Source of the DNA: Luteitalea sp. TBR-22
GTDB taxonomy: Bacteria > Acidobacteriota > Vicinamibacteria > Vicinamibacterales > Vicinamibacteraceae
Direction: 5' to 3'
Assembly (NCBI RefSeq): GCF_016865485.1
Contig: NZ_AP024452.1
Location: forward strand, 828,501 to 892,500
DNA: 64,000 nucleotides
The translations under genes were made by a program, and so were the position numbers. The notes under the pieces were generated by a model that had not been told where the DNA came from, did no database searches, and saw only the letters and a program-made list of their open reading frames with translations. This document shows, piece by piece, positions 1-64,000 of the stretch. Numbering within the stretch: position 1 is the stretch's first letter; every line of letters starts with the position of its first letter.

Positions 1-306
1 CGACAGCTCGGGCGGGAGAACCTGATCTCGCGCGAGGAAGTGGACCGCCTGCAGGGGCTGCGCGACTTCTACGGCATCCGATCGCCGGCTCCGATCTGCA
101 CCGATCCGGCGCAGGCCACCGACGGCCCGGTGACGTGCCAGTTCGTGGAGGCGCCGTCCTCCGACGGGCCGCGCATCGTGCCGTCGCCGGTCGTGCCCCC
201 GGGCGGTGGGCTGCCGGGCGGCGGGGGCGGGGAAATTCGGCTAACATACCGCGAGCTTTCGGCCCTCATCGCCGACGCGGTACGCCAGGTGACGCGCGAC
301 GCGTAG
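1..306 (+). CDS. C-terminal end of a microcompartment cargo enzyme (partial; possible class II aldolase)
   Basis: The frame is open from the first base, so only about the last 101 residues are present. After a folded-looking part comes a Gly/Pro linker (PPGGGLPGGGGGE) and a final amphipathic helix (LTYRELSALIADAVRQV). Linker plus amphipathic helix is the usual layout of an encapsulation peptide that recruits enzymes into bacterial microcompartments, and four shell genes follow directly. The stretch SREEVDRLQGLRDFYGI recalls the C-terminus of class II (fuculose-phosphate type) aldolases, which are cargo in sugar-degrading BMCs of Planctomycetes and relatives; that identity is inferred from memory of the family and is weak. 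The catalytic part lies outside the window. Confidence 0.6.
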   Translation, partial: RQLGRENLISREEVDRLQGLRDFYGIRSPAPICTDPAQATDGPVTCQFVEAPSSDGPRIVPSPVVPPGGGLPGGGGGEIRLTYRELSALIADAVRQVTRDA

Positions 307-390
307 TCGCGCGCCGCGCAGGCGGGCACCATGTCCAGGACCGCGCGGAATGGCCGCGCAAGCCGGCGCGAGGCGCCAGGGAATTCGACT

Positions 391-678
391 ATGGGTGAAG
401 CACTCGGGATGATCGAGACCAAGGGCCTCGTGGCAATGATCGAGGCTGCCGACGCGATGGTGAAGGCCGCCAAGGTCAACCTCGTCGGCTGGGAGAAGAT
501 TGGCGCCGGTTACGTGACCGCGATCGTGCGCGGCGACGTCGCCGCCGTGAAGGCCGCCACCGATGCCGGGGCCGCGGCGGCCCGCCGCGTCGGCGAGCTC
601 GTGTCGGTGCACGTCATCCCGCGGCCGCACAGCAACCTCGAGGACGTGCTGCCCATCGGCAAGGCCGCCGGAAAATGA
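391..678 (+). CDS. BMC-H microcompartment shell hexamer protein
   Basis: A 95-residue protein with the single-domain BMC (Pfam BMC) fold: the N-terminal signature [20 protein letters not shown], a central [23 protein letters not shown] and a C-terminal [16 protein letters not shown]. Such proteins form the hexagonal tiles of microcompartment facets; the central pore lets small substrates pass. Length is typical for the family (about 90-95). The ATG at 391 was chosen because upstream in-frame codons encode non-conserved sequence. The stop overlaps the start of the next gene by four bases (ATGA), so the genes are translationally coupled. No tandem-domain (BMC-T) protein is visible in this part of the locus. 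Confidence 0.95.
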
Positions 679-941
679 TCCTCGGCAGGGTCGTCGGCAC
701 CGTGGTGGCGACCCGCAAGGACGAACGGCTCCTGAGCGCCAAGCTCATGCTCGTTCGTCCCGTGTCGCCCGAGGGGCAGCTCGAAGGCACGCCCCTGGTG
801 GCCGTGGACACCGTGGACGCCGGCACCGGCGAGACCGTGCTGGTGGTCTCGGGCAGCTCGGCGCGCATGGCCGACGGCCTGTCGCAGTCGCCCGTCGACG
901 CGGCCATCGTCGGCATCGTCGACACCGTGTCGATGGCCTGA
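675..941 (+). CDS. BMC-P (EutN/CcmL) shell vertex protein 1
   Basis: An 88-residue EutN/CcmL-family protein, which forms pentamers that cap the vertices of the microcompartment shell. It has the family opening [19 protein letters not shown], a middle [10 protein letters not shown], the [23 protein letters not shown] segment in two parts, and the closing [11 protein letters not shown]. It overlaps the BMC-H gene by four bases. It is the first of three adjacent pentamer paralogs, which differ mainly in the loop after the GETVLVV strand. Confidence 0.95.
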
Positions 942-957
942 ACGCGCACTCCCGCCC

Positions 958-1227
958 ATGCACCTCGCCCGCGTCGTCGGCACCGTCGTCTGCACGCACA
1001 AGGACGCGCGGTTGTCCGGCGTGAAGCTGCTCGTGATCCAGCCCGTCGCGCGCGACGGCGCCGACACCGGTCGTCCGCTCGTCGCCACCGATGCGGCAGG
1101 CGCCGGCGTCGGCGAGCGCGTCTTCTTCGTGCGCGGCCGCGAGGCCGCGTTCCCGTTCCATCCCGTCGACGTGCCGACCGATGCCAGCATCGTCGGCATC
1201 GTCGACTCCACCGACGTGGTCGCCTGA
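958..1227 (+). CDS. BMC-P (EutN/CcmL) shell vertex protein 2
   Basis: An 89-residue second EutN/CcmL paralog: start MHLARVVGTVVCTHKDARL, middle VKLLVIQPV, end DASIVGIVDSTDVV. It carries an extra Cys near the N-terminus (TVVCTHKD) that paralogs 1 and 3 lack. The start is ATG, 16 bases after the previous stop; the stop is one base before the GTG of the third paralog. Several non-identical pentamer genes are normal in sugar-degrading BMC loci and are thought to allow mixed or specialised vertices. Confidence 0.95.
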   Translation: MHLARVVGTVVCTHKDARLSGVKLLVIQPVARDGADTGRPLVATDAAGAGVGERVFFVRGREAAFPFHPVDVPTDASIVGIVDSTDVVA

Positions 1228-1228
1228 C

Positions 1229-1507
1229 GTGCAGATCGGCACCGTCGTCGGCACCGTCGTGTCCACGCAGAAGCACGCCAAGCTGCACGGCGCCAAGCTG
1301 CTGCTCGTGCAACCGGAGCTGCCCGACGGCACCGCGAAGGGCAACGCCGTGCTCGCCGTCGACAGCGTCGGCGCCGGGGTCGGCGAGCGGGTGCTGTTGG
1401 TGATCGAAGGCAAGGCCGCCGGTGATGCGCTCGGCCGCAAGGCCGCGCCGGTGGATGCCGCGATCATCGGCATCGTCGACGCCCTCGAGACCAACGGAGC
1501 CTGGTGA
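1229..1507 (+). CDS. BMC-P (EutN/CcmL) shell vertex protein 3
   Basis: A 92-residue third EutN/CcmL paralog with VQIGTVVGTVVSTQKHAKL at the start, AKLLLVQPELPDG in the middle and DAAIIGIVDALET at the end. The GTG at 1229 is chosen because it aligns with the family start and sits one base after the previous stop. The frame stays open further upstream, but that part reads as a shadow of paralog 2. The stop (TGA, 1505-1507) shares its last base with the ATG of the next gene, so this gene too is coupled to the operon. Confidence 0.93.
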   Translation: MQIGTVVGTVVSTQKHAKLHGAKLLLVQPELPDGTAKGNAVLAVDSVGAGVGERVLLVIEGKAAGDALGRKAAPVDAAIIGIVDALETNGAW

Positions 1508-1752
1508 TGACCGAAGAACAGGTCCGCGCCCTCGTCCGCGACGCGCTTGCGCGGCATCTCGACTCGGCCCGGGCCGGGACGACCGGCCCTGCCGCGGCGA
1601 GGGCCTGCGTTCCGGCCGCAACCTCCTTGAAATCACACCTGGCGTTCGGTCGCTTCGTCTCGCTCGCGCCGACCGAGCCCGACGCCCCGTGCGTCGTCGA
1701 GCCGCAGGTCACGTGTCACCACTGCGGGTTCTGTCAGTCCTACGGTCATTGA
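1507..1752 (+). CDS. Small Cys-rich protein with an encapsulation-peptide-like N-terminus
   Basis: An 81-residue protein not assigned to any family here. Residues 2-18 (TEEQVRALVRDALARHL) form a predicted amphipathic helix of the encapsulation-peptide kind, followed by an Ala/Gly-rich linker. The C-terminus ends VTCHHCGFCQSYGH, a CxxCxxC cluster that could bind a metal or an Fe-S cluster; two more Cys lie upstream (ARACVP, APCVVEP). It is embedded in the BMC operon, sharing one base with the last pentamer gene and followed 19 bases later by the dehydrogenase. A role as a lumen-targeted metal or redox protein, or as an adaptor between cargo and shell, is inference. An alternative GTG start at 1504 adds one residue. 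Confidence 0.75.
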   Translation: MTEEQVRALVRDALARHLDSARAGTTGPAAARACVPAATSLKSHLAFGRFVSLAPTEPDAPCVVEPQVTCHHCGFCQSYGH

Positions 1753-1771
1753 CCGTTTCTCCCGAGTGCCC

Positions 1772-2770
1772 ATGTCGAGCCCATCGCGCCCGCGCGTCTT
1801 CGTGTCGCGTCGCCTCTTCCAGGAAACCCTCGACCTGATCGCGCAGCACGCCGAGATGGACGTGTTCGATTGCAGCGGCAGCCCGACGCCGGAGGAGCTC
1901 GTCGCGCGCACGAAGAAATGCCATGGCCTGGTGGCGCAGGGCACCGATCGCATCGACGCGGCGTTCCTCGACCAGTGCCCGGACCTGCGCGTCGTGTGCA
2001 ACGTGGCGGTCGGCTACAACAACATCGACGTCGCCGCAGCGCGCGAGCGCAAGGTGGTGGTGACCAACACGCCCGACGTCCTCAACGAGGCGTGCGCGGC
2101 GCTCACGTGGGGGCTCATCCTCGGGGTCACGCGGCGCCTCGGCGAGGGCGAGCGCACTCTGCGCGCCGGGCAGTGGAAGGGGTTCCAGCTCGATTTCCTG
2201 CTCGGCATGGACCTGGTGGGCAAGACGCTGGGCATCATCGGCATGGGGCGCATCGGCCAGGCCGTGGCCGCCAAGGCGGCGGCCTTCGGGATGCGCGCCA
2301 TCTACATGCGCTCGCCCCGTCGGCCCGACGAGGTGATCACCGGCCCCGATGGCGCGCCCTACGAGGGCACGACCCTCGAGGAGGTGCTGCGGCGGTCCGA
2401 CGTCGTCACACTGCACTGTCCGCTGTCGCCCGAGACGCACCATCTGATCAACCGCGAGTCGATCCGGCTGATGAAGCCCAGCGCGTACCTCGTGAACATG
2501 GCGCGTGGGCCGGTCGTCGAGGAGGCGTCGGTCGTCGCGGCGCTCGAGAACGGCTGGATCGCCGGCGCGGCCCTCGACGTCTATGAACTCGAGCCGGTGG
2601 TGCATCCCGGGCTGCTCAAGTTCGAGAACGCGTTCCTCATCCCGCACCTGGGCAGCGCGACGCGCGAGACACGCACCGCGATGTGCAACCTCGCCGCGCG
2701 CAACCTGATCGAGGTGCTGGAAGGCCGCGCGCCGGTCACACCCATCCCGGGGAGCTTCATTGACGTTTAA
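1772..2770 (+). CDS. D-2-hydroxyacid dehydrogenase (glyoxylate/hydroxypyruvate reductase-like)
   Basis: A 332-residue NAD(P)-dependent D-isomer-specific 2-hydroxyacid dehydrogenase. It shows the Rossmann motif LGIIGMGRIGQAVA, the catalytic Arg in VNMARGPVVEE, the Glu in ALDVYELEPVVH and the His in LIPHLGSATRE. Family members interconvert 2-oxoacids (glyoxylate, hydroxypyruvate, pyruvate) and D-hydroxyacids. Following the shell genes with a short gap, it probably acts with the microcompartment, for example by recycling NADH or reducing an oxoacid product; that link is inference, and it has no encapsulation helix. ATG 1772 is preferred to GTG 1766. The last codons, GAC GTT TAA, merge into a 7-bp repeat array. 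Confidence 0.9.
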   Translation: MSSPSRPRVFVSRRLFQETLDLIAQHAEMDVFDCSGSPTPEELVARTKKCHGLVAQGTDRIDAAFLDQCPDLRVVCNVAVGYNNIDVAAARERKVVVTNTPDVLNEACAALTWGLILGVTRRLGEGERTLRAGQWKGFQLDFLLGMDLVGKTLGIIGMGRIGQAVAAKAAAFGMRAIYMRSPRRPDEVITGPDGAPYEGTTLEEVLRRSDVVTLHCPLSPETHHLINRESIRLMKPSAYLVNMARGPVVEEASVVAALENGWIAGAALDVYELEPVVHPGLLKFENAFLIPHLGSATRETRTAMCNLAARNLIEVLEGRAPVTPIPGSFIDV

Positions 2771-2791
2771 CGTTTGACGCTGAACGCCGAA
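2764..2791. repeat. Heptanucleotide tandem array (4 units)
   Basis: Four consecutive 7-mers: cgtttaa, cgtttga, cgctgaa, cgccgaa. The TAA that ends the dehydrogenase gene is the last triplet of the first unit. Confidence 0.8.
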
Positions 2792-2814
2792 CGCATGGCG
2801 CACCGTCACCGGAT

Positions 2815-2888
2815 GTAGCCGTCGGGCTTGCCCGACGGTCTGCGCTCGCTCGCGATACCACTGACCGTTGCCCAAGGGCAACGGCTAC
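2815..2888. repeat. Inverted pair of GTAG-type REP palindromes
   Basis: The first element is GTAG (2815-2818) followed by the palindrome ccgtcgggc-tt-gcccgacgg (2819-2838). The second, inverted, is ccgttgccc-aa-gggcaacgg followed by CTAC (2865-2888). A GTAG head followed by a hairpin is the hallmark of REP elements mobilised by RAYT (TnpA_REP) transposases. The pair separates the dehydrogenase from nth. Confidence 0.8.
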
Positions 2889-2901
2889 ACTGCCGCCTCG
2901 G

Positions 2902-3615
2902 ATGCCGCCAACGATCACACGCGCCGTCGCCGTGCCGACGCTTCGTCCGCCGCTTCCCATCGCGCCGACGCTGACGAAGCTCGGTCGCGCCATCAGGTCG
3001 CTCGAACTGCCGGCCATCGAGAAGATCGCCGAGGAGTTGAAGGGCGACGCCTTCCAGGTGCTGATCTCGACGATGCTGTCGGCGCAGACCAAGGATGCGG
3101 TCACGCTCGCGGCGTCGCTGCGGTTGTTCGCGGTGGCGCCAGACCCCGCCGCGCTCGCGCGCCTCTCCACGGCCCGCATCGAGAAGCTGATCTACCCGGT
3201 GAGCTTCTACCGGAACAAGGCCGTGCACCTGAAGGAGACGGCGCGTATCCTCCTGCGTGACTTCGGCGGCCGGGTGCCGACGACGATGGACGAGTTGCTG
3301 ACCTTGCCTGGTGTCGGACGCAAGACGGCGAACCTCACGCTCATCGTCGCCTGCCGGAGCGCCGACAACATCTGCGTCGACACGCACGTGCACCGCATCG
3401 CCAACCGGTTCGGCTGGGTGCGGACGCGGACGCCGGAGCAGACCGAGCGTGCGCTCTACGACGTGTCGCCGCGCAAGTGGTGGTCGACCATCAATCTGCA
3501 TCTCGTCACGTGGGGGCAGCACGTGTGCAAGCCGGTGTTTCCGCAATGCGGCCGGTGCATCCTGAACGAGGCCTGCCCGAAGATCGGCGTCGTTCGAGAG
3601 GGGCGTGTGGCGTGA
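2902..3615 (+). CDS. nth: Endonuclease III (DNA glycosylase/AP lyase)
   Basis: A 237-residue base-excision repair enzyme that removes oxidised pyrimidines and cleaves at abasic sites. The helix-hairpin-helix LPGVGRKTAN carries the catalytic Lys (K141), the catalytic Asp is in CVDTHVHR (D160), and the C-terminus holds the [4Fe-4S] ligands in the canonical C-x6-C-x2-C-x5-C spacing (C209, C216, C219, C225). It is about 25 residues longer than E. coli Nth because of an N-terminal extension (residues 1-25, Pro-rich). The stop overlaps the GTG of the next gene by four bases. Confidence 0.96.
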   Translation: MPPTITRAVAVPTLRPPLPIAPTLTKLGRAIRSLELPAIEKIAEELKGDAFQVLISTMLSAQTKDAVTLAASLRLFAVAPDPAALARLSTARIEKLIYPVSFYRNKAVHLKETARILLRDFGGRVPTTMDELLTLPGVGRKTANLTLIVACRSADNICVDTHVHRIANRFGWVRTRTPEQTERALYDVSPRKWWSTINLHLVTWGQHVCKPVFPQCGRCILNEACPKIGVVREGRVA

Positions 3616-4766
3616 GTCATCCGAGACGGACCTTCCTGGCTTCCGGGGCAGCGGCGCTCGCCGCCTCCGGTACGCGGCTGCGGGCCGGCGGGGCGTGGGC
3701 GCAGGCAACCATGCAGGGCAAGCGGTTCGTGCGACAGGCGTCGCCGGAGAATCTCGAGCAGGACTTCGGCGGGCTCGCCGACTTCATCACGCCGACCGAC
3801 GAGCACTACGTGCGCAGCCACTTCGCGGTGCCGCCGGTCGACGCCGCGTCGTGGACACTGTCGGTGAAGGGCGCCGTCGGGCAACCGTACACGCTGACGC
3901 TCGCGCAGTTGCGCGCCCTGCCCAAGGTGTCCCGTGTGGTCACGCTGGAGTGCGCGGGCAACGGACGATCGTTCCTGGTGCCGGCCGTGGGCGGCGTGCA
4001 ATGGGAGCGCGGCGCCGTCAGCACCGCCGAGTGGACGGGCGTGCGCCTCGCCGACCTGCTGGCCAGGGCTGGCGTCGCCACCGACGCCACGCGCGTCGTC
4101 TTCGACGGCCTGGACCGGGGCGAGGTGAAGAACACGCCACTGCCTGCCGGCCCCATCAACTTCAACAGGAGCCTGTCGCTGGCCGAGACGAAGGCACGTG
4201 ACGTCATCGTCGCGTATGCCATCAACGGGACGCCGCTGCCGGCCGCGCACGGCGCCCCGGCGCGGCTCATCGTGCCCGGCTGCTACGGCATGGCGTCGGT
4301 CAAGTGGCTCTCGTCGATCGAGGTGATCAAGGGCGAGTTCGGCAGCTACTGGGAGACGACCGACTACGCGTACTGGGACCGGTCGAGCGGTCGCCCGCTG
4401 CGTCGTCCACTGCTGGGCATGCAGGTGAAGTCGCTGATCGCGCGGCCGTCTGCCGCCGGGAAGGTGGTCCGCGGCAGCACCACGGACGTGGTGGGCGCAG
4501 CGTGGAGCGACGGCAACGTGACCCGGGTCGAGGTGAGCACCGACGGCGGCGCGACCTGGCGTGATGCCGAGTTCATGGACCCGGAGAGTGCCTACACGTG
4601 GCGGCGTTGGCGCTTCCGCTGGCAGGTGCCGGCCACGGCCGGTCAGGCCGTACTCATGTCGCGCGCCACCGACGCGCAGGGGCGGACCCAGCCGATGACG
4701 CGGAACAACGACTGGGGCACGTACGTCATCCACCACGTGGTCCCCGTCCCGGTCACGATCGCCTGA
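3612..4766 (+). CDS. Sulfite-oxidase-like molybdopterin protein, Tat-exported
   Basis: A 384-residue periplasmic oxidoreductase. The N-terminus has a twin-arginine signal (HPRRTFLASGAAALAASG). The molybdopterin-binding domain includes TLECAGNGRS, where C114 is the expected Mo ligand, and LIVPGCYGMASVKWL; an Ig-like dimerisation domain (VTRVEVSTDGGATW onward) fills the C-terminus. This is the SUOX/SorA-type layout without a fused heme domain. Likely role: oxidation of sulfite or a related substrate, consistent with two exported sulfatases nearby, but the substrate is inferred. The GTG start overlaps the nth stop (GTGA). No partner cytochrome c gene is adjacent. Confidence 0.88.
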   Translation: MSHPRRTFLASGAAALAASGTRLRAGGAWAQATMQGKRFVRQASPENLEQDFGGLADFITPTDEHYVRSHFAVPPVDAASWTLSVKGAVGQPYTLTLAQLRALPKVSRVVTLECAGNGRSFLVPAVGGVQWERGAVSTAEWTGVRLADLLARAGVATDATRVVFDGLDRGEVKNTPLPAGPINFNRSLSLAETKARDVIVAYAINGTPLPAAHGAPARLIVPGCYGMASVKWLSSIEVIKGEFGSYWETTDYAYWDRSSGRPLRRPLLGMQVKSLIARPSAAGKVVRGSTTDVVGAAWSDGNVTRVEVSTDGGATWRDAEFMDPESAYTWRRWRFRWQVPATAGQAVLMSRATDAQGRTQPMTRNNDWGTYVIHHVVPVPVTIA

Positions 4767-4847
4767 CGGTCGACCTTGAAGGTCGACCGCCACGGACTTC
4801 GAGAGGCGCGGCGATCCATGCGTGCCCGTCGACCTTCAGGTCGACGG
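4767..4847. repeat. Two palindromes related to the REP family, lacking the GTAG head
   Basis: Palindromes cggtcgacc-ttgaa-ggtcgaccg (4767-4789) and ccgtcgacc-ttca-ggtcgacgg (4826-4847) lie between the sulfite-oxidase-like gene and osmC. Their core matches the REP at 37692-37717, but GTAG is absent here. The first begins directly at the upstream stop codon and may also work as a terminator hairpin, though no T-run follows. Confidence 0.6.
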
Positions 4848-4879
4848 TCCGTGATTCCCGGCAGAACCCATTCCTTCCC

Positions 4880-5341
4880 ATGTCCGAACACAGCGCCGTC
4901 GTCTCCTGGGATCGGTACACCGCGACGTTCACCGACGGCCGCTACAGCCGGGCGCACCGGTGGACGTTCGATGGCGGCGCCACGATCCCCGCGTCGTCGT
5001 CGCCGCACGTGGTGCCGATCCCGATGTCGGACCCGCTCGGCGTCGATCCGGAGGAAGCCTTCGTGGCTGCGCTGTCGAGCTGCCACATGCTCTTCTTCCT
5101 CTCGTATGCCGCCAGGCGCGGCTTCGTGGTGGACCGCTACGAGGACCATGCGGTCGGCACGATGGGCAAGGACGAGGCGGGCGTGCTCGCGATGACGCGG
5201 GTGGTCCTGCGCCCCGTGGTCGTGTGGGCGGGCGAGGCGCAACCGTCGCCCGAGGATCTGCGGGCGCTGCACCACGAAGCCCACGCGTCGTGCTTCCTCG
5301 CCAACTCGGTGCGCTTCCCGGTGGTCGTGCACGAACCCTGA
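4880..5341 (+). CDS. OsmC/Ohr family protein
   Basis: A 153-residue OsmC-family protein. The two conserved redox cysteines are visible in LSSCHMLFF (C68) and HASCFLANSV (C138), with the family sequence MSDPLGVDPEEAFVAALSSC. Family members are thiol peroxidases acting on organic hydroperoxides, using the Cys pair at the dimer interface. ATG 4880 is chosen because the conserved domain starts there; the frame upstream reads through the REP palindromes. The stop lies three bases before the next ATG, so the following methyltransferase is probably co-transcribed. Whether it is OsmC, Ohr or the third subgroup cannot be told by eye. Confidence 0.9.
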   Translation: MSEHSAVVSWDRYTATFTDGRYSRAHRWTFDGGATIPASSSPHVVPIPMSDPLGVDPEEAFVAALSSCHMLFFLSYAARRGFVVDRYEDHAVGTMGKDEAGVLAMTRVVLRPVVVWAGEAQPSPEDLRALHHEAHASCFLANSVRFPVVVHEP

Positions 5342-5344
5342 CGG

Positions 5345-5953
5345 ATGGACCTGCAGTCGCAGTTCGGCCACATCGACATCTACCTGTTCGACCAACTGCT
5401 GCGTGGACGCATCGCGCCTGGCATGCGGGTACTCGACGCCGGCTGCGGCGGTGGCCGCAACCTCGTGTACCTGCTGCGCGAGGGCGTCGACGTGCATGCC
5501 GTGGACATGGACCCGCAGGCGGTCGCGTACGTGGGTGAGATGGCCGAGGCACTCGCGCCGCGCCTGCTGCGCGAGCAGATCCGGCTCGGGCACGTCGAGG
5601 CGCTGCCCTGGCCAGACGCCTGGTTCGACGTGGTCATCAGCAACGCCGTCCTGCACTTTGCCCGCGACGACGCGCACTTCGATGCGATGGTGCGGGACAT
5701 GTGGCGCGTGCTCGCGCCTGGCGGCATGCTCTTCGCGCGCCTCGCGTCGAGCATCGGCATGTCGCAAGCGCTCGAACCCCTCGGCGATGGACGCTACCGC
5801 TTGCCCGACGGCTCCGAGCGCTACGTGGTCGACGAGGACCGTCTGATGGAGAGCACCAGCGCCCTCGGCGGCACCCTGCTCGACCCGCTCAAGACGACGG
5901 TGGTGCAGGGCATGCGCTGCATGACGACGTGGGTAGTGCGACGTGACGTTTGA
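5345..5953 (+). CDS. Class I SAM-dependent methyltransferase (cytoplasmic)
   Basis: A 202-residue methyltransferase with motif I VLDAGCGGGRNLVYLL, the acidic strand end VHAVDMDPQAV, the motif IV region WFDVVISNAVLHF and the post-motif MWRVLAPGGMLF. The GGGRN motif and short length resemble TehB-like enzymes, but the substrate is unknown. It has no signal peptide, unlike two other methyltransferases in this window. It sits three bases after osmC, so a joint role in detoxification is possible. Its terminal codons GAC GTT TGA form the first unit of a 7-bp array. Confidence 0.85.
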   Translation: MDLQSQFGHIDIYLFDQLLRGRIAPGMRVLDAGCGGGRNLVYLLREGVDVHAVDMDPQAVAYVGEMAEALAPRLLREQIRLGHVEALPWPDAWFDVVISNAVLHFARDDAHFDAMVRDMWRVLAPGGMLFARLASSIGMSQALEPLGDGRYRLPDGSERYVVDEDRLMESTSALGGTLLDPLKTTVVQGMRCMTTWVVRRDV

Positions 5954-5981
5954 CGTTTGGCGCCGAACGCCGAACGCCGAA
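5947..5981. repeat. Heptanucleotide tandem array (5 units)
   Basis: Units cgtttga, cgtttgg, cgccgaa, cgccgaa, cgccgaa. The first unit ends with the TGA stop of the methyltransferase gene. Confidence 0.8.
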
Positions 5982-5993
5982 CGGTCGCCGGAC

Positions 5994-6017
5994 GTAGCCG
6001 TCGCGCTTGCGCGACGG
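5994..6017. repeat. GTAG-type REP palindrome
   Basis: GTAG (5994-5997) followed by ccgtcgcgc-tt-gcgcgacgg (5998-6017), the same family as the element at 2815. Confidence 0.75.
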
Positions 6018-6082
6018 TCAGGGGCACATCAGGGCCGGCGTCTGGCTGCCGTGGTAGCGTGGGCGGCAGGATTCGAGACCCC

Positions 6083-7510
6083 ATGATGTCGCGCATCGCC
6101 TTGTGGATGGCCTGCCTCATGCTCGTTGCGGCGGGGCAGGCATCGGCCCAGCCCGTCGTCCCGTCGCCGGACCGCCCCAACATCGTCGTGATCCTTGCCG
6201 ACGATCTCGGCTACGGCGACCTGTCGTCCTACGGTCACCCGACCATCAGGACCCCGCATCTCGACCGCCTGGCCGCCGAGGGGCAGCGGTGGACGAGCTT
6301 CTACGCCGGCGCGCCCGTCTGTTCGCCGAGCCGCGCCGCGCTGCTCACGGGGCGGCTGCCGGTGCGCACCGGCGTCTACGGGAGAGAGAACCGCGAGTCC
6401 GGCAACCAGAGCGGCCCTGGCGTCTTCTTCCCTACATCCACGACGGGCCTGCCCTCGTCGGAGGTGACGATCGCCGAGATCCTGAAGTCGCGTGGCTACG
6501 CGACCGCCGTGATCGGAAAGTGGCACCTCGGACACCAGCCGGAGTTCGTGCCGCAGCGACAGGGCTTCGATCTGCACTTCGGCCTGCCGTACTCGAACGA
6601 CATGGATCTCGCGCCCGGGGTGAAGGGTGGCCGCGAGATCATGTTCAACCCGCGATCCGAGTACTGGCGCGTGCCGCTGCTGCGCGACGGCCAGATCGTC
6701 GAGCAGCCGATCCAGCAGGAGACACTGACCCGGCGCCTGACCGACGAGGCCGTCCGCTACGTCGAGGCCAACCGCGAGCGCCCCTTCTTCCTCTACCTGG
6801 CCCACCCCATGCCGCACATGCCCCTGTTCCGTTCCCGCGAGTTCGAGGGACACAGCGTGGCGGGCGTCTACGGAGATGTCATCGAGGAGCTCGATGCCAA
6901 CGTCGGCCGGCTGATCGACGCGCTGCGACGCAACGGCCTCGACCGACGGACGCTGTTGGTGTTCACGAGCGACAACGGTCCGTGGCGCCTGTATGACCAG
7001 CACGGTGGTTCGGCCGGGCCGCTGCGCGACGGAAAGGCGAGCACCTGGGAGGGCGGCGTGCGCGTCCCTGGCATCTTCTGGGCCCCGGGCCGCATCGCCC
7101 CGGGGATCGTGTCGGGCATGGGTGCCCACCTCGACCTGCTGCCGACGATTGCCGCCATGACCGGCGCGTCGGTGCCGGGGGATCGGGTGCTCGACGGCGT
7201 CGACCTCGGCCCATCGCTGTTCCGGGGCAATCCCAGCGCCCGGCAGTCCTTCATGTACTGGCGTGACGACGAGCTGATGGCCTATCGCGAGGGGCCGTGG
7301 AAGGCCCACTTCGTGACACGAGGCGCCTACGGCCGGGGCGAGCCACGCGTCGAGCACGCCACCCCGAAGCTGTATCACCTCGACATCGATCCCGGTGAAC
7401 AGTTCGACGTGGCTGCGCAACATCCCGACATCGTCGCTCGGCTCACCGCCGCCGCGAGTCGCCAGCGGGCGTCGCTGCCGATGGCAACGCCGCTGCTCGC
7501 CGTGCGCTGA
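6083..7510 (+). CDS. Exported sulfatase (arylsulfatase A-like), copy 1
   Basis: A 475-residue family S1 sulfatase. A signal peptide (residues 1-23, ending ASAQ) points to the periplasm or outside. Metal ligands are in VVILADDLGYGD (D40, D41); the formylglycine site is C80 in CSPSRAALLTG, matching the CxPSR signature. GKWHLG and SDNGPW are further catalytic-site motifs. It hydrolyses sulfate esters, possibly on sulfated glycans; the substrate is unknown. The ATG pair at 6083/6086 was chosen for the signal peptide and a GCAGGA-like site upstream. A close paralog lies at 15750-17165. No formylglycine-generating enzyme gene is visible in the window. Confidence 0.92.
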   Translation: MMSRIALWMACLMLVAAGQASAQPVVPSPDRPNIVVILADDLGYGDLSSYGHPTIRTPHLDRLAAEGQRWTSFYAGAPVCSPSRAALLTGRLPVRTGVYGRENRESGNQSGPGVFFPTSTTGLPSSEVTIAEILKSRGYATAVIGKWHLGHQPEFVPQRQGFDLHFGLPYSNDMDLAPGVKGGREIMFNPRSEYWRVPLLRDGQIVEQPIQQETLTRRLTDEAVRYVEANRERPFFLYLAHPMPHMPLFRSREFEGHSVAGVYGDVIEELDANVGRLIDALRRNGLDRRTLLVFTSDNGPWRLYDQHGGSAGPLRDGKASTWEGGVRVPGIFWAPGRIAPGIVSGMGAHLDLLPTIAAMTGASVPGDRVLDGVDLGPSLFRGNPSARQSFMYWRDDELMAYREGPWKAHFVTRGAYGRGEPRVEHATPKLYHLDIDPGEQFDVAAQHPDIVARLTAAASRQRASLPMATPLLAVR

Positions 7511-7647
7511 GGGACGCTGACGCGGGCGGTGACCTGCCGCATCGTGAGCGACGTGACGGCTGTCGCGGGCTCACGCCGGGTCGAGCCGGTCGCAACGGCT
7601 GACCCTGACTCGGGAGCCTCGGTGTGCTACCGTCGCGACTTCACAGC

Positions 7648-7917
7648 ATGGCTCTCGTACGATTCACTCCGACGTTGCAGCGGCATGTCGCGTGCGGTGA
7701 CGTGCGCGTCCCTGCCTCGACCGTGCGCGATGCCCTCGACGCCGTCTTCACGACGACGCCCGCGTTGCGCTCCTATCTGGTGGACGAGCAGGGCGCGTTG
7801 CGCAAGCACGTGACGGTGTTCGTGGACGGCGCGCCGGTGCGCGACCGATCGCGGCTGAGCGATGCGCTCGAGCCCGACAGCGACATCGACGTCATGCAGG
7901 CGCTGTCAGGAGGCTGA
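7648..7917 (+). CDS. MoaD/ThiS-like small ubiquitin-fold protein
   Basis: An 89-residue protein with a beta-grasp pattern like MoaD/ThiS sulfur carriers: VRFTPTLQRHV, VRDALDAVFTTTPALRSYLVDEQG in two parts, the VTVFVDGAPVRD turn, and a C-terminus ending in Gly-Gly (MQALSGG). In sulfur carriers a terminal GG is adenylated by an E1-like enzyme. No E1, MoaE or thiazole gene is near, so it is unlikely to serve molybdopterin or thiamine synthesis from this locus. The next gene is an Asp-box propeller; I recall the same pairing in unrelated bacteria, so a functional partnership is likely but undefined. Confidence 0.8.
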   Translation: MALVRFTPTLQRHVACGDVRVPASTVRDALDAVFTTTPALRSYLVDEQGALRKHVTVFVDGAPVRDRSRLSDALEPDSDIDVMQALSGG

Positions 7918-8040
7918 GGCCGCCGGCGTCCCTCCCGCGTCACCGGCGACCGATGATTCGGCGTCGCGACCGCCGTCTCTCTCGGTGGCGGCAGATCAGG
8001 CCGCCCCGTGACTGCTGCCGGCGTGACGAGCGAACGGTAA

Positions 8041-8096
8041 CTGCCGACTGCCGACTGCCGGCCCGTGACTGCCGTCTGCCGACTGCCGACCGCGAA
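8041..8096. repeat. Heptanucleotide tandem array (about 7 units)
   Basis: Repeats of ctgccga with variants ctgccgg, cccgtga and ctgccgt fill the gap between the MoaD-like gene and the propeller gene. Confidence 0.8.
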
Positions 8097-8106
8097 GGAC
8101 TGTCCG

Positions 8107-9225
8107 ATGCCCTCGACCCTGCTCGTTTCCACCCGCAAGGGCCTGTTCACGTACGCCAGCGACGCCAATGGCCTGTCGATCGCCGAGGCCGCGTTCCTGG
8201 GCGACCCCGTCACCTTCGCCCTGCACGATCCGCGCGACGGCACGACGTACGCTGCGCTCAACCTCGGTCACTTCGGCTGCAAGCTGCATCGTCGCGACGC
8301 CGGAGGCGCCTGGCAGGAGGTGGCCGCGCCGGCCTTCCCGCCAAAGCCCGATGATGCGCCGGTGGTGCGCGATCCGATGCGTGGCGAGGAAGTGCCCTGG
8401 AAGGTGCAGCAGCTGTGGGCGCTGGCGCCCGATTACTCGCAGTCCGGCGCGCTCTGGTGCGGCACCATCCCGGGCGGGCTGTTCCATTCGACCGATCGCG
8501 GCCAGACGTGGCAGCTGAACATGCCGCTCTGGATGCTGCCCGAGCGTGAGAAGTGGGGCGGCGGGGGCTACGACTGGCCGGGCATCCACAGCGTGGTCAC
8601 GCATCCCGATCATCCCGAGCGCGTCACGATCGCGATCTCGACCGGCGGCGTCTGGCGGAGTGACGATGCGGGACGGAGCTGGCGGGTGTCGAGCCACGGG
8701 ATGCGCGCCGAGTACATGCCGCCCGGGCAGGAGTACGACCCGATCGCGCAGGACGCGCACCTGATGGTGGCGTGCCCCTCGCAGCCGGAGTCGCTCTGGG
8801 TGCAGCATCACAACGGCATCTTCCGGTCCGTGGACGGTGGCGTCGCATGGACGGAGGTCACGGCGGCCAGGCCGTCCGCGTTCGGCTTCGCGGTGGCGGT
8901 GCATCCCGGCCGGCCCGACACGGCGTGGTTCGCGCCGGCGATCAAGGACGAGCGCCGCATCCCCGTCGACGGTCGGGTGGTGGTGTCGCGGACGCGCGAC
9001 GGCGGGCAGTCGTTCGACGTGCTCGGCCAGGGTCTGCCGGACGCGCACGCGTATCACCTGATCTATCGACACTGCCTCGTGGTGAACGACGACGCGTCGG
9101 CGCCACGGCTGGCGATGGGCAGCACGACCGGGTCACTCTGGACGAGCGCCGACGAGGGCGACACGTGGACGCGCGTCAGCGCCGACCTCCCGCCGATCTA
9201 CGCCCTCGCGTGGACGGCAATTTGA
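8107..9225 (+). CDS. Asp-box (BNR) beta-propeller, exo-alpha-sialidase-like
   Basis: A 372-residue protein with at least five Asp-box motifs at regular intervals: STDRGQTWQL, SDDAGRSWRV, SVDGGVAWTE, TRDGGQSFDV and SADEGDTWTR. This predicts a six- or seven-bladed propeller of the sialidase/photosystem-II-assembly (YCF48) type. No signal peptide is seen, so it is probably cytoplasmic. Catalytic residues of true sialidases (Arg triad, FRIP) are not evident, so sialidase activity should not be assumed. It follows the MoaD/ThiS-like gene. The gene ends GCA ATT TGA, where aatttga is the first unit of a 7-bp array. Confidence 0.85.
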   Translation: MPSTLLVSTRKGLFTYASDANGLSIAEAAFLGDPVTFALHDPRDGTTYAALNLGHFGCKLHRRDAGGAWQEVAAPAFPPKPDDAPVVRDPMRGEEVPWKVQQLWALAPDYSQSGALWCGTIPGGLFHSTDRGQTWQLNMPLWMLPEREKWGGGGYDWPGIHSVVTHPDHPERVTIAISTGGVWRSDDAGRSWRVSSHGMRAEYMPPGQEYDPIAQDAHLMVACPSQPESLWVQHHNGIFRSVDGGVAWTEVTAARPSAFGFAVAVHPGRPDTAWFAPAIKDERRIPVDGRVVVSRTRDGGQSFDVLGQGLPDAHAYHLIYRHCLVVNDDASAPRLAMGSTTGSLWTSADEGDTWTRVSADLPPIYALAWTAI

Positions 9226-9246
9226 AATTTGAACTTTGAAATTCTC
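9219..9246. repeat. AT-rich heptanucleotide array (about 4 units)
   Basis: Units aatttga, aatttga, actttga, aattctc. The first unit ends with the stop codon of the propeller gene. Confidence 0.8.
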
Positions 9247-9318
9247 GCGGGGCGCGGCTTCGCCGTCGCCCTTCGTGATGGCTCGCGCGGCAAGGCCGAC
9301 AGGCCGGCCGCCGACCAT

Positions 9319-9341
9319 TTTCAAATTTCCAATTTCAAATT
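9319..9341. repeat. AT-rich heptanucleotide array (inverted counterpart)
   Basis: Read on the minus strand this is again aatttga-type units; the unit at 9335-9341 ends with the TGA of the permease gene. With the array at 9219 it forms an inverted pair between two convergent genes and could pair as a stem in RNA. Confidence 0.75.
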
Positions 9342-10858
9342 GCGCGTCTCAGCTTGCTGTGGCGGTAGCCGTAGGCGAAGTACACCACGAGGCCGATCGC
9401 GAGCCAGATGAAGAAGCGCTCCCACGTCGGCCAGGGCAGCTGCGCCATCAGGTAGCCACACGACAGGATGGCCAGAATCGGCACTGCCGGTACGAAGGGC
9501 GTGCGGAACGGGCGGGGGGCGTCGGGGTTCGATCGCCGCAGCACCAGGATCCCCACCGCGACGAGCACGAAGGCGAACAGGGTGCCGATGTTGGTCAGTT
9601 CGACCACTTCATCGATGTTGGCCAGCCCGGCGAGGGTGCCGACGAAGAGGCCCGTGAGGATCGTGGTGATGTACGGGGTCTGGTACTTCGGGTGCACCTT
9701 GGCGGCCCACTGCGGGAGCAGCCCGTCGCGCGCCATCGAGAAGAAGATGCGCGGCTGGCCCATCTGGAACACGATGAGCACCGACGTGGTGGCGAACACG
9801 GCGCCGGCCGAGATGATCCCGGCGGCCCAGTGCATGCCGAGCGCGGAGAAGGCCGTCGCGAGTGGCTCGGCGGTGCCGAGCTGGTCCCACGGCGTCAGCC
9901 CGGTGAGCACCAGCGCCACGGCCATGTAGATGACCGTGCAGATCACGAGGCTGCCGATCATGCCGATGGGCATGTTGCGCTGCGGATCCTTGGTCTCCTC
10001 GGCCGCCGTGGACACCGCGTCGAAGCCGATGTAGGCGAAGAAGATGATCGCGGCCGCGCTGCTGATGCCGGCGAACCCGTTCGGCGCGAACGGCGTCCAG
10101 TTGTCGGGCTTGACGTAGAACACGCCCACCGCGAGGAAGAACGCGATGATCACCAGCTTGAGCACCACCATCGCGGTGTTGAAGCCGGCGCTCTCGCGTA
10201 CGCCGCGTACCAGCACCCACGTGATCGCCATCACCGACAGGAACGCCGGCAGGTTGAAGAGGATCGGCACGCCGGCGATGTGTGGCGCCTGCATCACCGC
10301 CTGGGCGTTGCGGATCACGGCCGGCCCGAGGTCGGCGAGGTTGCCGTTGGCGGCCTGGTACTCGGCCAGCGCCCGATAGGCGGTGCGGTAGTCGGTGCCC
10401 AGCCACAGCGGCCACGTGATCCCGAAGCCGCGCAGCAGTTCCTGGAAGTAGCCCGACCACGAGATCGCGACCGCGACGTTGCCGATCGCGTACTCGATGA
10501 TCAGGTCCCAGCCGATGATCCACGCGACCAACTCGCCGAGCGTGGCGTACGAATAGGTGTAGGCAGAGCCCGCGATCGGCACCATTGCCGCGAACTCGGC
10601 GTAGCAGAGCGCCGCGAAGCCGCAGGCCAGGGCCGTCAGGACGAACGAGATCACCAGCGCCGGGCCGGCGCCCAGGTGGTGCGCGCCACCGGCCGCGGCA
10701 CTGCCCACGGTGGAGAAGATGCCGGCGCCGATGATGGCGCCGATGCCCAGCGAGATGAGCTGGACCGGCCCGAGCGACCGCGCCAGGCGCGGCCCCCCGT
10801 GATGATCGGCGTCGCTCGTGAGCTGGGACAGCGGCTTGACCGCGAAAAGCTGGGACAC
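9335..10858 (-). CDS. APC-superfamily amino-acid permease (CAT/YfnA-like)
   Basis: A 507-residue inner-membrane transporter with about 12-14 hydrophobic helices. TM1 has the APC signature GIGAIIGAGIFSTVGSAAAG, followed by GPALVISFVLTALACGFAAL and YAEFAAMVPIAGSAYTYSY. The region FFAYIGFDAVSTAAEETKDP and QPRIFFSMARDGLLP are typical of cationic amino-acid transporters (CAT family). Likely substrate: a basic or neutral amino acid taken up by proton symport. The GTG at 10858 is chosen for an AGGGAG site seven bases upstream; the open frame extends over 200 codons further but reads non-coding repeats. The gene ends in GCA ATT TGA, like its convergent neighbour. Confidence 0.92.
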   Translation of the reverse strand: MSQLFAVKPLSQLTSDADHHGGPRLARSLGPVQLISLGIGAIIGAGIFSTVGSAAAGGAHHLGAGPALVISFVLTALACGFAALCYAEFAAMVPIAGSAYTYSYATLGELVAWIIGWDLIIEYAIGNVAVAISWSGYFQELLRGFGITWPLWLGTDYRTAYRALAEYQAANGNLADLGPAVIRNAQAVMQAPHIAGVPILFNLPAFLSVMAITWVLVRGVRESAGFNTAMVVLKLVIIAFFLAVGVFYVKPDNWTPFAPNGFAGISSAAAIIFFAYIGFDAVSTAAEETKDPQRNMPIGMIGSLVICTVIYMAVALVLTGLTPWDQLGTAEPLATAFSALGMHWAAGIISAGAVFATTSVLIVFQMGQPRIFFSMARDGLLPQWAAKVHPKYQTPYITTILTGLFVGTLAGLANIDEVVELTNIGTLFAFVLVAVGILVLRRSNPDAPRPFRTPFVPAVPILAILSCGYLMAQLPWPTWERFFIWLAIGLVVYFAYGYRHSKLRRAI

Positions 10859-10950
10859 GCGGAACTCCCTGATCTGGTCTGGAGGAAACTCCGCAACAAG
10901 GTACACCAGGGAATGCTGCGATGCCGGGAATGCGGGGAACGGGGGAACCC

Positions 10951-11033
10951 GAACGCCGGGAATGCCGAACGCCGAACGCCGAACCAAGGCCCAAGGCCCA
11001 AGGCCCAAGGCCCAAGGCCGAAGGACCAAGGAC
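10951..11033. repeat. Heptanucleotide tandem arrays (gccgaac then caaggcc)
   Basis: Three gccgaac units (10964-10984) pass directly into five caaggcc units (10985-11019) and two variants (gaaggac, caaggac), keeping the 7-bp phase through the change of sequence. Related units precede from 10951. Confidence 0.85.
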
Positions 11034-11114
11034 GACGGGCGAAAGGCATGGCACAGCTGGCCGCGCCGTGCCACGTCAGGCACCTGTTCATCCGCGCAGC
11101 GTGGCGCGTTGTTG

Positions 11115-11912
11115 ATGGACATGCGCCAGTTCCTGACCCGTGCCGTCCTGCTCATCGGCCTGCTCGGCGTCCTGCCCGCGGTTGACGGGGTGCGGGCGCA
11201 GGTGCGGGAATTCGACTGGTACCCGGAGTTCCGGCGCTGGCTGCAGGCCGAGGTGCCACGCGACCAGCGCAGCCCCGACGCGGTGGCGGAGCGGTACCGC
11301 GCCCGCCTCGCCAAGGAGGGCGTGTCGGCAGAGGAAGCCGCGCGTCGTGTCGCGCTGCTGCAGACCCGCCGGCAGGACCTCGAGAACGACTTCTGGAACC
11401 GGTTCTTCACCGTCGACGCGCCGCGGTTCAACACCAGCCCCAACGCCTTCCTGGCTTCCGTCGTCGAGGGGCGGCGCCCGGGGCGGGCCCTCGACGTCGG
11501 CATGGGCGAGGGGCGGAACGCCCTGTTCCTGGCCAAGCTCGGATGGGACGTGACCGGGTTCGACCCCGCCGACCGCGCCGTGGCGCTCGCCCGAGAGCGG
11601 GCGGCGACGATGAAGCTCAGGCTCGACGCCAGGGTCGCGATGGACTCGACCTTCGACTTCGGGCGCGAGCAATGGGACCTGATCGTCTACAGCTGGGTGC
11701 CTCCGACGGGTTCGGTGACCCAGGCGATTGCCGGGCTCAAGCCGGGCGGCATCATCGTCGTGGAGGCCGGCAGCGCGTGGTTTCCGCCCAACGGCCTGCT
11801 GCGGCAGTTCGAGGGGCTGCGGGTCGTCCACTACGAGGATCGGCGCGACACGTCCGACTTCTTCGACCGCAGCCAGATGGACGTGGTGCGCCTGGTGGCC
11901 GAGAAGCGGTAG
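11115..11912 (+). CDS. Exported SAM-dependent methyltransferase-like protein
   Basis: A 265-residue protein. Residues 1-28 (MDMRQFLTRAVLL, then a hydrophobic stretch ending VRAQ) look like a cleavable signal peptide. The body has methyltransferase motif I LDVGMGEGRNALFLAKLG, the acidic strand end VTGFDPADRAV, WDLIVYSWV and LKPGGIIVVE. The combination is odd because SAM is cytoplasmic; either the N-terminus anchors an inner-face enzyme, or the protein binds another ligand outside. The start at 11115 (or 11121) is preferred because upstream codons read repeats. No Shine-Dalgarno is obvious. Substrate unknown. Confidence 0.8.
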   Translation: MDMRQFLTRAVLLIGLLGVLPAVDGVRAQVREFDWYPEFRRWLQAEVPRDQRSPDAVAERYRARLAKEGVSAEEAARRVALLQTRRQDLENDFWNRFFTVDAPRFNTSPNAFLASVVEGRRPGRALDVGMGEGRNALFLAKLGWDVTGFDPADRAVALARERAATMKLRLDARVAMDSTFDFGREQWDLIVYSWVPPTGSVTQAIAGLKPGGIIVVEAGSAWFPPNGLLRQFEGLRVVHYEDRRDTSDFFDRSQMDVVRLVAEKR

Positions 11913-11918
11913 GGGTAA

Positions 11919-11960
11919 CGCCTCACGTCTGACGTGTAACGCCTGACGCTGAACGTCAGC
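11919..11960. repeat. Heptanucleotide tandem array (6 units)
   Basis: Units cgcctca, cgtctga, cgtgtaa, cgcctga, cgctgaa, cgtcagc, starting six bases after the upstream stop. Confidence 0.8.
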
Positions 11961-11972
11961 CGAGGCGCCATG

Positions 11973-11978
11973 TAGAAT
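11973..11978 (+). promoter_or_regulatory. Putative -10 box of a leaderless promoter
   Basis: TAGAAT ends six bases before the ATG of the cyclophilin gene at 11985, so transcription would begin at or next to the start codon. No convincing -35 box is seen. Confidence 0.4.
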
Positions 11979-11984
11979 CGCTCC

Positions 11985-12539
11985 ATGTCGCGCATGCTGT
12001 CGCTCGGAGTGCTCCTCGTGGCGCTGGTCCTGGTCGGCCAACCCGCGATGCGAGCGCAGGCGGGGGCCCCTGCCAAGGGCCCGCAGATCGTGATGGAGAC
12101 CGACAAGGGCACGATCGTCATCCAGACGTGGCCCGACAAGGCGCCCAAGACGGTGGCGCACATCGTCGATCTCGTGAAGAAGAACTTCTACAACGCGCAG
12201 CGCATCCACCGCGTCGTGAAGGGACAACTGGTGCAGTGGGGCGACAAGATGTCGCGCGACATGACCTACCGCGAGTGGTGGGGGCGCAGCCCGGGCGGCA
12301 GCAGCGGCCAGCCGATCGGCGTCGCAGAGTTCACCAAGGGCCTCAAGCACCGCCCCGGCAGCGTCTCGATGGCGCACTCGGGCAACCCCGCCGCCGCCGA
12401 CAGCCAGATCTTCATCTGCCTCTCGGCGATGCCCAACCTCGATGGCAAGCACGTGATCTTCGGCGAGGTCACGCAGGGCCTCGACGTCGCCAACAAGCTG
12501 GCCGTCGCCGATCGCCTGAAGCGGGTGACGGTGAAATAG
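11985..12539 (+). CDS. Exported cyclophilin-type peptidyl-prolyl isomerase
   Basis: A 184-residue protein with a signal peptide (residues 1-25, MSRMLSLGVLLVALVLVGQP, then AMRAQA) and a cyclophilin domain: VMETDKGTIVIQTWPDKAPKTV in two parts, FYNAQRIHRVVKGQLVQWGD, the conserved SVSMAHSGNPAAADSQIFI and FGEVTQGLDVANKL. Such enzymes speed X-Pro isomerisation during protein folding, here in the periplasm. The binding-site pattern is modified: R-x-H-R is present but the usual FxMQGG is VQWGD, as in small bacterial cyclophilins. It is monocistronic between repeats. Confidence 0.9.
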   Translation: MSRMLSLGVLLVALVLVGQPAMRAQAGAPAKGPQIVMETDKGTIVIQTWPDKAPKTVAHIVDLVKKNFYNAQRIHRVVKGQLVQWGDKMSRDMTYREWWGRSPGGSSGQPIGVAEFTKGLKHRPGSVSMAHSGNPAAADSQIFICLSAMPNLDGKHVIFGEVTQGLDVANKLAVADRLKRVTVK

Positions 12540-12567
12540 GCTCAGGGCTCGAGGCTCACGGCTCAGA
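12540..12567. repeat. Heptanucleotide tandem array (4 units)
   Basis: Units gctcagg, gctcgag, gctcacg, gctcaga start at the base right after the cyclophilin stop codon. The rest of the gap to 12711 shows no gene; it contains a small palindrome-rich stretch (cattcccggcatcccggaatg, 12676 onward). Confidence 0.75.
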
Positions 12568-12711
12568 AAGCACGAGTCCGGGCCAGGGCGCAGAAACCCT
12601 GTCGACTAGCCGAGGGCCAGGCCGCCCCGTCCTTCGACTGCCGACAACGCCACGAGATGCTGAGTGACCTTCGACATTCGCGGCATTCCCGGCATCCCGG
12701 AATGACAGGAA

Positions 12712-13662
12712 TCAGAAGAGCCCTTCCGTCCTGATCACGTCGGCCAGGTGCGGGAAGCGCTCGACGAAGGTGCGCGGGAACGGCGCCTCGACCGGGTCGC
12801 CGACCCGCGCCCGCAGTTGTGCGGCGTTGGCCACGGCGTTACCGGCGAAGTGGTTGTTCGTGTAGAGGTACAGCTTCTTACCCAGCGCCGCGGCCGCGGC
12901 GGCGACGTCGACGAACGGCTCGAGTTCGTCCTTCGAGTACAGGTAGTTGTAGCGGTCCTCGGACGCGTCGTGGTCCCACCATTGCGCTGCGTTGCGCCCG
13001 TGCAGGCGCGCGTAGGCCCACGGACGCTGTCGCAACTCCTCGACGAACACCTCTGGCGACTGGTACACCGAGGTCCGGAACTTCGGCTCGTCGATCAGCA
13101 CCCACGCCGCGCCGGCCGCGTCGAGCAGGGCGAGCGTCTCGGGTCGCGCGTCGCTCCACGATCGATGCCGCAACTCGACGGCAAGGGGGACATCGCGCAG
13201 CGCCTCGGTCAGCCACGCCAGGTAGGCCATCGCCTGCTCCGTCGCCTGGAAGCTCGCAGGAAACTGCGCCAGCACCGGGCCGAGACGCCCGGCGTCGAGC
13301 AGCGGGGTGAGCGCGTCGAGCGCCGCGTCGAGCGCCGCCGGCGCCGGCTTCGGCACGACGTCCTTGTCGCGCGCCGAGGGCGCGTGCATGCGCGGATGGG
13401 TGAACTGCTGATGGAGCTTGACGGCGAACTCGAAGCCCGGCGGCGTCCGCTCCACCCAGCGGCGCGTCATCGATGTGTCGAGGTCGCGATAGAACGAGGC
13501 ATTGACCTCCACCGTGCGGAACCGCTGCGCGTACCACTCGAGTTCATCGGCGCCGCCCCGGGCCTTCGGCGGCGGGTACACGATCCCCGTCCACGCACCG
13601 CGGCCGCGCGGGTAGTGCCACCCGGAGGTGCCGATCTGGATCAACGGGACGTGCTCGGCCAT
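12712..13662 (-). CDS. DUF72 (YecE) family protein
   Basis: A 316-residue DUF72 protein, a TIM-barrel family of unknown function. Typical features are the start IQIGTSGWHYPRGRGAW, YAQRFRTVEVNASFYRD, PPGFEFAVKLHQQFTH, PVLAQFPASFQ, LAVELRHRSW and YARLHGRNAAQWW, with a final YLYTNNHFAGNAVANA. The conserved Trp, Tyr, His and Asn suggest an enzyme or a nucleotide-binding protein, but no activity is assigned. It is divergent from queE, with start codons about 60 bases apart, so the two may share a promoter region. Confidence 0.92.
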   Translation of the reverse strand: MAEHVPLIQIGTSGWHYPRGRGAWTGIVYPPPKARGGADELEWYAQRFRTVEVNASFYRDLDTSMTRRWVERTPPGFEFAVKLHQQFTHPRMHAPSARDKDVVPKPAPAALDAALDALTPLLDAGRLGPVLAQFPASFQATEQAMAYLAWLTEALRDVPLAVELRHRSWSDARPETLALLDAAGAAWVLIDEPKFRTSVYQSPEVFVEELRQRPWAYARLHGRNAAQWWDHDASEDRYNYLYSKDELEPFVDVAAAAAALGKKLYLYTNNHFAGNAVANAAQLRARVGDPVEAPFPRTFVERFPHLADVIRTEGLF

Positions 13663-13665
13663 TGC

Positions 13666-13671
13666 TACAAT
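13666..13671 (+). promoter_or_regulatory. Putative -10 box upstream of queE
   Basis: TACAAT lies 50 bases before the queE start, just upstream of the divergent DUF72 start codon. A -35 box is not clear. No preQ1 riboswitch-like structure was recognised in the leader. Confidence 0.4.
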
Positions 13672-13721
13672 TCCAGGTGAGGCCCGGGCACGCCGCGCCC
13701 GACCGTCCTCCCGATCCTCCC

Positions 13722-14375
13722 ATGTCTGCCCCGGCCCTGACGATCACCGAGATCTACCCGTCCATCCAGGGCGAGTCGACGTTTGCCGGGCAACCCTGCA
13801 CCTTCGTCCGGCTGACGGCCTGCGACCTGCGCTGCCGCTGGTGCGACACCGTCTATGCCTTCACCGAAGGCCGCAAGCAGTCGGTGGAGGACGTCCTTGC
13901 CGAGGTGCGGGCGATCGGCCTGCCGCTCGTCGAGCTGACCGGCGGTGAGCCGCTGCTGCAGAAGCAGGCGATCCCGTTGATGCAGGCGCTGATCGACGAG
14001 GGCTACACCGTGCTCCTCGAGACCGGCGGGCACGTGCCCATCGGTGACGTCCCGGCCGGCGTGCACCGCATCGTCGACGTGAAGTGCCCGGGCAGCGGCG
14101 AGGCCGAGCGCATGCACTGGCCCAACCTCGACATGCTGACGCAGCGCGACGAGGTGAAGTTCGTCATCGCCGACCGGCTCGACTTCGACTACGCCAGGGA
14201 CGTCGTCACCACCTACGACCTCGCGGCCCGGTGCCGCGCCGTGCACCTCTCGCCGGCCTGGGGGCTCGTGCCGCCGGCCGATCTCGCGGCCTGGATTCTG
14301 GAGAGCCGCCTGCCCGTCCGGCTGCAACTGCAGCAGCACAAGTACGTGTGGGAGCCCTCCGCACGCCGAGTCTGA
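13722..14375 (+). CDS. queE: 7-carboxy-7-deazaguanine synthase (radical SAM)
   Basis: A 217-residue radical SAM enzyme converting 6-carboxytetrahydropterin to 7-carboxy-7-deazaguanine in queuosine biosynthesis. The start [19 protein letters not shown] and the cluster [10 protein letters not shown] (C34, C38, C41; Cx3Cx2C) are diagnostic, with [10 protein letters not shown] and [10 protein letters not shown] following. The ATG at 13722 matches the family start. It lies one base before queC, so both are one operon. queD and queF are not in the window. Confidence 0.95.
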
Positions 14376-14376
14376 C

Positions 14377-15570
14377 GTGGACGCCGCACCTGCCATCCTC
14401 CTCCTCAGCGGGGGACTCGACTCGTACACGGCCGGCGCGATTGCGAAGGCCGAAGGCTTCCGGCTGTTCGCCCTGACGGTGCGCTACGGCCAGACCCACG
14501 TCCAGGAGATCGAGGCGTCGCGGCGCGCCGCCCGCGCGCTCGGCGTGGAGCGTCACGTCGAGCTCGACCTGGACCTGCGCGACATCGCCCGGTCGGCACT
14601 GACCGGCGCCGGCGCCGTGCCGCTCGATCGCGACGTCGCGACCGCGCACGACATCCCGAGCACCTACGTGCCGGCCCGCAACACGATCTTCCTGTCGCTG
14701 GCGCTCGCCTGGGCGGAGACCGTCGGCGCCTCCGACATCGTCATCGGCGTCAACGCGCTCGACTACTCGGGCTACCCGGATTGCCGGCCCGAGTACGTCG
14801 CCGCCTACGAGGTGATGGCGCGGCTGGCGACGGCGGCTGGCGTGGGCGGGCGGCCGCTGCGCATCCACGCGCCGCTGCAGCACCTCACCAAGGCCGACAT
14901 CATCCGCCGCGGCCTGGCGCTCGGGCTCGATTACGGCCTCACGCACTCGTGCTACGCCCCGACACCGGATGGTCGGCCGTGCGGGCGTTGCGACAGCTGT
15001 CAGTTACGCGCGCGCGGTTTCGCCGACGCCGGCGTCCCCGATCCGGCCCTCCGCCCCGCCGCGCCCGACTCCCGATTCCCGTCTCCCGACTCCCGTCTCC
15101 CGACTCCAGACTCCCGACTCCCGACTGCCGACTGCCGTTCAGTGATGCCCCCGACGACCACCTTCGCCGTGACCGACGCCGAGATCGCCTCGGCTTACCC
15201 CGTGATGCGACAGCTGCGCCCGCACCTCGACGAGGCCGCGTTCGTCGAGCGGGTGCGCGCCGCGGAGCGCCTCGGCCTGCGGCTCGTGCTGCACGCCGAC
15301 CGGGGCCGCGTCGTCGCCGTCGCCGGATTCCGGCTGCTGGAGCAGTTGAAGAACGGGCTCGTGCTCTACGTCGACGATCTGGTCACCGACGAGGGCGAGC
15401 GATCGAAGGGGCACGGCGACGCCCTGCTGCACTGGCTGGTGGCCTACGCGCGCGAGCAGGGTTGCGTGGCCTTCGAGCTCGACTCCGGCGTGCAGCGCCA
15501 CGGGGCCCATCGCTTCTACCTGCGCCACCGGATGCGCATCAGCGCGTACCATTTCGTCATCGACCTGTAA
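14377..15570 (+). CDS. queC: QueC (preQ0 synthase) fused in frame to a GNAT acetyltransferase domain
   Basis: One open frame of 397 codons. Residues 1-229 are a full-length QueC: PP-loop [13 protein letters not shown] and the Zn site C192-x9-C202-x2-C205-x2-C208. QueC makes preQ0 from 7-carboxy-7-deazaguanine using ATP and ammonia. Residues 230-254 ([20 protein letters not shown]) are encoded by a ten-unit 7-bp repeat array. Residues 257-397 are a GNAT N-acetyltransferase ([39 protein letters not shown]). GNAT could start on its own at ATG 15145. Without the array these would look like two ordinary neighbouring genes, so the fusion may be accidental or the two parts may be made separately. 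Confidence 0.85.
15067..15136. repeat. Heptanucleotide array inside the queC-GNAT reading frame (10 units)
   Basis: Ten exact 7-bp steps: gactccc, gattccc, gtctccc, gactccc, gtctccc, gactcca, gactccc, gactccc, gactgcc, gactgcc. The same words occur between genes at 8041 and 45567. Ten units (70 bp) contain no stop in this frame. Confidence 0.9.
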
Positions 15571-15572
15571 CG

Positions 15573-15593
15573 CGGATCGCGGATCGCGGATCG
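15573..15593. repeat. Heptanucleotide array (3 units)
   Basis: Three perfect cggatcg units begin two bases after the queC-GNAT stop. Nothing else is recognised up to the sulfatase start except a weak REP-like palindrome near 15630. Confidence 0.75.
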
Positions 15594-15749
15594 GGAGGCC
15601 GCCGCCGGTGTCTCGTCCCGGCGTGAAGCCGTCGCCCTCGGGCGACGATGGCGATGCCTGCGCGAAGGCGACGACCTCCCTTCCGGCGTTCCCGGCAATC
15701 CCCTCTCCGTGTAGGCTACGTTCTCCATTTCCCGGAGAGCCTGCCGTGA

Positions 15750-17165
15750 TTGCGCGTTGCCCTGCTGGCCTGCGTCATCGCCCTGATTGCCACCGCACCC
15801 CGGCCCGCGGCCCAGGGGCGGGCCGAACGCCCCAACGTCATCGTCATCCTCGCCGACGACATGGGGTACGGCGATCTCGGGTCGTACGGGAATCCCACCA
15901 TCCGCACGCCCCACCTCGATCGACTCGCGGCGGAGGGCCAGCGGTGGACGAGCTTCTACGCGGGAGGCCCCGTATGTTCCCCGAGCCGCGCCGCACTGCT
16001 CACGGGCCGCCTGCCTGTCCGCAGCGGTGTCTACGGCCGCGAGAACCCGACGACCGGCGCCAACAGCGGCCCCGGGGTGTTCGGCCCTTCGCTCCCGACG
16101 GGGTTGCCCTCGTCCGAAGTGACCATCGCGGAGATGCTGAAGGCACGCGGGTACGCCACCGCGCTGATCGGCAAGTGGCATCTCGGCGATCGTCCCGAGA
16201 TGCTCCCGTCGACCCAGGGATTCGACCTGCACTTCGGGTTGCCCTACTCCAACGACATGGACCCGGCCCCTGGCCTGCGGGTGACGCGCGACATGATGCT
16301 CGAGCCGCGCTCCGAGTACTGGGCCGGACGGCTGCTGCGCAACGGCGAGGTCGTCGAGCGCCCGATCCAGCAGGAGACGCTCACCGAACGCCTCACCGAC
16401 GAGGCGATCCGCTTCGTGGACGCCAACCGGCGTCGGCCGTTCTTCATGCTCCTGGCCCACCCGATGCCGCACGTGCCGCTGTTCCGATCGAAGGCCTTCG
16501 CGGGTCGTAGCGCGGCGGGCGTGTACGGCGACGTGATCGAGGAGCTGGACGCCAACGTCGGTCGCCTGATCGCGGCGCTGCGCCGTGATGGGCTCGACAG
16601 GCGCACCCTGGTCGTCTTCACCAGCGACAACGGCCCGTGGCGGGTGTACGACCAGCAGGGCGGATCGGCAGGTCCCCTGCGCGACGGGAAGGCGAGTACG
16701 TGGGAGGGCGGCTATCGCGTGCCCGGTATCTTCTGGGCTCCCGGGCGCGTGGCGCCGGGCACGATCCGGCAGATCGGCGCGCACCTCGACCTGCTGCCGA
16801 CCATCGCCGCCCTCACCGGCGCCACCCGCCCGACCGATCGGCCCCTCGATGGCGTCGACCTCCTGCCGACCCTGCAGCGTGGCGAGCCGAGCGCGCGGAC
16901 GACCTTCGGTTTCTGGCGCAACGACGAACTCATGGCCTTCCGCAGTGGCCCCTGGAAGGCGCACTGGGTGACGCGCGGGGCGTATGGTCGGGGCGAGGCG
17001 AGGGTGGAGCACGATCCGCCGAAGCTCTATCACCTGGACATCGACCCCGGTGAGCAGTTCGACGTGGCCGCCAGCCACGCAGACGTCGTGGCGAGACTGA
17101 CCGCGGAGATGCAGCAGTATCGCGCCTCGATCGACATGCCGCCGCCGCTGCTGCCCGTCAGGTAG
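15750..17165 (+). CDS. Exported sulfatase (arylsulfatase A-like), copy 2
   Basis: A 471-residue paralog of the sulfatase at 6083, similar over its whole length. A signal peptide is present (residues 1-22). The metal Asp pair is in VIVILADDMGYGD (D36, D37) and the formylglycine Cys is C76 in CSPSRAALLTG. GKWHLG and SDNGPW are conserved. A TTG start at 15750 is likely: an in-frame stop ends at 15749 and GGAGAG lies about 11 bases upstream; a later start would remove the signal peptide. The two copies differ mainly in surface stretches (GANSGPGVFGP versus GNQSGPGVFFP), which suggests duplication and modest divergence. Confidence 0.9.
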   Translation: MRVALLACVIALIATAPRPAAQGRAERPNVIVILADDMGYGDLGSYGNPTIRTPHLDRLAAEGQRWTSFYAGGPVCSPSRAALLTGRLPVRSGVYGRENPTTGANSGPGVFGPSLPTGLPSSEVTIAEMLKARGYATALIGKWHLGDRPEMLPSTQGFDLHFGLPYSNDMDPAPGLRVTRDMMLEPRSEYWAGRLLRNGEVVERPIQQETLTERLTDEAIRFVDANRRRPFFMLLAHPMPHVPLFRSKAFAGRSAAGVYGDVIEELDANVGRLIAALRRDGLDRRTLVVFTSDNGPWRVYDQQGGSAGPLRDGKASTWEGGYRVPGIFWAPGRVAPGTIRQIGAHLDLLPTIAALTGATRPTDRPLDGVDLLPTLQRGEPSARTTFGFWRNDELMAFRSGPWKAHWVTRGAYGRGEARVEHDPPKLYHLDIDPGEQFDVAASHADVVARLTAEMQQYRASIDMPPPLLPVR

Positions 17166-17245
17166 GGCCCCACGGCGACACGCGGCACTCGCCGCGCGCC
17201 CTGCCGGCTGGAGCCTGATCGGCGCCGTCGCGCGTCCTACCCGAC

Positions 17246-17932
17246 ATGACGCGTGCGCGTGTCCGTTCCCTGGGGTCCGCGATGGTGGCGTTCCTCGCGG
17301 CGGGTGTCCTGCTGGCTGGACAAGCGGGGACGCCTCATCCCGTGTCCGGACGGATCATCGCCGGCGTGATGGGCCACGAAGGGGCGCCGTGGCTCGATCG
17401 ACCCGAGCGCGAGGCGGAGGAACGTCCCAGCCTGGCCATCAAGGCCCTGCAACTGCGGCCAGGCATGGTGGTGGCCGACTTCGGCGCGGGCTCCGGCTAT
17501 TACACGGAGCGGCTCGCCCGGGCCGTCGGCCCGACCGGCAAGGTGCTCGCCGTCGACCTGCAGCCGGAGATGCTGGAGATGGTCGGGCGCCGCGCGAAGA
17601 AGGCGGGCCTGACCAACATCGAGCTGGTGCGCAGCACTCCCGAGGACCCGCGCCTGCCGGCCGGCGGCGTCGACCTGATCCTCATGGTGGACGTGTACCA
17701 CGAGCTCGCCTCCCCCCAGCGCGTGCTGCGCGCCATGAAGGCCGCCCTGTCACCCACCGGCCGCATCGCGATCCTCGAGTTCCGCAAGGAAGACCCGGAG
17801 GTGCCGATCCGGGCCGAGCACAAGATGAGCGTGGCGCAGGCCACCCAGGAGTTCGGCGCCGAGGGCCTCGTCCTCGACCGGCGCGTGGACTCCCTGCCCT
17901 GGCAGCACCTGTTGTTGTTCCGGGCACGGTAG
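17246..17932 (+). CDS. Exported SAM-dependent methyltransferase-like protein
   Basis: A 228-residue protein with a hydrophobic signal-like N-terminus (residues 12-27, MVAFLAAGVLLAGQAG), then a methyltransferase core: MVVADFGAGSGYYTERLARAVG, GKVLAVDLQPEMLEMV, VDLILMVDVYHEL and LSPTGRIAILEF. The sequence between signal and core (IIAGVMGHEGAPWLDRPERE) is typical of a family of secreted methyltransferase-like proteins I have seen in Planctomycetes and Acidobacteria annotations. It is the second exported methyltransferase here. Function unknown; SAM access outside the cytoplasm is unexplained. Confidence 0.82.
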   Translation: MTRARVRSLGSAMVAFLAAGVLLAGQAGTPHPVSGRIIAGVMGHEGAPWLDRPEREAEERPSLAIKALQLRPGMVVADFGAGSGYYTERLARAVGPTGKVLAVDLQPEMLEMVGRRAKKAGLTNIELVRSTPEDPRLPAGGVDLILMVDVYHELASPQRVLRAMKAALSPTGRIAILEFRKEDPEVPIRAEHKMSVAQATQEFGAEGLVLDRRVDSLPWQHLLLFRAR

Positions 17933-17944
17933 ACGCGCCCAGCC

Positions 17945-19333
17945 TCAGATCAGGGTCAGCGTGTCGTTGACCTCGAGCGCCATGGCTTCCTGCCGGAGCT
18001 CGCCCTTCAGGACCTTCACGAACGCCACCACCTCGTCGAGGTGCCGGTGCAGCGCCGCCCGGCTCACGAACGTGTTGACGATGAAGACCTGCTCGGCCAC
18101 GAGGCCAGCTACGTGACTGTTCCAGACGCCGGTGGCTTCGCGGCTGGTGGCGCCGCCGAATCGCTTGGCGAGGAAGTCGAGCGCTCGCTGCACGTGGGCC
18201 GTGGTGTCGGCCCGCGCATCGACGTCGACGGTGGTCGGAATGAACAGGGCGATGCGGTTGTTGCGCTCGAGCCGGTTGGAGATGCGATCGACCGCGTCGT
18301 GCAAGGCTGCGGGGACGTCGCCGCCGCTCCGCAGCCACTCGCCGAGGGCGGCCTCGTCGTCCACGCTGGGGATCTCCACGTCATTGCCGTCGGCCAGCGT
18401 CTCGCCAGACGCGGCCCCACCGCTGACCACGGTGAGGACCGTGGCGTCAGGTCGCAGGTACCGACGGAGCGTGCCCGCCGCGGCGCGCGCGGCCCGCATC
18501 GCGTCGGCGTCGCGCGGGACCAGCAGGAGCACATCGGTCGCCTCGTCCAGCAGGAGCACCGCCTGCGGATCGGGCGGACGAGCCAGGTCCATTGCGTTGG
18601 TGATGACCAGGTTGTCGTAGATCGAGACGAGCTGCTCGATCGCCAACGACGCGGTCTGGAGCGAAGTGGTGTCGGGCGTCGCCGCGAGCACCTCGAAGCC
18701 GTCCGGATGCGCGTGGTTTCCCTCCGTAGCCGGGAGCTGCAGTGCCGCGGCCATGCCCGTGCGGTCGTTGAACGCCGTGTACGCGGTGCGCGTGCCGGTG
18801 GCCAGGCGCAGCCGACGCGCCAGCGCCAGGGCCAGCGCCATGGCGCCGCCCTCGTCGGGCGCATGGCACACCAGCACGCACCGGGCCTGCCGGCCTTCGC
18901 GCGTGAGGCGCCTGTTGGCATCCACCAGATACCCACCCAGCAATCGGGCGAGCGCAATCGCCGCCGCCGGCCAGGCCAGGAGCAACTCGAGGAAATCGGC
19001 GCGATGGAAGGCCAGGGCGTCGACGGTGCTCACGGCCTCGACGTTGGCCGACCGCGGCCGATCCTCGAGGATGCCGACTTCGCCGAACGTCGCCCCGGTC
19101 ATCAGGTAGCCGAGCGTGAGTGCCTCGTGTCGCCCGATCACCCGCTTGACGGCGACGATCCCGTTGACGAGCAGGTAGACCGCATCCGACGGGGCGCCCT
19201 GGCAGACGATGACGTCGCCCGGTTCGAACCGCCGGACCGTCGCCCGAGCGGCCACCGAGGCCAGCGTCTCCGGCGGCAGGTCGGCGAACAACGCCGACGA
19301 GCCGAGTGCCGTCACGATGTCTGCGTGTGTCAT
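17945..19333 (-). CDS. cNMP-binding protein with a Rossmann-like middle domain and a novel C-terminal domain
   Basis: A 462-residue cytoplasmic protein. Residues about 10-125 are a cyclic-nucleotide-binding domain (LFADLPPETLASVAARATV, phosphate-cassette-like FGEVGILEDRPRSANVEA). Residues about 145-330 look like the nucleotide-binding-like segment found after cNMP domains in NTE-type patatin proteins (RCVLVCHAPDEGG, YDNLVITNAMDLARPP, DVLLLVPRDADAM), but no patatin GxSxG follows. Residues about 365-462 form a small domain (NRIALFIPTTVDVDARADT, KRFGGATSREATGVWNS) of no known function. The ATG at 19333 is chosen because the cNMP domain begins soon after. It is convergent with the exported methyltransferase. 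Confidence 0.75.
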   Translation of the reverse strand: MTHADIVTALGSSALFADLPPETLASVAARATVRRFEPGDVIVCQGAPSDAVYLLVNGIVAVKRVIGRHEALTLGYLMTGATFGEVGILEDRPRSANVEAVSTVDALAFHRADFLELLLAWPAAAIALARLLGGYLVDANRRLTREGRQARCVLVCHAPDEGGAMALALALARRLRLATGTRTAYTAFNDRTGMAAALQLPATEGNHAHPDGFEVLAATPDTTSLQTASLAIEQLVSIYDNLVITNAMDLARPPDPQAVLLLDEATDVLLLVPRDADAMRAARAAAGTLRRYLRPDATVLTVVSGGAASGETLADGNDVEIPSVDDEAALGEWLRSGGDVPAALHDAVDRISNRLERNNRIALFIPTTVDVDARADTTAHVQRALDFLAKRFGGATSREATGVWNSHVAGLVAEQVFIVNTFVSRAALHRHLDEVVAFVKVLKGELRQEAMALEVNDTLTLI

Positions 19334-19479
19334 GGCCAGGGTGCAGGCGCGCGTCGTGACCGCGAGGCACCGACTGGGCGCGCGAGCGAACGGGCATGAT
19401 GATCCGGGCGTCGGCATCGGTCAAGCCGGCGCCCCGACGGACAGGTGCACGCGAGGCCCGCTGCCTGTACGCTGTGGGC

Positions 19480-20664
19480 GTGTCCGTCCGACTCTATTAC
19501 GACGACCCTGCGTTGCTCGCCTTCGACGGCATCGTCACTGCGTGCGAGCCCGATCCGGACGGGCGCGGCCATCGCGTCGCCCTCGACCGGTCCGCGTTCT
19601 ACCCGACGTCCGGCGGACAACCCCACGATCTCGGGCACCTGCGCGTGGACGGGCATGTGCTGCCGGTGTCGGACGTGGTCGCCGACGAGCGCGACGAGGT
19701 GTGGCACGTCGTCGCCGAGCCGATCGAGGTCGGCCGGCAGGTGGTCGGCGAGATCGACCGCGGCCGGCGCCACGACTTCCGCCAGCAGCACACCGGCCAG
19801 CACATCCTGTCGGCGGCCTTCGACTACCTGCTCGAGGCGCGGACCGAGAGCGTGCACCTCGGGCTCGAGGCCTGCACGCTCGACCTGCACCGGGAAGTCT
19901 CGGCCGAGGAGTGCCGTCGGGCCGAGGACTACGCCAACTTCGTCGTGTTCGGCAACCGGCGCGTGAGCATCCGCTTCGCCGACGCCGACACGCTGGTGGA
20001 CGAACCTCGACTGCGCAAGCAGACCGGGCGCACCGGCATGGTTCGGCTCATCGACATCGAGGATCACGACCTCTCGGCGTGCGGCGGCACGCACGTGCAC
20101 AGCACCGGCGAAGTCGGGATGATCGTCGTGCGCGCCACCGAGCGATTCCGTGGCGGCACCCGCGTGACCTTCCTGTGCGGCCGCCGGGCGCTCGAGAGCT
20201 ACCGGGACCTCCGCGACGCCGTCGACGCCTCGGCGCGCGCGTTGTCGGTGGCGGCCACCGACGTGCCCGACGCCATCGCGAAGCTCCGCGACGACCTGAA
20301 GCAGGAACAGCGGCGCGCGCGGGAACTCGCCGATCGCCTCGTGACGCTCGAGGCGGCGTCGCTCGAGGCGCGCGTCGATCCTGCCGGGGTGCTCGTCGCA
20401 CACCTGCCCGATGCCGACGCACAGGGCGTGCGGCAGGCCGCATCGCAGCTGGTGTCGACGCCCGGCCGCCTGGTGGCGCTCCTCGGTGGACCGTCGCCGC
20501 ACGCGCTGGTGATTGCCCGCAGCGCCGATCGCGAGGCCGACGCCGGCGCGCTGGTGCGGCAGGTGTGCGCCGCGCATGGCGGCAAGGGCGGTGGGCGCCC
20601 CGACCTCGCGCAGGCCGGCGGCGTCGTCGTCACCGTCGATCAGTTGCGGTCGTTCCTGGGGTAG
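19480..20664 (+). CDS. AlaX-type alanyl-tRNA editing hydrolase with DHHA1 domain
   Basis: A 394-residue trans-editing protein that hydrolyses mischarged Ser- or Gly-tRNA(Ala). Zn ligands are seen in RQQHTGQHILSAAF (about residue 104) and in SACGGTHVHSTGE (about residue 200), the same arrangement as the editing domain of AlaRS. A coiled-coil (KLRDDLKQEQRRARELADRL) leads to a DHHA1-type C-terminus ending RPDLAQAGGVVVTVDQL. This long form corresponds to AlaX-L. GTG 19480 is chosen over upstream codons. The stop TAG is part of the GTAG head of a REP element. The last 150 bases are repeated at 24828-24977. Confidence 0.9.
   Translation: MSVRLYYDDPALLAFDGIVTACEPDPDGRGHRVALDRSAFYPTSGGQPHDLGHLRVDGHVLPVSDVVADERDEVWHVVAEPIEVGRQVVGEIDRGRRHDFRQQHTGQHILSAAFDYLLEARTESVHLGLEACTLDLHREVSAEECRRAEDYANFVVFGNRRVSIRFADADTLVDEPRLRKQTGRTGMVRLIDIEDHDLSACGGTHVHSTGEVGMIVVRATERFRGGTRVTFLCGRRALESYRDLRDAVDASARALSVAATDVPDAIAKLRDDLKQEQRRARELADRLVTLEAASLEARVDPAGVLVAHLPDADAQGVRQAASQLVSTPGRLVALLGGPSPHALVIARSADREADAGALVRQVCAAHGGKGGGRPDLAQAGGVVVTVDQLRSFLG
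20500..20649 (+). repeat. Left copy of the editing-gene 3'-end repeat flanking the island
   Basis: This 150-bp segment encodes PHALVIARSADREADAG through VTVDQLR of the editing hydrolase. It matches 24828-24977 at 138 of 150 positions. Of the 11 codons that differ, only one changes the amino acid (Glu to Asp). The copies are direct repeats about 4.3 kb apart. Confidence 0.9.
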
Positions 20665-20762
20665 GGCGCGGTGTCCCACCGCGCCGTTGGGGACGGCGGG
20701 ATGAGGACATCCCGCCCTACCTGGGTGACGCCTCGAGGTAGGGCGCGGTCTCCGACCGCGCC
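20661..20762. repeat. Three GTAG-type REP palindromes (family GGCGCGGT)
   Basis: Element 1 is GTAG at 20661-20664 with ggcgcggtg-tcc-caccgcgcc to 20685. Element 2 is inverted (ggcgggat...atcccgccctac, 20695-20720). Element 3 is GTAG at 20738 with ggcgcggtctccgaccgcgcc to 20762. TAG of element 1 is the stop codon of the editing gene. Confidence 0.8.
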
Positions 20763-20806
20763 GCTGTGGAGCCCGGCCGGCCCGGCCGGCCGGGCTCCAC
20801 AGCGGC
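20760..20806. repeat. Perfect 23-bp inverted repeat with a 1-base centre
   Basis: Arms at 20760-20782 and 20784-20806 pair perfectly (core gctgtggagcccggccgg), abutting the third REP. It could form a strong hairpin or cruciform and may act as a bidirectional terminator between the editing gene and the toxin-antitoxin operon; no T-run is present. Confidence 0.7.
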
Positions 20807-20832
20807 CCTGGCCGGTTAGCGGCCAAGGCGAT

Positions 20833-20875
20833 GGGTGTCAGCGTCGATGGTCGCCACGACCTCGCGCATGCGGCG
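20833..20875. repeat. 43-bp imperfect direct repeat, left of higBA
   Basis: The segment beginning gggtgtcagcgtcgatgg resembles 21680-21722 (gggcgtcagcggcgatgt) at about 37 of 43 positions. The two copies flank the higBA operon in the same orientation. Either may be a remnant of a degraded gene. Confidence 0.55.
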
Positions 20876-20904
20876 TGAGGATGTCGTGACGCTCCATCAC
20901 CGCG

Positions 20905-21204
20905 TCATGCGCGCTGCGCCAGGGGGCGCACCCTGGGCCGAGCCCCGCGGGCCTTCAGCGCATGCCAGAGGTCCCACTTGGCCTGGAGCGTCAGCCAGAT
21001 CTCGGCGTCCCACTGCGTCAGCGCCTCGAAGAGCAACGCCGTGTCCGCGCTCACGCCTCGACGTCCCCGGACGATGGCGTTGAGGCGCTGGAACGGAATG
21101 TTCATCCGCCGGGCGGCCTCGACCTGCGACACGCCCAGCGGCTCCAGGAATTCCTTCAGGAGCATCTCACCGGGGTGGGTCGGCGGACGGTGGGTCGGAA
21201 GCAT
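20905..21204 (-). CDS. higA: HigA-type antitoxin (XRE family)
   Basis: A 99-residue antitoxin of the HigA/VapI group. It begins with HPGEMLLKEFLEPLGVSQVEAA and has the helix-turn-helix ARRMNIPFQRLNAIVRGRRGVSAD in two parts, followed by ALLFEALTQWDAEIWLTLQAKWDL, which is diagnostic. It neutralises the toxin and represses the operon by binding the operator. It lies 10 bases after the toxin stop; toxin-first order is typical for hig operons. The module sits at the left edge of an accessory island. Confidence 0.92.
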   Translation of the reverse strand: MLPTHRPPTHPGEMLLKEFLEPLGVSQVEAARRMNIPFQRLNAIVRGRRGVSADTALLFEALTQWDAEIWLTLQAKWDLWHALKARGARPRVRPLAQRA

Positions 21205-21214
21205 GTCGATGCCC

Positions 21215-21505
21215 TCAGTGGTAATCGGTGCAGCGCACGTCGAACGCGTCGGAGCCTTCGAACCGAAAGACGATTCGATACTGATCGTTCACGCGCACGG
21301 CGTGCTGGCCTGCCAGATCGCCAGTGAGCGCGTGCAGGCGGTTTCCGGGCGGCACCCGCAAGTCGTCGAGCCTCGTGACCGCGTCGATCTGATCCATCTT
21401 TCGTCGGACGATCGGCCACAGTTCCTTCGGGATCCGTCGGGCGGCTCTCGAGTTGACACCGTTCCAGATGTCCCGGGTCGCGTCGTCGGCCAGCGTCCAA
21501 ATCAC
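21215..21505 (-). CDS. higB: HigB/RelE-family toxin (mRNA interferase)
   Basis: A 96-residue RelE/ParE-superfamily toxin: WNGVNSRAARRIPKELW, the linking segment KMDQIDAVTRLDDLRVPPGNRL and the strand HAVRVNDQYRIVFRFEGSDA, which match the HigB group that cleaves mRNA at the ribosome. It ends VRCTDYH. The GTG start at 21505 lies just downstream of an inverted repeat that probably holds promoter and operator. It is co-transcribed with higA. Confidence 0.9.
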   Translation of the reverse strand: MIWTLADDATRDIWNGVNSRAARRIPKELWPIVRRKMDQIDAVTRLDDLRVPPGNRLHALTGDLAGQHAVRVNDQYRIVFRFEGSDAFDVRCTDYH

Positions 21506-21511
21506 CGCGTA

Positions 21512-21542
21512 GCACTATAGCACGGTTAGTGTGCTATTGTGC
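21512..21542 (-). promoter_or_regulatory. Probable higBA operator and promoter
   Basis: Inverted repeat gcactatagcac (21512-21523), spacer ggttagt, gtgctattgtgc (21531-21542), with one mismatch in 12-bp arms. On the minus strand TATAGT within the near arm is a good -10 box, 10-15 bases from the toxin start. Antitoxins of this type bind such palindromes over their own promoter. Confidence 0.65.
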
Positions 21543-22302
21543 CGCGCTCGAGCGTGCACGTGCGCTCGAGCGGCCGATATCGGAAGACCCGCGCGGCCTG
21601 CCGATGCGCTTCCGAACGATTTCGCCAGGACCTTGCGTTCGGATTGCTGTGCGGCGTCGACGCGACCGCACAGGTTGCTGGGCGTCAGCGGCGATGTTCG
21701 ACACGACCTCGTGAATGCGGCGCGATGCTGTGCTGGCGCGTCCGCGTTCTTGAACGCGCGCAGGGTGTTGGCGATCCATCCCGCTCGGCGAGCGAGACGG
21801 GCCCCGTGCTGACAGTACGTGGCTCGGTCTTCGGCTTCACCCTCCCGTAACACTCGCTGCTGCTGGTTGACCACGGCGCTATCGGAGAACTGGATTGCCT
21901 CCCCGCCTACGCCATCGTTCGGATGGACTCTTGGTCTGAAATGTCACGGCCGGCGGGCGCGGTTCGTAGGACGGGTGAACCAGCTTCGACAAGCGCGGCC
22001 GGCTTCAGCACACAGCTGGATCGATCGGGCGCGCACTAACTGAGCTGCACACAGGGAGACGCGGGCAAATCACAGGAGCTATCCGCGCGCCCGGCACGAG
22101 CAGCAGAAAGGCTTCCACCTCATCAGATTCGCCACGCTGTCGTTGCTTAGTTGTTACTGGACGACACGACTCTCCTTCGGTATCATCCGCCCCAACCACA
22201 TCGTTGCTCGCCAAAGCATGTAAGTAACAACATGTCGGCTTGGGCGCCTCAGGTGTGCGTTCAGCACGGGCTGCGCTATGTCCTCACAGAGGGGAGCGAA
22301 AG
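21543..22302. other. Long gap without a convincing gene
   Basis: About 760 bases of lower GC than the surroundings. It holds the second copy of the 43-bp repeat (21680-21722) and several short open frames on both strands with no recognisable domain, ribosome-binding site or codon bias. A frame on the minus strand (21515-21874) overlaps the higBA operator and switches similarity between frames, as expected for a decayed gene. A good ribosome-binding site (GAGGGGAG) at the right end belongs to the next gene. Confidence 0.5.
21680..21722. repeat. 43-bp imperfect direct repeat, right of higBA
   Basis: Counterpart of 20833-20875, with about six mismatches in 43 bases, in the same orientation. Confidence 0.55.
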
Positions 22303-23802
22303 ATGATCTCTCGTCGATGCCTTGGTCCGCTCGCCGTGATGCTTTCCGTGGTGCACGTTTGGATGCCAGCAATAGCGCAGACATGCACGACGCCGCTGTT
22401 CTCCAGCTTGTCAGGCAGTCGCGGTGGTAACACCGTGGTCTTGAACCAGCCGCAGCCGAACGGTAATCCCAACTATGAGTATGTGCCGTCAATCATGCAG
22501 GACGGCGTATATCGGATGTGGTTCTGCCAAGGCAACTACGGACCAGCTGGCCAGTACTACGGCGACCGCATTTCGCTAAGCACCGCCACTTCCTTATCCG
22601 GGCCTTGGAGCGCGGCCACGGCGGTGTTCCTACCGTCAGGCGGCAGTGCGTCGAACTTCGACTACTTCCACGTCTGCGATCCCTCGGTCGTGCGCGTCAA
22701 CGGCGTGTACTACATGTACTACGGCGGGCACAACAACATTCCCTATGGTCAGCCCGGTCATCGGACTACGGCGATTGGCGTCGCGACGAGCACGAACGGT
22801 ACCTCCTGGACCCGGATGAATGGCGGCGCTCCGATCATCACGGCGTTCCTTGATGAGAACAATCCTGGGTACGCCGCCGAGCCGAACAAGTACGGCGCGG
22901 GCCAGCCAAGCGTTGTGTTTCTGGATGGGTACTTCTATCTCGCATACACCGATACCACCGGCTTCGACAGCAACCCGGTCAATGGCGCCGGCATCTATGT
23001 CCTGCGATCGACCGATCCGACCTTCCAGTCGGGCGTAGAAGAGCTCACCTCGGCGGGATTTGAGACGAGGACAGCGCTGACATGGACCAGGCATTCGATC
23101 ATTGAGGCATTCTCGGTCGACATCCAGTTCAGCGATATGGTCGATGGCTTTGCAATCGTGGACGTAACATCTCCTGGCGGCATCAAGCACATGCGCGTGA
23201 GCTTCTTCAATCGTGCCATGACAAGTCATCTCGTCACATCGCCGCTGTCCGAGATCTACATCGCCGGCGACTGGTCCGAAGGTCCCGGCATTGTCTCGCG
23301 GCCCGACAAACACTCGGTTCCCTCCGCTACCAACTGCGACCGAATCCCGATCGACATCATCCGGTCCGTCGGCGCCTCGGTGTTCGATGGTCTCGCGCAC
23401 GTCGGGGTGGACATCAACACCGGGCTATCGTGCTCCTGCGCCCGATTGCCCAAGGTGTTCGAGGATCAGGGACTCGCGCCGACGGGCTTCCCGTGGGCAA
23501 TCGTGAAGGATGGACAGCGGTTGCACTTCCAGCTGCTAGGGCCGATGCAGCAGCTGACCAAGAACTTCTACCCGGTCACGAACACGATCTACTCGGCGAT
23601 TCCTGGAGGCGCGTCGATGTTCTCAGGTGACCCGGTCTACTACTCAACTGGCACGCCAGGCGCCTTCTACCTGAACGATGGGCGGCTCTGGCCGGTGAGT
23701 TGTCTGGCGGCGGTGACTGCCAACAACTCAAGCATGACGTTCATCCCGTTGTGGCAGTGGTCGTCGTACCCCATCGGCCCCGCGCTGTTCTGCGTGCAGT
23801 GA
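22303..23802 (+). CDS. Secreted five-bladed propeller protein, GH43-like
   Basis: A 499-residue exported protein: signal peptide residues 1-25 (ending MPAIAQ), then repeated blades recalling glycoside hydrolase family 43/62/32 folds: YEYVPSIMQDGVYRMWFCQG, HVCDPSVVRVNGVYYMYYGG, TAIGVATSTNGTSWTRMNGG and AGQPSVVFLDGYFYLAYTDT. The Asp of CDPSVV is where GH43 enzymes keep a catalytic base. The C-terminal third is less typical. Possible role: arabinan or xylan degradation, or glycan binding; not certain. Codon use is visibly less GC-biased than in flanking genes, consistent with transfer. Start ATG 22303 has a strong GAGGGGAG site. Confidence 0.7.
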   Translation: MISRRCLGPLAVMLSVVHVWMPAIAQTCTTPLFSSLSGSRGGNTVVLNQPQPNGNPNYEYVPSIMQDGVYRMWFCQGNYGPAGQYYGDRISLSTATSLSGPWSAATAVFLPSGGSASNFDYFHVCDPSVVRVNGVYYMYYGGHNNIPYGQPGHRTTAIGVATSTNGTSWTRMNGGAPIITAFLDENNPGYAAEPNKYGAGQPSVVFLDGYFYLAYTDTTGFDSNPVNGAGIYVLRSTDPTFQSGVEELTSAGFETRTALTWTRHSIIEAFSVDIQFSDMVDGFAIVDVTSPGGIKHMRVSFFNRAMTSHLVTSPLSEIYIAGDWSEGPGIVSRPDKHSVPSATNCDRIPIDIIRSVGASVFDGLAHVGVDINTGLSCSCARLPKVFEDQGLAPTGFPWAIVKDGQRLHFQLLGPMQQLTKNFYPVTNTIYSAIPGGASMFSGDPVYYSTGTPGAFYLNDGRLWPVSCLAAVTANNSSMTFIPLWQWSSYPIGPALFCVQ

Positions 23803-23812
23803 GTTGCATCTT

Positions 23813-23840
23813 GAGGGAGCGGCGGCCACGCCGCCCCCTC
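23813..23840 (+). terminator. Hairpin after the propeller gene
   Basis: gagggagcggcg and cgccgccccctc form a near-perfect stem 11 bases after the stop codon. No T-run follows, so termination is uncertain. Confidence 0.45.
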
Positions 23841-23922
23841 AACTCGGGCTGGCTTCAGGCCGTGGACAGGTATACTGCGCCCGCCGCCCCGGACAGGCCG
23901 AGGCGCGTCACCAATCCCACGC

Positions 23923-24684
23923 ATGGCCGAGTCCTTCCGTTTCCGGCAGATCATCAAACGCGTCGTTCGAGGTGCGTACTGGCTCTGGACGCGTCGTCTA
24001 GAGGCGGACGCCATCCAGATGCCGCGGTCCGACTACAAGCGGACGTGGCAGCACCTGTCCGAGTCTGAGAGCGACGCCAAGATGTTTGTGGCATCCACAA
24101 CAGACGAGCAAACGTTCGAACGATCTGCGGCCTACACACGGGGCTTGCTGGAACGCTTCGTCGGACTGCATGCCAGCGACGTCGTCCTGGAGATCGGCTG
24201 TGGCGTGGGGCGCATCGCTCCGGAGGTTGCGCCGCTCGTCAAGACGTGGATCGGCACCGACATTTCAGCGAATATGCTCGGTCACGCCAAACGACGCTTG
24301 GCGACACTGCCGAATGTACGACTGGTCGAGTTGGCGGACGTCGGGCTGGCCGAGATCCCGGACGCGTCTGTAGATGTCGTGTACTGCACGGTCGTCTTCA
24401 TGCACCTGTACGAGTGGGACCGCTACAAGTACGTCACCGAAGCGCACCGGGTGCTGAAGCCGGGCGGTCGGTTGTACTGCGACAACATCGACATCACGTC
24501 GACCTTGGGATGGACGATGTTTTCGGACGCCGCGTCGTATCCACCCAAGGAGCGGCCGTCGTACCTCCCGATGCTCTCGAGCGCGGACGAACTGCGTGTC
24601 TTCGGCACCAAGGCCGGGTTCTCCACAGTCATGATCGAGCAGTTCGATGACGCGTGGGTCGCTTTGGTCGCGAGGAAGGTATAG
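23923..24684 (+). CDS. SAM-dependent methyltransferase (island)
   Basis: A 253-residue methyltransferase. A basic N-terminal segment (FRFRQIIKRVVRGAYWLWTRR) precedes DYKRTWQHLSESESDAKMFV, a sequence often seen in methyltransferases from polysaccharide or glycolipid clusters. Motif I is VVLEIGCGVGRIAPEVA, followed by WIGTDISANMLGHAKRRL, VDVVYCTVVFMHLYEWD and HRVLKPGGRLYCDN. It has no signal peptide. It follows the propeller gene in the low-GC island, with TATACT at 23871-23876 as a possible -10 box. Substrate unknown, possibly a sugar or lipid. Confidence 0.85.
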   Translation: MAESFRFRQIIKRVVRGAYWLWTRRLEADAIQMPRSDYKRTWQHLSESESDAKMFVASTTDEQTFERSAAYTRGLLERFVGLHASDVVLEIGCGVGRIAPEVAPLVKTWIGTDISANMLGHAKRRLATLPNVRLVELADVGLAEIPDASVDVVYCTVVFMHLYEWDRYKYVTEAHRVLKPGGRLYCDNIDITSTLGWTMFSDAASYPPKERPSYLPMLSSADELRVFGTKAGFSTVMIEQFDDAWVALVARKV

Positions 24685-24807
24685 CACCGAGCTCGTACTC
24701 CAAGGGCTTCGTGACTTGCTGCATCCGAGCTGATACCAGGGGGGGTACGTGTACGCGACGAAGCGACCGTCATGCAGTTGCTCGCGCAGCCACCGAAGCG
24801 AATCGAA

Positions 24808-24995
24808 TGCTCCGAGGGGCGGCACCGCATGCGCTCGTGATCGCGAGGAGCGCCGATCGTGATGCCGACGCCGGCGCGCTGGTGCGACAGGTGTGTGCCG
24901 CGCACGGCGGCAAGGGCGGTGGTCGCCCCGACCTCGCGCAGGCCGGCGGCGTCGTCGTCACCGTCGATCAGTTGCGGGAGATCATCGCAACGTGA
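24808..24995 (+). pseudogene. 3'-end fragment of an AlaX-type editing gene
   Basis: The sequence encodes LRGAAPHALVIARSADRDAD and continues to VTVDQLREIIAT, then TGA (24993-24995). It matches the last 60 or so residues of the intact editing hydrolase at 19480-20664, with 92% nucleotide identity over 150 bases and almost only synonymous changes. No upstream part of the gene remains, so it cannot be functional. Its very end (EIIAT instead of SFLG) differs, indicating a different original allele. It marks the right border of the island. Confidence 0.85.
24828..24977 (+). repeat. Right copy of the editing-gene 3'-end repeat
   Basis: Direct-repeat partner of 20500-20649 with 12 mismatches in 150 bases. 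Between 24996 and 25101 only short, weak inverted motifs around cagacgttca are seen and no gene. Confidence 0.9.
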
Positions 24996-25101
24996 CGTGA
25001 AATAGGAGAATCTCAGACGTTCAGAATTTCATGGCGGCCTCGGCACACCGGGGCCAGGGCTGACAGTGAGATTGTGAACGTCTGCAGTTCTGCAATTCTT
25101 C

Positions 25102-26592
25102 CTACGACGCGCAGACGAGGGCGAGCGCGTTCTCGACCACCGCGTCCACCTCGCGGTTGGGCAGCAGGAAGTTGTTGGCGATCACCGAGAAGACGTACTC
25201 GGCGCCCGACGCCGACGTGATGTAGCCCGAGAGCGCTCGCGCGTGCGCGAGGGTTCCCGTCTTGGCCAGCAATCGACCGGCGCAGGGCGATCCCTTGAAC
25301 CGCGTGCCGATCGTGCCGTCGGTCCCGGCAATCGGCAGCGTCGCCCTGAACAGCTCTCGGTGCGGCGGTTCCCGCATGGCGTGCAGCAGCGTCGTGATCG
25401 CACGCGCGGTCACGAAGTCGCGCCGCGAGAGGCCGGACCCGTCGAGCTCCTGCACGGTGCCTGCGGGCACGCCCACCCCGGCCAGTGCCTGCTGCACCGC
25501 GGTGCGCGCCGCAACCATCGTGGGCCCGCCAGTCGCGTCGGCGGCGAGCGCCCGCAGGAGGATCTCGCCGTACAGGTTCTGGCTGACCTTCATGAATCGC
25601 ACCGCCAGGTCCGACAGCGGCGGCGAGTCGTGCACGAGCAGCGGCGTGGCGCCATCGACGTCCGGCATGGCCTCGACCCGCGTGCGGCCGCGCACCTCGA
25701 TCCCCTCGTCGGCAAGTGCCATCCGCAACGCGCCCAGGAAGTACGTCGCCGGATCCGGGACGGCCACCGTCCGCTCGACCGGGCTGCCGCCCTGCGGCAC
25801 CGTTCCCGACACGACGATGACCGGGCTGCCGAGGGCGCGCGACACCTCGACGGCGGGCGTGGCGTCGGTCGTCGTGCGCACGTCGGCCTGCAGCGCCAGG
25901 CCGGCCGACGACGGCCACAGAGCGACGGTGGCGGGGCGCCCGGCCACCCCCGGGGTGACGCGCACGCGCACGACGTTCTCGTGGAAGGTCAGGCCGGAGT
26001 AGGGTGCCGCGTAGCCGAACGCAAGATCGTCCCAGCTCCAGGAGTCGCCGAGCCACTCGCTGCCGAGGCGTGTCGGGTCGCCGACCAGATCGCCCTCGAT
26101 GCGGCTGATGCCGTGCGCGCGCAACCGGCGCGCCCAGTCCCTGAAGCTCGCCAGCGGGTCCTCGCCGCGCCCGATCGACGGGTCCGCGCTGCCGATCACC
26201 ACGAGATCCCCTCGCAGGCTGCGACCCTCGATCGGTCCCGTGGCATGCAGGCGGGTGTGGAAGCGGTGGTTCCACCCCAGGCGGGTCGCTGCCGCGGCCA
26301 GCGTCACGATCTTCATGTTCGAGGCGGGCACCACGAGCCGGTCGGCATTGCGGGTCGCGAGCACGGCGCGCGTGTCGGCGCGCTCGAGGCGGACGGCCCA
26401 CAGCACTGCCCCCTCGGTGGCCGCGAACCTCGCATCGAATGCCGCGCCGAGACTCGCGTCGGGCGAAGGCGCGGCCGTCGTCGAGGCGGGGAGGGTGCTG
26501 GTCGACGGAGGCGGTGCCTGGCGGGTGGCGCAGGCGCCGAGGGCGAGCAGGCCGATCGCGGCCGCGCCGAGGCGGCCGCCAATCGGGATCAC
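25102..26592 (-). CDS. dacB: PBP4-type D-alanyl-D-alanine carboxypeptidase (family S13), probable lipoprotein
   Basis: A 496-residue penicillin-binding protein. Catalytic motifs are SxxK in VVPASNMKIV (S91, K94), SxN in KVSQNLYGEIL and KTG in LLAKTGTLAHARALSGY. It trims or cross-cuts peptidoglycan peptides in the periplasm. The N-terminus (LGAAAIGLLALGAC) has a lipobox with Cys21, followed by a Pro/Thr/Ser linker, which predicts a lipid-anchored form; most PBP4 proteins are only secreted. The GTG start overlaps the DUF4340 stop by four bases (GTGA), placing it as the last gene of the ABC/Gld operon. Confidence 0.92.
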   Translation of the reverse strand: MIPIGGRLGAAAIGLLALGACATRQAPPPSTSTLPASTTAAPSPDASLGAAFDARFAATEGAVLWAVRLERADTRAVLATRNADRLVVPASNMKIVTLAAAATRLGWNHRFHTRLHATGPIEGRSLRGDLVVIGSADPSIGRGEDPLASFRDWARRLRAHGISRIEGDLVGDPTRLGSEWLGDSWSWDDLAFGYAAPYSGLTFHENVVRVRVTPGVAGRPATVALWPSSAGLALQADVRTTTDATPAVEVSRALGSPVIVVSGTVPQGGSPVERTVAVPDPATYFLGALRMALADEGIEVRGRTRVEAMPDVDGATPLLVHDSPPLSDLAVRFMKVSQNLYGEILLRALAADATGGPTMVAARTAVQQALAGVGVPAGTVQELDGSGLSRRDFVTARAITTLLHAMREPPHRELFRATLPIAGTDGTIGTRFKGSPCAGRLLAKTGTLAHARALSGYITSASGAEYVFSVIANNFLLPNREVDAVVENALALVCAS

Positions 26593-27983
26593 GGCCTGGT
26601 CCCTGGGGCGGGCGACGAGGCCGGCGACGGGGCTGCAGTCGTCGGGGTCGAGGCAGCGGGCGCGAGGAGCGACAGGACGTCGTTCACCGCCGGCGAGCCG
26701 AGGGTGGCGGCGCCGGGCTCGCCGTCGCGCGTGGCGTACATGCGGTTGTTGGCCTGCACGATGGCGACCCGTTCCTGCGTGCCGCTGCCGAAGGTGGCCA
26801 CCGCGCTGAGCACCGGCGTCGCGCCGGCGGGGACCGCCTCCACCCATCCTTCTGCGCGCAGCGTGCCGAGGCGGCTGGCGATGTCGTCGATCGTCGCCGC
26901 CTTCACGGAGGTGTCGGCGGGCGCGACCTGCACCCACGTCTCGGTGGCGGTCGCGCCGGTGCCGGCCTTCTTCTTCTCGAAGGTCCGGCTGTCGTCGCCC
27001 CACATCAACACGAGGCGCGACAGGTTGAACATGCGATAGGCGAAGACGTCCTTGGCCCGATACGCGGCGGCCGCCCGCTGCAGGTCGTCGGCCAGGCCCT
27101 TCTCCACGGTGAACACGATCGGCCGCGCGGCGTCCTTCATGTGCACCGCGGTGTCGCCACTCGGGCTGCCCACGAACACCTGCGCCAGCGTCTTGCCACC
27201 CGCCATCGCCGTGACGGTGGTCCTGGCGGGCTGCAGGCCGTACGTGTCGAGCGTGGCCGGCTGCTCGGCGACGATCGCCTGCATCTGCCCCGACGACAGG
27301 CGGGTCAGCAGCGAACTCACCTCCGCGGCATCGGCCCGCGCCTGGAGAGGCTGGACGAGGCGCCAGTCGTCGCCCTGCTTCTTCAACTCGATCGTGCCGG
27401 GCGCGCCGATGATCGCCAGGTGATCCACGGCCTCGCGATCCATCGTCACGATGGCCTTGTTGCGCAACTGGAACGTCGTGCGGTCGAGGCTCTGCTCGAG
27501 CCACGACGGCACGGTGAAGACCCGCGGCGCGTCGGCCAGCTTCGCGTAGGTGTCGCCGCCAGTGGCGGTCTTCGATCCGAGCAGCAGCGTGCGCGTGGTG
27601 GTGCCGGCCGTGAACGTCACCGAGACGCGTGGCGCGTGCAGCCCGAACGTCTCGAGGTTGGCCGGCTTCTCGTCGATGACGCGCGTCAGGTCGAGCGAGG
27701 CCAGGTTGCTGGTCACGCCCGACACTTCGGTGGCGTCGGCGGGCACCTGCACCGGCGACTCGATCGTCCAGCCGACGCCCTGCTTCTTCAGGCGTGTGCG
27801 ATCGCCATTGGATCCGTGCAGCTCGAGGGCCGCGATCGCCTCGGCCTTCAGGTCCGTGAACACCTTCTCGGTCTTCGGCGCGTCCTCGTCGGTCACCTCG
27901 CGCTTCATCTCGACGAACCAGATGTAGGCGCCGAGGGCGGCGGCGAGGGCGAGCAGGATGAGGGTGGAGCGTCCGCGGTTCAT
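26589..27983 (-). CDS. DUF4340 domain protein
   Basis: A 464-residue membrane-anchored protein: one N-terminal helix (STLILLALAAALGAYIWFVE) and a large external part containing repeated DUF4340-type units (VTDEDAPKTEKVFTDLKAEA, IESPVQVPADATEVSGVTSN, RLVQPLQARADAAEVSSLLT). DUF4340 proteins nearly always accompany GldG-like ABC accessory genes, as here; their job is unknown. The ATG at 27983 overlaps the stop of the GldG gene (ATGA). The C-terminus is an Ala/Thr/Pro-rich tail. Confidence 0.9.
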   Translation of the reverse strand: MNRGRSTLILLALAAALGAYIWFVEMKREVTDEDAPKTEKVFTDLKAEAIAALELHGSNGDRTRLKKQGVGWTIESPVQVPADATEVSGVTSNLASLDLTRVIDEKPANLETFGLHAPRVSVTFTAGTTTRTLLLGSKTATGGDTYAKLADAPRVFTVPSWLEQSLDRTTFQLRNKAIVTMDREAVDHLAIIGAPGTIELKKQGDDWRLVQPLQARADAAEVSSLLTRLSSGQMQAIVAEQPATLDTYGLQPARTTVTAMAGGKTLAQVFVGSPSGDTAVHMKDAARPIVFTVEKGLADDLQRAAAAYRAKDVFAYRMFNLSRLVLMWGDDSRTFEKKKAGTGATATETWVQVAPADTSVKAATIDDIASRLGTLRAEGWVEAVPAGATPVLSAVATFGSGTQERVAIVQANNRMYATRDGEPGAATLGSPAVNDVLSLLAPAASTPTTAAPSPASSPAPGTRP

Positions 27984-29587
27984 CCGCGCCTCCGGCTCCA
28001 CGTCCACACGCCGAGCGCGGCCACTGCGAGCGGCAGGCCCAGCACCGACAGGTACAGCACGCGGCGCTGCTGGTCCTCGGTCATCGTGACGCGCCGGTCA
28101 CCGGCCTGCTTGGGCCGGATCGCGATGAGCGCTTCCTGCTGCGCCACCCAGTTGACCGCGTTCAGGAACAGGTCGCGGTTGCCCTGCGTGCCGAGCACGG
28201 CGTTGCTGGCGAAGTCGGAGTCGCCGATCACCACGACGCGCGTCTGCGGCGTGCGGGGCGCCTCGGGGGCCGGCTGTCCGGGCACGGGTGGCGGCGTCGG
28301 GGTCTTCGGCGCGCCCGGCGCGTCGACGGCGACCGCGGCGGCCAGCGTGATCGGGCCTTCCTTGTCGCCCGCGGCGGCATCGCGCTCGACGGGCGTGCCG
28401 GCAAACACCGCCTTCAGGTCGGTCTCCGCCCAGGACTGCGCGCTGGTCGAGGCGATCGGCTGCGCGGAGCGCCCGTTGACGCCGCCCTCCACCGGGGCCA
28501 CCGAGCGTGCGAGCGGGAACGCCGTGATCAGGCCGAAGTTCTGCGTGATCGGGTGATCGGGATAGGTCGCCACCACCGGCACCGAGGGACCGGCGCCGAG
28601 CAACTGCCCGACGCTGCTCACGTCGACGACGACGTTGGTGCCGACCTCGATGCCCCAGGCCTTCGCCAGGCCGATGAGGCCGGTGAGCGGCGGCGCATCG
28701 GCGCCGTCAGGCGGGTCGATCAGCAGCAGCAGCTTGCCGCCCTTGTCGAGGTACCGCGACACCATGTCCAGTTCCGGCTGCAGGAAGTCGGTCTTCGGCC
28801 CGGCAATCACGAGGACGGCCGCGTCGGCGGGCACCTCCTGCTGCTGCGCGAGGACGACCTTCTCGACCGAGAAGTTGTCGCGCTGCAGCGCGCCGGCAAT
28901 CGCGTTGTAGCCGGTGCGCTGGTCGGCGCTCGTCGTGTCGCGCTCGCCGTGGCCCGACGAGAAGTACACCTTCTTCTCGCCGCCTTCCACCGCCTTGACG
29001 ATGGCGTTGGTGATGTCCTGCTCGGTGTCGGTGGTGATGCGCTCGACGCGGCCGTTGTAGTCCACGGCGATGGTGCCGTACTGCTGCACCTGCCACTGAC
29101 GGGCGACCGCCGGCTGCTTGTCGGGGTCGATGTACTCCACCTGCAGCTGCTTGCTGGCGTACGTGTAGCCGTCGAGGCGATCGCGGAAGCGCTGGAACTC
29201 GGTGTCCTTGGCGAACACCTTCACCTGCACCGGCGCCTTCAGGCTGGCCAGCACCTTGCGACTCTGGTCCGAGAGCGTGAACTGGCCGCCCTCGGTGAGG
29301 TCCCAGCGCTTGTGCTGGCGCGTCGCCACCCAGTTGACGCCGACCAGGATGGCCAGCAGGAGCAGGACGCTGGCCGAGGTCAGCGCGCCGGCGCGGGTGC
29401 CGCGGCGCGACCACATGGCAGCGAACTCGCGCCACTGAGTCGCGAGGTAGGCGAGCACCACCACCAGACCGGCCAGCGCGAGGCGCTGCCAGATCTGCTG
29501 CTGCTCGGGCTTGATGAAGCGGATGGCGACGGCCGCGACGACGAGCGCGGTGCCGATCCAGCCGAGGACGTTGACGAAGCGGTTCAT
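27980..29587 (-). CDS. GldG-like ABC-associated membrane protein
   Basis: A 535-residue protein with three N-terminal helices, a large periplasmic domain and a C-terminal helix (VLYLSVLGLPLAVAALGVW). The external domain contains the GldG/ABC-2 accessory features RWDLTEGGQFTLSDQSRKVL, VQVKVFAKDTEFQRFRDRLD, VYFSSGHGERDTTSADQ and LVIAGPKTDFLQPELDMV. In gliding Bacteroidetes GldG works with GldA and GldF, but the same trio in non-gliding phyla has no known role. It overlaps the next gene by four bases and is 22 bases downstream of the permease gene. Confidence 0.9.
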   Translation of the reverse strand: MNRFVNVLGWIGTALVVAAVAIRFIKPEQQQIWQRLALAGLVVVLAYLATQWREFAAMWSRRGTRAGALTSASVLLLLAILVGVNWVATRQHKRWDLTEGGQFTLSDQSRKVLASLKAPVQVKVFAKDTEFQRFRDRLDGYTYASKQLQVEYIDPDKQPAVARQWQVQQYGTIAVDYNGRVERITTDTEQDITNAIVKAVEGGEKKVYFSSGHGERDTTSADQRTGYNAIAGALQRDNFSVEKVVLAQQQEVPADAAVLVIAGPKTDFLQPELDMVSRYLDKGGKLLLLIDPPDGADAPPLTGLIGLAKAWGIEVGTNVVVDVSSVGQLLGAGPSVPVVATYPDHPITQNFGLITAFPLARSVAPVEGGVNGRSAQPIASTSAQSWAETDLKAVFAGTPVERDAAAGDKEGPITLAAAVAVDAPGAPKTPTPPPVPGQPAPEAPRTPQTRVVVIGDSDFASNAVLGTQGNRDLFLNAVNWVAQQEALIAIRPKQAGDRRVTMTEDQQRRVLYLSVLGLPLAVAALGVWTWSRRRG

Positions 29588-29609
29588 GGCTGTGCGTCTC
29601 CGGACCGGG

Positions 29610-30383
29610 TTACCCGCGCCACCGGTCGGCATCGACCGACCGGGCGGTGAGGAAGAGCCCGAACGCGATCACGCTCAGGTAGTAGACGACGTGCTGCGTG
29701 TCGATGACGCCCTTCGAGAAGTCCTCGAAGTGCTGGAACACCGACAGCGCCGAGACGATGCCGCGGCCGATCGGGCCGGCACCCTCGCCGACCCAGGCCA
29801 CCAGCAGCAGCATCAGCAGGACGGCGTAGGTGAGCAGGCCCGCCACGATCTGGTTGCGCGTCAGGTTGGACAGGAACAGCCCGATGGCGATGAAGCCGCC
29901 GCCGAGCAGCAGCAGGCCGAGGTAGCCGGTGAGCACCGGGGCGATCTCGGGGTCCCCATAGGCGAAGAGCCAGATCAGGTTGAGGGCGCTGAGCAGCAGC
30001 ATCAGGGCGTACAGCGTGTACGCGCCCAGGAACTTGCCGAGGACGATCTCCCAGTCGGTGAGCGGCGAGGTGAGCAGCAGCTCGATGGTGCCGCTGCGCT
30101 TCTCCTCGGCGAAGGTCCGCATGGTGAGCGTCGGGATGAAGATGAGGATGATGATCCCGGCCTGCAGGAGCAGCGGCCGGATCAGCATCTCGTTGACGTT
30201 GAGCGCCTGCGGACCGCCCATGCCGAACTGCGACATGCGGAGGCTCTGCTCGCTGAAGAAGCTCAGGAAGCTGTAGAACATCCAGCCGAAGAGCAGCGCG
30301 AACAGGCCGACGAGCATGTAGGCGATGGGCGAGGCGAAGTAGCTGTGGAGTTCGCGTCGGGCGATGGCGAGGGTGTTACGCAC
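29610..30383 (-). CDS. ABC-2 type permease (GldF-like)
   Basis: A 257-residue inner-membrane protein with six predicted helices. It begins MRNTLAIARRELHSYFASPI and has the typical TMRTFAEEKRSGTIELLLTS segment in the first cytoplasmic loop, followed by LTDWEIVLGKFLGAY. This is the permease partner of the ATPase encoded just upstream, with which it overlaps by eight bases (GTG start at 30383). Transported substrate unknown. Confidence 0.92.
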   Translation of the reverse strand: MRNTLAIARRELHSYFASPIAYMLVGLFALLFGWMFYSFLSFFSEQSLRMSQFGMGGPQALNVNEMLIRPLLLQAGIIILIFIPTLTMRTFAEEKRSGTIELLLTSPLTDWEIVLGKFLGAYTLYALMLLLSALNLIWLFAYGDPEIAPVLTGYLGLLLLGGGFIAIGLFLSNLTRNQIVAGLLTYAVLLMLLLVAWVGEGAGPIGRGIVSALSVFQHFEDFSKGVIDTQHVVYYLSVIAFGLFLTARSVDADRWRG

Positions 30384-31377
30384 CGGCCACCTCCCCGTCT
30401 GCCTGCGGCGTGGCCACCGGGGCGACGCCCTGGCCGTCGGCTGGCGTATCGCTCGTCGTGAGCTGCAGGAAGATCTCCTCGAGGCTCATGCGCATCGGCC
30501 GGAGTTCCACCAGGCCGAAGCCGGCCCCGACGGCCGCCTGCGCGACTGCCCGGCGCACGTCGAGGCCCTTCTCGCTCTGGACCTCGAAGCCGGTGAAGGC
30601 GCCGTGGCGGTTGGCGACGCTCACCGCGGTGACCCCCGGGATGCCGGCCAGCACCGGCTGCGCGTCGGCGCCCTGCGTGTCGAGCTCGACGTACACCGAG
30701 GCGGCGCCCTGCAGGCGCGCCGTGAGGTTCTCGGGCGTGTCCTCGGCCACGACGCGACCCTTGTTGATGATCACGACGCGCGAACAGGTCTGCGCCACCT
30801 CGGGCAGGATGTGCGTGCTCAGGACGATGGTGTGGTCGCCACCGAGGCTGCGGATCAGGTCGCGCGTCTCGATGATCTGCTTGGGGTCGAGCCCGGCCGT
30901 GGGTTCGTCGAGCACGAGCACGTCGGGGTTGTGGATGAGCGCCTGCGCCAGCCCGACCCGCTGCTTGTAGCCCTTGGAGAGCTTGCCGCAGTGGCGGTGG
31001 GCCATGTCGGCCACGTGCGCGCGCTGCATCACGGTCGCCACGCGGCTGGCCTGCTCGCCGGCCGGCACGCCCTTGATGCGGGCGACGAAGCGGAGGTACT
31101 CCCGCACCGTCATGTCTGGGTAGAGCGGGGGTGTCTCCGGCAGGTAGCCGATGCGGCGCTTGGCCTCCACCGGCTGCTCCTGCAGGTCGAATCCCGCGAC
31201 GCGCGCGCGGCCCTCGGTGGGCGGCATGTAGCCGGTCAGGATGCGCATCGTGGTGGTCTTGCCGGCGCCGTTGGGCCCCAGGAACCCCAGGATCTCGCCC
31301 TTCCCGACGTTGAAGCTCACGCCATCGACCGCCGTGAAGGGGCCGTAGCGCTTGGTGAGCTGCTGCACCTCGATCAC
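30376..31377 (-). CDS. ABC transporter ATP-binding protein (GldA-like)
   Basis: A 333-residue ATPase: Walker A LGFLGPNGAGKTTTMRIL, signature CGKLSKGYKQRVGLAQAL, Walker B VLVLDEPTAGLDPKQ and the His switch VLSTHILPEV. The C-terminal 90 residues (VYVELDTQGADAQPVL onward, MRMSLEEIFLQLT) are the extension common in ABC-2 exporters. First gene of a five-gene minus-strand operon. The GTG at 31377 is preceded by GGAG at seven bases; the upstream frame reads through the heptad array and is not coding. Confidence 0.94.
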   Translation of the reverse strand: MIEVQQLTKRYGPFTAVDGVSFNVGKGEILGFLGPNGAGKTTTMRILTGYMPPTEGRARVAGFDLQEQPVEAKRRIGYLPETPPLYPDMTVREYLRFVARIKGVPAGEQASRVATVMQRAHVADMAHRHCGKLSKGYKQRVGLAQALIHNPDVLVLDEPTAGLDPKQIIETRDLIRSLGGDHTIVLSTHILPEVAQTCSRVVIINKGRVVAEDTPENLTARLQGAASVYVELDTQGADAQPVLAGIPGVTAVSVANRHGAFTGFEVQSEKGLDVRRAVAQAAVGAGFGLVELRPMRMSLEEIFLQLTTSDTPADGQGVAPVATPQADGEVAGA

Positions 31378-31551
31378 CGTATGTCTCCAGGACGCGGCCC
31401 GCCGAGGCGCCGTCGGGGGACGGGCGCACGCAGGCCGGATGCTCGTCGTGACGGGCTGTCGTTCCCGTCGGTCGACTGCCGATCCCACATCGTAATGAGC
31501 GCGATGGGGCGGGTCAATTTCCGGTACGCCAATCGCCAGCCGCCATCGTCT

Positions 31552-31662
31552 GGCACCCGGCACCCGGCACCCATGGCTCGCCGCCCCGGTGCCCGGTGCC
31601 CGGTGCCCGACGCCCGGCACCCCGACGCCGATCCCCGACCCGCGATTCGCGGTCCCCGTTCC
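31552..31662. repeat. Long heptanucleotide array (about 16 units)
   Basis: Units ggcaccc (three), then variants, cggtgcc (three), cgacgcc, cggcacc, ccgacgc and further variants to 31662, all in 7-bp phase. It fills most of the 310-bp gap between the divergent ABC operon and arsR; the rest of the gap (31378-31551) shows no gene. Confidence 0.85.
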
Positions 31663-31668
31663 TGTGAT

Positions 31669-31688
31669 ATATGAACACTTGTTCATAT
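31669..31688 (+). promoter_or_regulatory. ArsR/SmtB-type operator
   Basis: A perfect 9-bp inverted repeat, ATATGAACA-CT-TGTTCATAT, which is the classic recognition site of metal-sensing ArsR/SmtB repressors. It overlaps the first possible ATG of arsR (31687). The repressor would block transcription of itself and the P-type ATPase until metal binds. Confidence 0.85.
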
Positions 31689-32115
31689 GTCACACCCGAC
31701 TCCCGCCGCCTCCACCCCCGGCCGCGTCCCCGGCAGCGCCGCCCCCGGCCGCCGTCGCCCGGCCCGGGCGCCGGTGCCGCCGCTCTCCAGTGAGACCGCG
31801 GGCGCGCTGGCCGAGACCTTCCGGGTCCTCGGTGATCCGACGCGCATCCGGCTGATCGCCGCCATGGCGGTCGCCGAGCGCTGTGTCGGTGACCTGGCGA
31901 GCCTGGTCGGCATGAGCGAGTCGGCCGTGTCCCACCAGTTGCGCATGCTGCGCGCCGCCCGCATCGTCCGCACCCGTCGCGCCGGGCGGCAGATCTTCTA
32001 CACCCTGGACGACGGCCACATCCTGGCGCTGTTCCAGCAGGGGCTGAGCCACGTCCACGAGGAGGTGACCGCGCCGGCATCGACCCGGCGTGGCGCCCCG
32101 GGGGGCACGCGATGA
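31687..32115 (+). CDS. ArsR/SmtB-family metal-responsive repressor
   Basis: A 142-residue winged-helix regulator: AETFRVLGDPTRIRLIAAMA, the recognition helix MSESAVSHQLRMLRAARIV and the wing RRAGRQIFYTLDDGHI. The ELCVCDL metal motif is reduced to ERCVGDLASLV, with one Cys; the C-terminal helix DGHILALFQQGLSHVHEE carries His, Asp and Glu residues matching the alpha-5 zinc site of SmtB/CzrA. The first 35 residues are Pro/Arg-rich and unlike the family; since the operator overlaps ATG 31687, translation may instead start at GTG 31774. It overlaps the ATPase gene by four bases. Confidence 0.92.
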   Translation: MSHPTPAASTPGRVPGSAAPGRRRPARAPVPPLSSETAGALAETFRVLGDPTRIRLIAAMAVAERCVGDLASLVGMSESAVSHQLRMLRAARIVRTRRAGRQIFYTLDDGHILALFQQGLSHVHEEVTAPASTRRGAPGGTR

Positions 32116-34211
32116 ACGCCCCGGCCTGTCCTCGGTGCGTGGATCACCGGACGGCGACCTTCCACGTCGCGGAGATGGACTGCGCGCACGAGGTCGCGAT
32201 CCTCGAGAAGCGGCTCGGCACCCTCGACGGCATCGTCGCCATCGACGCCGACGTGCTGTCGCGACAACTGCGCGTGCACTTCGACGGCGCCACGCTGACC
32301 GCCGGCGGGATCGCCGAAGCCGTGGCGCAGACGGGCATGCGCGCCTGGCCCGTCACCGCGGGCGCCGCACCGCCCCCGGCCGACGCCGGCGCGACCTGGC
32401 GGCTCGTCGTCGCCGGGCTCGCCTGCCTGCTCGCCATGGTGCTGTGGGCGCTCGGCCTGCACGACTGGCTGATCCGCGGCAGCCTGCTGGCCGCCGTCGC
32501 ACTCACCGCGCCGTCGACCCTGCGCCGGGCGTGGCAGGCGCTGCGTGGCCGCCGCCTCGACATCCACGTGCTGATGACCGTGGCGGTGACCGGTGCCCTT
32601 GCCATCGACGAGTGGTTCGAGGCCGCGACGGTGCTCGTGCTGTTCGGCATCGCGCAGGCGCTCGAGGCCCGCAGCCTGGCGCGGGCGCGTCGGGCGATTG
32701 CCGACGTGCTCACGGTCACGCCACCTACGGCCGACGTCGTCCGCGGCGGCGCGACGCGCACCGTGCCGGTCGAGCAGGTCGCCGTCGGCCAGACCGTGTC
32801 GGTCAAGCCCGGTGCCCGCGTTCCGCTCGACGGCGTCGTCTCGGCAGGCGAGAGCACGGTGAACCAGGCGCCCGTCACGGGCGAGGCCGAGCCGGTGCTG
32901 AAGCTGCAGGGCGACGTCGTGTACGCCGGGTCGGTGAACGGCGAGGGTGCGCTCGCCGTCGAGGTGTCGCGGGTCTCCTCCGACAGCACGGTCGCGCGCA
33001 TCGTCCATCAGGTCGAGCGCGCCCATGCGGCCCGTGCGCAGGTGCAGTCGACCGTCGATCGGTTCGCCGCGGTGTACACGCCGATCGTGCTCGGGCTCGC
33101 CGTGCTCATCGCCGTGCTGCCGCCGCTGGTCACCGGCGCGTCGTGGCTGGCCTGGATCGAGCGGGCGCTGGTGCTGCTGGTGGTGGCGTGCCCGTGTGCG
33201 CTGGTCATCGCGACACCGGTGGCGATGGTGTCGGCGCTGTCTGCGGCTGCCCGACGAGGCCTCCTGATCAAGGGCGGCGCGGTGCTCGAGCGGCTCGCGG
33301 CGATCCGCGTCGTCGCGCTTGACAAGACGGGGACCGCCACCGAGGGACGACTGCGACTCGAGGCGATCTCGGTCCTCGGCGACTTCGACGAGGCGCGCGC
33401 GCTGCAACTGGCCGCGTCGCTCGAGGCGGGCGTGCACCACCCGGTGGCTGAGGCGATCGTCGCCGAGGCAGCCTCGCGTGGGCTCGCGCCGCTGCCGGTG
33501 CAGGCCGCGCAGCACGTGCCCGGTCGCGGCGCCAGCGGCGTCGTCGACGGCGCGCGGGTCCGCATCGGCCGGCCCGACTGGGTGGCCGCGGGGAACGCTG
33601 GCGCCCCTGCGTTGCCCGACGTGACCGCCGTGCTGGTCGTCGACGACGTGCCGGCGCTGGCGATCGACGCGCTCGATCACGCGTGTGGCACGGCGGCGAG
33701 CGCGCTGGCCCAACTGCGCCGCCTCGGCATGGACGTCGCGCTGCTCTCGGGCGATCACGATCGCGCCGTCGCGCGCCTGGCCGGCGACCTCGGCATCGGC
33801 ACGTGGCGCGCGCGCCTGCTCCCCGAGGACAAGGCGGTCGCCGTTCGGGAACTCGGCGCCGCCGGCGCCGTGCTGATGGTGGGCGACGGCATCAACGACG
33901 GACCGGCGCTCGCGGTCGCGAGCGTCGGCCTTGCGATGGCCGACGGCGGCACCGCCGTGGCGATCGAGGCGGCCGACGGCGCGATGATGCACCGCGACCT
34001 GACGCTCGTGCCGTACGCGATCGCGCTCGGGCGCGCGACGCTGCGCACGGTGCGGGGCAACGTCGCGCTCGCGCTCGCGATCAAGGTCGCGGTGATCGCG
34101 CTCGCCGCCGCGGGCCTGGCGTCGCTGTGGCTCGCGGTGCTGGCCGACGTCGGGGCGTCGCTGCTGGTGGTGGCACTCGGTCTCCGGTTACTCTCGTTCC
34201 GGGGGGCTTGA
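32112..34211 (+). CDS. P1B-type heavy-metal ATPase (Zn/Cd/Co/Pb exporter type)
   Basis: A 699-residue inner-membrane metal pump. Motifs: ACPCALVIATP with C360 and C362 (CPC metal site), phosphorylation D404 in DKTGTATEG, HHPVAEAIV (HP locus), VTGEAEPV (TGE actuator loop) and GDGINDGPAL. The N-terminal HMA-like domain has MDCAHEVAIL instead of GMxCxxC, and a separate CPRC lies at residues 6-9. The zinc-type class is suggested by the CPC context and by the ArsR partner with alpha-5 site residues. The operon is arsR-ATPase with an ATGA overlap. Confidence 0.93.
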   Translation: MNAPACPRCVDHRTATFHVAEMDCAHEVAILEKRLGTLDGIVAIDADVLSRQLRVHFDGATLTAGGIAEAVAQTGMRAWPVTAGAAPPPADAGATWRLVVAGLACLLAMVLWALGLHDWLIRGSLLAAVALTAPSTLRRAWQALRGRRLDIHVLMTVAVTGALAIDEWFEAATVLVLFGIAQALEARSLARARRAIADVLTVTPPTADVVRGGATRTVPVEQVAVGQTVSVKPGARVPLDGVVSAGESTVNQAPVTGEAEPVLKLQGDVVYAGSVNGEGALAVEVSRVSSDSTVARIVHQVERAHAARAQVQSTVDRFAAVYTPIVLGLAVLIAVLPPLVTGASWLAWIERALVLLVVACPCALVIATPVAMVSALSAAARRGLLIKGGAVLERLAAIRVVALDKTGTATEGRLRLEAISVLGDFDEARALQLAASLEAGVHHPVAEAIVAEAASRGLAPLPVQAAQHVPGRGASGVVDGARVRIGRPDWVAAGNAGAPALPDVTAVLVVDDVPALAIDALDHACGTAASALAQLRRLGMDVALLSGDHDRAVARLAGDLGIGTWRARLLPEDKAVAVRELGAAGAVLMVGDGINDGPALAVASVGLAMADGGTAVAIEAADGAMMHRDLTLVPYAIALGRATLRTVRGNVALALAIKVAVIALAAAGLASLWLAVLADVGASLLVVALGLRLLSFRGA

Positions 34212-34226
34212 CGCGGTCGCGCGCGA

Positions 34227-34256
34227 TTGCGACCCTTCTTGCCTTGTCGCTATAAT
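34227..34256 (+). promoter_or_regulatory. Sigma-70-like promoter for the acidic-protein gene
   Basis: -35 TTGCGA (34227-34232), an 18-bp spacer and a perfect -10 TATAAT (34251-34256). It is the best consensus promoter in the window and gives a leader of about 60 bases. Confidence 0.65.
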
Positions 34257-34323
34257 CCGCCCGTTGCAGTCGGGGGCGCCGGCACATGCCGGCATGGAAC
34301 ACCCACCGGCTGCGGAGACCGTC

Positions 34324-34614
34324 ATGTCCATGAGTGCCCCGAGCCGCGAGAGTACCGACGTGCGTGACCTCGAGCTGGAAGCCGTGCCCGGCCAGTCCTT
34401 TCCCGCGAGCTCGTTCGAGTCGCCGATCTTCCATGCGTTCGACGACGAGGACGAGGAAGACGAGGACGATGACGAGGACGACGAGGACTGGGACGACGAC
34501 GAGGACGAGGACTGGGACGACGAGGACGAGGGCGAGGAAGACGACGAGGACGAGGACGAAGACGACCTCGGTTGGGACGATGACGAGGACGACCTCGACG
34601 AGGAAGACGAGTAG
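34324..34614 (+). CDS. Hyper-acidic Asp/Glu-rich protein
   Basis: A 96-residue protein of unknown function. Residues 1-40 (STDVRDLELEAVPGQSFPAS, SFESPIFHAF) are ordinary, and residues from about 40 to the end are almost only Asp and Glu with four interspersed Trp (EDWDDDEDED, LGWDDDEDDLDEEDE). The protein must be extremely acidic and disordered. ATG 34324 is chosen because GGAGA lies seven bases upstream; earlier starts at 34264 or 34294 are possible. Gene-level signals (consensus promoter, RBS) indicate it is expressed. Possibilities, all inferred: DNA mimic, cation or metal buffer, or chaperone for a basic protein. Confidence 0.75.
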   Translation: MSMSAPSRESTDVRDLELEAVPGQSFPASSFESPIFHAFDDEDEEDEDDDEDDEDWDDDEDEDWDDEDEGEEDDEDEDEDDLGWDDDEDDLDEEDE

Positions 34615-34683
34615 CCGCGCCTCCGGGCGTCCGCTGCTCGACTGACCCCCTGCGGCCTGCCCTTCCGGCAGGCCGCTGCCACG

Positions 34684-36939
34684 ATGCGCGGCACTGCACC
34701 CTTCGACCGGCTCGTGCCGGCAGTCGCCGCGCTCTTCTTGTGTGCGCACCTCGCGTGGCTGCCACGCCACCTCGAGGACATCGACTCGATCAACTTCGCG
34801 CTCGGCCTGCAGCACTACGACGTGGCCGCGCACCAGCCGCATCCGCCCGGCTACCCGGTGTTCACGCTCGTGGCCCGGGGCGTGGCGTCGGTGCTGGAGC
34901 CGCTGGCGCCCGATCCGCAGGCGCGCGCCGCGATGGCCATGGCGCTGTTGTCCGGGCTCGCGGCGGCACTGGCGCTGATCGCCCTGCACCGCATCCTGCG
35001 CATCGTCGTGCGAGATGCGTCATCACCTGCTGACTCGTCGCTGCCGGGACTGGTCGTGCTGCTGGTGGCGGCGGCGCCGTTGTTCTGGATCACGGCGGCG
35101 CGGCCCCTGAGCGACATGGCCGGCCTGGCCGCGGCGCTCGGTTGCCAGTGGCTGCTGTTGCGCGCGCGTTGGCGGCTCGAGCCGCTGCGCACCGCGCTGC
35201 TCGCCGGCCTGGCATGCGGGTTGGCCACCGGCGTCCGATCGCAGGTGGCGTGGCTGGTCGTGCCGCTGCTCGCGTGGGTGTGCGTGGGTGTCTGGCGGCG
35301 CTTCGACCTGCGCGCCGCGCTCGGCGTGGCGGCAGCGTCGTTGGCCGGCGTGATCGCCTGGGCCGTGCCGATGGTGTGGCTCACCGGCGGCGCGGCGGCC
35401 TATCGCGCCGCGCTCGCCTCGCAGGCGGGCGAGGACTTCGACGGCGTGCCGATGCTGTTCCTGCAGCCCGGCGTGCGGCGCCTGCTGGTGGCGCTCGGCG
35501 ACACCTTCGTCTCGCCCTGGGGTTGGTGGCCCGTGGCCGCCGTCGCGATCGCCCTGGCACTGGTCGGCCTGCTGGCGCTGCGGGCGCGACCTGCCCTCGC
35601 CACCTGGCTCACGCTCGGCTTCCTGCCGTACCTGGTGTACCACCTGCTGTTCCAGGAGACCGAGACGACCCGGTACGCGCTCCCGCTCGTGCCGGCGGTC
35701 GCGACCCTTGTCGTCCTCGCGCTCGTGCGCTGGGTGCCGAGGTATGCGGCGCCCGCGGCCGTCGTGGCCGCCGGCGTGGTGCTGGCCGTCGCCGGGCAGG
35801 CGCACCAGCAGTACGTCGGCGCCGGCGTGACCTCGGGCGAGGCGATGACGCGCCTGGCCACCGACGCGCAGGGTGCCGGGGCGACCGTGCTCATGCATCG
35901 CCGCGTGTGGGCCGAGACGCGGCGGGCCCGTGCCACCCTCACGCCGACCGCGACCTACACGCTGCTGCCGGCACCGCGCTCGCACGAGTGGCAGGGCGCC
36001 ACCGCGGCATTACAACGCGGCGTGCGCGAGATTCGCTGGCTCGTCGACCCGCGGCGGGGCGACCGCGGGGCAATCGATCCGCGCGCCTTCCGGCTCGACT
36101 CGGCGGTGCGCTGGCCGATGCCCGTCGCGGCGATGCTCGGCGGCATGCGACCTCATGCCTTCGACGTCTATCGCGTCGTCGACCCGCAGTGGATGCTCGG
36201 CGACGGATGGGGGCTGTCGCCCGAACTCGCCGGCCTGTCGGCGGCGGCCGGGCAGGGGCCCTCGACCACGGGCAGTTCGGCGTGGGTGCGCACGCAACCG
36301 GGGCCGGTGACGATCGTCGTGGGAGGCCGACACCTGGCGCCGGCCGGTGCGTCACCCGCGGTGCTCGAGATCCGTGTCGGAAGCCGCCATGCGACGCGCG
36401 TCGAGGTGCCGCCTGGACCGTTCGCGATCGTCCGGACGCTGCCCGACGTGACCGGGGCGGAGCGCTACGTCCCGCTCGAGGTGCGGGCGCTCGGGATCAC
36501 TGGCGACGAGCGCATCTTCCTCGAACAGTTCGACGCACAGCCGGTGGGCACGCCCGTCATCGCACTCGGGACGGGTTGGTACGAGCCCGAGCGTGACGTC
36601 GCCACTGGCCGACAATGGCGCTGGGTGGGTGACGAGAGTCACTTCGACCTGGCCGGTCTCGAGGGGAAGGCCAGGCTGGTGGTCGCAGGGACCTACCCGC
36701 GGCACTACGATCGCCAGCCGGTGCTCGAGATGTTCGTCGACGGCCGGCGGGTGGCCCGCCATGAACTGCCGAGGCCGTTCCGCTTCGAGGACGTGCTGGA
36801 CGCTCGTCCGTTGGACGGGCGCACGCGCGTCACGTGGCGCGTGTCGCCCTCGTTCGTGGCGGGCGAGCGGACCGGCACCGCCGACGCGCGACGGCTGGCG
36901 CTGGAGATTGGCACGATACGGGTCGATGCCGTTCGTTGA
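34684..36939 (+). CDS. Polytopic membrane protein, GT-C/glycosyltransferase-39-like
   Basis: A 751-residue protein. The N-terminal half (to about residue 385) has roughly ten membrane helices, and after TM1 there is a loop HLEDIDSINFALGLQHYDV continuing HQPHPPGYPVFTL; a D-x-D/E in this loop is typical of GT-C enzymes that use lipid-linked sugars. The C-terminal half is soluble, probably periplasmic, with beta-sandwich-like strands (VLEIRVGSRHATRVEVPPG, LEMFVDGRRVARHEL). Likely an envelope glycosyltransferase, but donor and acceptor are unknown. It starts 69 bases after the acidic-protein gene and may be co-transcribed. Confidence 0.75.
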   Translation: MRGTAPFDRLVPAVAALFLCAHLAWLPRHLEDIDSINFALGLQHYDVAAHQPHPPGYPVFTLVARGVASVLEPLAPDPQARAAMAMALLSGLAAALALIALHRILRIVVRDASSPADSSLPGLVVLLVAAAPLFWITAARPLSDMAGLAAALGCQWLLLRARWRLEPLRTALLAGLACGLATGVRSQVAWLVVPLLAWVCVGVWRRFDLRAALGVAAASLAGVIAWAVPMVWLTGGAAAYRAALASQAGEDFDGVPMLFLQPGVRRLLVALGDTFVSPWGWWPVAAVAIALALVGLLALRARPALATWLTLGFLPYLVYHLLFQETETTRYALPLVPAVATLVVLALVRWVPRYAAPAAVVAAGVVLAVAGQAHQQYVGAGVTSGEAMTRLATDAQGAGATVLMHRRVWAETRRARATLTPTATYTLLPAPRSHEWQGATAALQRGVREIRWLVDPRRGDRGAIDPRAFRLDSAVRWPMPVAAMLGGMRPHAFDVYRVVDPQWMLGDGWGLSPELAGLSAAAGQGPSTTGSSAWVRTQPGPVTIVVGGRHLAPAGASPAVLEIRVGSRHATRVEVPPGPFAIVRTLPDVTGAERYVPLEVRALGITGDERIFLEQFDAQPVGTPVIALGTGWYEPERDVATGRQWRWVGDESHFDLAGLEGKARLVVAGTYPRHYDRQPVLEMFVDGRRVARHELPRPFRFEDVLDARPLDGRTRVTWRVSPSFVAGERTGTADARRLALEIGTIRVDAVR

Positions 36940-37043
36940 CACGTCTCAGGCGCGCCGATAGGCTGTGGCACGATGCAACGCGTGACGGTGTCGGCCCCTG
37001 GCACCGTGTCCCCATCTTTCTCTCTCCCGGGAGTCTCGGATCG

Positions 37044-37625
37044 ATGTCTCGACTGAAGGTCGTGCTGCCTGCTGTCGGCCTGTGCCTGGCCCTCGGTGTC
37101 GCAGGCTGTGCCAAGAAGGCGCCCGCGCCCGCGCCGGCACCGCCCCCACCGGCACCAGCCACCACGCCGGCACCCCCTCCGCCGCCGCCCCCTCCGCCGC
37201 CGGCTCCGGCCCCCGCGGCCGAGTCGCCCAGGGCGCTCACCGAGGAGGAACTCTTCGCCAAGAAGAGCCTCGAGGAACTGAACGCGGAGAAGCCGCTCAC
37301 CGACGTGTTCTTCGGGTACGACAGCTCGCAGCTCAGCGAGGAGGGCCGCGTCGCCGTCCAGAAGAACATGGAGTGGCTGAAGAAGTGGACCGGCACGCGC
37401 GTGCTGGTCGAGGGCCACTGCGACAACCGCGGCACGCCGGAGTACAACCTGGCGCTCGGCGAGCAGCGCGCGGCGGCCGTGCGTGACTATCTCGTGAGCC
37501 TCGGCCTGCCGGCCGAACGGGTCACGATCGTCAGCAAGGGCGAGGAGCAGCCCTTCTGCACCGAGGAGGCGGAGAGCTGCTACTCGCAGAACCGCCGCGG
37601 GCACTTCCTGATCACGGCGAAGTAG
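37044..37625 (+). CDS. pal: Peptidoglycan-associated lipoprotein (OmpA/Pal family)
   Basis: A 193-residue lipoprotein: signal peptide with lipobox LGVAGC (Cys22), a long Pro/Ala linker (residues 26-57), then the OmpA-like domain VFFGYDSSQLSEEGRVAVQK, VLVEGHCDNRGTPEYNLALG and EQRAAAVRDYLVSLGLPAER, ending NRRGHFLITAK. The Asp and Arg that bind diaminopimelate are in the HCDNRGT and NRRGHF positions. It anchors the outer membrane to peptidoglycan. Tol genes are not adjacent. A clear terminator follows. Confidence 0.92.
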   Translation: MSRLKVVLPAVGLCLALGVAGCAKKAPAPAPAPPPPAPATTPAPPPPPPPPPPAPAPAAESPRALTEEELFAKKSLEELNAEKPLTDVFFGYDSSQLSEEGRVAVQKNMEWLKKWTGTRVLVEGHCDNRGTPEYNLALGEQRAAAVRDYLVSLGLPAERVTIVSKGEEQPFCTEEAESCYSQNRRGHFLITAK

Positions 37626-37646
37626 GCGCGGTCAGGCGGGAACACG

Positions 37647-37683
37647 AAAGGCCGACGGGCAGCGATGCTCGTCGGCCTTTTTC
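37647..37683 (+). terminator. Rho-independent terminator after pal
   Basis: Stem aaaggccgac / gtcggccttt with a loop of about 14 bases and a run of T on the 3' side. Confidence 0.85.
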
Positions 37684-37691
37684 TGTTCCGT

Positions 37692-37756
37692 GTAGCCGTC
37701 GACCTTCAGGTCGACGGTCAGAGATGTTGCGCGTCGAGCTGAAGCTCGACGCCTAC
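37692..37756. repeat. Inverted pair of GTAG-type REP palindromes
   Basis: Forward: GTAG + ccgtcgacc-ttca-ggtcgacgg (37692-37717). Inverted: gcgtcgagc-tgaa-gctcgacgc + CTAC (37731-37756). The CTA of the inverted head is the complement of the TAG stop codon of pyrF. Confidence 0.85.
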
Positions 37757-38460
37757 GGCCCGGCGATCTCGGCGTTGATGGCGGCCGCTGCTCCGGCGGG
37801 GTCGGCGGCACCGGTGATCGGTCGCCCGATGACGAGGTAGCTCGCACCGGCGGCGACGGCCTCGCGCGGCGTCATGGTGCGCGCCTGGTCGTCCTTGCTC
37901 GCGCTCGCGGGACGGATGCCGGGCGTGACGATCGCGAAGTCGCTGCCGCAGGTGTCGCGGATGAGGGTGATCTCCTGCGGCGAGGCGACGACGCCGTCGA
38001 TGCCCGCCTCGCGGGCCAGCGCGGCGAGCCGCTGCACCTGCGCGCGCACGCCGTCGGTCGTTCCCACCGCCGCGAGCCGCTCGTCGTCGAGGCTGGTGAG
38101 CACCGTGACGCCGACGATGAGTGGGCGCGGGCCGCCGGTCCTGGCGGCTTCCTCGTGCGCGGCGTCGCGCGCCGCCCTCAGCATGTCGAACCCGCCGCTG
38201 GCGTGCACGGTCATCATCCACGCCCCGAGTCGCGTGCCCGCTCGCACCGCGCCGGCGACCGTGTTCGGGATGTCGTGGAACTTCAGGTCCAGGAACAGGC
38301 GGAGCCCGCGGTCGACGATCGGCGCGACGGCCGCCGGTCCTTCGCTCACGAAGAGCTGCTTGCCCACCTTGAAGCCGCCGACGTGCGGGGCCAGCGTGGA
38401 GACGAGCGTGTCGGCCTGCGCGATGCGGTCGACGTCGAGGGCGATCAGGATGGGCGACAT
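37753..38460 (-). CDS. pyrF: Orotidine 5'-phosphate decarboxylase
   Basis: A 235-residue class I OMP decarboxylase, the last step to UMP. Start [17 protein letters not shown], catalytic [11 protein letters not shown] (K60, D63), [11 protein letters not shown], and the phosphate loop [15 protein letters not shown] followed by [12 protein letters not shown]. It overlaps pyrD by 16 bases and is the last gene of pyrK-pyrD-pyrF. Its stop codon lies in the head of a REP element, so the C-terminus (INAEIAGP) ends exactly at the repeat. Confidence 0.95.
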
Positions 38461-39398
38461 GCGGGGGCCGGGGCTGCCTTCTTCTTCGGGATGTCCACGC
38501 CGCCGACCAGGTCGGCCAGCCGCGCCACGCCGTGGCGCACGCAGTACGCCTCGAGGTCGCGCATCACCGTCGTCCAGATGAACGGGTCGGCGAAGTTGGC
38601 CGTGCCGATCTGCACGGCGTTGGCGCCAGCGAGCATGAACTCGATCACGTCGGTCGCCGTCGCGATGCCGCCCATGCCGACGATCGGGATCTTCACCGCC
38701 TGGCGGCACTCGTACACCATGCGCACGGCGATCGGGCGGATGGCGGGGCCGCTGAGGCCGCCCATCACGTTGGTCAGCCTCGGCTGTCGCGTCTCGACGT
38801 CGATGGCCATGGCGAGGAACGTGTTGACGAGCGAGATCGCGTCGGCCCCGGCGTCTTCGGCGGCGCGCGCGAACGATGCGACGTCGGTGACGTTCGGGGT
38901 GAGCTTGGGCATGATCGGCAGGCGCGTCGCCTTGCGCACGGCCGACACCACGTCGTGCGTGCCGGGCAGGCTGCAGCCGAACTGGATGCCGCCTTCCTTG
39001 ATGTTCGGGCAGGAGATGTTCAGCTCGATGGCCGCGACGCCCTCGTGATCGGAGAGCACCCGGCACACCTCGACGTACTCGTCGAGCGTCACCCCGCACA
39101 CGTTGACGATGGTCGTCGCGCCGAGCGCGCGGAGTTCCGGCAGGCGCTCCTTCACGAAGCGGTGCACGCCGATGCCCTGCAGGCCGATGGCGTTGAGCAT
39201 GCCCGCCGGCGTCTCGACGATGCGCGGCGGCGCGTGGCCCTCGCGCTCGGTCATGAACAGGCCCTTGACCACGACCGCGCCGAGCGTCGAGAGGTCGAGC
39301 GCTTCCTTGTACTCGACGCCGTAACCGAAGCAGCCGCTCGCGGCCATCAGCGGGTTGACGAGGGTGAGCGGGCCGAGCGGGGTCGTGAAATCAACCAT
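38445..39398 (-). CDS. pyrD: Dihydroorotate dehydrogenase, catalytic subunit (class 1B)
   Basis: A 317-residue FMN enzyme oxidising dihydroorotate to orotate. Active-site Cys is C130 in [14 protein letters not shown]; other class 1 features are [43 protein letters not shown] and [18 protein letters not shown]. It pairs with PyrK, encoded upstream with an eight-base overlap, to pass electrons to NAD. The C-terminal tail ([13 protein letters not shown]) is not conserved and overlaps pyrF. Confidence 0.95.
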
Positions 39399-40233
39399 GG
39401 TGGGCCAGCCCTTCCCACTGCAGGGTGCTGGCGGCGAACACCGGTCCGCTGGTGCACGAGCGGACGAAGTGCGACCCGCCGTCGGCCGTCTTCACCGGCA
39501 CCACGCAGCTGTAGCAGCCACCCATGCCGCAGCCCATCACCTGCTCGAGCGAGACCCAGGCATCGCGCCCGGCGGCGTCAGCCAGGTCGGCGACCGCGCG
39601 CATCATCGGCGTCGGGCCGCAGCAGTAGATCGCGACGGGGGTGTCGGCTGGCGTGGCCTGCAGCGCCGCGCCGAGCGGCGCGGTGATGCGCCCATGGACG
39701 CCGCGGCTGCCGTCCTCGGTGGCGAGCACGAGCTCGACGCCGCGCTCGGCGAACCACTCGGCGTAGTAGAGATCCTCGCCGCGACGCGCGCCGTAGAACA
39801 GCGTGAGCGGCACGCCGCGCGCCGAGAGCGCCTCGGTGAGCGTTGCGAAGGGCGCGAGCCCGACGCCGCCGGCGACCATCCACGCGCGTGTCGTCGCCTC
39901 CACCAGCGGCCACGGCTGGCCGAGCGGGCCGAGGCACCCGAGGCGGTCGCCGACGCGCGCCTCGAACAGCTGGCCCGTACCCGTGCCGATCCGCTTGTTG
40001 AGGATGGAGATGCCGGTCGGGGTGCCATCGGCGCCCCGCACGATCTCGAAGATGGAGAACGGTCGCCGCAACAGCGGCTCGAGGCCCGGCTTCGTCTTGA
40101 CCATGACGAACTGACCCGGCCGTGCCGCCGCGGCCACCCTCGGCGCCGCCAGTGTCACGACGTTGTACTCTGCCGACAGCGCTCGATTCGCGAGCACCTC
40201 GGCCGGCTCGTCCACGATCATCGAGGGCAGCAT
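39391..40233 (-). CDS. pyrK: Dihydroorotate dehydrogenase electron-transfer subunit
   Basis: A 280-residue FAD/[2Fe-2S] protein of the ferredoxin-reductase family. FAD motif LLRRPFSIFEI, NAD region WMVAGGVGLAPFATLTEAL and VAIYCCGPTPMMRAV, and the Fe-S ligands in GCGMGGCYSCVVPVK plus SCTSG. It delivers electrons from PyrD to NAD+. First gene of the minus-strand pyrKDF operon; the start is only 14 bases from the divergent membrane phosphodiesterase gene, so its promoter must lie within that gene. No PyrR-type hairpin was seen upstream on this strand. Confidence 0.94.
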   Translation of the reverse strand: MLPSMIVDEPAEVLANRALSAEYNVVTLAAPRVAAAARPGQFVMVKTKPGLEPLLRRPFSIFEIVRGADGTPTGISILNKRIGTGTGQLFEARVGDRLGCLGPLGQPWPLVEATTRAWMVAGGVGLAPFATLTEALSARGVPLTLFYGARRGEDLYYAEWFAERGVELVLATEDGSRGVHGRITAPLGAALQATPADTPVAIYCCGPTPMMRAVADLADAAGRDAWVSLEQVMGCGMGGCYSCVVPVKTADGGSHFVRSCTSGPVFAASTLQWEGLAHHG

Positions 40234-40247
40234 AGCGCATCCGCCTC

Positions 40248-41804
40248 ATGCCGTACCTGCGACTGCTGACCAACGCCCTCGCGGCCGGCGCCCTCGGCGC
40301 CGTGATGCTGCTGCACCTGGTGCTGCTGCTCAATCCGCAGGTGCCGCTGCACCCCGGCGTGCTGTTCTCGCTCGGCTGGCGGCTCGGGCTGACGGCCGGC
40401 GTGCTGCTGGCCGCGGCCTTCTTCTTCGCCAGCCTCGTCCGGTACCTGTCGACCCGGCGCGGACCCGGGTGGCTGAGCCTGCGCCTCCTCGCCTGGATGA
40501 CGACCCTGGTGGTCGGCCTCGGCGCGCTGCTCTCGTGGTTGAACCTGTCGGCGTACCAGGCGTCGTTGACGCCAGGCGCGGGCCGTCGTGGCGCGGTCGT
40601 CGCGCTCACCCTGGCGATCTCGGCCGGCGTGCTGCTGCTCATCGCGCTTGTGCACTACGGCTTCGGGCGCCGCGGTAGCCGCGTGGGTGGCACCCTGCTC
40701 GGCATCGCCGTCGTCTCGGCGATGGTGTTGCCGCTGGTCGCGCGCGGGCCTGGCGAGCGCGGCGCGGGGCCGGCCAGGGGCGTGCGTCCCGTCGATGCGA
40801 CCCTGCGTGAGCAGCCCGCCGGGCGCGTGTGGATCATCCTGCTCGACGGCGCCTCGCTCGATTACGTGTCGCCGGCGGCAGCGCAGGGGCGGTTGCCCAA
40901 CTTCGGCCGCCTGCTCGACGGCGGCGCCTACCTGACGTTGTTCTCGATCGAGCCCCGACAGCCCTCGCCGATCTGGGCCTCGGTGGCCACGGGGCGCTAC
41001 CCACCGGGCACGGCGGTGCGGGCCCACGACCGCTACCGGGGTGGGTGGGCGACGCTCGACCTGCTGCCGCGGTACGTCTTTGCCGACCTGCTGGTGCTGT
41101 CGGGCGTGCTGACGGCGACGCCGCACCGGGTGGAGGACCTGCGTGGGGCGCCCTTGTGGCGGGTGCTCGATGCCTCCGGCTTCCCGGCGGTGACGGCCGG
41201 GTGGCCCTTCGCCGTGCAGGGCGCGTCGGGCCGGGGACGCATCATCGCCGACGATGCCCGCCGGGCCGACCTGCCGCCCATCGAGGCCGACCGCGCATTG
41301 CGTGAGCGCTTCGAGGCCGCCCTGCTCGAGGGCGACGTGCAGGTGGCCGCCATCCGGTACGCGGCGCTGTCTGCCGGTGCGCGCGACGCCCTGCTGCCGC
41401 TGTCGGGGCCGGCCGGGCGTCGGCCACTGGACGCCGTGTACGACTTCATCGACGCCGAGATCGGCCGTGTCCTGCAACGGCTGGCACCCGACGATCTCCT
41501 GCTCGTCGTATCGGGCTATCGTCTCGAGTCGCCGAGCCCGCTGGTGCGCGTGCGCGATCGCCTGGTCGACGACGCGGGGCTGGCGGCGGAGGCCAGTCGG
41601 TCCGACGGCTTCATGCTCGCCTACGGTCGGCAGGTGGCGCCCGGCCGCAAGACCCTCGGCGCCATCGTCGACGTGCTGCCGACCATCCTCTACTACCTCG
41701 GCCTGCCGGTCGGGCGCGACATGGACGGCTACGCGCGCACCGACATCTTCGTGGGGTCGCTCACCAACGGGCGACCGGTGAGCTTCATCAGGAGCTATCA
41801 GTAG
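40248..41804 (+). CDS. Membrane-anchored alkaline-phosphatase-superfamily protein
   Basis: A 518-residue protein with six N-terminal membrane helices (residues 1-165) and an external domain of the type I phosphodiesterase/sulfatase superfamily: VWIILLDGASLDYVSP (first metal Asp), RLPNFGRLLDGGAYL, SPIWASVATGRYPPG (nucleophile region), and a C-terminal LLVVSGYRLESPSPLVRVRD with DGFMLAYGRQV. The usual DHG metal motif near the end is replaced by SGYR, so metal binding may be altered. Possible envelope phosphotransferase or hydrolase. It is divergent from pyrK by 14 bases. Confidence 0.8.
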   Translation: MPYLRLLTNALAAGALGAVMLLHLVLLLNPQVPLHPGVLFSLGWRLGLTAGVLLAAAFFFASLVRYLSTRRGPGWLSLRLLAWMTTLVVGLGALLSWLNLSAYQASLTPGAGRRGAVVALTLAISAGVLLLIALVHYGFGRRGSRVGGTLLGIAVVSAMVLPLVARGPGERGAGPARGVRPVDATLREQPAGRVWIILLDGASLDYVSPAAAQGRLPNFGRLLDGGAYLTLFSIEPRQPSPIWASVATGRYPPGTAVRAHDRYRGGWATLDLLPRYVFADLLVLSGVLTATPHRVEDLRGAPLWRVLDASGFPAVTAGWPFAVQGASGRGRIIADDARRADLPPIEADRALRERFEAALLEGDVQVAAIRYAALSAGARDALLPLSGPAGRRPLDAVYDFIDAEIGRVLQRLAPDDLLLVVSGYRLESPSPLVRVRDRLVDDAGLAAEASRSDGFMLAYGRQVAPGRKTLGAIVDVLPTILYYLGLPVGRDMDGYARTDIFVGSLTNGRPVSFIRSYQ

Positions 41805-41822
41805 GCTCAAGGCTCCACAGGG

Positions 41823-41896
41823 GTAGGGCGCGGTCTCCGACCGCGCCGTCAGTACCACCCAGCCGCTAACGGCGCGGTAGGGACACCGCGCCCTAC
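41823..41896. repeat. Inverted pair of GTAG-type REP palindromes (family GGCGCGGT)
   Basis: Forward GTAG + ggcgcggtctccgaccgcgcc (41823-41847); inverted ggcgcggt...accgcgcc + CTAC (41871-41896). Same family as 20661 and 61308. Confidence 0.85.
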
Positions 41897-41911
41897 CTCT
41901 GGGCCTTCTGC

Positions 41912-41917
41912 TACACT
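41912..41917 (+). promoter_or_regulatory. Putative -10 box of the pyrR operon
   Basis: TACACT, about 8-14 bases before the PyrR-type RNA hairpin, so the hairpin would be at the 5' end of the transcript. No clear -35. Confidence 0.4.
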
Positions 41918-41925
41918 GTCGCCGG

Positions 41926-41959
41926 CTCTTTAATCGCGGTCCGGTGAGTCCGCAAAGAG
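41926..41959 (+). promoter_or_regulatory. PyrR-binding RNA hairpin in the pyr leader
   Basis: Outer stem ctcttt/aaagag (41926-41931, 41954-41959), inner stem gcgg/ccgc and terminal loop tccggtgagt. This agrees with the conserved PyrR binding loop (UCC-purine-G-x-GAG). PyrR bound to UMP would grip this hairpin and reduce expression of pyrR-pyrB-pyrC. A short GC-rich hairpin (41984-41999) follows before the RBS, without a T-run, so control may act on translation rather than by a classic attenuator; that last step is inference. Confidence 0.75.
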
Positions 41960-42072
41960 GTCGTCATGCCAACTTCCGAAGTGCCGCGCGCCCGCGCGGT
42001 TCCTCCACAACGTCGAGTCCCCGTGCGCGCCGAGTTCCCGGCGTCGCCTGGCCATGCCTGCCGGAGGGTGTC

Positions 42073-42609
42073 ATGCCCGTGGTGATGGACGGCTCGCGCA
42101 TCGAGCGCACGCTCCGCCGCATCGCCCACGAGATCCTCGAGCGCAACCGCGACCTCTCGGACATGGCCCTGGTCGGCATCCGGACGCGTGGCGTGGTGAT
42201 CGCCGAGCGGCTCGCGGCGGTCCTGAAGGAGGCCGGCAGCGTCACGATGCCGGTCGGCTCGCTCGACATCACGCTGTACCGCGACGACTACATGCGGACG
42301 CCCGTCGGGCCGCAGCCGGTGGTGCGCAGCACCGACATCCGCTTCTCGGTCGAGGGGCGCCGACTGCTGCTTGTCGACGACGTGCTCTACACCGGGCGGA
42401 CGATCCGCGCCGCGCTGGACGCGATCATCGACTACGGCCGGCCACGCAGCATCCAGCTGATCGTGCTGGTCGATCGCGGGCACCGCGAGCTGCCGATCAA
42501 GGCCGACTACGTGGGCAAGAACCTGCCGACCTCGCAGGAGCAGAGCGTGCAGGTGCGGCTCACCGAGATCGACGGCCTCGACGAGGTCCAGCTCGAGGAG
42601 GGCGCATGA
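42073..42609 (+). CDS. pyrR: PyrR bifunctional regulator / uracil phosphoribosyltransferase
   Basis: A 178-residue Pyr[38 protein letters not shown] and the PRPP loop [20 protein letters not shown], ending [20 protein letters not shown]. PyrR senses UMP and binds the pyr leader RNA. ATG 42073 has a strong GGAGG site; the frame is open upstream through the RNA leader but not conserved. It overlaps pyrB by four bases. Confidence 0.95.
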
Positions 42610-43550
42610 GCGGGCCGACGCCGGTCACCGCCCTGAGCGGTCGCCACCTGCTCGGCATCAGCGACCTCACGCCGCGCGAGATCACCCTCGTGCTCGACAC
42701 CGCCGACGCGATGCGCGAGGTGGGCGAGCGGCAGATCAAGAAGGTGCCGGCGCTGCGCGGTCGCACCATCGTCAACCTGTTCTTCGAGCCGAGCACGCGC
42801 ACCCGCACCTCGTTCGAGATCGCCGAGAAGCGCCTGAGCGCCGACACGCTCAACCTCGCCGTGTCGACGTCGAGCGTCGTCAAGGGCGAGACGCTGCTCG
42901 ACACGGTGAGCAACATCGAGGCGATGCAGCCCGACATGCTCGTCGTGCGGCACGCCTCGTCGGGGGCCTGCGAGCAGCTGGCGCGGCACTGCCGATCGCG
43001 CATCGTCAACGCCGGCGACGGCCTGCACGAGCACCCGACGCAGGCGCTGCTCGACGCCTACACGATCCGCCAGCACAAGGGCCGGCTCGACGGGCTGCAG
43101 GTGGCGATCGTGGGCGACCTGCTGCACAGCCGCGTGCTGCGGTCCAACCTGCTGCTCCTGCGCAAGATGGGCGCCACGGTGCGGGTCGCCGCGCCGCGGC
43201 CGCTCGTGCCGGTGGGCATCGAGGCGATGGGCGCCATCCCCTGCCGCACCATCGAGGAGGCGCTCGAGGGCGCCGACGTCGTGATGATGCTGCGCATCCA
43301 GCTCGAGCGGATGCAGAACAACTTCTTCCCGTCCCTGCGCGAGTACTTCACGTTGTTCGGGCTGACGTCCGAGCGCCTCGCGCTCGCGAAGCCGGACGCC
43401 ATCGTGATGCACCCCGGGCCGATGAACCGCGGCGTCGAGATTGCCTCCGACGTCGCCGATGGTCCCCGTGCCGTCATCCTCGAGCAGGTGGCCAATGGCG
43501 TCGCCGTGCGCATGGCGGTGCTGTACCTGCTCGGCGGGAGCGACGAATGA
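42606..43550 (+). CDS. pyrB: Aspartate carbamoyltransferase catalytic subunit
   Basis: A 314-residue enzyme making carbamoyl-aspartate. Carbamoyl-phosphate motif [12 protein letters not shown] (S63-R67), [27 protein letters not shown] and [11 protein letters not shown] are all present. The regulatory subunit PyrI is absent, as expected for PyrR-controlled operons. ATGA overlaps on both sides couple it to pyrR and pyrC. Confidence 0.96.
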
Positions 43551-44884
43551 GTGAACCCATGACGTACATCCTCAGGAACGGCCGCGTGGTCGATCCCGCC
43601 AACGGCCGCGACGCGGTCCTCGACGTCGAGGTCCGCGACGGCGTGATTGCGCGCATCGGCGCCAACCTCGAGGCGCCCGCCGGCGCCACGGTGCTCGACG
43701 TGCCAGCCGGCTGCATCGTGACGCCCGGCCTCATCGACATGCACGTGCACCTGCGCGAGCCCGGGCAGGAACACAAGGAGACGGTGGCCAGCGGTGTCGC
43801 CGCCGCGGTCGCCGGGGGCTTCACCGCCGTCGCCTGCATGCCCAACACGAGTCCGGTCAACGACAGCGCCGCGGTCACCCGCTACATCGTCGACAAGGCG
43901 GCTGCGGCCGGCCTGGCGCGCGTGTACCCGATCGGCGCGGCCTCGGTGGGGTCGAAGGGCGAGCAGATGGCCGAGATCGGCGAGCTCAAGGCGGCCGGCT
44001 GCGTCGCCGTGTCCGACGATGGACACCCGATCCGGACGGCGTTGCTGATGCGGCGCGTGCTCGAGTACGCCGGCATGCTCGACGTGCTGGTCATCGACCA
44101 CTGCGAGGACCCGACGCTCAAGGGCGACGGTGTCGTCCACGAAGGGGCGGTGGCCTCCGAGCTCGGGTTGCGCGGCATCCCGGGCGAGGCCGAGGAACTC
44201 TGGATCGAGCGCGACATCACGCTGGCCGGCCTGACGAAGACCCCCGTGCACGTCGCGCACCTCAGCACGGCGGGCTCGCTGCGCGCGGTGAGGGCCGGCA
44301 AGGCGCGCGGCATCGCGGTGACCTGCGAGGTGACGCCGCACCACTTCGTGATGACCGACGAGGCGCTGCGCGGCTACGACACCAACACGAAGATGAACCC
44401 GCCGCTGCGGCCGCAGGCCGACGTCGACGCGCTCGTCGAAGGACTGGCCGACGGCAGCGTCGACGTGATCGCCACCGACCATGCCCCGCACCATGCCGAC
44501 GAGAAGGCGCTGTCGTACGACCAGGCGCCGTTCGGCATCACGGGCCTCGAGACGGCGGTGCCGCTCACCTTCGATCGTCTCGTGCACACGGGGCGGATCG
44601 ACCTCGCGCGCATGGTGGAACTGCTGTCGGTCAACCCGGCGCGCATCCTGAAGGTGCCGGGCGGATCGCTCACCGAGGGGGCGCCGGCCGACATCACGGT
44701 GCTCGCGCCCGACCTGGCGGTCACCATCAGGGCGGCCTCGCAGAAGTCGCTCTCGAAGAACATGCCCTTCGAGGGCTGGACCCTGAAGGGGGGCGTGGCC
44801 GCGACCATCGTCGGCGGCCGCCTCGTCTATCGCAACCCGGCCGTCGACGGCCTCGAGGGCTGGCCGACGGCGCCGGTCCAGTAA
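43547..44884 (+). CDS. pyrC: Dihydroorotase (class I)
   Basis: A 445-residue amidohydrolase closing carbamoyl-aspartate to dihydroorotate. Zn ligands [10 protein letters not shown] (H66, H68), [38 protein letters not shown] and the catalytic [13 protein letters not shown]. The length and sequence fit the class I (AllB/PyrC Gram-positive-like) type. The ATG at 43547 overlaps pyrB; a second ATG lies at 43559. Confidence 0.95.
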
Positions 44885-44901
44885 CGGAGTCCTTCCCTCC
44901 C

Positions 44902-45522
44902 ATGACCCATCGGATCGACGACGTCCGCAGGCGCGCGCAGCGCATCCTCCAGGACGCCAACGTGCTGCTCGAGGGCCACTTCGACTTCGGCAACGGCTAC
45001 CACGGGCGCACGTACCTGAACCCGCACATGCTGTTCTGCCACCCGGCGACCATCTGGCAGCTGGCGCAGGACCTGCTCGACGTGCTGCCGTACGAGATCG
45101 CCACCAACGTGCAGGCCGTGGTCGGGCCGTCGACCGGCGGTGCGCTGCTGGCGCACACCATCGCCGGCCTGCTCGACGGCCGGCGTGACCTCGCGCACCC
45201 GCCCACCGTGTTCGCCCCGGTGCAGCACGATGCCGAGGAGGGGCTGCGCCTCCGCTCCACCTACCGTCGCGTGCTCGCCGGCAAGAAGGTGCTGCTGGTC
45301 GACGACGTGCGCAACACCGGGAAGACGTTGGCGCACTGCGCCGAACTGGTGCGCAAGGCCGGCGGCGAGGTGATCGCCACGGCGCAGATCTACGACCGCA
45401 TGGCCTCGGTAGTGTCGCTGGACGTGCCGAACGTGGCGCTGCTCGAGTACGACGCGCGCGACATCAATACGTCGACGACGTGCCCGCTGTGCGCCGCGGG
45501 CGTGCCGCTCACGAGTTTCTGA
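44902..45522 (+). CDS. OPRT-like phosphoribosyltransferase with C-terminal Cys pair
   Basis: A 206-residue type I phosphoribosyltransferase related to orotate PRTase: LLEGHFDFGNGYHGRTYLNP, AVVGPSTGGALLAHTIAGLL and PRPP loop VLLVDDVRNTGKTLAHCAE. It ends INTSTTCPLCAAGVPLTSF with a CPLC pair that ordinary PyrE proteins lack. A separate, canonical pyrE is present at 54571, so this copy probably has another base as substrate or a regulatory job. It follows pyrC by 17 bases and is likely in the PyrR-controlled operon. Confidence 0.85.
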   Translation: MTHRIDDVRRRAQRILQDANVLLEGHFDFGNGYHGRTYLNPHMLFCHPATIWQLAQDLLDVLPYEIATNVQAVVGPSTGGALLAHTIAGLLDGRRDLAHPPTVFAPVQHDAEEGLRLRSTYRRVLAGKKVLLVDDVRNTGKTLAHCAELVRKAGGEVIATAQIYDRMASVVSLDVPNVALLEYDARDINTSTTCPLCAAGVPLTSF

Positions 45523-45523
45523 C

Positions 45524-45546
45524 GGGCCGGCTCGGAGAGCCGGCCC
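45524..45546 (+). terminator. Hairpin at the end of the pyr operon
   Basis: Perfect 10-bp arms gggccggctc / gagccggccc with a 3-base loop, directly after the stop codon. No T-run, so only a possible terminator. Confidence 0.5.
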
Positions 45547-45566
45547 TGGCTTCACGGCCGGCAGCC

Positions 45567-45627
45567 GGGAGTCGGCAGTCGGCAGTCAGAGCGCTCTCTG
45601 AGCCCTGAGCCCTGAGCCGTGAGCCTT
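45567..45627. repeat. Two heptanucleotide arrays
   Basis: ggcagtc-type units (three, 45567-45587) and gagccct-type units (four, 45600-45627), just before the DUF2400 gene. Confidence 0.8.
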
Positions 45628-45643
45628 CCCGGATCACTCACCG

Positions 45644-46663
45644 ATGCCTCCCGCCCGATCCGCTCGCCCGGCGCCCCTGCTTGGCCTGAAGCCTGCCGAC
45701 CTTGCGCGGTTCCGCGTCGAGCTCGATCGCCTGCACGACGCGTACAACGTGCCCGACTCGGCGGCCGACCCGGTGCAGTTCGTGTGGCGCTACGGGGACC
45801 CGCGTGATCGGGAGGTGGTGGCGGCCATTGCGTCGGGACTCGCCTTCGGGCGGCTCGCCAGCGTGCTGGCGAGCATCGAGCGCGTCCTCGCGCTGCTCGG
45901 CCCGCATCCGGCCGCCTACGTCGATGCGCTCGACGTGCCGCTGGCCCGCTCGGCACTCGCCGACGTGGTGCACCGCTGGACGCGCGGCGACGACCTCGTC
46001 GCGTTGCTGGTCGTGCTCCGGACGCTGCGGGCGCGCCACGGGTCACTCGAGGGCGCGTTCCTCGCCGGCGACGATCCGACGAGCGAGGACGTGGCGCCGG
46101 GCCTCGAGGCGTTCTGTGCCGAAGCCTGCGCCGTGGACGTGCGTGAGGCCTACGGCGGCGCGACCCGCGGCCTGCCCGCCGAAGCCGCCAGCGAAGCCAG
46201 CGGTCGGCGAAGGCTGGGACGCCTCGGCGTGCACTACTTCTTCCCGCGGCCGTCGCTCGGCAGCGCCTGCAAGCGCCTCAACCTGTTCGTGCGGTGGATG
46301 GTGCGGCAGGACGCGGTCGATCCCGGCGGGTGGAGCGGCGTCTCACGCTCGCGCCTCGTGATCCCGCTCGACACCCACACGATCCGCGTCGGCCGCTGCC
46401 TGCGCCTGACGCGCTACACCAGTCCGGGCTGGAAGATGGCCGCCGACATCACGGCGACGCTACGACGGATCGATCCGGACGACCCGGTGCGCTACGACTT
46501 CTCGCTGTGCCACATGAGCATGATGGGCGCGTGTGGCCACGGCAAGAAGGTCGGCAGCACGCACTGTCCGCTGCGCGGGTTCTGCCGGCCGGGCAGAACG
46601 AGTGACAAGGGACAGGTACGAAAGTCACGAGGACGCCAAGGGACAGGGGACCAGGACGGGTAG
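45644..46663 (+). CDS. DUF2400 (TIGR02757) family protein
   Basis: A 339-residue protein of the DUF2400 family, related to HhH-GPD DNA glycosylases. Features: PVQFVWRYGDPRDREVVAAI, LAFGRLASVLASIERVL, VHYFFPRPSLGSACKRLNLF, LVIPLDTHTIRVGRCL and DPVRYDFSLCHMSMMGACGH, ending STHCPLRGFC, where Cys residues may hold a metal. Function unknown; a role in DNA repair is inferred from the fold. The last 20 or so residues (DKGQVRKSRGRQGTGDQ) are encoded by repeat sequence and should be regarded as an accidental tail. It converges with an Fpg-like gene. Confidence 0.88.
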   Translation: MPPARSARPAPLLGLKPADLARFRVELDRLHDAYNVPDSAADPVQFVWRYGDPRDREVVAAIASGLAFGRLASVLASIERVLALLGPHPAAYVDALDVPLARSALADVVHRWTRGDDLVALLVVLRTLRARHGSLEGAFLAGDDPTSEDVAPGLEAFCAEACAVDVREAYGGATRGLPAEAASEASGRRRLGRLGVHYFFPRPSLGSACKRLNLFVRWMVRQDAVDPGGWSGVSRSRLVIPLDTHTIRVGRCLRLTRYTSPGWKMAADITATLRRIDPDDPVRYDFSLCHMSMMGACGHGKKVGSTHCPLRGFCRPGRTSDKGQVRKSRGRQGTGDQDG

Positions 46664-46798
46664 GGACCAGGAAAGGCCCGGCGCTCGTCATAGCTGCCGG
46701 ACCTCGCGAACGGCCCGTCTCGTCCCTCGCTACTGGTCGTCCCGTTCCCTTGTCCCTCGCCTCCCTTGTCACTGGTCGCTCGTCCCTCGTCCCTTGCT
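46600..46798. repeat. Inverted heptad-type arrays between convergent repair genes
   Basis: Forward words (aagggac, gacaggg, gaccagg) at 46600-46680 and complementary words (tcccttg, tccctcg, cgtccct) at 46730-46798, mostly in 7-bp phase. Both neighbouring genes stop inside them. Confidence 0.7.
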
Positions 46799-47689
46799 CA
46801 TGCGCTCCTCCAGTTCCTCCAGGCTCTTCGGCCAGTCCTCGCGCAGCAGGCGTGACAGGGCGCGATCGGCGAGCAGCTTGCCGCCGGTCTGGCACCTCGG
46901 GCAGTAGTTGGCCTCGTTCTGCGCGTACACCAGCCGCTGGATCGGCGTGCCGCAGCGCGGGCAGGGCTGCCCGTAGCGGCCGTGCGCGACCATGCCCTCG
47001 ACGAAGGCCGTGACCTTCTCGGGGAAGCCATCCCCGACCCGCTCGCGGAACCGATCGATCCATACCTGCAGCGTGTCGCGCGTCGCCGCACGGAGTGTCG
47101 CGATCTCCTCGGCCGACAATTGGTGCGTCTGGCGCATCGGTGAGAGCTGCGCGGCGTGCAGGATCTCGTCGGAGTAGGCGTTGCCGATGCCGCTGAACAG
47201 GCGCGGGTCGGTGAGCGCGCGCTTGAGCGTGTGCCGCTCGCGCGTCAGCGCCTCGGCGAACGCCTCCGGCGAGGCGGTCATCACGTCGATGCCTCCGGGA
47301 TCCATCGCCGCGAGCGCCACGGCACCCTGCACGGCATGCAGCGACGCGCGGCGCTTCGAGCCGGCTTCGGTGAGCATCAGCGTGCCCGGCGTGAAGTCGA
47401 ACGCGCACAGTCCGACCTTGCCCGGCACCGGCGCGCCCGGCTTCTTCCACTGCAGGCGTCCGGCGATCATCAGGTGGAGCACGAGGTAGTGCTCGTCCGG
47501 GAACACGAAGACGAGCCGCTTGCCGAGGAGCCGCACGTCGCCAAGCACCCGTCCCGTGAACGCTTCCAGGGGCGGGTCGACGGTGCGCAGCAGGAACGGA
47601 CTCCGGACGCGCACCCCTTCGAGCGCCTGCCCGACGGCCCGGGCGCGAATGGCGTCGACGTAGATCGTCAGGTCTGGAAGCTCAGGCAC
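46769..47689 (-). CDS. Fpg/Nei-family DNA glycosylase
   Basis: A 306-residue enzyme with the N-terminal catalytic MPELPDLTIY (Pro2, Glu3), the LGKRLVFVF lysine region, RLFSGIGNAYSDEILHAAQL (helix-two-turn-helix) and a C-terminal zinc finger CPRCGTPIQRLVYAQ...NYCPRC. It removes oxidised bases by beta/delta elimination. MPELPD with an intermediate length distinguishes it from canonical MutM (MPELPE); it may be a second Fpg-like paralog. About 35 residues follow the zinc finger, the last ones (SKGRGTSDQ) encoded by repeat units. Confidence 0.88.
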   Translation of the reverse strand: MPELPDLTIYVDAIRARAVGQALEGVRVRSPFLLRTVDPPLEAFTGRVLGDVRLLGKRLVFVFPDEHYLVLHLMIAGRLQWKKPGAPVPGKVGLCAFDFTPGTLMLTEAGSKRRASLHAVQGAVALAAMDPGGIDVMTASPEAFAEALTRERHTLKRALTDPRLFSGIGNAYSDEILHAAQLSPMRQTHQLSAEEIATLRAATRDTLQVWIDRFRERVGDGFPEKVTAFVEGMVAHGRYGQPCPRCGTPIQRLVYAQNEANYCPRCQTGGKLLADRALSRLLREDWPKSLEELEERMSKGRGTSDQ

Positions 47690-47699
47690 GGGGCAGACG

Positions 47700-47985
47700 C
47701 CAGAACAAGGGACGAGGGAAGAGTACGCCAGTCACAAGGGAGGCGGGGCACAAGGGACAAGGGACGAGTACGCAAGTGACCAGGGAGGCGGGGGACAAGG
47801 GGCGAGGTAGAACGGAACCTGGGACAAGGGCAGGGCAGACCGTCGGCCAAGGTCGACGGCTACGGCCTCGGTAACAGCGACCTCGCCGCGACCGCATCGG
47901 ACTCGCGGCCTTGCCGCTGGTCCCTTGGCGGCTCGTCCCTTGTTGCTGGCCGTCCTGGTGACTCGTGTGCGTGTCCCTTGTCCCT
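47700..47985. repeat. Intergenic block of heptad arrays with one inverted REP
   Basis: No gene in this gap of about 300 bases. It contains heptad-type words agggaca/agggacg (47700-47815), an inverted imperfect REP ccgtcggccaaggtcgacgg + CTAC (47840-47863), and complementary cccttgt words (47935-47985) ending next to the stop of the glycosyltransferase gene. Confidence 0.75.
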
Positions 47986-47988
47986 TGT

Positions 47989-49092
47989 TCAGCTCCGTGC
48001 TGCGAGCAACTGCTCGTACTCCGCGACCGTGTTGCGGACCATGTGCTCGACGCTGAACCTGTGGTGCACGCGTTCGTAGCCGGCGGCGGCATAGCGACGG
48101 GCGGCGTCCTCGTCGAGCAGCATCGTCGTCAGGGCGTCGGCCAGCGCGTCGGCATCGCGGGGCGGCACGAGCAGCCCGGTCTCGTCGTGCACCACGACCT
48201 CGGGGATCCCGCCGGTGTCGGTGGCGACGATGGGGCGCGCGCAGGCCATGGCGTCGAGCAGCGACGTGCCGAGCCCCTCCATCACCGAACTCATCACGAA
48301 GACGTCCGCCGTCTTCATCAGCCCCAGCACGTCGGTGCGGAAGCCAGGCAGCAGCACGTGCTTCTCGAGGCCGCGATGGTGCACCTGCTTCTCCAGCGAC
48401 TGGTGCAGTTCGCCCTGTCCGAGGATCACCAGTCGTGCGTCGGGCACCGAGCGCACCACGGAGGCAAAGGCGTCGATCAGATAGCGCTGTCCCTTGTGCG
48501 GCACCAGCGCCGCCACGTTGAGCACCACCGGCGCGCCGTGTGGCAGCCAGAACGTCTCGTGGATGGACACCGGCGGCGCGTCGGCGACGTGCTGCAGGTC
48601 GACGCCCTCGTGCACCGTGACGACCCGATCGGCGGGGATGCCGTCGGCGACGAGGATGCGGCCGATCGCGGCGGAGGCGCAGATGAAGCGATCCACCTGC
48701 CGATACTTGGCCCGCGACAGCGAGTTGCCGGCCAGCCTGAAGTCGACGCGCCGTGAGGCCACCAGCATGGGCGGCGGCCACGGCATGCGGAAGCCGAGGG
48801 CGAGTGCCGCGAGCGCGACGCCGTGCGGGTCGTGGGCGTGCAGGACTGCCGGGTCGAAGGCGCGGATGATGCGCGCCAGCTTCCACGCCGCGTGGAAGTC
48901 GACCTCGAAGCGTGGCGCCAGCGGCACCAGGTCGGGGTCCTGCGGCGCGCGCCGGCGCAACTCGCCATCCGGATGCGCCACCAGCATCGTGGGGTGCCCG
49001 AGGGCGCGCAGGCCCTTGACGGTGAGGAGGGCCTGGTTCTGGCCCCCGCGCCAGGTGCGCGCGGTGTCGATGTGGATCGTGCGGATGGCCAT
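47989..49092 (-). CDS. Glycosyltransferase family 4
   Basis: A 367-residue GT-B enzyme: N-terminal TARTWRGGQNQALLTVKGL, VLHAHDPHGVALAALAL, and the C-terminal nucleotide-binding signature SSVMEGLGTSLLDAMACARP followed by VATDTGGIPEVV (E-x7-E motif). Such enzymes add sugars to LPS core or other glycolipids on the cytoplasmic face. The next gene upstream, nine bases away, is a family 2 glycosyltransferase, so the two form one operon for envelope glycan synthesis. Confidence 0.92.
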   Translation of the reverse strand: MAIRTIHIDTARTWRGGQNQALLTVKGLRALGHPTMLVAHPDGELRRRAPQDPDLVPLAPRFEVDFHAAWKLARIIRAFDPAVLHAHDPHGVALAALALGFRMPWPPPMLVASRRVDFRLAGNSLSRAKYRQVDRFICASAAIGRILVADGIPADRVVTVHEGVDLQHVADAPPVSIHETFWLPHGAPVVLNVAALVPHKGQRYLIDAFASVVRSVPDARLVILGQGELHQSLEKQVHHRGLEKHVLLPGFRTDVLGLMKTADVFVMSSVMEGLGTSLLDAMACARPIVATDTGGIPEVVVHDETGLLVPPRDADALADALTTMLLDEDAARRYAAAGYERVHHRFSVEHMVRNTVAEYEQLLAARS

Positions 49093-49101
49093 GGGTGCGG
49101 G

Positions 49102-49854
49102 TCAGGTCGCCTGGCGTTGGCGCTCCCACAGCTTCACGTACTTCTGCAGGACGTACACGGCGCCGAGCAGCGACACGACGAGTCCGGGCACGCCGTCGCG
49201 GAACCCGGCGCGCGCGACGTAGTTGCGCAGGAAGGCCGCTGGCGGGTGCACGAGGAAGTGCCAGGCCCGCGCCCGCCGACCCTGCGCCTGCATCTGTCGA
49301 GCGGCGAGCGTCGTGTAATGGTTCATCCGCGTCAGGTGCTCGGCGACATCCGCGTAGGGACGATGCTCGAACTCGGCGGCGAGGTCGGCGATGGCGCCCT
49401 GCACCTGCAGCGCCTCGTGCACGGGGCGGTCGTCCCACTGCGCGCGTCGACGGTCGTACAGGCGGACGGCCCGGTCGGGATACCAGTCGGTGGAGCGGAT
49501 CCAGCGCCCGAGGTACCACGTGACCCGGGGCATGCGGTACGCGGCCGGTTCCGGCGAGTCGGGCAGGGCCGCGATGGCCTCGCGCAGGGCGTCGGTGATT
49601 GCCTCGTCGGCATCGAGGGAGAACACCCAATCGTGCCGCGCCAGCGAGGCCGCGTGGTTCTTCTGCGCGCCGTAGCCGACCCACTCCCGGACCTCGACCC
49701 GGGCACCCATCGCCCGTGCCCTGGCCACCGTGTCGTCGGTGCTGCCGCAGTCGACGACGACGCACTCGGCGGCCCAGGCGGCAGACCTGAGGGCCCGCTC
49801 GATGTGGGCCGCGGCATCCCTGGTGATGACGATGACGCTGACCGGCGGCGGCAC
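49102..49854 (-). CDS. Glycosyltransferase family 2 (WaaE/KdtX-like)
   Basis: A 250-residue GT-A enzyme: VSVIVITRDAAAHIERAL, VVVDCGSTDDTVARARAMGA, VGYGAQKNHAASLARHDWVF and the DxD in SLDADEAITDAL. The mid-part YLGRWIRSTDWYPDRAVRLY and VHEALQVQGAIADL match the WaaE-like subgroup that adds glucose to LPS core heptose. A C-terminal hydrophobic segment (GLVVSLLGAVYVLQKYVKLW) may associate with the membrane. GTG start at 49854. Confidence 0.92.
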   Translation of the reverse strand: MPPPVSVIVITRDAAAHIERALRSAAWAAECVVVDCGSTDDTVARARAMGARVEVREWVGYGAQKNHAASLARHDWVFSLDADEAITDALREAIAALPDSPEPAAYRMPRVTWYLGRWIRSTDWYPDRAVRLYDRRRAQWDDRPVHEALQVQGAIADLAAEFEHRPYADVAEHLTRMNHYTTLAARQMQAQGRRARAWHFLVHPPAAFLRNYVARAGFRDGVPGLVVSLLGAVYVLQKYVKLWERQRQAT

Positions 49855-49866
49855 GGGGACAGCTTA

Positions 49867-49901
49867 ACTCACGGCTCAGGGCTCACGGTTCAGGGCTCAC
49901 G
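49867..49901. repeat. Heptanucleotide array (5 units)
   Basis: Units actcacg, gctcagg, gctcacg, gttcagg, gctcacg, 12 bases upstream of the GT2 start. Confidence 0.8.
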
Positions 49902-49955
49902 CGATGCGGAAGGCCGAAGACGACGTGGGAATTCCGGAGTAGCGCCCAAGAGAAA

Positions 49956-49983
49956 AGGCCCAGGGGGTGATGCCCCTGGGCCT
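49956..49983 (-). terminator. Rho-independent terminator of the efflux-factor gene
   Basis: Stem aggcccagggg / cccctgggcct with a 6-base loop. On the minus strand it is followed by TTTTCTCTT, so it terminates transcripts of the TolC-like gene. Confidence 0.8.
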
Positions 49984-50027
49984 CGAGTCGTCGAGCGGTG
50001 AACGGCGATTCGTCCGGGTCTGTTCTC

Positions 50028-50062
50028 GAGCCCTGAGTCCTCAGCCCTGAGCCGCGAGAATC
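50028..50062. repeat. Heptanucleotide array (5 units)
   Basis: Units gagccct, gagtcct, cagccct, gagccgc, gagaatc between the stop of the TolC-like gene and its terminator. Confidence 0.75.
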
Positions 50063-50064
50063 AG

Positions 50065-51801
50065 CTAGAAGCGCTGCGCGCCGCCGGTGGTGTTGGTGGT
50101 GCGGTTGGTGCCGGCGACGCTGGTGGTGGTGCCGGCCGCCACGTTGCCGGTGCCGGTGGCCGAGCCGAGCGTGACGTTGCCGGCGCCGGCGCCGGCGATC
50201 GAGGCTTCCTGCGCGGCCTCGAAGTCGACGCGCGACTTCTCGAAGTCGAGGATGGCGCGCTGCTCGTTGTTGCGGGCCTGCGCGAGGTCACGCTGCGCCT
50301 GCAGCACGTTGAAGGTCGTCGAGAGGCCGACGCCGAACTTCTTCTGCTCGGCCTCGAGCCGTCGCTCGGCCAGGGTGCGCGCGGCCTGGGTGCTGCCGAC
50401 GCGCTTCAGGTTGGTGTTGACCTGCCGACCGAGGTCGCGGACCTGCTGGACGACCTGGCGCTCGAGGTCGCGGAGCTGCAGCAGCGTCTGCTCGTTCTGC
50501 AGCACCTGGCGCTCGAGGTTCACGCGGTTGCCGTTGCGCCCGATCGGGTAGCGGAAGTTCAGGCTGACCGACCAGGTCGGGTACTCGAACTGCAGCACGT
50601 CGCCGAGCACGTCGCTGTACGGGCGGGTGTCCTCGCTGACGATCGGTCCGGGCTGCAGGCCGTTGCCGGGGCCACGCGTGATCACCGTGCCGCCGAGGCC
50701 GGCGAGTCCGTAGTTCACGTCGGCCGAGAGGCTGGGCAGCACCTGGTTCTTGAAGAAGCGGGCACGGATGTCGTTGCTCTCGATCTGCTTGCGGGCCTGC
50801 TGCAGGTCGAGGCGGTTGGCGATGGCCTTCTGCACGGCCGCGTCGATGTCGACCGGCGAGGTGGCCAGCGACGGCCCGTCGGCGGTCTCGAACGTGGTGT
50901 TCCAGAAGTCCGCGGTGCGGGGATCGAGGATCAGGGCGCGCAACTGGTCCTGCGCCTGCGCGAGCGTCTGCTCGGCGATGATGACCGTCTCCTCGTTGGC
51001 GGCCACCTCGGCCTCGGCCTGCACGATGTCGATCGGCGCCATCGTGCCGACCTCGACGCGCTTGCGGTTGTCGCTGAGCGTCTGCCGCGAGAGCTCCAGC
51101 GTCTGGCGCTGCACCTCGAGCGCCGACTGTGCGACCACCAGGTCCCAGTAGGCGTTCTTCACCGCGCGCACCGTGCTCACCACGGTGTTGCGGAACTGCA
51201 TCTCGCTGATCGCCTGGTTGTTCTTGCTGATCAGGATCTGCTGCCGCGTGCTGTCGATGGCCCGGTTGGCCAGCAGGGGCTGCGAGAACGAGAACGTGAA
51301 GTTCCCCTGCGTGCTCGGGTTCAGGGTCGCAAACAGGTTGTTGTTCTTGTTGCGCGTCGCCTGGTAGCCGAGCGAGTAGTTGCCGCCGGTCGGCAGGAAC
51401 TGCTCCACCCCGAAGTTGCCGAACACCTGATCCTGCTGGAACGACTGCGCGTTGCCCTGCAGGAGCGTGTTGACGGGCTGCTCGAGGCTCTGGAAGAACA
51501 GCTGGCTCGTGAGCGCCGGCAGCCACGTGCCGTAGGCCTGCGCGACATCCAGCTCGGAGATGCCAGGGTTCATCTTCTGCACCTGGAGCGCCACGTTCTG
51601 CTCCAGCGCCATGGTCACGGCCTCGTCGAGCTTCACGCGACGGACCGGGCCGGTCGCCGCCATGGGCTGGGTCGACACCGCCGGCGCCTGCAGCAACGGA
51701 CCCTGCGCCGAGGCCGTCGCCGCGACGAAGGTCAATGACAGCGCCACGAGGCCGCGCCGGAAGGGGTGGGGAACCGATGGGATCACGGACGTCAACTCCA
51801 T
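50065..51801 (-). CDS. TolC-family outer-membrane efflux protein
   Basis: A protein of up to 578 residues with a signal peptide (ending ATASAQ) and two outer-membrane-efflux domains: LDEAVTMALEQNVALQVQK, coiled-coil helices LSRQTLSDNRKRVEVGTM and VDFEAAQEASIA, and paired repeats starting DIDAAVQKAIANRLDLQQAR. It forms the trimeric exit duct of efflux or type I secretion pumps; the inner-membrane partners are not in the window. The tail is Gly/Thr/Asn-rich. ATG 51801 has GGAG directly adjacent; GTG 51786 has a better-spaced GGAG and gives a cleaner signal peptide, so the start is uncertain. Confidence 0.9.
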   Translation of the reverse strand: MELTSVIPSVPHPFRRGLVALSLTFVAATASAQGPLLQAPAVSTQPMAATGPVRRVKLDEAVTMALEQNVALQVQKMNPGISELDVAQAYGTWLPALTSQLFFQSLEQPVNTLLQGNAQSFQQDQVFGNFGVEQFLPTGGNYSLGYQATRNKNNNLFATLNPSTQGNFTFSFSQPLLANRAIDSTRQQILISKNNQAISEMQFRNTVVSTVRAVKNAYWDLVVAQSALEVQRQTLELSRQTLSDNRKRVEVGTMAPIDIVQAEAEVAANEETVIIAEQTLAQAQDQLRALILDPRTADFWNTTFETADGPSLATSPVDIDAAVQKAIANRLDLQQARKQIESNDIRARFFKNQVLPSLSADVNYGLAGLGGTVITRGPGNGLQPGPIVSEDTRPYSDVLGDVLQFEYPTWSVSLNFRYPIGRNGNRVNLERQVLQNEQTLLQLRDLERQVVQQVRDLGRQVNTNLKRVGSTQAARTLAERRLEAEQKKFGVGLSTTFNVLQAQRDLAQARNNEQRAILDFEKSRVDFEAAQEASIAGAGAGNVTLGSATGTGNVAAGTTTSVAGTNRTTNTTGGAQRF

Positions 51802-52054
51802 CTCCAGGGAGAACAGCTCGAACCGGCCGTCCGGGACGATATGGTGATGTCCGGGGATGCGGCCGAACCAATAGACGGATTCACCGGGATCCCGGTTCGG
51901 CGCGGAGTATATCGTCGGCGCCGCCCCCGACCCCGCGTCCGGCCTGACGCGCACTTTCCGGCCTGATTGGCAATTGCTGTCCGGAAATGCACAATGCCTC
52001 GACGCTCCGGGCCCGCATCGCGTCCCCGCCGGGTCCCGGCCGTCTTCCATCCCG

Positions 52055-54436
52055 ATGACGTCGTCGCGCCCGCCCCTGCCGATTGCCGCCGGCCTGCTCG
52101 GCACCGCCCTGGTCGTGTCCACCCTCCTGGTGCCGCTCGCGGCCCAGGCCCCGGCGGGGCCCACGGCGGCCGGAACGGCCACGAAGGCGACGTTCCCGCT
52201 GACGGTCGACAGCATCATGCGCGGTCCGGCGCTGGTGGGCTACCCGCCCTCGGGCCTGCGCTGGTCGGGTGACGGCGCGCGCCTGTTCTTCGAATGGCAG
52301 GACCGTGGCGAGGACGAAACCGCCACCTGGGTGGTCGGCGCCGACGGGGCCGGCCTGCGCCGCCTGACCGACGAGGAACGCAAGGCCGCCCCGCCCGTCA
52401 ACGGCCAGTGGGATCGCGCCCGGCGTCGCGTGCTGGCGGCCAGCCGGGGCGACATCGTCCTCATCGACACGGTGGCCGGCACCCGCACCGAGCTGACCCG
52501 AACGGCCGGCGCCGAGTCGTCGCCGCGCTGGAGCCGTGACGAGTCGCAGGTGACCTTCGTGCGCGACGGCGGCCTGTTCCTCCTGCCGCTCACTGGCGGC
52601 GGGCTCCGCCAGTTGGTCGAATCCGGCCCGAAGGCCCCCGACCGGAAGAAGACCGACAGCCAGCAGACGCTGGCTACCGAGGAGGCCGACCTGCTCGCGC
52701 ACGTCCGCGAGAGCAAGCGCCGGCGCGAGCGCGACGAGGCCAGGCGCGAGAAGGAGGCCCTCCCGAAACTGGAGCTCAAGGCCCGCCAGTCGGTCACCGA
52801 CATGCAGCTCGATCCGTCGGGCCGCTACGTGTGGGCCATCGTCACCGAACGCCCCGACGGCGCCAGGACCGCCGACGTGCCCGACTACGTCACCGAGTCG
52901 GGCTACGTCGAGTCGCTGTCGGGCCGCGCCAAGGTCGGCGACCTGCAGTCGAAGGCGATGCTGGTCGTCCTCGACCTCGAGGCGCGGAGGTCGACCTGGG
53001 TCACCCTTCCCGCGGCCGGCGGCACGGAGAAGGCCCCGCGTGAACTGCGTTGGGGCATGCCGCAGGTCTCCGACGACGGCGCGGTGGCCGTCGCGTCGGT
53101 CCGGGCGGCCGACAACAAGGACCGGTGGCTGGTGAAGGTCGAGCCGGCCACCGGCGCCGCGACCGTCCTGGACCACCTGCACGACGAGGCCTGGGTCCGG
53201 GAAGGGTTCGGGCCGGGGTCGGCGAGCTTCGGATGGCTTCCGGGAGGGCATCGTCTCTGGTTCACCTCCGAGAAGACCGGGTGGCAGCACCTCTACACCC
53301 TCGACGCCGACGGCCCCGGGACGCCTACCGCGCTCACCTCCGGGCCGTGGGAGGTCACCGACGTGGCGCTCTCGACCGACCGCCGCACGTTCTTCCTGAC
53401 GACCACCGAGGTACACCCCGGCGAGCGGCACCTGTACGCGCTCCCGATCGACGGCGGCCCGCGCACCAGGCTGACGGCGCGCACGGGAGGCCACCTCGGC
53501 GAGGTCTCGCCCGACGGCCGCACGATCGGGTTCGTGTTCTCCACGGGCAACACGCCGCCCGAGGTGTACGTCGGGCCATACGGCAGCAGCGCCGCGCCGG
53601 TGCGCGTGACCACGAGTCCCTCGCCGGAGTGGACGACCTACCGCTGGATCGACCCGCCCGTGATCACCTTTCCGGCCCGCGACGGCCAGGTGCTCCACGC
53701 GCGCCTCTACACGCCGGAGATGGTCGGCGCCAAGCGGCACGCGTCGCGGCCCGCCGTGATGTTCGTGCACGGCGCCGGCTACCTGCAGAACGCCCACCGG
53801 TACTGGTCGACATACTTCCGGGAGTACATGTTCCACCACCTGCTCGCCTCGCGCGGGTACGTGGTGCTCGACGTCGACTATCGCGCCAGCGCGGGGTACG
53901 GCCGCGACTTCCGCACCGGCATCTACCGTCACATGGGCGGCAAGGACCTCGACGACATCGTCGACGGCGCGAAGTACCTGGTCGCGAAGGAGAAGGTGGA
54001 CCCGAGGCGGATCGGCGTCTACGGTGGCAGCTACGGCGGCTTCATCACGCTGATGGCGATGTTCACCACGCCCGACGTGTTCGCGGCCGGCGCCGCGCTC
54101 CGCCCGGTGACCGACTGGGCGCACTACAACCACCCGTACACGGCCAACATCCTCAACCTGCCGCAGTCGGATGCCGAAGCCTATCGCCGCAGCTCGCCGA
54201 TCCACTTCGCCGACGGCCTGAAGGGCGCGCTCCTCATCTGCCACGGGCTGGTCGACGTCAACGTGCACGCGCAGGACTCGATCCGCCTGGCGCAGAAACT
54301 GATCGAGCTCCGCAAGGAGAACTGGGAACTGGCGCTGTACCCTGTCGAGGACCACGGCTTCGAGGAAGCCACCAGCTGGGCCGACGAGTACAAGCGGATC
54401 CTGAAGCTGTTCGAACGGAACTTGACGGGCCGGTAG
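52055..54436 (+). CDS. Exported S9 prolyl oligopeptidase (DPP IV-like)
   Basis: A 793-residue exported serine peptidase. The N-terminal signal (LPIAAGLLGTALVVSTLLVP) is followed by a DPP IV-type beta-propeller (residues about 50-540) and an alpha/beta-hydrolase domain with the nucleophile S659 in VYGGSYGGFITLM, the Asp in CHGLVDVNVHAQDS and the His in EDHGFEE. It removes N-terminal dipeptides after Pro or Ala. A charged stretch SKRRRERDEARREKE around residue 230 is an unusual insert in the propeller. Such enzymes are abundant in Acidobacteriota. Divergent from the TolC-like gene. Confidence 0.93.
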   Translation: MTSSRPPLPIAAGLLGTALVVSTLLVPLAAQAPAGPTAAGTATKATFPLTVDSIMRGPALVGYPPSGLRWSGDGARLFFEWQDRGEDETATWVVGADGAGLRRLTDEERKAAPPVNGQWDRARRRVLAASRGDIVLIDTVAGTRTELTRTAGAESSPRWSRDESQVTFVRDGGLFLLPLTGGGLRQLVESGPKAPDRKKTDSQQTLATEEADLLAHVRESKRRRERDEARREKEALPKLELKARQSVTDMQLDPSGRYVWAIVTERPDGARTADVPDYVTESGYVESLSGRAKVGDLQSKAMLVVLDLEARRSTWVTLPAAGGTEKAPRELRWGMPQVSDDGAVAVASVRAADNKDRWLVKVEPATGAATVLDHLHDEAWVREGFGPGSASFGWLPGGHRLWFTSEKTGWQHLYTLDADGPGTPTALTSGPWEVTDVALSTDRRTFFLTTTEVHPGERHLYALPIDGGPRTRLTARTGGHLGEVSPDGRTIGFVFSTGNTPPEVYVGPYGSSAAPVRVTTSPSPEWTTYRWIDPPVITFPARDGQVLHARLYTPEMVGAKRHASRPAVMFVHGAGYLQNAHRYWSTYFREYMFHHLLASRGYVVLDVDYRASAGYGRDFRTGIYRHMGGKDLDDIVDGAKYLVAKEKVDPRRIGVYGGSYGGFITLMAMFTTPDVFAAGAALRPVTDWAHYNHPYTANILNLPQSDAEAYRRSSPIHFADGLKGALLICHGLVDVNVHAQDSIRLAQKLIELRKENWELALYPVEDHGFEEATSWADEYKRILKLFERNLTGR

Positions 54437-54447
54437 CACACACGAGC

Positions 54448-54564
54448 GGCCTTCGGCCCTGGGCCTTGGGCCTTGGCAAAACTCCTCAGCGCTACCTGAC
54501 CCTCAGCGGGCACGGTGCGCCGAATCCTGGTACGAAGGCCGACGGCCCAAGGCCCAAGGCCCCG
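54448..54564. repeat. Heptanucleotide arrays flanking the peptidase-pyrE gap
   Basis: ggccttg-type units (54448-54475) and complementary ggcccaa-type units (54537-54564) form an inverted pair across the gap. Matching words occur at 10985-11019. Confidence 0.8.
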
Positions 54565-54570
54565 ACTCTG

Positions 54571-55152
54571 ATGACTCCTGATTCCGTCCTCGCCCTCTTC
54601 CGCCAGCGTGGTGCCCTGCTCGAGGGCCACTTCGTCCTGTCCTCCGGCCTGCACAGCACCGGCTACCTGCAGTGCGCGCTGATCCTCCAGCATCCTGCCG
54701 ATGCCGAAGCCCTCGGACGCGCGCTCGCCGAGAAGGTGAAGGCGGCCGGTCACCATGTGGATGTGGTGCTGTCGCCGGCGATGGGCGGCTTGATCATCGG
54801 CCACGAGGTCGGGCGGGCGCTCGGCGTGCGGGCGATCTTTGCCGAGCGCGTCGACGGCCGCCTGACGCTGCGCCGAGGCTTCCAGCTCCAGGCCGGCGAG
54901 CGCGTGCTCGTGGTCGAGGACGTGGTGACGACGGGCAAGAGCACCCTGGAGACGGTGGCGGTGGCCGAACAGGCCGGCGCGGTCGTCGTCGCGGCGGCCT
55001 CGATCATCAACCGCGGTGGTGGCGACGGCATGGCGATCCCCTATGTGTCGCTGGCCGAGGCGAAGTTCCCGACCTTTGCCGCCGACGCCATCCCCGCGGA
55101 CCTGCGAGACGTACCGGCGGTCAAGCCCGGCTCCCGTCCCGGCCTGAAGTAG
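54571..55152 (+). CDS. pyrE: Orotate phosphoribosyltransferase
   Basis: A 193-residue OPRT: LLEGHFVLSSGLHSTGYLQC, VVLSPAMGGLIIGHEVGRAL, FAERVDGRLTLRRGFQL and the PRPP loop VLVVEDVVTTGKSTLETV. It joins orotate and PRPP to give OMP. It lies outside the main pyr cluster and starts seven bases after a heptad array. It is followed four bases later by truA, so the two are likely co-transcribed. No PyrR-type hairpin is seen upstream. Confidence 0.94.
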   Translation: MTPDSVLALFRQRGALLEGHFVLSSGLHSTGYLQCALILQHPADAEALGRALAEKVKAAGHHVDVVLSPAMGGLIIGHEVGRALGVRAIFAERVDGRLTLRRGFQLQAGERVLVVEDVVTTGKSTLETVAVAEQAGAVVVAAASIINRGGGDGMAIPYVSLAEAKFPTFAADAIPADLRDVPAVKPGSRPGLK

Positions 55153-55156
55153 CGCG

Positions 55157-55930
55157 GTGCCTCGGGTCCTCCTGCGGGTCGCGTACGACGGGCGCGCCTA
55201 CGCGGGCTGGCAACGTCAGGCCAACGCTCCGTCGGTGCAGGCCACGCTCGAGGCGGCGCTCGCGCCGATGGCGGGTGGCCCCGTGGTGGCCACCGGCGCC
55301 GGCCGGACCGATGCCGGGGTGCACGCCGACGGCCAGGCGGTCCATGTGGACCTGCCCGGCGACGTCGACCCCGACGTGGTGCTGCGGGCGGCCAACGCCC
55401 GCCTGCCCGAGGACATCCGGGTGCGGGCGGCCGTCCGCGTCCCCGACGACTTCCACGCGCGATTCTCGGCCACCGCCAAGATCTATCGGTACCGCTGGTT
55501 CGTCAGCCGCGCGGGGCACCCCGCCCTGGCCCCGACTCACTGGGTGCTCACCCCGCCGGTCGACCTCGCGGCGATGGCGTCGGCCGCGACGCGGCTGGCA
55601 GGCACGCATGATTTCGCCGCCTTCCAGTCGGTCGGCACCCCGGTCTCCAGCACGATCCGGACGATCCTGGGGGTGGACCTCAGGGTGCGCGCGCGGGGCG
55701 ACATCGGCCTGCAACTGGAGCCCGGGGAGCACATCGTGGAACTCGATCTCCGTGGCGACGGGTTCCTGCGCCACATGGTCCGGGCCATCGCCGGCACGCT
55801 GGTGGACGTGGGCTACGGCCGTCGGCGTCCCGAGGAGGTGGGGCGCCTGCTCGAAGGCCTGCCGCGCTCTGAAGCGGGGCCCAATGCCCCACCGCATGGC
55901 CTCACGCTCGTGTCGGTGGAATACAGGTAG
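55157..55930 (+). CDS. truA: tRNA pseudouridine(38-40) synthase
   Basis: A 257-residue TruA: LRVAYDGRAYAGWQRQ, the catalytic Asp52 in GAGRTDAGVHADGQ, IYRYRWFVSRAGHPAL and FLRHMVRAIAGTLVDVGYGR. It makes pseudouridine in the anticodon stem-loop. GTG start at 55157. Its stop codon TAG is the TAG of the first 25-bp tandem repeat unit (GTAG head), so the gene ends exactly at the repeat. Confidence 0.94.
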   Translation: MPRVLLRVAYDGRAYAGWQRQANAPSVQATLEAALAPMAGGPVVATGAGRTDAGVHADGQAVHVDLPGDVDPDVVLRAANARLPEDIRVRAAVRVPDDFHARFSATAKIYRYRWFVSRAGHPALAPTHWVLTPPVDLAAMASAATRLAGTHDFAAFQSVGTPVSSTIRTILGVDLRVRARGDIGLQLEPGEHIVELDLRGDGFLRHMVRAIAGTLVDVGYGRRRPEEVGRLLEGLPRSEAGPNAPPHGLTLVSVEYR

Positions 55931-56026
55931 GGCGGCGTGTCCACCGTACAGGTAGGGAAGCGTGTCCACCGTACAGGTAGGGAAGCGTGTCCACCGTACG
56001 GGTAGGGAAGCGTGTCCACCGTACAG
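55927..56026. repeat. 25-bp tandem repeat (4 units) derived from a REP element
   Basis: Four units at 55927, 55952, 55977 and 56002, each gtaggg-(cgg or aag)-cgtgtccaccgtac-ag/gg. The middle two-thirds differ by one to three bases. Each unit begins with GTAG and resembles the left half of the REP that follows. Confidence 0.9.
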
Positions 56027-56089
56027 GTAGGGCGGGGTGTCCCACCCCGCCGTTAGTGGCTGACGGCGCGGTCGAAGACCGCGCCCTGC
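56027..56089. repeat. Inverted pair of REP-type palindromes
   Basis: GTAG + ggcggggtg-tcc-caccccgcc (56027-56051) and an inverted ggcgcggtc-gaa-gaccgcgcc + CTGC (56065-56089; CTGC in place of CTAC). Confidence 0.75.
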
Positions 56090-56148
56090 CTGCACGGGGT
56101 CGGAGATCGCCGCATTCCCCTGCCATCGTCCTGCCCCATTCAGGGGAG

Positions 56149-56154
56149 TAGAAT
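56149..56154 (+). promoter_or_regulatory. Putative -10 box for the uppS operon
   Basis: TAGAAT, 12 bases before the uppS ATG, implying a leader of only a few bases. No clear -35 box. Confidence 0.4.
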
Positions 56155-56166
56155 GTTGCCCGGTCC

Positions 56167-56964
56167 ATGGCGCTCGACGAACTCCTGAGCTGGCTGACTC
56201 CAGGCTCCCCGGACGAAGCACTGGCCCGGCGACTGGACTTCGACCGGCTGCCGACGCACGTCGCCGTGATCATGGACGGCAACGGCCGCTGGGCCGGGCG
56301 CCGGCACCTGCCGCGCGTCGAGGGCCACCGCGCCGGCACCCGCGCCGTCCGCGAGGTGATCGAGACCTCGGCCCGCCTCGGCCTGAAGTACATCACCCTC
56401 TACGCGTTCTCGGTCGAGAACTGGAAGCGCCCGGCGTCCGAGGTCGCGACGCTGATGGCGTTGCTCAAGCGCTATCTCCGGTCGGAACTGGAGACGCTGC
56501 TGGCCAACGACATCAGGCTCGAGGTCATCGGGCGGACACACGAGCTCGCGCCCGACGTCCAGCACGAGCTGCACGTGGCGATGGAGCGGACCCGCCGCAA
56601 CACCGGCACGGTGCTGACGATCGCGCTCAACTACGGCGGGCGCGCCGAGATCGTCGACGCCGTCCGCACGGCAATTGCCGACGGCCTGCGGCCCGAGGAC
56701 ATCGACGAGGCGCGGTTCGCCCGGCTGCTCTACACGGCGGGGCAACCCGATCCCGACCTGCTGATCCGGACGTCGGGCGAGATGCGGGTGAGCAACTTCC
56801 TCCTGTGGCAGATCGCCTACAGCGAGATCTACGTCACCGACACGTTCTGGCCTGACTTCCGCCGCACCCACCTCTTCGAGGCGCTGCTCGACTACCAGCG
56901 CCGTGAGCGGCGTTACGGGGGGATCGCCGCGACGCCGGCCCACCCGGTGGCAGCAGGCCGGTGA
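56167..56964 (+). CDS. uppS: Isoprenyl transferase (undecaprenyl diphosphate synthase)
   Basis: A 265-residue cis-prenyltransferase: VAVIMDGNGRWAGRRHLPR with the catalytic Asp37, LYAFSVENWKRPASEV, LNYGGRAEIVDAVRTA and DLLIRTSGEMRVSNFLLWQ. It builds the C55 carrier lipid for cell-wall and glycan synthesis. First gene of uppS-cdsA-dxr-rseP, all with overlapping ends. The N-terminus carries about 28 extra residues before the conserved part. Confidence 0.95.
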   Translation: MALDELLSWLTPGSPDEALARRLDFDRLPTHVAVIMDGNGRWAGRRHLPRVEGHRAGTRAVREVIETSARLGLKYITLYAFSVENWKRPASEVATLMALLKRYLRSELETLLANDIRLEVIGRTHELAPDVQHELHVAMERTRRNTGTVLTIALNYGGRAEIVDAVRTAIADGLRPEDIDEARFARLLYTAGQPDPDLLIRTSGEMRVSNFLLWQIAYSEIYVTDTFWPDFRRTHLFEALLDYQRRERRYGGIAATPAHPVAAGR

Positions 56965-57761
56965 CGCGCGTCATCAGCGGCCTGGTGCTGCTGGCCCTCA
57001 TCGTCGGTGTCTTCTGGTACCTCCCGCCGTGGGGCACGCAGATCTTTGCGGGCCTCGCCCTGGTGCTGTCGCTGCGCGAGTACGACAACCTGGTGCGCCT
57101 CGGCGGACTCGACGTCGTGCCTGGCGTCGGCGCCGTCCTGTCGGTGGTGATGTACGTCGCCCTGTTGTTCCTGCCGGTTGCCGCGACGCACGTCCTGCTG
57201 GTCGGGGCGGTGGTCGTCGGCGGCGCGCTGGTGCTCCGCGGCCGGGTCCCGGACCAGGCGGTCGCGGTCGCGGCGGCGATGCTGTTTCCGGTCGTGTACC
57301 TCGGGATGGGCGTCGCCACGGTGCCGCTGGTGCGCGAGGCGTATGGCGCCCCCGCCCTGATGACGCTGTTCCTCACCCAGATCGGCAGCGACACGGGGCA
57401 GTACTACGCCGGCCGGACGTTCGGCCGCGCCCCGCTCGCCAAGGCGTTGAGTCCCAAGAAGACGCGTGAGGGGGCGATTGGCGGCCTGGTGACCGGCGCG
57501 GTGGTGATGGTCGGCTTCGGGCGGCTGTGGCTGCCGGGCCTGCCGGCGTGGCAGCTCGCGCTGCTCGGCGTCGCGGTGGCCATCGTCGGCATCGCCGGCG
57601 ACCTGTTCGAGTCCATGCTGAAGCGCAGCGCCGACGTGAAGGACTCCTCGAACCTCATTCCTGGCCACGGCGGCATGCTCGATCGCATCGACGCGCTGCT
57701 GTTCACGATGCCGCTGTACTACGTGGCGTTGCAGTGGCTCTGGCCGGCCGTCGCCCGCTGA
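56961..57761 (+). CDS. cdsA: Phosphatidate cytidylyltransferase (CDP-diacylglycerol synthase)
   Basis: A 266-residue integral membrane enzyme with about eight helices and the CdsA signature near the C-terminus, SADVKDSSNLIPGHGGMLDR. GSDTGQYYAGRTFGRAPLAK and LSPKKTREGAIGG are the other active-site parts. It makes CDP-DAG for phospholipids. The GTG start overlaps uppS (GTGA) and the stop shares a base with the dxr ATG. Confidence 0.95.
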   Translation: MTRVISGLVLLALIVGVFWYLPPWGTQIFAGLALVLSLREYDNLVRLGGLDVVPGVGAVLSVVMYVALLFLPVAATHVLLVGAVVVGGALVLRGRVPDQAVAVAAAMLFPVVYLGMGVATVPLVREAYGAPALMTLFLTQIGSDTGQYYAGRTFGRAPLAKALSPKKTREGAIGGLVTGAVVMVGFGRLWLPGLPAWQLALLGVAVAIVGIAGDLFESMLKRSADVKDSSNLIPGHGGMLDRIDALLFTMPLYYVALQWLWPAVAR

Positions 57762-58957
57762 TGATCCGGCTCGCAATCCTCGGCAGCACCGGGTCGATCG
57801 GCGTGAGCGCCCTCGACGTCGTCGCGGCGCACCCCGACAAGCTGGAGGTCGTGGGCCTCGCGGCCGGCGGCAACGTCGCCGCGATGTGCGCGCAGGCTGC
57901 AGTCGTGCGGCCCCGCGCCATCGGGATGGCGAGCGATGACTCGCTGCGACGCGTGCGCGAGGCGCTCCCGGCCGACGTCGGGTCGGCGGTGGAGCAGTGG
58001 GAGGTCGGCCGCGAGGGACTCGCGGCGGTGGCCACCCACCCCGACGTGGACGTCGTGCTCTGTGCCTGTTCGGGCACCGAGGCGCTCGAGGCGGTGCTTG
58101 CGGCGATCGAGGCCGGCAAGCGGATTGCGCTCGCCAACAAGGAAGTACTCGTGATGGCCGGCGCGCTGGTGATGGCGGCCGCGCGTGCCCGTGGCGTCGA
58201 CGTGCTGCCGGTCGACAGCGAGCACAACGCGATCCACCAATGCCTGGCCGGGCACCCGCGCCAACACGTGCGACGCCTCGTGCTGACCGCGTCAGGGGGC
58301 CCGTTCCGCACCACGCCGGTCGAGGCGCTCGCCACGGTGACGGCGGCCGACGCCCTGAGCCACCCGACGTGGAAGATGGGGCGCAAGATCACGGTGGACT
58401 CGGCGACGATGATGAACAAGGGCCTCGAGGTCATCGAAGCCCGCTGGCTCTTCGACATGCCCGCCGATCGGATCGACGTCGTGATCCACCCGCAATCGGT
58501 GGTGCACTCGATGGTCGAGTTCGAGGACGGTTCCCTGCTGGCGCAGCTCGGCGTCACCGACATGAAGCTGCCCATCCAGTACGCGTTCACCTGGCCCGAC
58601 CGCTGGGAGAGCCCGGTGCCACGGCTGGACTGGCGGCAGGGACTCGACCTCCGCTTCGAGGTCCCGGATCTCGACCGCTTCCCGTGCCTGCGCCTCGCCT
58701 ACGAGGCCCTGCGCGCCGGCGGGGCGGCGCCGGTCGTGTTGAACGCGGCCAACGAGATTGCCGTAGCGTCATTCCTGGAGGGCCTGGTGCCCTTCACGGG
58801 GATCGCCGCGACCGTGGGGGAGGTGCTCGAGGAGGCGTCCGGACGGACGCTCGACGCCGCTTCCCTCGCCGCGATCCGCGACGTCGATGCCTGGGCGCGG
58901 CAGCGGGCTGCCGCCAGGCTCGGCACGATAGAATCCGGACGAGGCCTCATCGCGTGA
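57761..58957 (+). CDS. dxr: 1-deoxy-D-xylulose 5-phosphate reductoisomerase
   Basis: A 398-residue enzyme of the MEP isoprenoid pathway: NADPH motif AILGSTGSIGVSALDVV, GKRIALANKEVLVMAG, the metal site LPVDSEHNAIHQCL, LTASGGPFRT and HPTWKMGRKITVDSATMMNK. Product MEP leads to the isoprenoid precursors used by UppS encoded two genes upstream. Its stop overlaps the rseP GTG by four bases. Confidence 0.96.
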   Translation: MIRLAILGSTGSIGVSALDVVAAHPDKLEVVGLAAGGNVAAMCAQAAVVRPRAIGMASDDSLRRVREALPADVGSAVEQWEVGREGLAAVATHPDVDVVLCACSGTEALEAVLAAIEAGKRIALANKEVLVMAGALVMAAARARGVDVLPVDSEHNAIHQCLAGHPRQHVRRLVLTASGGPFRTTPVEALATVTAADALSHPTWKMGRKITVDSATMMNKGLEVIEARWLFDMPADRIDVVIHPQSVVHSMVEFEDGSLLAQLGVTDMKLPIQYAFTWPDRWESPVPRLDWRQGLDLRFEVPDLDRFPCLRLAYEALRAGGAAPVVLNAANEIAVASFLEGLVPFTGIAATVGEVLEEASGRTLDAASLAAIRDVDAWARQRAAARLGTIESGRGLIA

Positions 58958-60279
58958 CCAATCTGTGGGCGTTTCTCTTCGTCCTGGGCGTGCTCGTGTT
59001 CGTGCACGAACTGGGACATTTCCTGCTCGCGCGCTGGAACGGCGTGCGCGTGCTGACGTTCTCGCTGGGCTTCGGACCGAAGCTCCTGAAGGTGGTGCGC
59101 GGGGGCACGGAGTACTGCATCAGCGCGATTCCGCTCGGCGGCTACGTGAAGATGGCCGGCGAGACCCCGGACGACCCCCGCCAGGGGGCGCCCGACGAGT
59201 TCCTGTCCAAGACCAAGTGGCAGCGGTTCCAGATCCTGATTGCCGGGCCGCTGATGAACCTGCTGCTCGCCGTCGGGCTGATGACGTTCGTCATCTGGAA
59301 CGGCGCCACCGAGCCGGCCTACGAGCAGCGGACGCCCGTCGTCGGCCGCGTGCTGCCGGGCTCGCCGGCCGAGAAGGCGGGCATCCGCGCCGGCGACGTG
59401 ATCCTGTCGTTTGCCGACAAGGACGTCTCGACGTGGCAGGGCCTGCAGATGCGGGTCGTGCCCCGCGCCAACCGCGAAGTGCCGATCGTCATCAGCCGCG
59501 GCGGTCAGCGGCAGCAGCTCACCGTGGTGCCCGAGGCGCAGACCAAGTACGAGATCGGCGACCTGGGCATCTCGCCGTCGGTGCACCCGGAAGTGGTGCA
59601 GGTGCAGCCGGGGAGCGCCGCCGAGGCGGCCGGGCTCAAGCCGAAGGACGTGATCCTGTCGTTCAACGGCACCGACACGACCGGCTTCACGCTGCAGCAG
59701 ATGATCGGGGAGATCAGCAAGCGCGCCGGCCAGCCGGTCACCCTCGGCATCCTGCGCGGTGGCCAGAGGCTCGAGGTGCCGGCCACGCCGCGTGACCAGG
59801 GCGGGATCGGACGGCTCGGCATCAACCTGAGTCCCTTCGAGACGGTCACCATCCAGCCCGGCTTCGTGCAGGCCATCGGCCTGAGCGTCAAGCAGAACTG
59901 GGAATGGACGGCGATGATCGGCGAGATGCTGGCCGGCCTGTTCACGGCCGAGACCTCGCCCAAGCAGCTGATGGGGCCGCTGGGCATCGCCGAGGTCGCC
60001 GGCGGCGCGGCGGCGATCAGCTGGGCCGCGCTCTTCGGGACGATGGCGATGGTCAGCCTGAACCTCGGCCTGCTGAACCTCCTGCCCATCCCGATCCTCG
60101 ACGGTGGGCACATCACCATCCTGGCCATCGAGGGCCTGGCGCGCCGCGATTTCAGCATGCGCGTGAAGGAGCGGATGCTGATGGCCGGGTTCGCCGTCCT
60201 GATGCTGCTGATGGTGACCGTCATCTACAACGACCTCAGTCGCGTCGAATGGCTGAGTCGTTTGCTCAGGCGTAGCTGA
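58954..60279 (+). CDS. rseP: RseP-type site-2 intramembrane protease
   Basis: A 441-residue membrane metalloprotease. Zn motif VFVHELGHFLLARWNG (HExxH at 18-22), two PDZ domains (GSPAEKAGIRAGDVILSF and GSAAEAAGLKPKDVILSFNG) and the LDG motif NLLPIPILDGGHITI near residue 380. It cleaves transmembrane anti-sigma factors in envelope stress responses. The position after dxr in a uppS-cdsA-dxr operon is widely conserved. GTG start with a four-base overlap. Confidence 0.95.
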   Translation: MTNLWAFLFVLGVLVFVHELGHFLLARWNGVRVLTFSLGFGPKLLKVVRGGTEYCISAIPLGGYVKMAGETPDDPRQGAPDEFLSKTKWQRFQILIAGPLMNLLLAVGLMTFVIWNGATEPAYEQRTPVVGRVLPGSPAEKAGIRAGDVILSFADKDVSTWQGLQMRVVPRANREVPIVISRGGQRQQLTVVPEAQTKYEIGDLGISPSVHPEVVQVQPGSAAEAAGLKPKDVILSFNGTDTTGFTLQQMIGEISKRAGQPVTLGILRGGQRLEVPATPRDQGGIGRLGINLSPFETVTIQPGFVQAIGLSVKQNWEWTAMIGEMLAGLFTAETSPKQLMGPLGIAEVAGGAAAISWAALFGTMAMVSLNLGLLNLLPIPILDGGHITILAIEGLARRDFSMRVKERMLMAGFAVLMLLMVTVIYNDLSRVEWLSRLLRRS

Positions 60280-60330
60280 TTTTCGCGGCGGAGGCTCGTC
60301 CACCGTAGCCGGCCGCTCGTCAAACTGCCC

Positions 60331-61206
60331 ATGACGATCCTCACCAGGCGTGCCCTGCGCGCGCTGATGCTGACGCTGTGGCTGCCCACGGCGGCGCTCG
60401 CCCAGACGGCGGGCGCCACCCAGGCCGACCTCGACGCCCTGCAGACCCAGCTGACCACGGTCGAGCAGCGAGTGGATCGGCTGAAGGACACCGATGCCAC
60501 CAAGGCGGCCACGCTCGGGCGCGATCTCCAGCTGCTGCGCGAGGACCTGACGTACCTGCGCGTGAAGTTGCGTCGCGAGAACGCCCTGCCGGCGGCCGAG
60601 GTCGCCGCGGTCCGCGATCGCCTCGGCGCCATCGATCGCGAGGCGTCAGGGACGACACTCACGGTGGCGGCGCCATCGGCCCGGGCGGGGGAGATTGCCG
60701 TCGGGCAGGAACTCGACGCGCGGCTGCAGACACCCCTGAGCTCGCAGACGGCCGAGGTCGAGGATCGCTTCGAGGCCACGACGCTCGTCGATCTCTACCA
60801 GGGCAGCACGCTGCTCGTACCGGCCGGCTCGGTGCTGCGCGGCGTGGTGAGCGGCGTCGAGCGCGCCTCCCGCATCGACCGGCGGGGCAGCCTCACGCTG
60901 GCGTTCGACCAGATGACGGTCGACGGCCGCACCTATCGCATCCGCGGCTCGGTGACCCAGGCCCTCGAAGGGCCCGGCATCAAGGGCGAGGTCGGGAAGA
61001 TGACGGCCGGGGCGGCCGCCGGGGCGATCATCGGCGGGATCCTGGGCGGGTTCCAGGGCGCGATGGTCGGCATCGCCGTCGGTGGCGGCGGGTCGCTGCT
61101 CGCGCTGCCGGGCACCAACGTCAAGGTCGACGCCGGCACCGTGCTGCGGGTCCGCTTCGACGCCCCGGTGGCGCTCGGCGCGGCACCGCTACCCGAGCCG
61201 CGCTAG
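60331..61206 (+). CDS. Exported coiled-coil/glycine-zipper protein with VirB10-like segment
   Basis: A 291-residue exported protein. Signal peptide residues 1-25 (ending AALAQ), then a coiled coil (ADLDALQTQLTTVEQRVDRL, LLREDLTYLRVKLRRE). The central part (AGEIAVGQELDARLQTPLSS, LYQGSTLLVPAGSVLRGVVS) resembles the beta-barrel of VirB10/TrbI proteins, and a glycine zipper follows (AGAAAGAIIGGILGGFQGAM). No conjugation genes are near, so an envelope-structural role is more likely. Function unknown. Confidence 0.75.
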   Translation: MTILTRRALRALMLTLWLPTAALAQTAGATQADLDALQTQLTTVEQRVDRLKDTDATKAATLGRDLQLLREDLTYLRVKLRRENALPAAEVAAVRDRLGAIDREASGTTLTVAAPSARAGEIAVGQELDARLQTPLSSQTAEVEDRFEATTLVDLYQGSTLLVPAGSVLRGVVSGVERASRIDRRGSLTLAFDQMTVDGRTYRIRGSVTQALEGPGIKGEVGKMTAGAAAGAIIGGILGGFQGAMVGIAVGGGGSLLALPGTNVKVDAGTVLRVRFDAPVALGAAPLPEPR

Positions 61207-61307
61207 AACATGCTGCGATGCCGCGACGCCCCTTCGGCTTCGCTCAGGGCAAGCGGGAACGTCGCAGACTTTGATCGCCTCGCGCATCGCCGCCAAGATT
61301 GACCAAC

Positions 61308-61332
61308 GGCGCGGTCGGAGACCGCGCCCTAC
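61308..61332. repeat. Inverted GTAG-type REP palindrome
   Basis: ggcgcggtc-gga-gaccgcgcc + CTAC. The rest of the gap 61207-61397 holds a cttcgctcaggg word common in this phylum's intergenic DNA and a short cattccg-type heptad stretch near 61370, but no gene. Confidence 0.8.
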
Positions 61333-61397
61333 CCAGCTGTGGCGGTGTGCGGGATGCCTCGAGCCTTCGACATTCCGGCATCGCGGCATTCCCCGTG

Positions 61398-62276
61398 CTA
61401 CCCCTTCGGCGCCTGGTAGGTGCGTCTGCCGCGCGCCACCAGGCCGGGCCGGTTCACGCGGACCTCGATCTTGTGCACCTTGCCGTCGGTCTTGGGCTCG
61501 AAGCCGAGCAGGTACTGGCTGTGGAGCTCCTGCGCGACGCGCGTGAAGGTCGGGCCGAGTTCGTCGGTGTCCTTCAGCTCGAAGTAGCCGCCGCCGGTCT
61601 CCTCGGCCATCTTCCGCAGCGCCCCGTCGGGCCTGGTGCGCATGCCCATCATCACCGACTGCAGCCCGATCCCGTAAATCATCACTTCCTCTTCGCGGGC
61701 GCGGCGCAGCACCTCGCCGAGGCCGCCGCGGCTCGCCGTGTCGGCGCCGTCGGTGAACTCGAGGATCACCTTGCGGCCCTCGATGTTCTTCAGCTCGTCG
61801 AGGCTGAACAGCACCGAGTCGAACAGGCGCGTCGGGTTGCCGAACTGCATGTCCTTGATGGAGGCGATGAGCAGGTCGCGGTCGCTGCTGAAGTCGCTGA
61901 GGAAGGCGATCTTGTCGTTGAAGTACCCGATGCGGCCCTTGTCCTCGGGCAACAGGCGGATCACGAACTGCTCGGCGGCCTGCTTGAGCAGCTCGAGGTT
62001 CATCGTCATGCTGCCGCTCGAGTCGAGCATCACGGCGACGGTGACCGGCTGGATCTGGTTGTCGAAGAGGACGATCGGGACCTTGGTCTTCTCGTCGTAG
62101 ATCTCGAAGTCGCCCTGCTCGAGGCCGGGCACCAGGCGCTTGTTGGCGTCGGTCACCGTGACGTACACGGGCACGTTCTGCGCGCCCACACGGAAGGTGG
62201 GCTGCTGGGCCCGCAGCAGGCGGGTCGCGGCCAGCGTCGCAGGAACCGAGAGGAACAGGTCACGCCGGGTGATCAT
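61398..62276 (-). CDS. VWFA-domain protein of the acidobacterial type
   Basis: A 292-residue exported protein. The N-terminus has a possible Tat signal (MITRRDLFLSVPATLAATRL). A short domain (VPVYVTVTDANKRLVPGLEQ) precedes the VWA domain with the MIDAS motif VAVMLDSSGSMTMNLE, plus TRLFDSVLFSLDEL and ILEFTDGADTAS completing it. Proteins with this layout (TIGR03436-like) are strongly enriched in Acidobacteriota, which supports the taxonomic guess. Role in binding or assembly outside the cell is inferred. Confidence 0.9.
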   Translation of the reverse strand: MITRRDLFLSVPATLAATRLLRAQQPTFRVGAQNVPVYVTVTDANKRLVPGLEQGDFEIYDEKTKVPIVLFDNQIQPVTVAVMLDSSGSMTMNLELLKQAAEQFVIRLLPEDKGRIGYFNDKIAFLSDFSSDRDLLIASIKDMQFGNPTRLFDSVLFSLDELKNIEGRKVILEFTDGADTASRGGLGEVLRRAREEEVMIYGIGLQSVMMGMRTRPDGALRKMAEETGGGYFELKDTDELGPTFTRVAQELHSQYLLGFEPKTDGKVHKIEVRVNRPGLVARGRRTYQAPKG

Positions 62277-62364
62277 GGTTCTAGCCTAGCAAAGGTCGAG
62301 CATGCGGACGGGACGGCGCGTCTTGACGCCACCACCGGCGGCGGCGACACTGGGCGCCGATTCC

Positions 62365-63357
62365 ATGCCGACGCCCGTCGTCTCCACCACGGGACGCGGC
62401 CTCCCTCGATGGGACGCCGCCGCGCTCGTCCTGGCCTGCCTCCTCGCGGTGGCCGGCCCGGACGCGTCGGCGCAACTGGGCGTCCGCGAGATGGCCGGCG
62501 CCCCGACCTACCGCGAACTGCTGCATGCCGGCGACGTCCTGCTGGCCTACGTGCAGCCCTCGCCCGCTGACGGCCTGGAAGGCGCCGCCCTGCGGCTCAC
62601 CGAGCGCGGGCGCACCCGCGACATCTCGCTCGAGGGCTCGTTGACCGCGCGCCTCGCCCGCGGCATCGGGCGGGTGTGGTGGCTGCCCGACGCCCGTCGG
62701 GCGATCCTCCACGTCGATCCCGCCCACGATGCGGCCGGCCTGCTGATCGTCGACGCGGCGACCGACCGGGTGATCGATGCGGTGATCGGCCGCGACCTCA
62801 CGCCCTCGCCCACGGGACGCCACTGGGCCTTCGAGGAGGACGCCCCCAGGCACGCCGCCGCCTGGCCCAACACCGAGACGGTCTACGCGATCTACGACGC
62901 GGCCACCGGCGCGGAGGCCCTCGCGCGGGCCTGTCCGACGGCCGACGATCGCTGCCGCGGCGAGGTGGTCTTCCTGCCGGACCGACTGGCGCTGTGCCAC
63001 GGCATCGCGCGCGAGCGTGGGGGCTCCTGCCTCGTGCCGGGCCGCCTCCCGCGGCATGCCCGCCGGTCGCCCTTCTCGTGGTTGTCGCCGTCCGAGGTCG
63101 CCTGGGTCGACGTCGATCTCACGCGCGAGGAGGCCACGCTGGTGCTGGCGACCGTCCGCGAGGACGCCCCGGCGCGCGTCCACACCGTGCCGCTCGAACG
63201 TTCCCGCGTCATCGAGGACGTCGACCTGCCGCCCGTCCGCGAGGCCTGGCGCATCGATCGGATCACGCGCGACGGCGACCCGTCGCGCGTCTGGCTCCAT
63301 TTCCGCACTCGCGTGCCGCAGGCGCCGCTGCAGCGCCTCGGCATCCGACTTTTCTGA
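62365..63357 (+). CDS. Exported protein of unknown function
   Basis: A 330-residue protein with a signal peptide (DAAALVLACLLAVAGPDASAQ in two parts, cleavage after ASAQ). The rest has many short beta strands (VWWLPDARRAILHVDPA, GLLIVDAATDRVIDAVIG, VYAIYDAATGAEALARACP) suggesting a WD40-like or YVTN-like propeller of which only part is visible. Four Cys in RACPTADDRCRGEV and ALCHGI may pair. No family assigned. ATG 62365 chosen for the signal peptide; the frame is open from 62302. It may be co-transcribed with the amidohydrolase 16 bases downstream. Confidence 0.7.
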   Translation: MPTPVVSTTGRGLPRWDAAALVLACLLAVAGPDASAQLGVREMAGAPTYRELLHAGDVLLAYVQPSPADGLEGAALRLTERGRTRDISLEGSLTARLARGIGRVWWLPDARRAILHVDPAHDAAGLLIVDAATDRVIDAVIGRDLTPSPTGRHWAFEEDAPRHAAAWPNTETVYAIYDAATGAEALARACPTADDRCRGEVVFLPDRLALCHGIARERGGSCLVPGRLPRHARRSPFSWLSPSEVAWVDVDLTREEATLVLATVREDAPARVHTVPLERSRVIEDVDLPPVREAWRIDRITRDGDPSRVWLHFRTRVPQAPLQRLGIRLF

Positions 63358-63373
63358 GAGAGGCTTGGACGAG

Positions 63374-64000
63374 ATGGCACGAGGATGGCTCTCGCGGCGG
63401 ACGTGGCCGCTGGCGGCACTGGTCACGATGGTGGGCGCGGCCGTGATGGCGCCGTCGGCGCAGGTGCGTCCGGCGGGCCGCGACACCGCCGTCCATGCGC
63501 GCAAGCCGGCGCGTCTGCTGATCCGGCACGCGATGGTGATCTACGGCAACGGCAAGCCGCCCTACGGGCCGATGGACATCCTCGTGCAGGACGGGACGAT
63601 CGCCAACGTCGCGCCGTCGCTGCCCGTCGAGGCCGACGCGGTGATCGACGCAACCGGCAAGTACGTGATGCCGGGGCTTGTCGACACCCACATGCACTGG
63701 CACGACGAGCGCGCCGGCATCCCGATGCCGATCCAGTACGAGCGCAACCTGTACCTGGCCAACGGCGTCACGCTCACCCGCGAGAACGGCGGCAACTTCA
63801 CCAAGAGCAAGCAGTGGCAGGCCGAGTCGGCCGCCGACCAGATCGTCGCGCCGCGCATGCAGGTCTATTGGGTCGTGTCGCGCGGCAACGGGACGGCCGA
63901 GGCCATCCGCGCCAACGTCCGCGAGGCGAAGGCGCGCGGCGCCGACGGCCTGAAGATCTTCGGCATGGATCGCGATCAGCTCGAGGCGACCATGGCGGAG
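63374..64000 (+). CDS. Exported amidohydrolase, N-terminal part (truncated by window end)
   Basis: The first 209 residues of an amidohydrolase. A signal peptide (WPLAALVTMVGAAVMAPSAQ) is followed by the typical N-terminal beta-sandwich RLLIRHAMVIYGNGKPPYGP, GTIANVAPSL, and the metal-binding GKYVMPGLVDTHMHWHDER with the HxH pair. Exported members of this group in Acidobacteriota act as peptidases or cyclic-imide hydrolases; the substrate cannot be read here. The gene continues past base 64000. Confidence 0.88.
   Translation, partial: MARGWLSRRTWPLAALVTMVGAAVMAPSAQVRPAGRDTAVHARKPARLLIRHAMVIYGNGKPPYGPMDILVQDGTIANVAPSLPVEADAVIDATGKYVMPGLVDTHMHWHDERAGIPMPIQYERNLYLANGVTLTRENGGNFTKSKQWQAESAADQIVAPRMQVYWVVSRGNGTAEAIRANVREAKARGADGLKIFGMDRDQLEATMAE

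Follow-up and report, generated by a model that had tools for sequence, protein, structure and literature searches.

An insertion at the 3' end of an alaX-type gene in Luteitalea sp. TBR-22, possibly a one-off import by homologous recombination

The window analysed here is the whole 64,000-nucleotide stretch comprising bases 828501-892500 of the single 6,468,984-base contig of Luteitalea sp. TBR-22. It contains an intact alaX-type editing gene, the 3' end of which recurs further downstream, just ahead of dacB. The DNA between the two copies differs in composition, with a GC content of 58-66% at about 21.0-24.7 kb as against 67-76% on either side. In window coordinates, the features of the locus are:

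19480-20664, plus strand: alaX-type editing gene, intact (Pfam DHHA1, tRNA_SAD and tRNA-synt_2c)
20482-20649, plus strand: left repeat copy, within alaX (from sequence comparison)
20596-20649, plus strand: 54-bp tract identical in both copies, the proposed place of crossover or conversion (from the mismatch pattern)
20650-20664, plus strand: left tail, SFLG-stop, proposed to have been brought by the insert
20661-20830, plus strand: REP-like repeats and a 47-bp palindrome (20760-20806), the REP overlapping the alaX stop
20905-21204, minus strand: higA antitoxin (TIGR02607, E 4.2e-26)
21215-21505, minus strand: higB toxin (PF05015, E 4.6e-16)
22303-23802, plus strand: secreted protein with a weak likeness to five-bladed-propeller glycosidases and phosphorylases (signal sequence recognized by eye)
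23923-24684, plus strand: class I SAM methyltransferase (PF08241, E 1.2e-20)
24810-24995, plus strand: right copy, the displaced alaX tail without gene body, ending EIIAT-stop
24924-24977, plus strand: the identical tract in the right copy
24996-25101, no strand: native stretch between alaX and dacB, containing AATTCTG-like sequence and resembling those of G001 and G004
25102-26598, minus strand: dacB, a PBP4-type carboxypeptidase and the native right neighbour, upstream end approximate (TIGR00666, 288 bits, cut-off 107.8; PF02113, E 1.8e-99)

The start of alaX is probably the GTG at 19480, judging by the relatives, in an open frame that begins at 19396. An initial annotation, made from the letters of the DNA, had described the interval as an accessory island holding higBA, a secreted GH43-like protein and a methyltransferase, and lacking an integrase. 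The profile matches to TIGR02607, PF05015 and PF08241 confirm the toxin-antitoxin pair and the methyltransferase. The absence of an integrase is likewise borne out, as neither PF00589 nor PF00239 has a match in the island; nor is there a PF00589 match near it, as would be a hallmark of an integron. The description of the secreted protein stands only in part: a likeness to glycosidases and phosphorylases was found, but it consists of weak matches (21.9 bits to a single NCBIfam phosphorylase profile whose cut-off is 450, and E 0.011-0.043 to PDB entries), and no Pfam family matched. The predicted fold of this protein had a mean pLDDT of 28 and gave no usable model.

The distribution of the cargo is patchy. 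The secreted protein has matches in 3 of 193 genomes of the class and 16 of 396 genomes of the phylum (TBR-22 being counted in both), none in plasmids or phages, and no relative in the named genome collection. Its only close homologue, in genome G005, is truncated where it adjoins a DDE transposase gene; this homologue is followed by one of the methyltransferase. The methyltransferase itself has a 72% identical counterpart at a different locus of Luteitalea G002, about the same likeness as that between the alaX proteins of TBR-22 and G002 (70%); G001, G003 and G004 contain distant methyltransferases only. Neither the methyltransferase nor alaX has a relative in viral contigs, and alaX has none in the named genome collection. 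For higBA, TBR-22 has two relatives elsewhere, at about 1.555 and 1.566 Mb, with 81-82% identical DNA. The pair at alaX is flanked by direct repeats of 61 nt (20832-20892 and 21679-21739; 80% identity), which perhaps mark the borders of a higBA unit. The stop codon of the left alaX copy lies inside a REP-like element, and a run of REP-like repeats starts there. Units of this kind (GTAGGGCGCGGT, up to 2 mismatches) number six in the window, at 20661-20830, 41823, 56027, 56065 and 61308, and 138 in the genome, compared with none for the reversed control. An Rfam search at E up to 1 returned four matches, spread over two miRNA families and a CRISPR-repeat family; all are below the gathering scores, and we attribute them to chance.

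The alaX protein is 63-76% identical in the four other Luteitalea genomes examined (G001-G004), and in all four the gene runs directly into a convergent dacB, as had been predicted for an empty site. The gaps between the two genes are 113 bp in G001, 10 in G002, -23 (an overlap) in G003 and 22 in G004; in TBR-22, 106 bp separate the stop of the right copy (24995) from the dacB stop codon (25102). From the empty site in all four relatives it follows that the 4.33 kb (counting one repeat) was almost certainly inserted at the end of alaX in the TBR-22 lineage. The 106-bp stretch resembles its counterparts in G001 and G004, so that the right copy is the one that bears the native dacB flank. The further expectation that empty sites would carry one of the two end variants failed, since neither tail has an exact occurrence in the four relatives. 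On the other side of alaX, a gene for a protein with a cyclic-nucleotide-binding domain (17945-19417) separates a ubiE-like gene from alaX in TBR-22 alone; the ubiE-like gene and alaX are adjacent in G001, G003 and G004, and the intervening gene has only distant matches in G001-G006.

To judge by a search of 193 class genomes with the alaX C-terminus, 162 of which had a match, a second copy beside alaX occurs only in TBR-22 among the matches listed, and we have set aside the idea of a hot spot at alaX on this ground. Other cargo between the same repeats, which had been expected, was likewise absent among the matches listed for these genomes. A suspected second copy in G047 proved to be a 127-bp exact overlap of two contigs and was taken as an assembly break. 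Our literature search found no paper that names alaX as an integration site.

The repeat extends, ungapped, over 168 nt (20482-20649 and 24810-24977) and is 89% identical. It had been described as the last 150 bp of the gene, recurring with 12 mismatches in 11 codons, 10 of them synonymous. These counts hold for 20500-20649 against 24828-24977, the one non-synonymous change being GAG/GAT (E/D), but the repeat ends 15 bp short of the last base of the alaX stop codon, and the tails beyond it differ. That the right copy has no gene body upstream and different final codons was seen correctly. Within the first 18 nt of the repeat (20482-20499) there are 6 more mismatches, which affect 4 codons and change the amino acid in 3 of them; the right copy is ill-defined at its 5' edge. 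The mismatches are unevenly spread: all fall within 20485-20595, and the final 54 bp (20596-20649 and 24924-24977) are identical.

In the whole genome, the repeat segment finds its two copies and one 41-bp match at 83%, which sits inside an unrelated long reading frame and was dismissed as chance. In a survey of 464 kb around the locus (same-strand pairs of at least 60 bp, spaced 0.5-50 kb, E at most 1e-10), 16 pairs passed the filter, and among those longer than 100 bp only one was more alike than the alaX pair. Besides the alaX pair, three were inspected as sequence and the rest by coordinates. The three are a simple repeat, a short one of 91-94 bp, and the more-alike pair, which comes from the interior of a short-chain dehydrogenase gene. 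The dehydrogenase fragment measures 153 bp and is repeated at 96% identity about 3.4 kb away (genome positions ~1023296-1026855).

Both copies lack a codon that is present in G001-G004, and because this deletion is common to them and absent from the four relatives, they are to be read as sister alleles, nearer to each other than to any of the four. The synonymous character of 10 of the 11 changed codons over 150 bp supports the earlier view that both copies evolved in working genes. With the split placed by us at the GGKGGG motif, 9 of 26 upstream codons differ between the left and right copies and 1 of 24 downstream (Fisher 0.011), and the terminal run of 18 identical codons has a chance of 0.0035 for that end; both P values are modest and uncorrected for the inspection of both ends. 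The 14 other pairs that can be formed from the left copy, the right copy and the four relatives show no such contrast (Fisher 0.24 to 1). The simplest reading of the identical 54-bp tract would be a crossover, or a later conversion between the copies. If the crossover took place in the tract, the upstream part of the left copy would be native, and that of the right copy would have come with the insert.

The two copies could be read in two further ways. In one, alaX would long have had a functional tandem copy, acquired from a sister lineage or by duplication, whose body was later replaced by the cargo; the synonymous bias does require that both copies once worked. We consider this improbable, as two alaX genes are found in none of G001-G004, as the scheme needs an extra deletion and a separate insertion, and as it leaves the identical 3' tract unexplained unless conversion is added. 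Alternatively, the right copy could be a small gene in its own right, a free C-terminal DHHA1-type piece: it is open in the alaX frame from an ATG at 24810 to 24995, with one conservative change in 50 codons. However, a recently displaced tail accounts for the same facts, no clear ribosome-binding site is apparent by eye, and the alaX loci of the relatives examined show no free gene of this type, so that we regard an independent gene as very improbable indeed.

A stronger rival is an island inserted by an integrase, of the kind that e14 forms at icd in Escherichia coli K-12, of which the integrase has been deleted or acts from elsewhere. One end of such an element would lie in alaX and supply its new tail, and the other would be the displaced tail. 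The e14/icd footprint, which PMC6379469 also describes, is similar in size and kind of change: analysed in the same way, it consists of a 165-bp repeat with 12 mismatches in 11 changed codons, 9 synonymous and 2 D/E, and as at alaX there is an intact gene, a displaced tail on the far side and a nearly equal number and kind of differences. As expected of an e14-type island, the TBR-22 insertion has an uninterrupted site in relatives (all four of the other genus genomes) and is bordered on each side by a copy of the gene end. Since e14/icd leaves nearly the same footprint, the repeat alone cannot separate integrase action from homologous import. More generally, islands are often found in protein genes, which they restore, according to PMC12884075; there the gene is kept whole, as at alaX, but the islands are defined by an integrase, which is absent at alaX. 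TBR-22 does have integrase genes near tRNA-Met, tmRNA and tRNA-Leu, as well as integrase-less islets at a tRNA-Arg gene.

Other evidence speaks against such an island. Whereas e14 encodes intE and xisE, the TBR-22 island contains no match to PF00589 (6 matches in the genome, the nearest about 171 kb away) or PF00239 (4 matches, the nearest about 1.4 Mb away). The annotation of e14 places its boundary at the 5' end of the e14 repeat, and mismatches continue to nucleotide 143 of 165; the alaX repeat has the reverse arrangement, with the 5' edge most diverged and identity at the 3' edge, beyond which only about four codons differ. The core is found nowhere else in the TBR-22 genome. The initial proposal of a specific element that integrates and brings a replacement gene end thus lacks support on two counts, the lack of a recombinase match and the position of the identical tract, and we hold the remnant of an integrase-driven island to be a plausible but less likely alternative.

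The tRNA genes of TBR-22 offer other loci for comparison. At the tRNA-Arg(TCT) gene (genome positions 1567555-1567631, minus strand; locus 1548000-1567900), three copies of its 41-nt 3' part lie downstream, at 1565440-1565480, 1558818-1558858 and 1556013-1556053. They bound three islets in tandem, measuring about 2.1, 6.6 and 2.8 kb, along with more conserved non-coding repeats, and in none of the three is there a PF00589 or PF00239 match. One islet contains a transposase with an rve domain and another a HepT-like protein. The first islet holds a higBA pair related to that at alaX, and a further such pair is located just past the outermost tRNA copy. At tRNA-Leu (3788257-3803349), an integrase gene is found at a distance of about 1.1 kb, and the 3' part of the tRNA gene (58 nt) recurs at 88% identity about 15 kb off; this locus is likely an ordinary tRNA island. 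It is conceivable that the alaX insertion and the tandem at tRNA-Arg, which have related higBA pairs, belong to one set of integrase-less islets in TBR-22, each bordered by duplicated gene 3' ends and moved by a recombinase acting in trans or by natural transformation; we doubt that this is so.

The explanation that we favour, with about even confidence, is a one-off import by recombination from a sister lineage, without an integrase, which agrees with the other option of the initial annotation, recombination at that gene; this fits the locus better than a specific integrating element. A single-crossover or one-sided import is expected to leave the gene intact at one side and a truncated tail at the other, with identity where the crossover occurred, and it needs no recombinase gene. 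The source would be a sister Luteitalea lineage that had this DNA downstream of its alaX, and the donor fragment would have arrived with about 170 bp of the donor alaX end and recombined within the 54-bp identical tract. This could have happened by a single crossover of a joined circle, or by one homologous end combined with one illegitimate join near 24810. The fragment would have supplied a compatible end, keeping alaX whole, and higBA, the secreted glycosidase-like protein and the methyltransferase would be passengers. Both routes, single crossover of circularised DNA and homology-facilitated illegitimate recombination, appear in PMC3240628; that study concerns laboratory plasmid transfer in E. 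coli, whereas donor and intermediate in TBR-22 are inferred.

At the locus itself we find the insertion, the displaced tail, an intact alaX that continues into inserted DNA, a tract of identity between otherwise diverged copies, a second copy that is truncated on one side with native flank beyond, and no recombinase match. The 5' part of the right copy still shows coding constraint, which favours fresh capture from a working donor gene over the baggage of a long-lived element: with the crossover in the tract, such an element would have kept about 110 bp of alaX sequence, useless to it, upstream of its core. Later conversion between the copies could also have produced the identical tract, and would look alike. 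Given the TBR-22-specific gene immediately upstream, it is possible that the imported block was larger and included the alaX body. No donor genome with this cargo directly after alaX was found among the five genus genomes, including TBR-22.

The insertion at alaX is real, but the event is of a familiar kind. It matters because it shows clearly, for a little-studied phylum, how acquired DNA that carries no recombinase has entered a conserved gene and left it unbroken. The uneven distribution of differences along the repeat is a possible means of telling recombination imports from integrase islands, which otherwise leave near-identical footprints.
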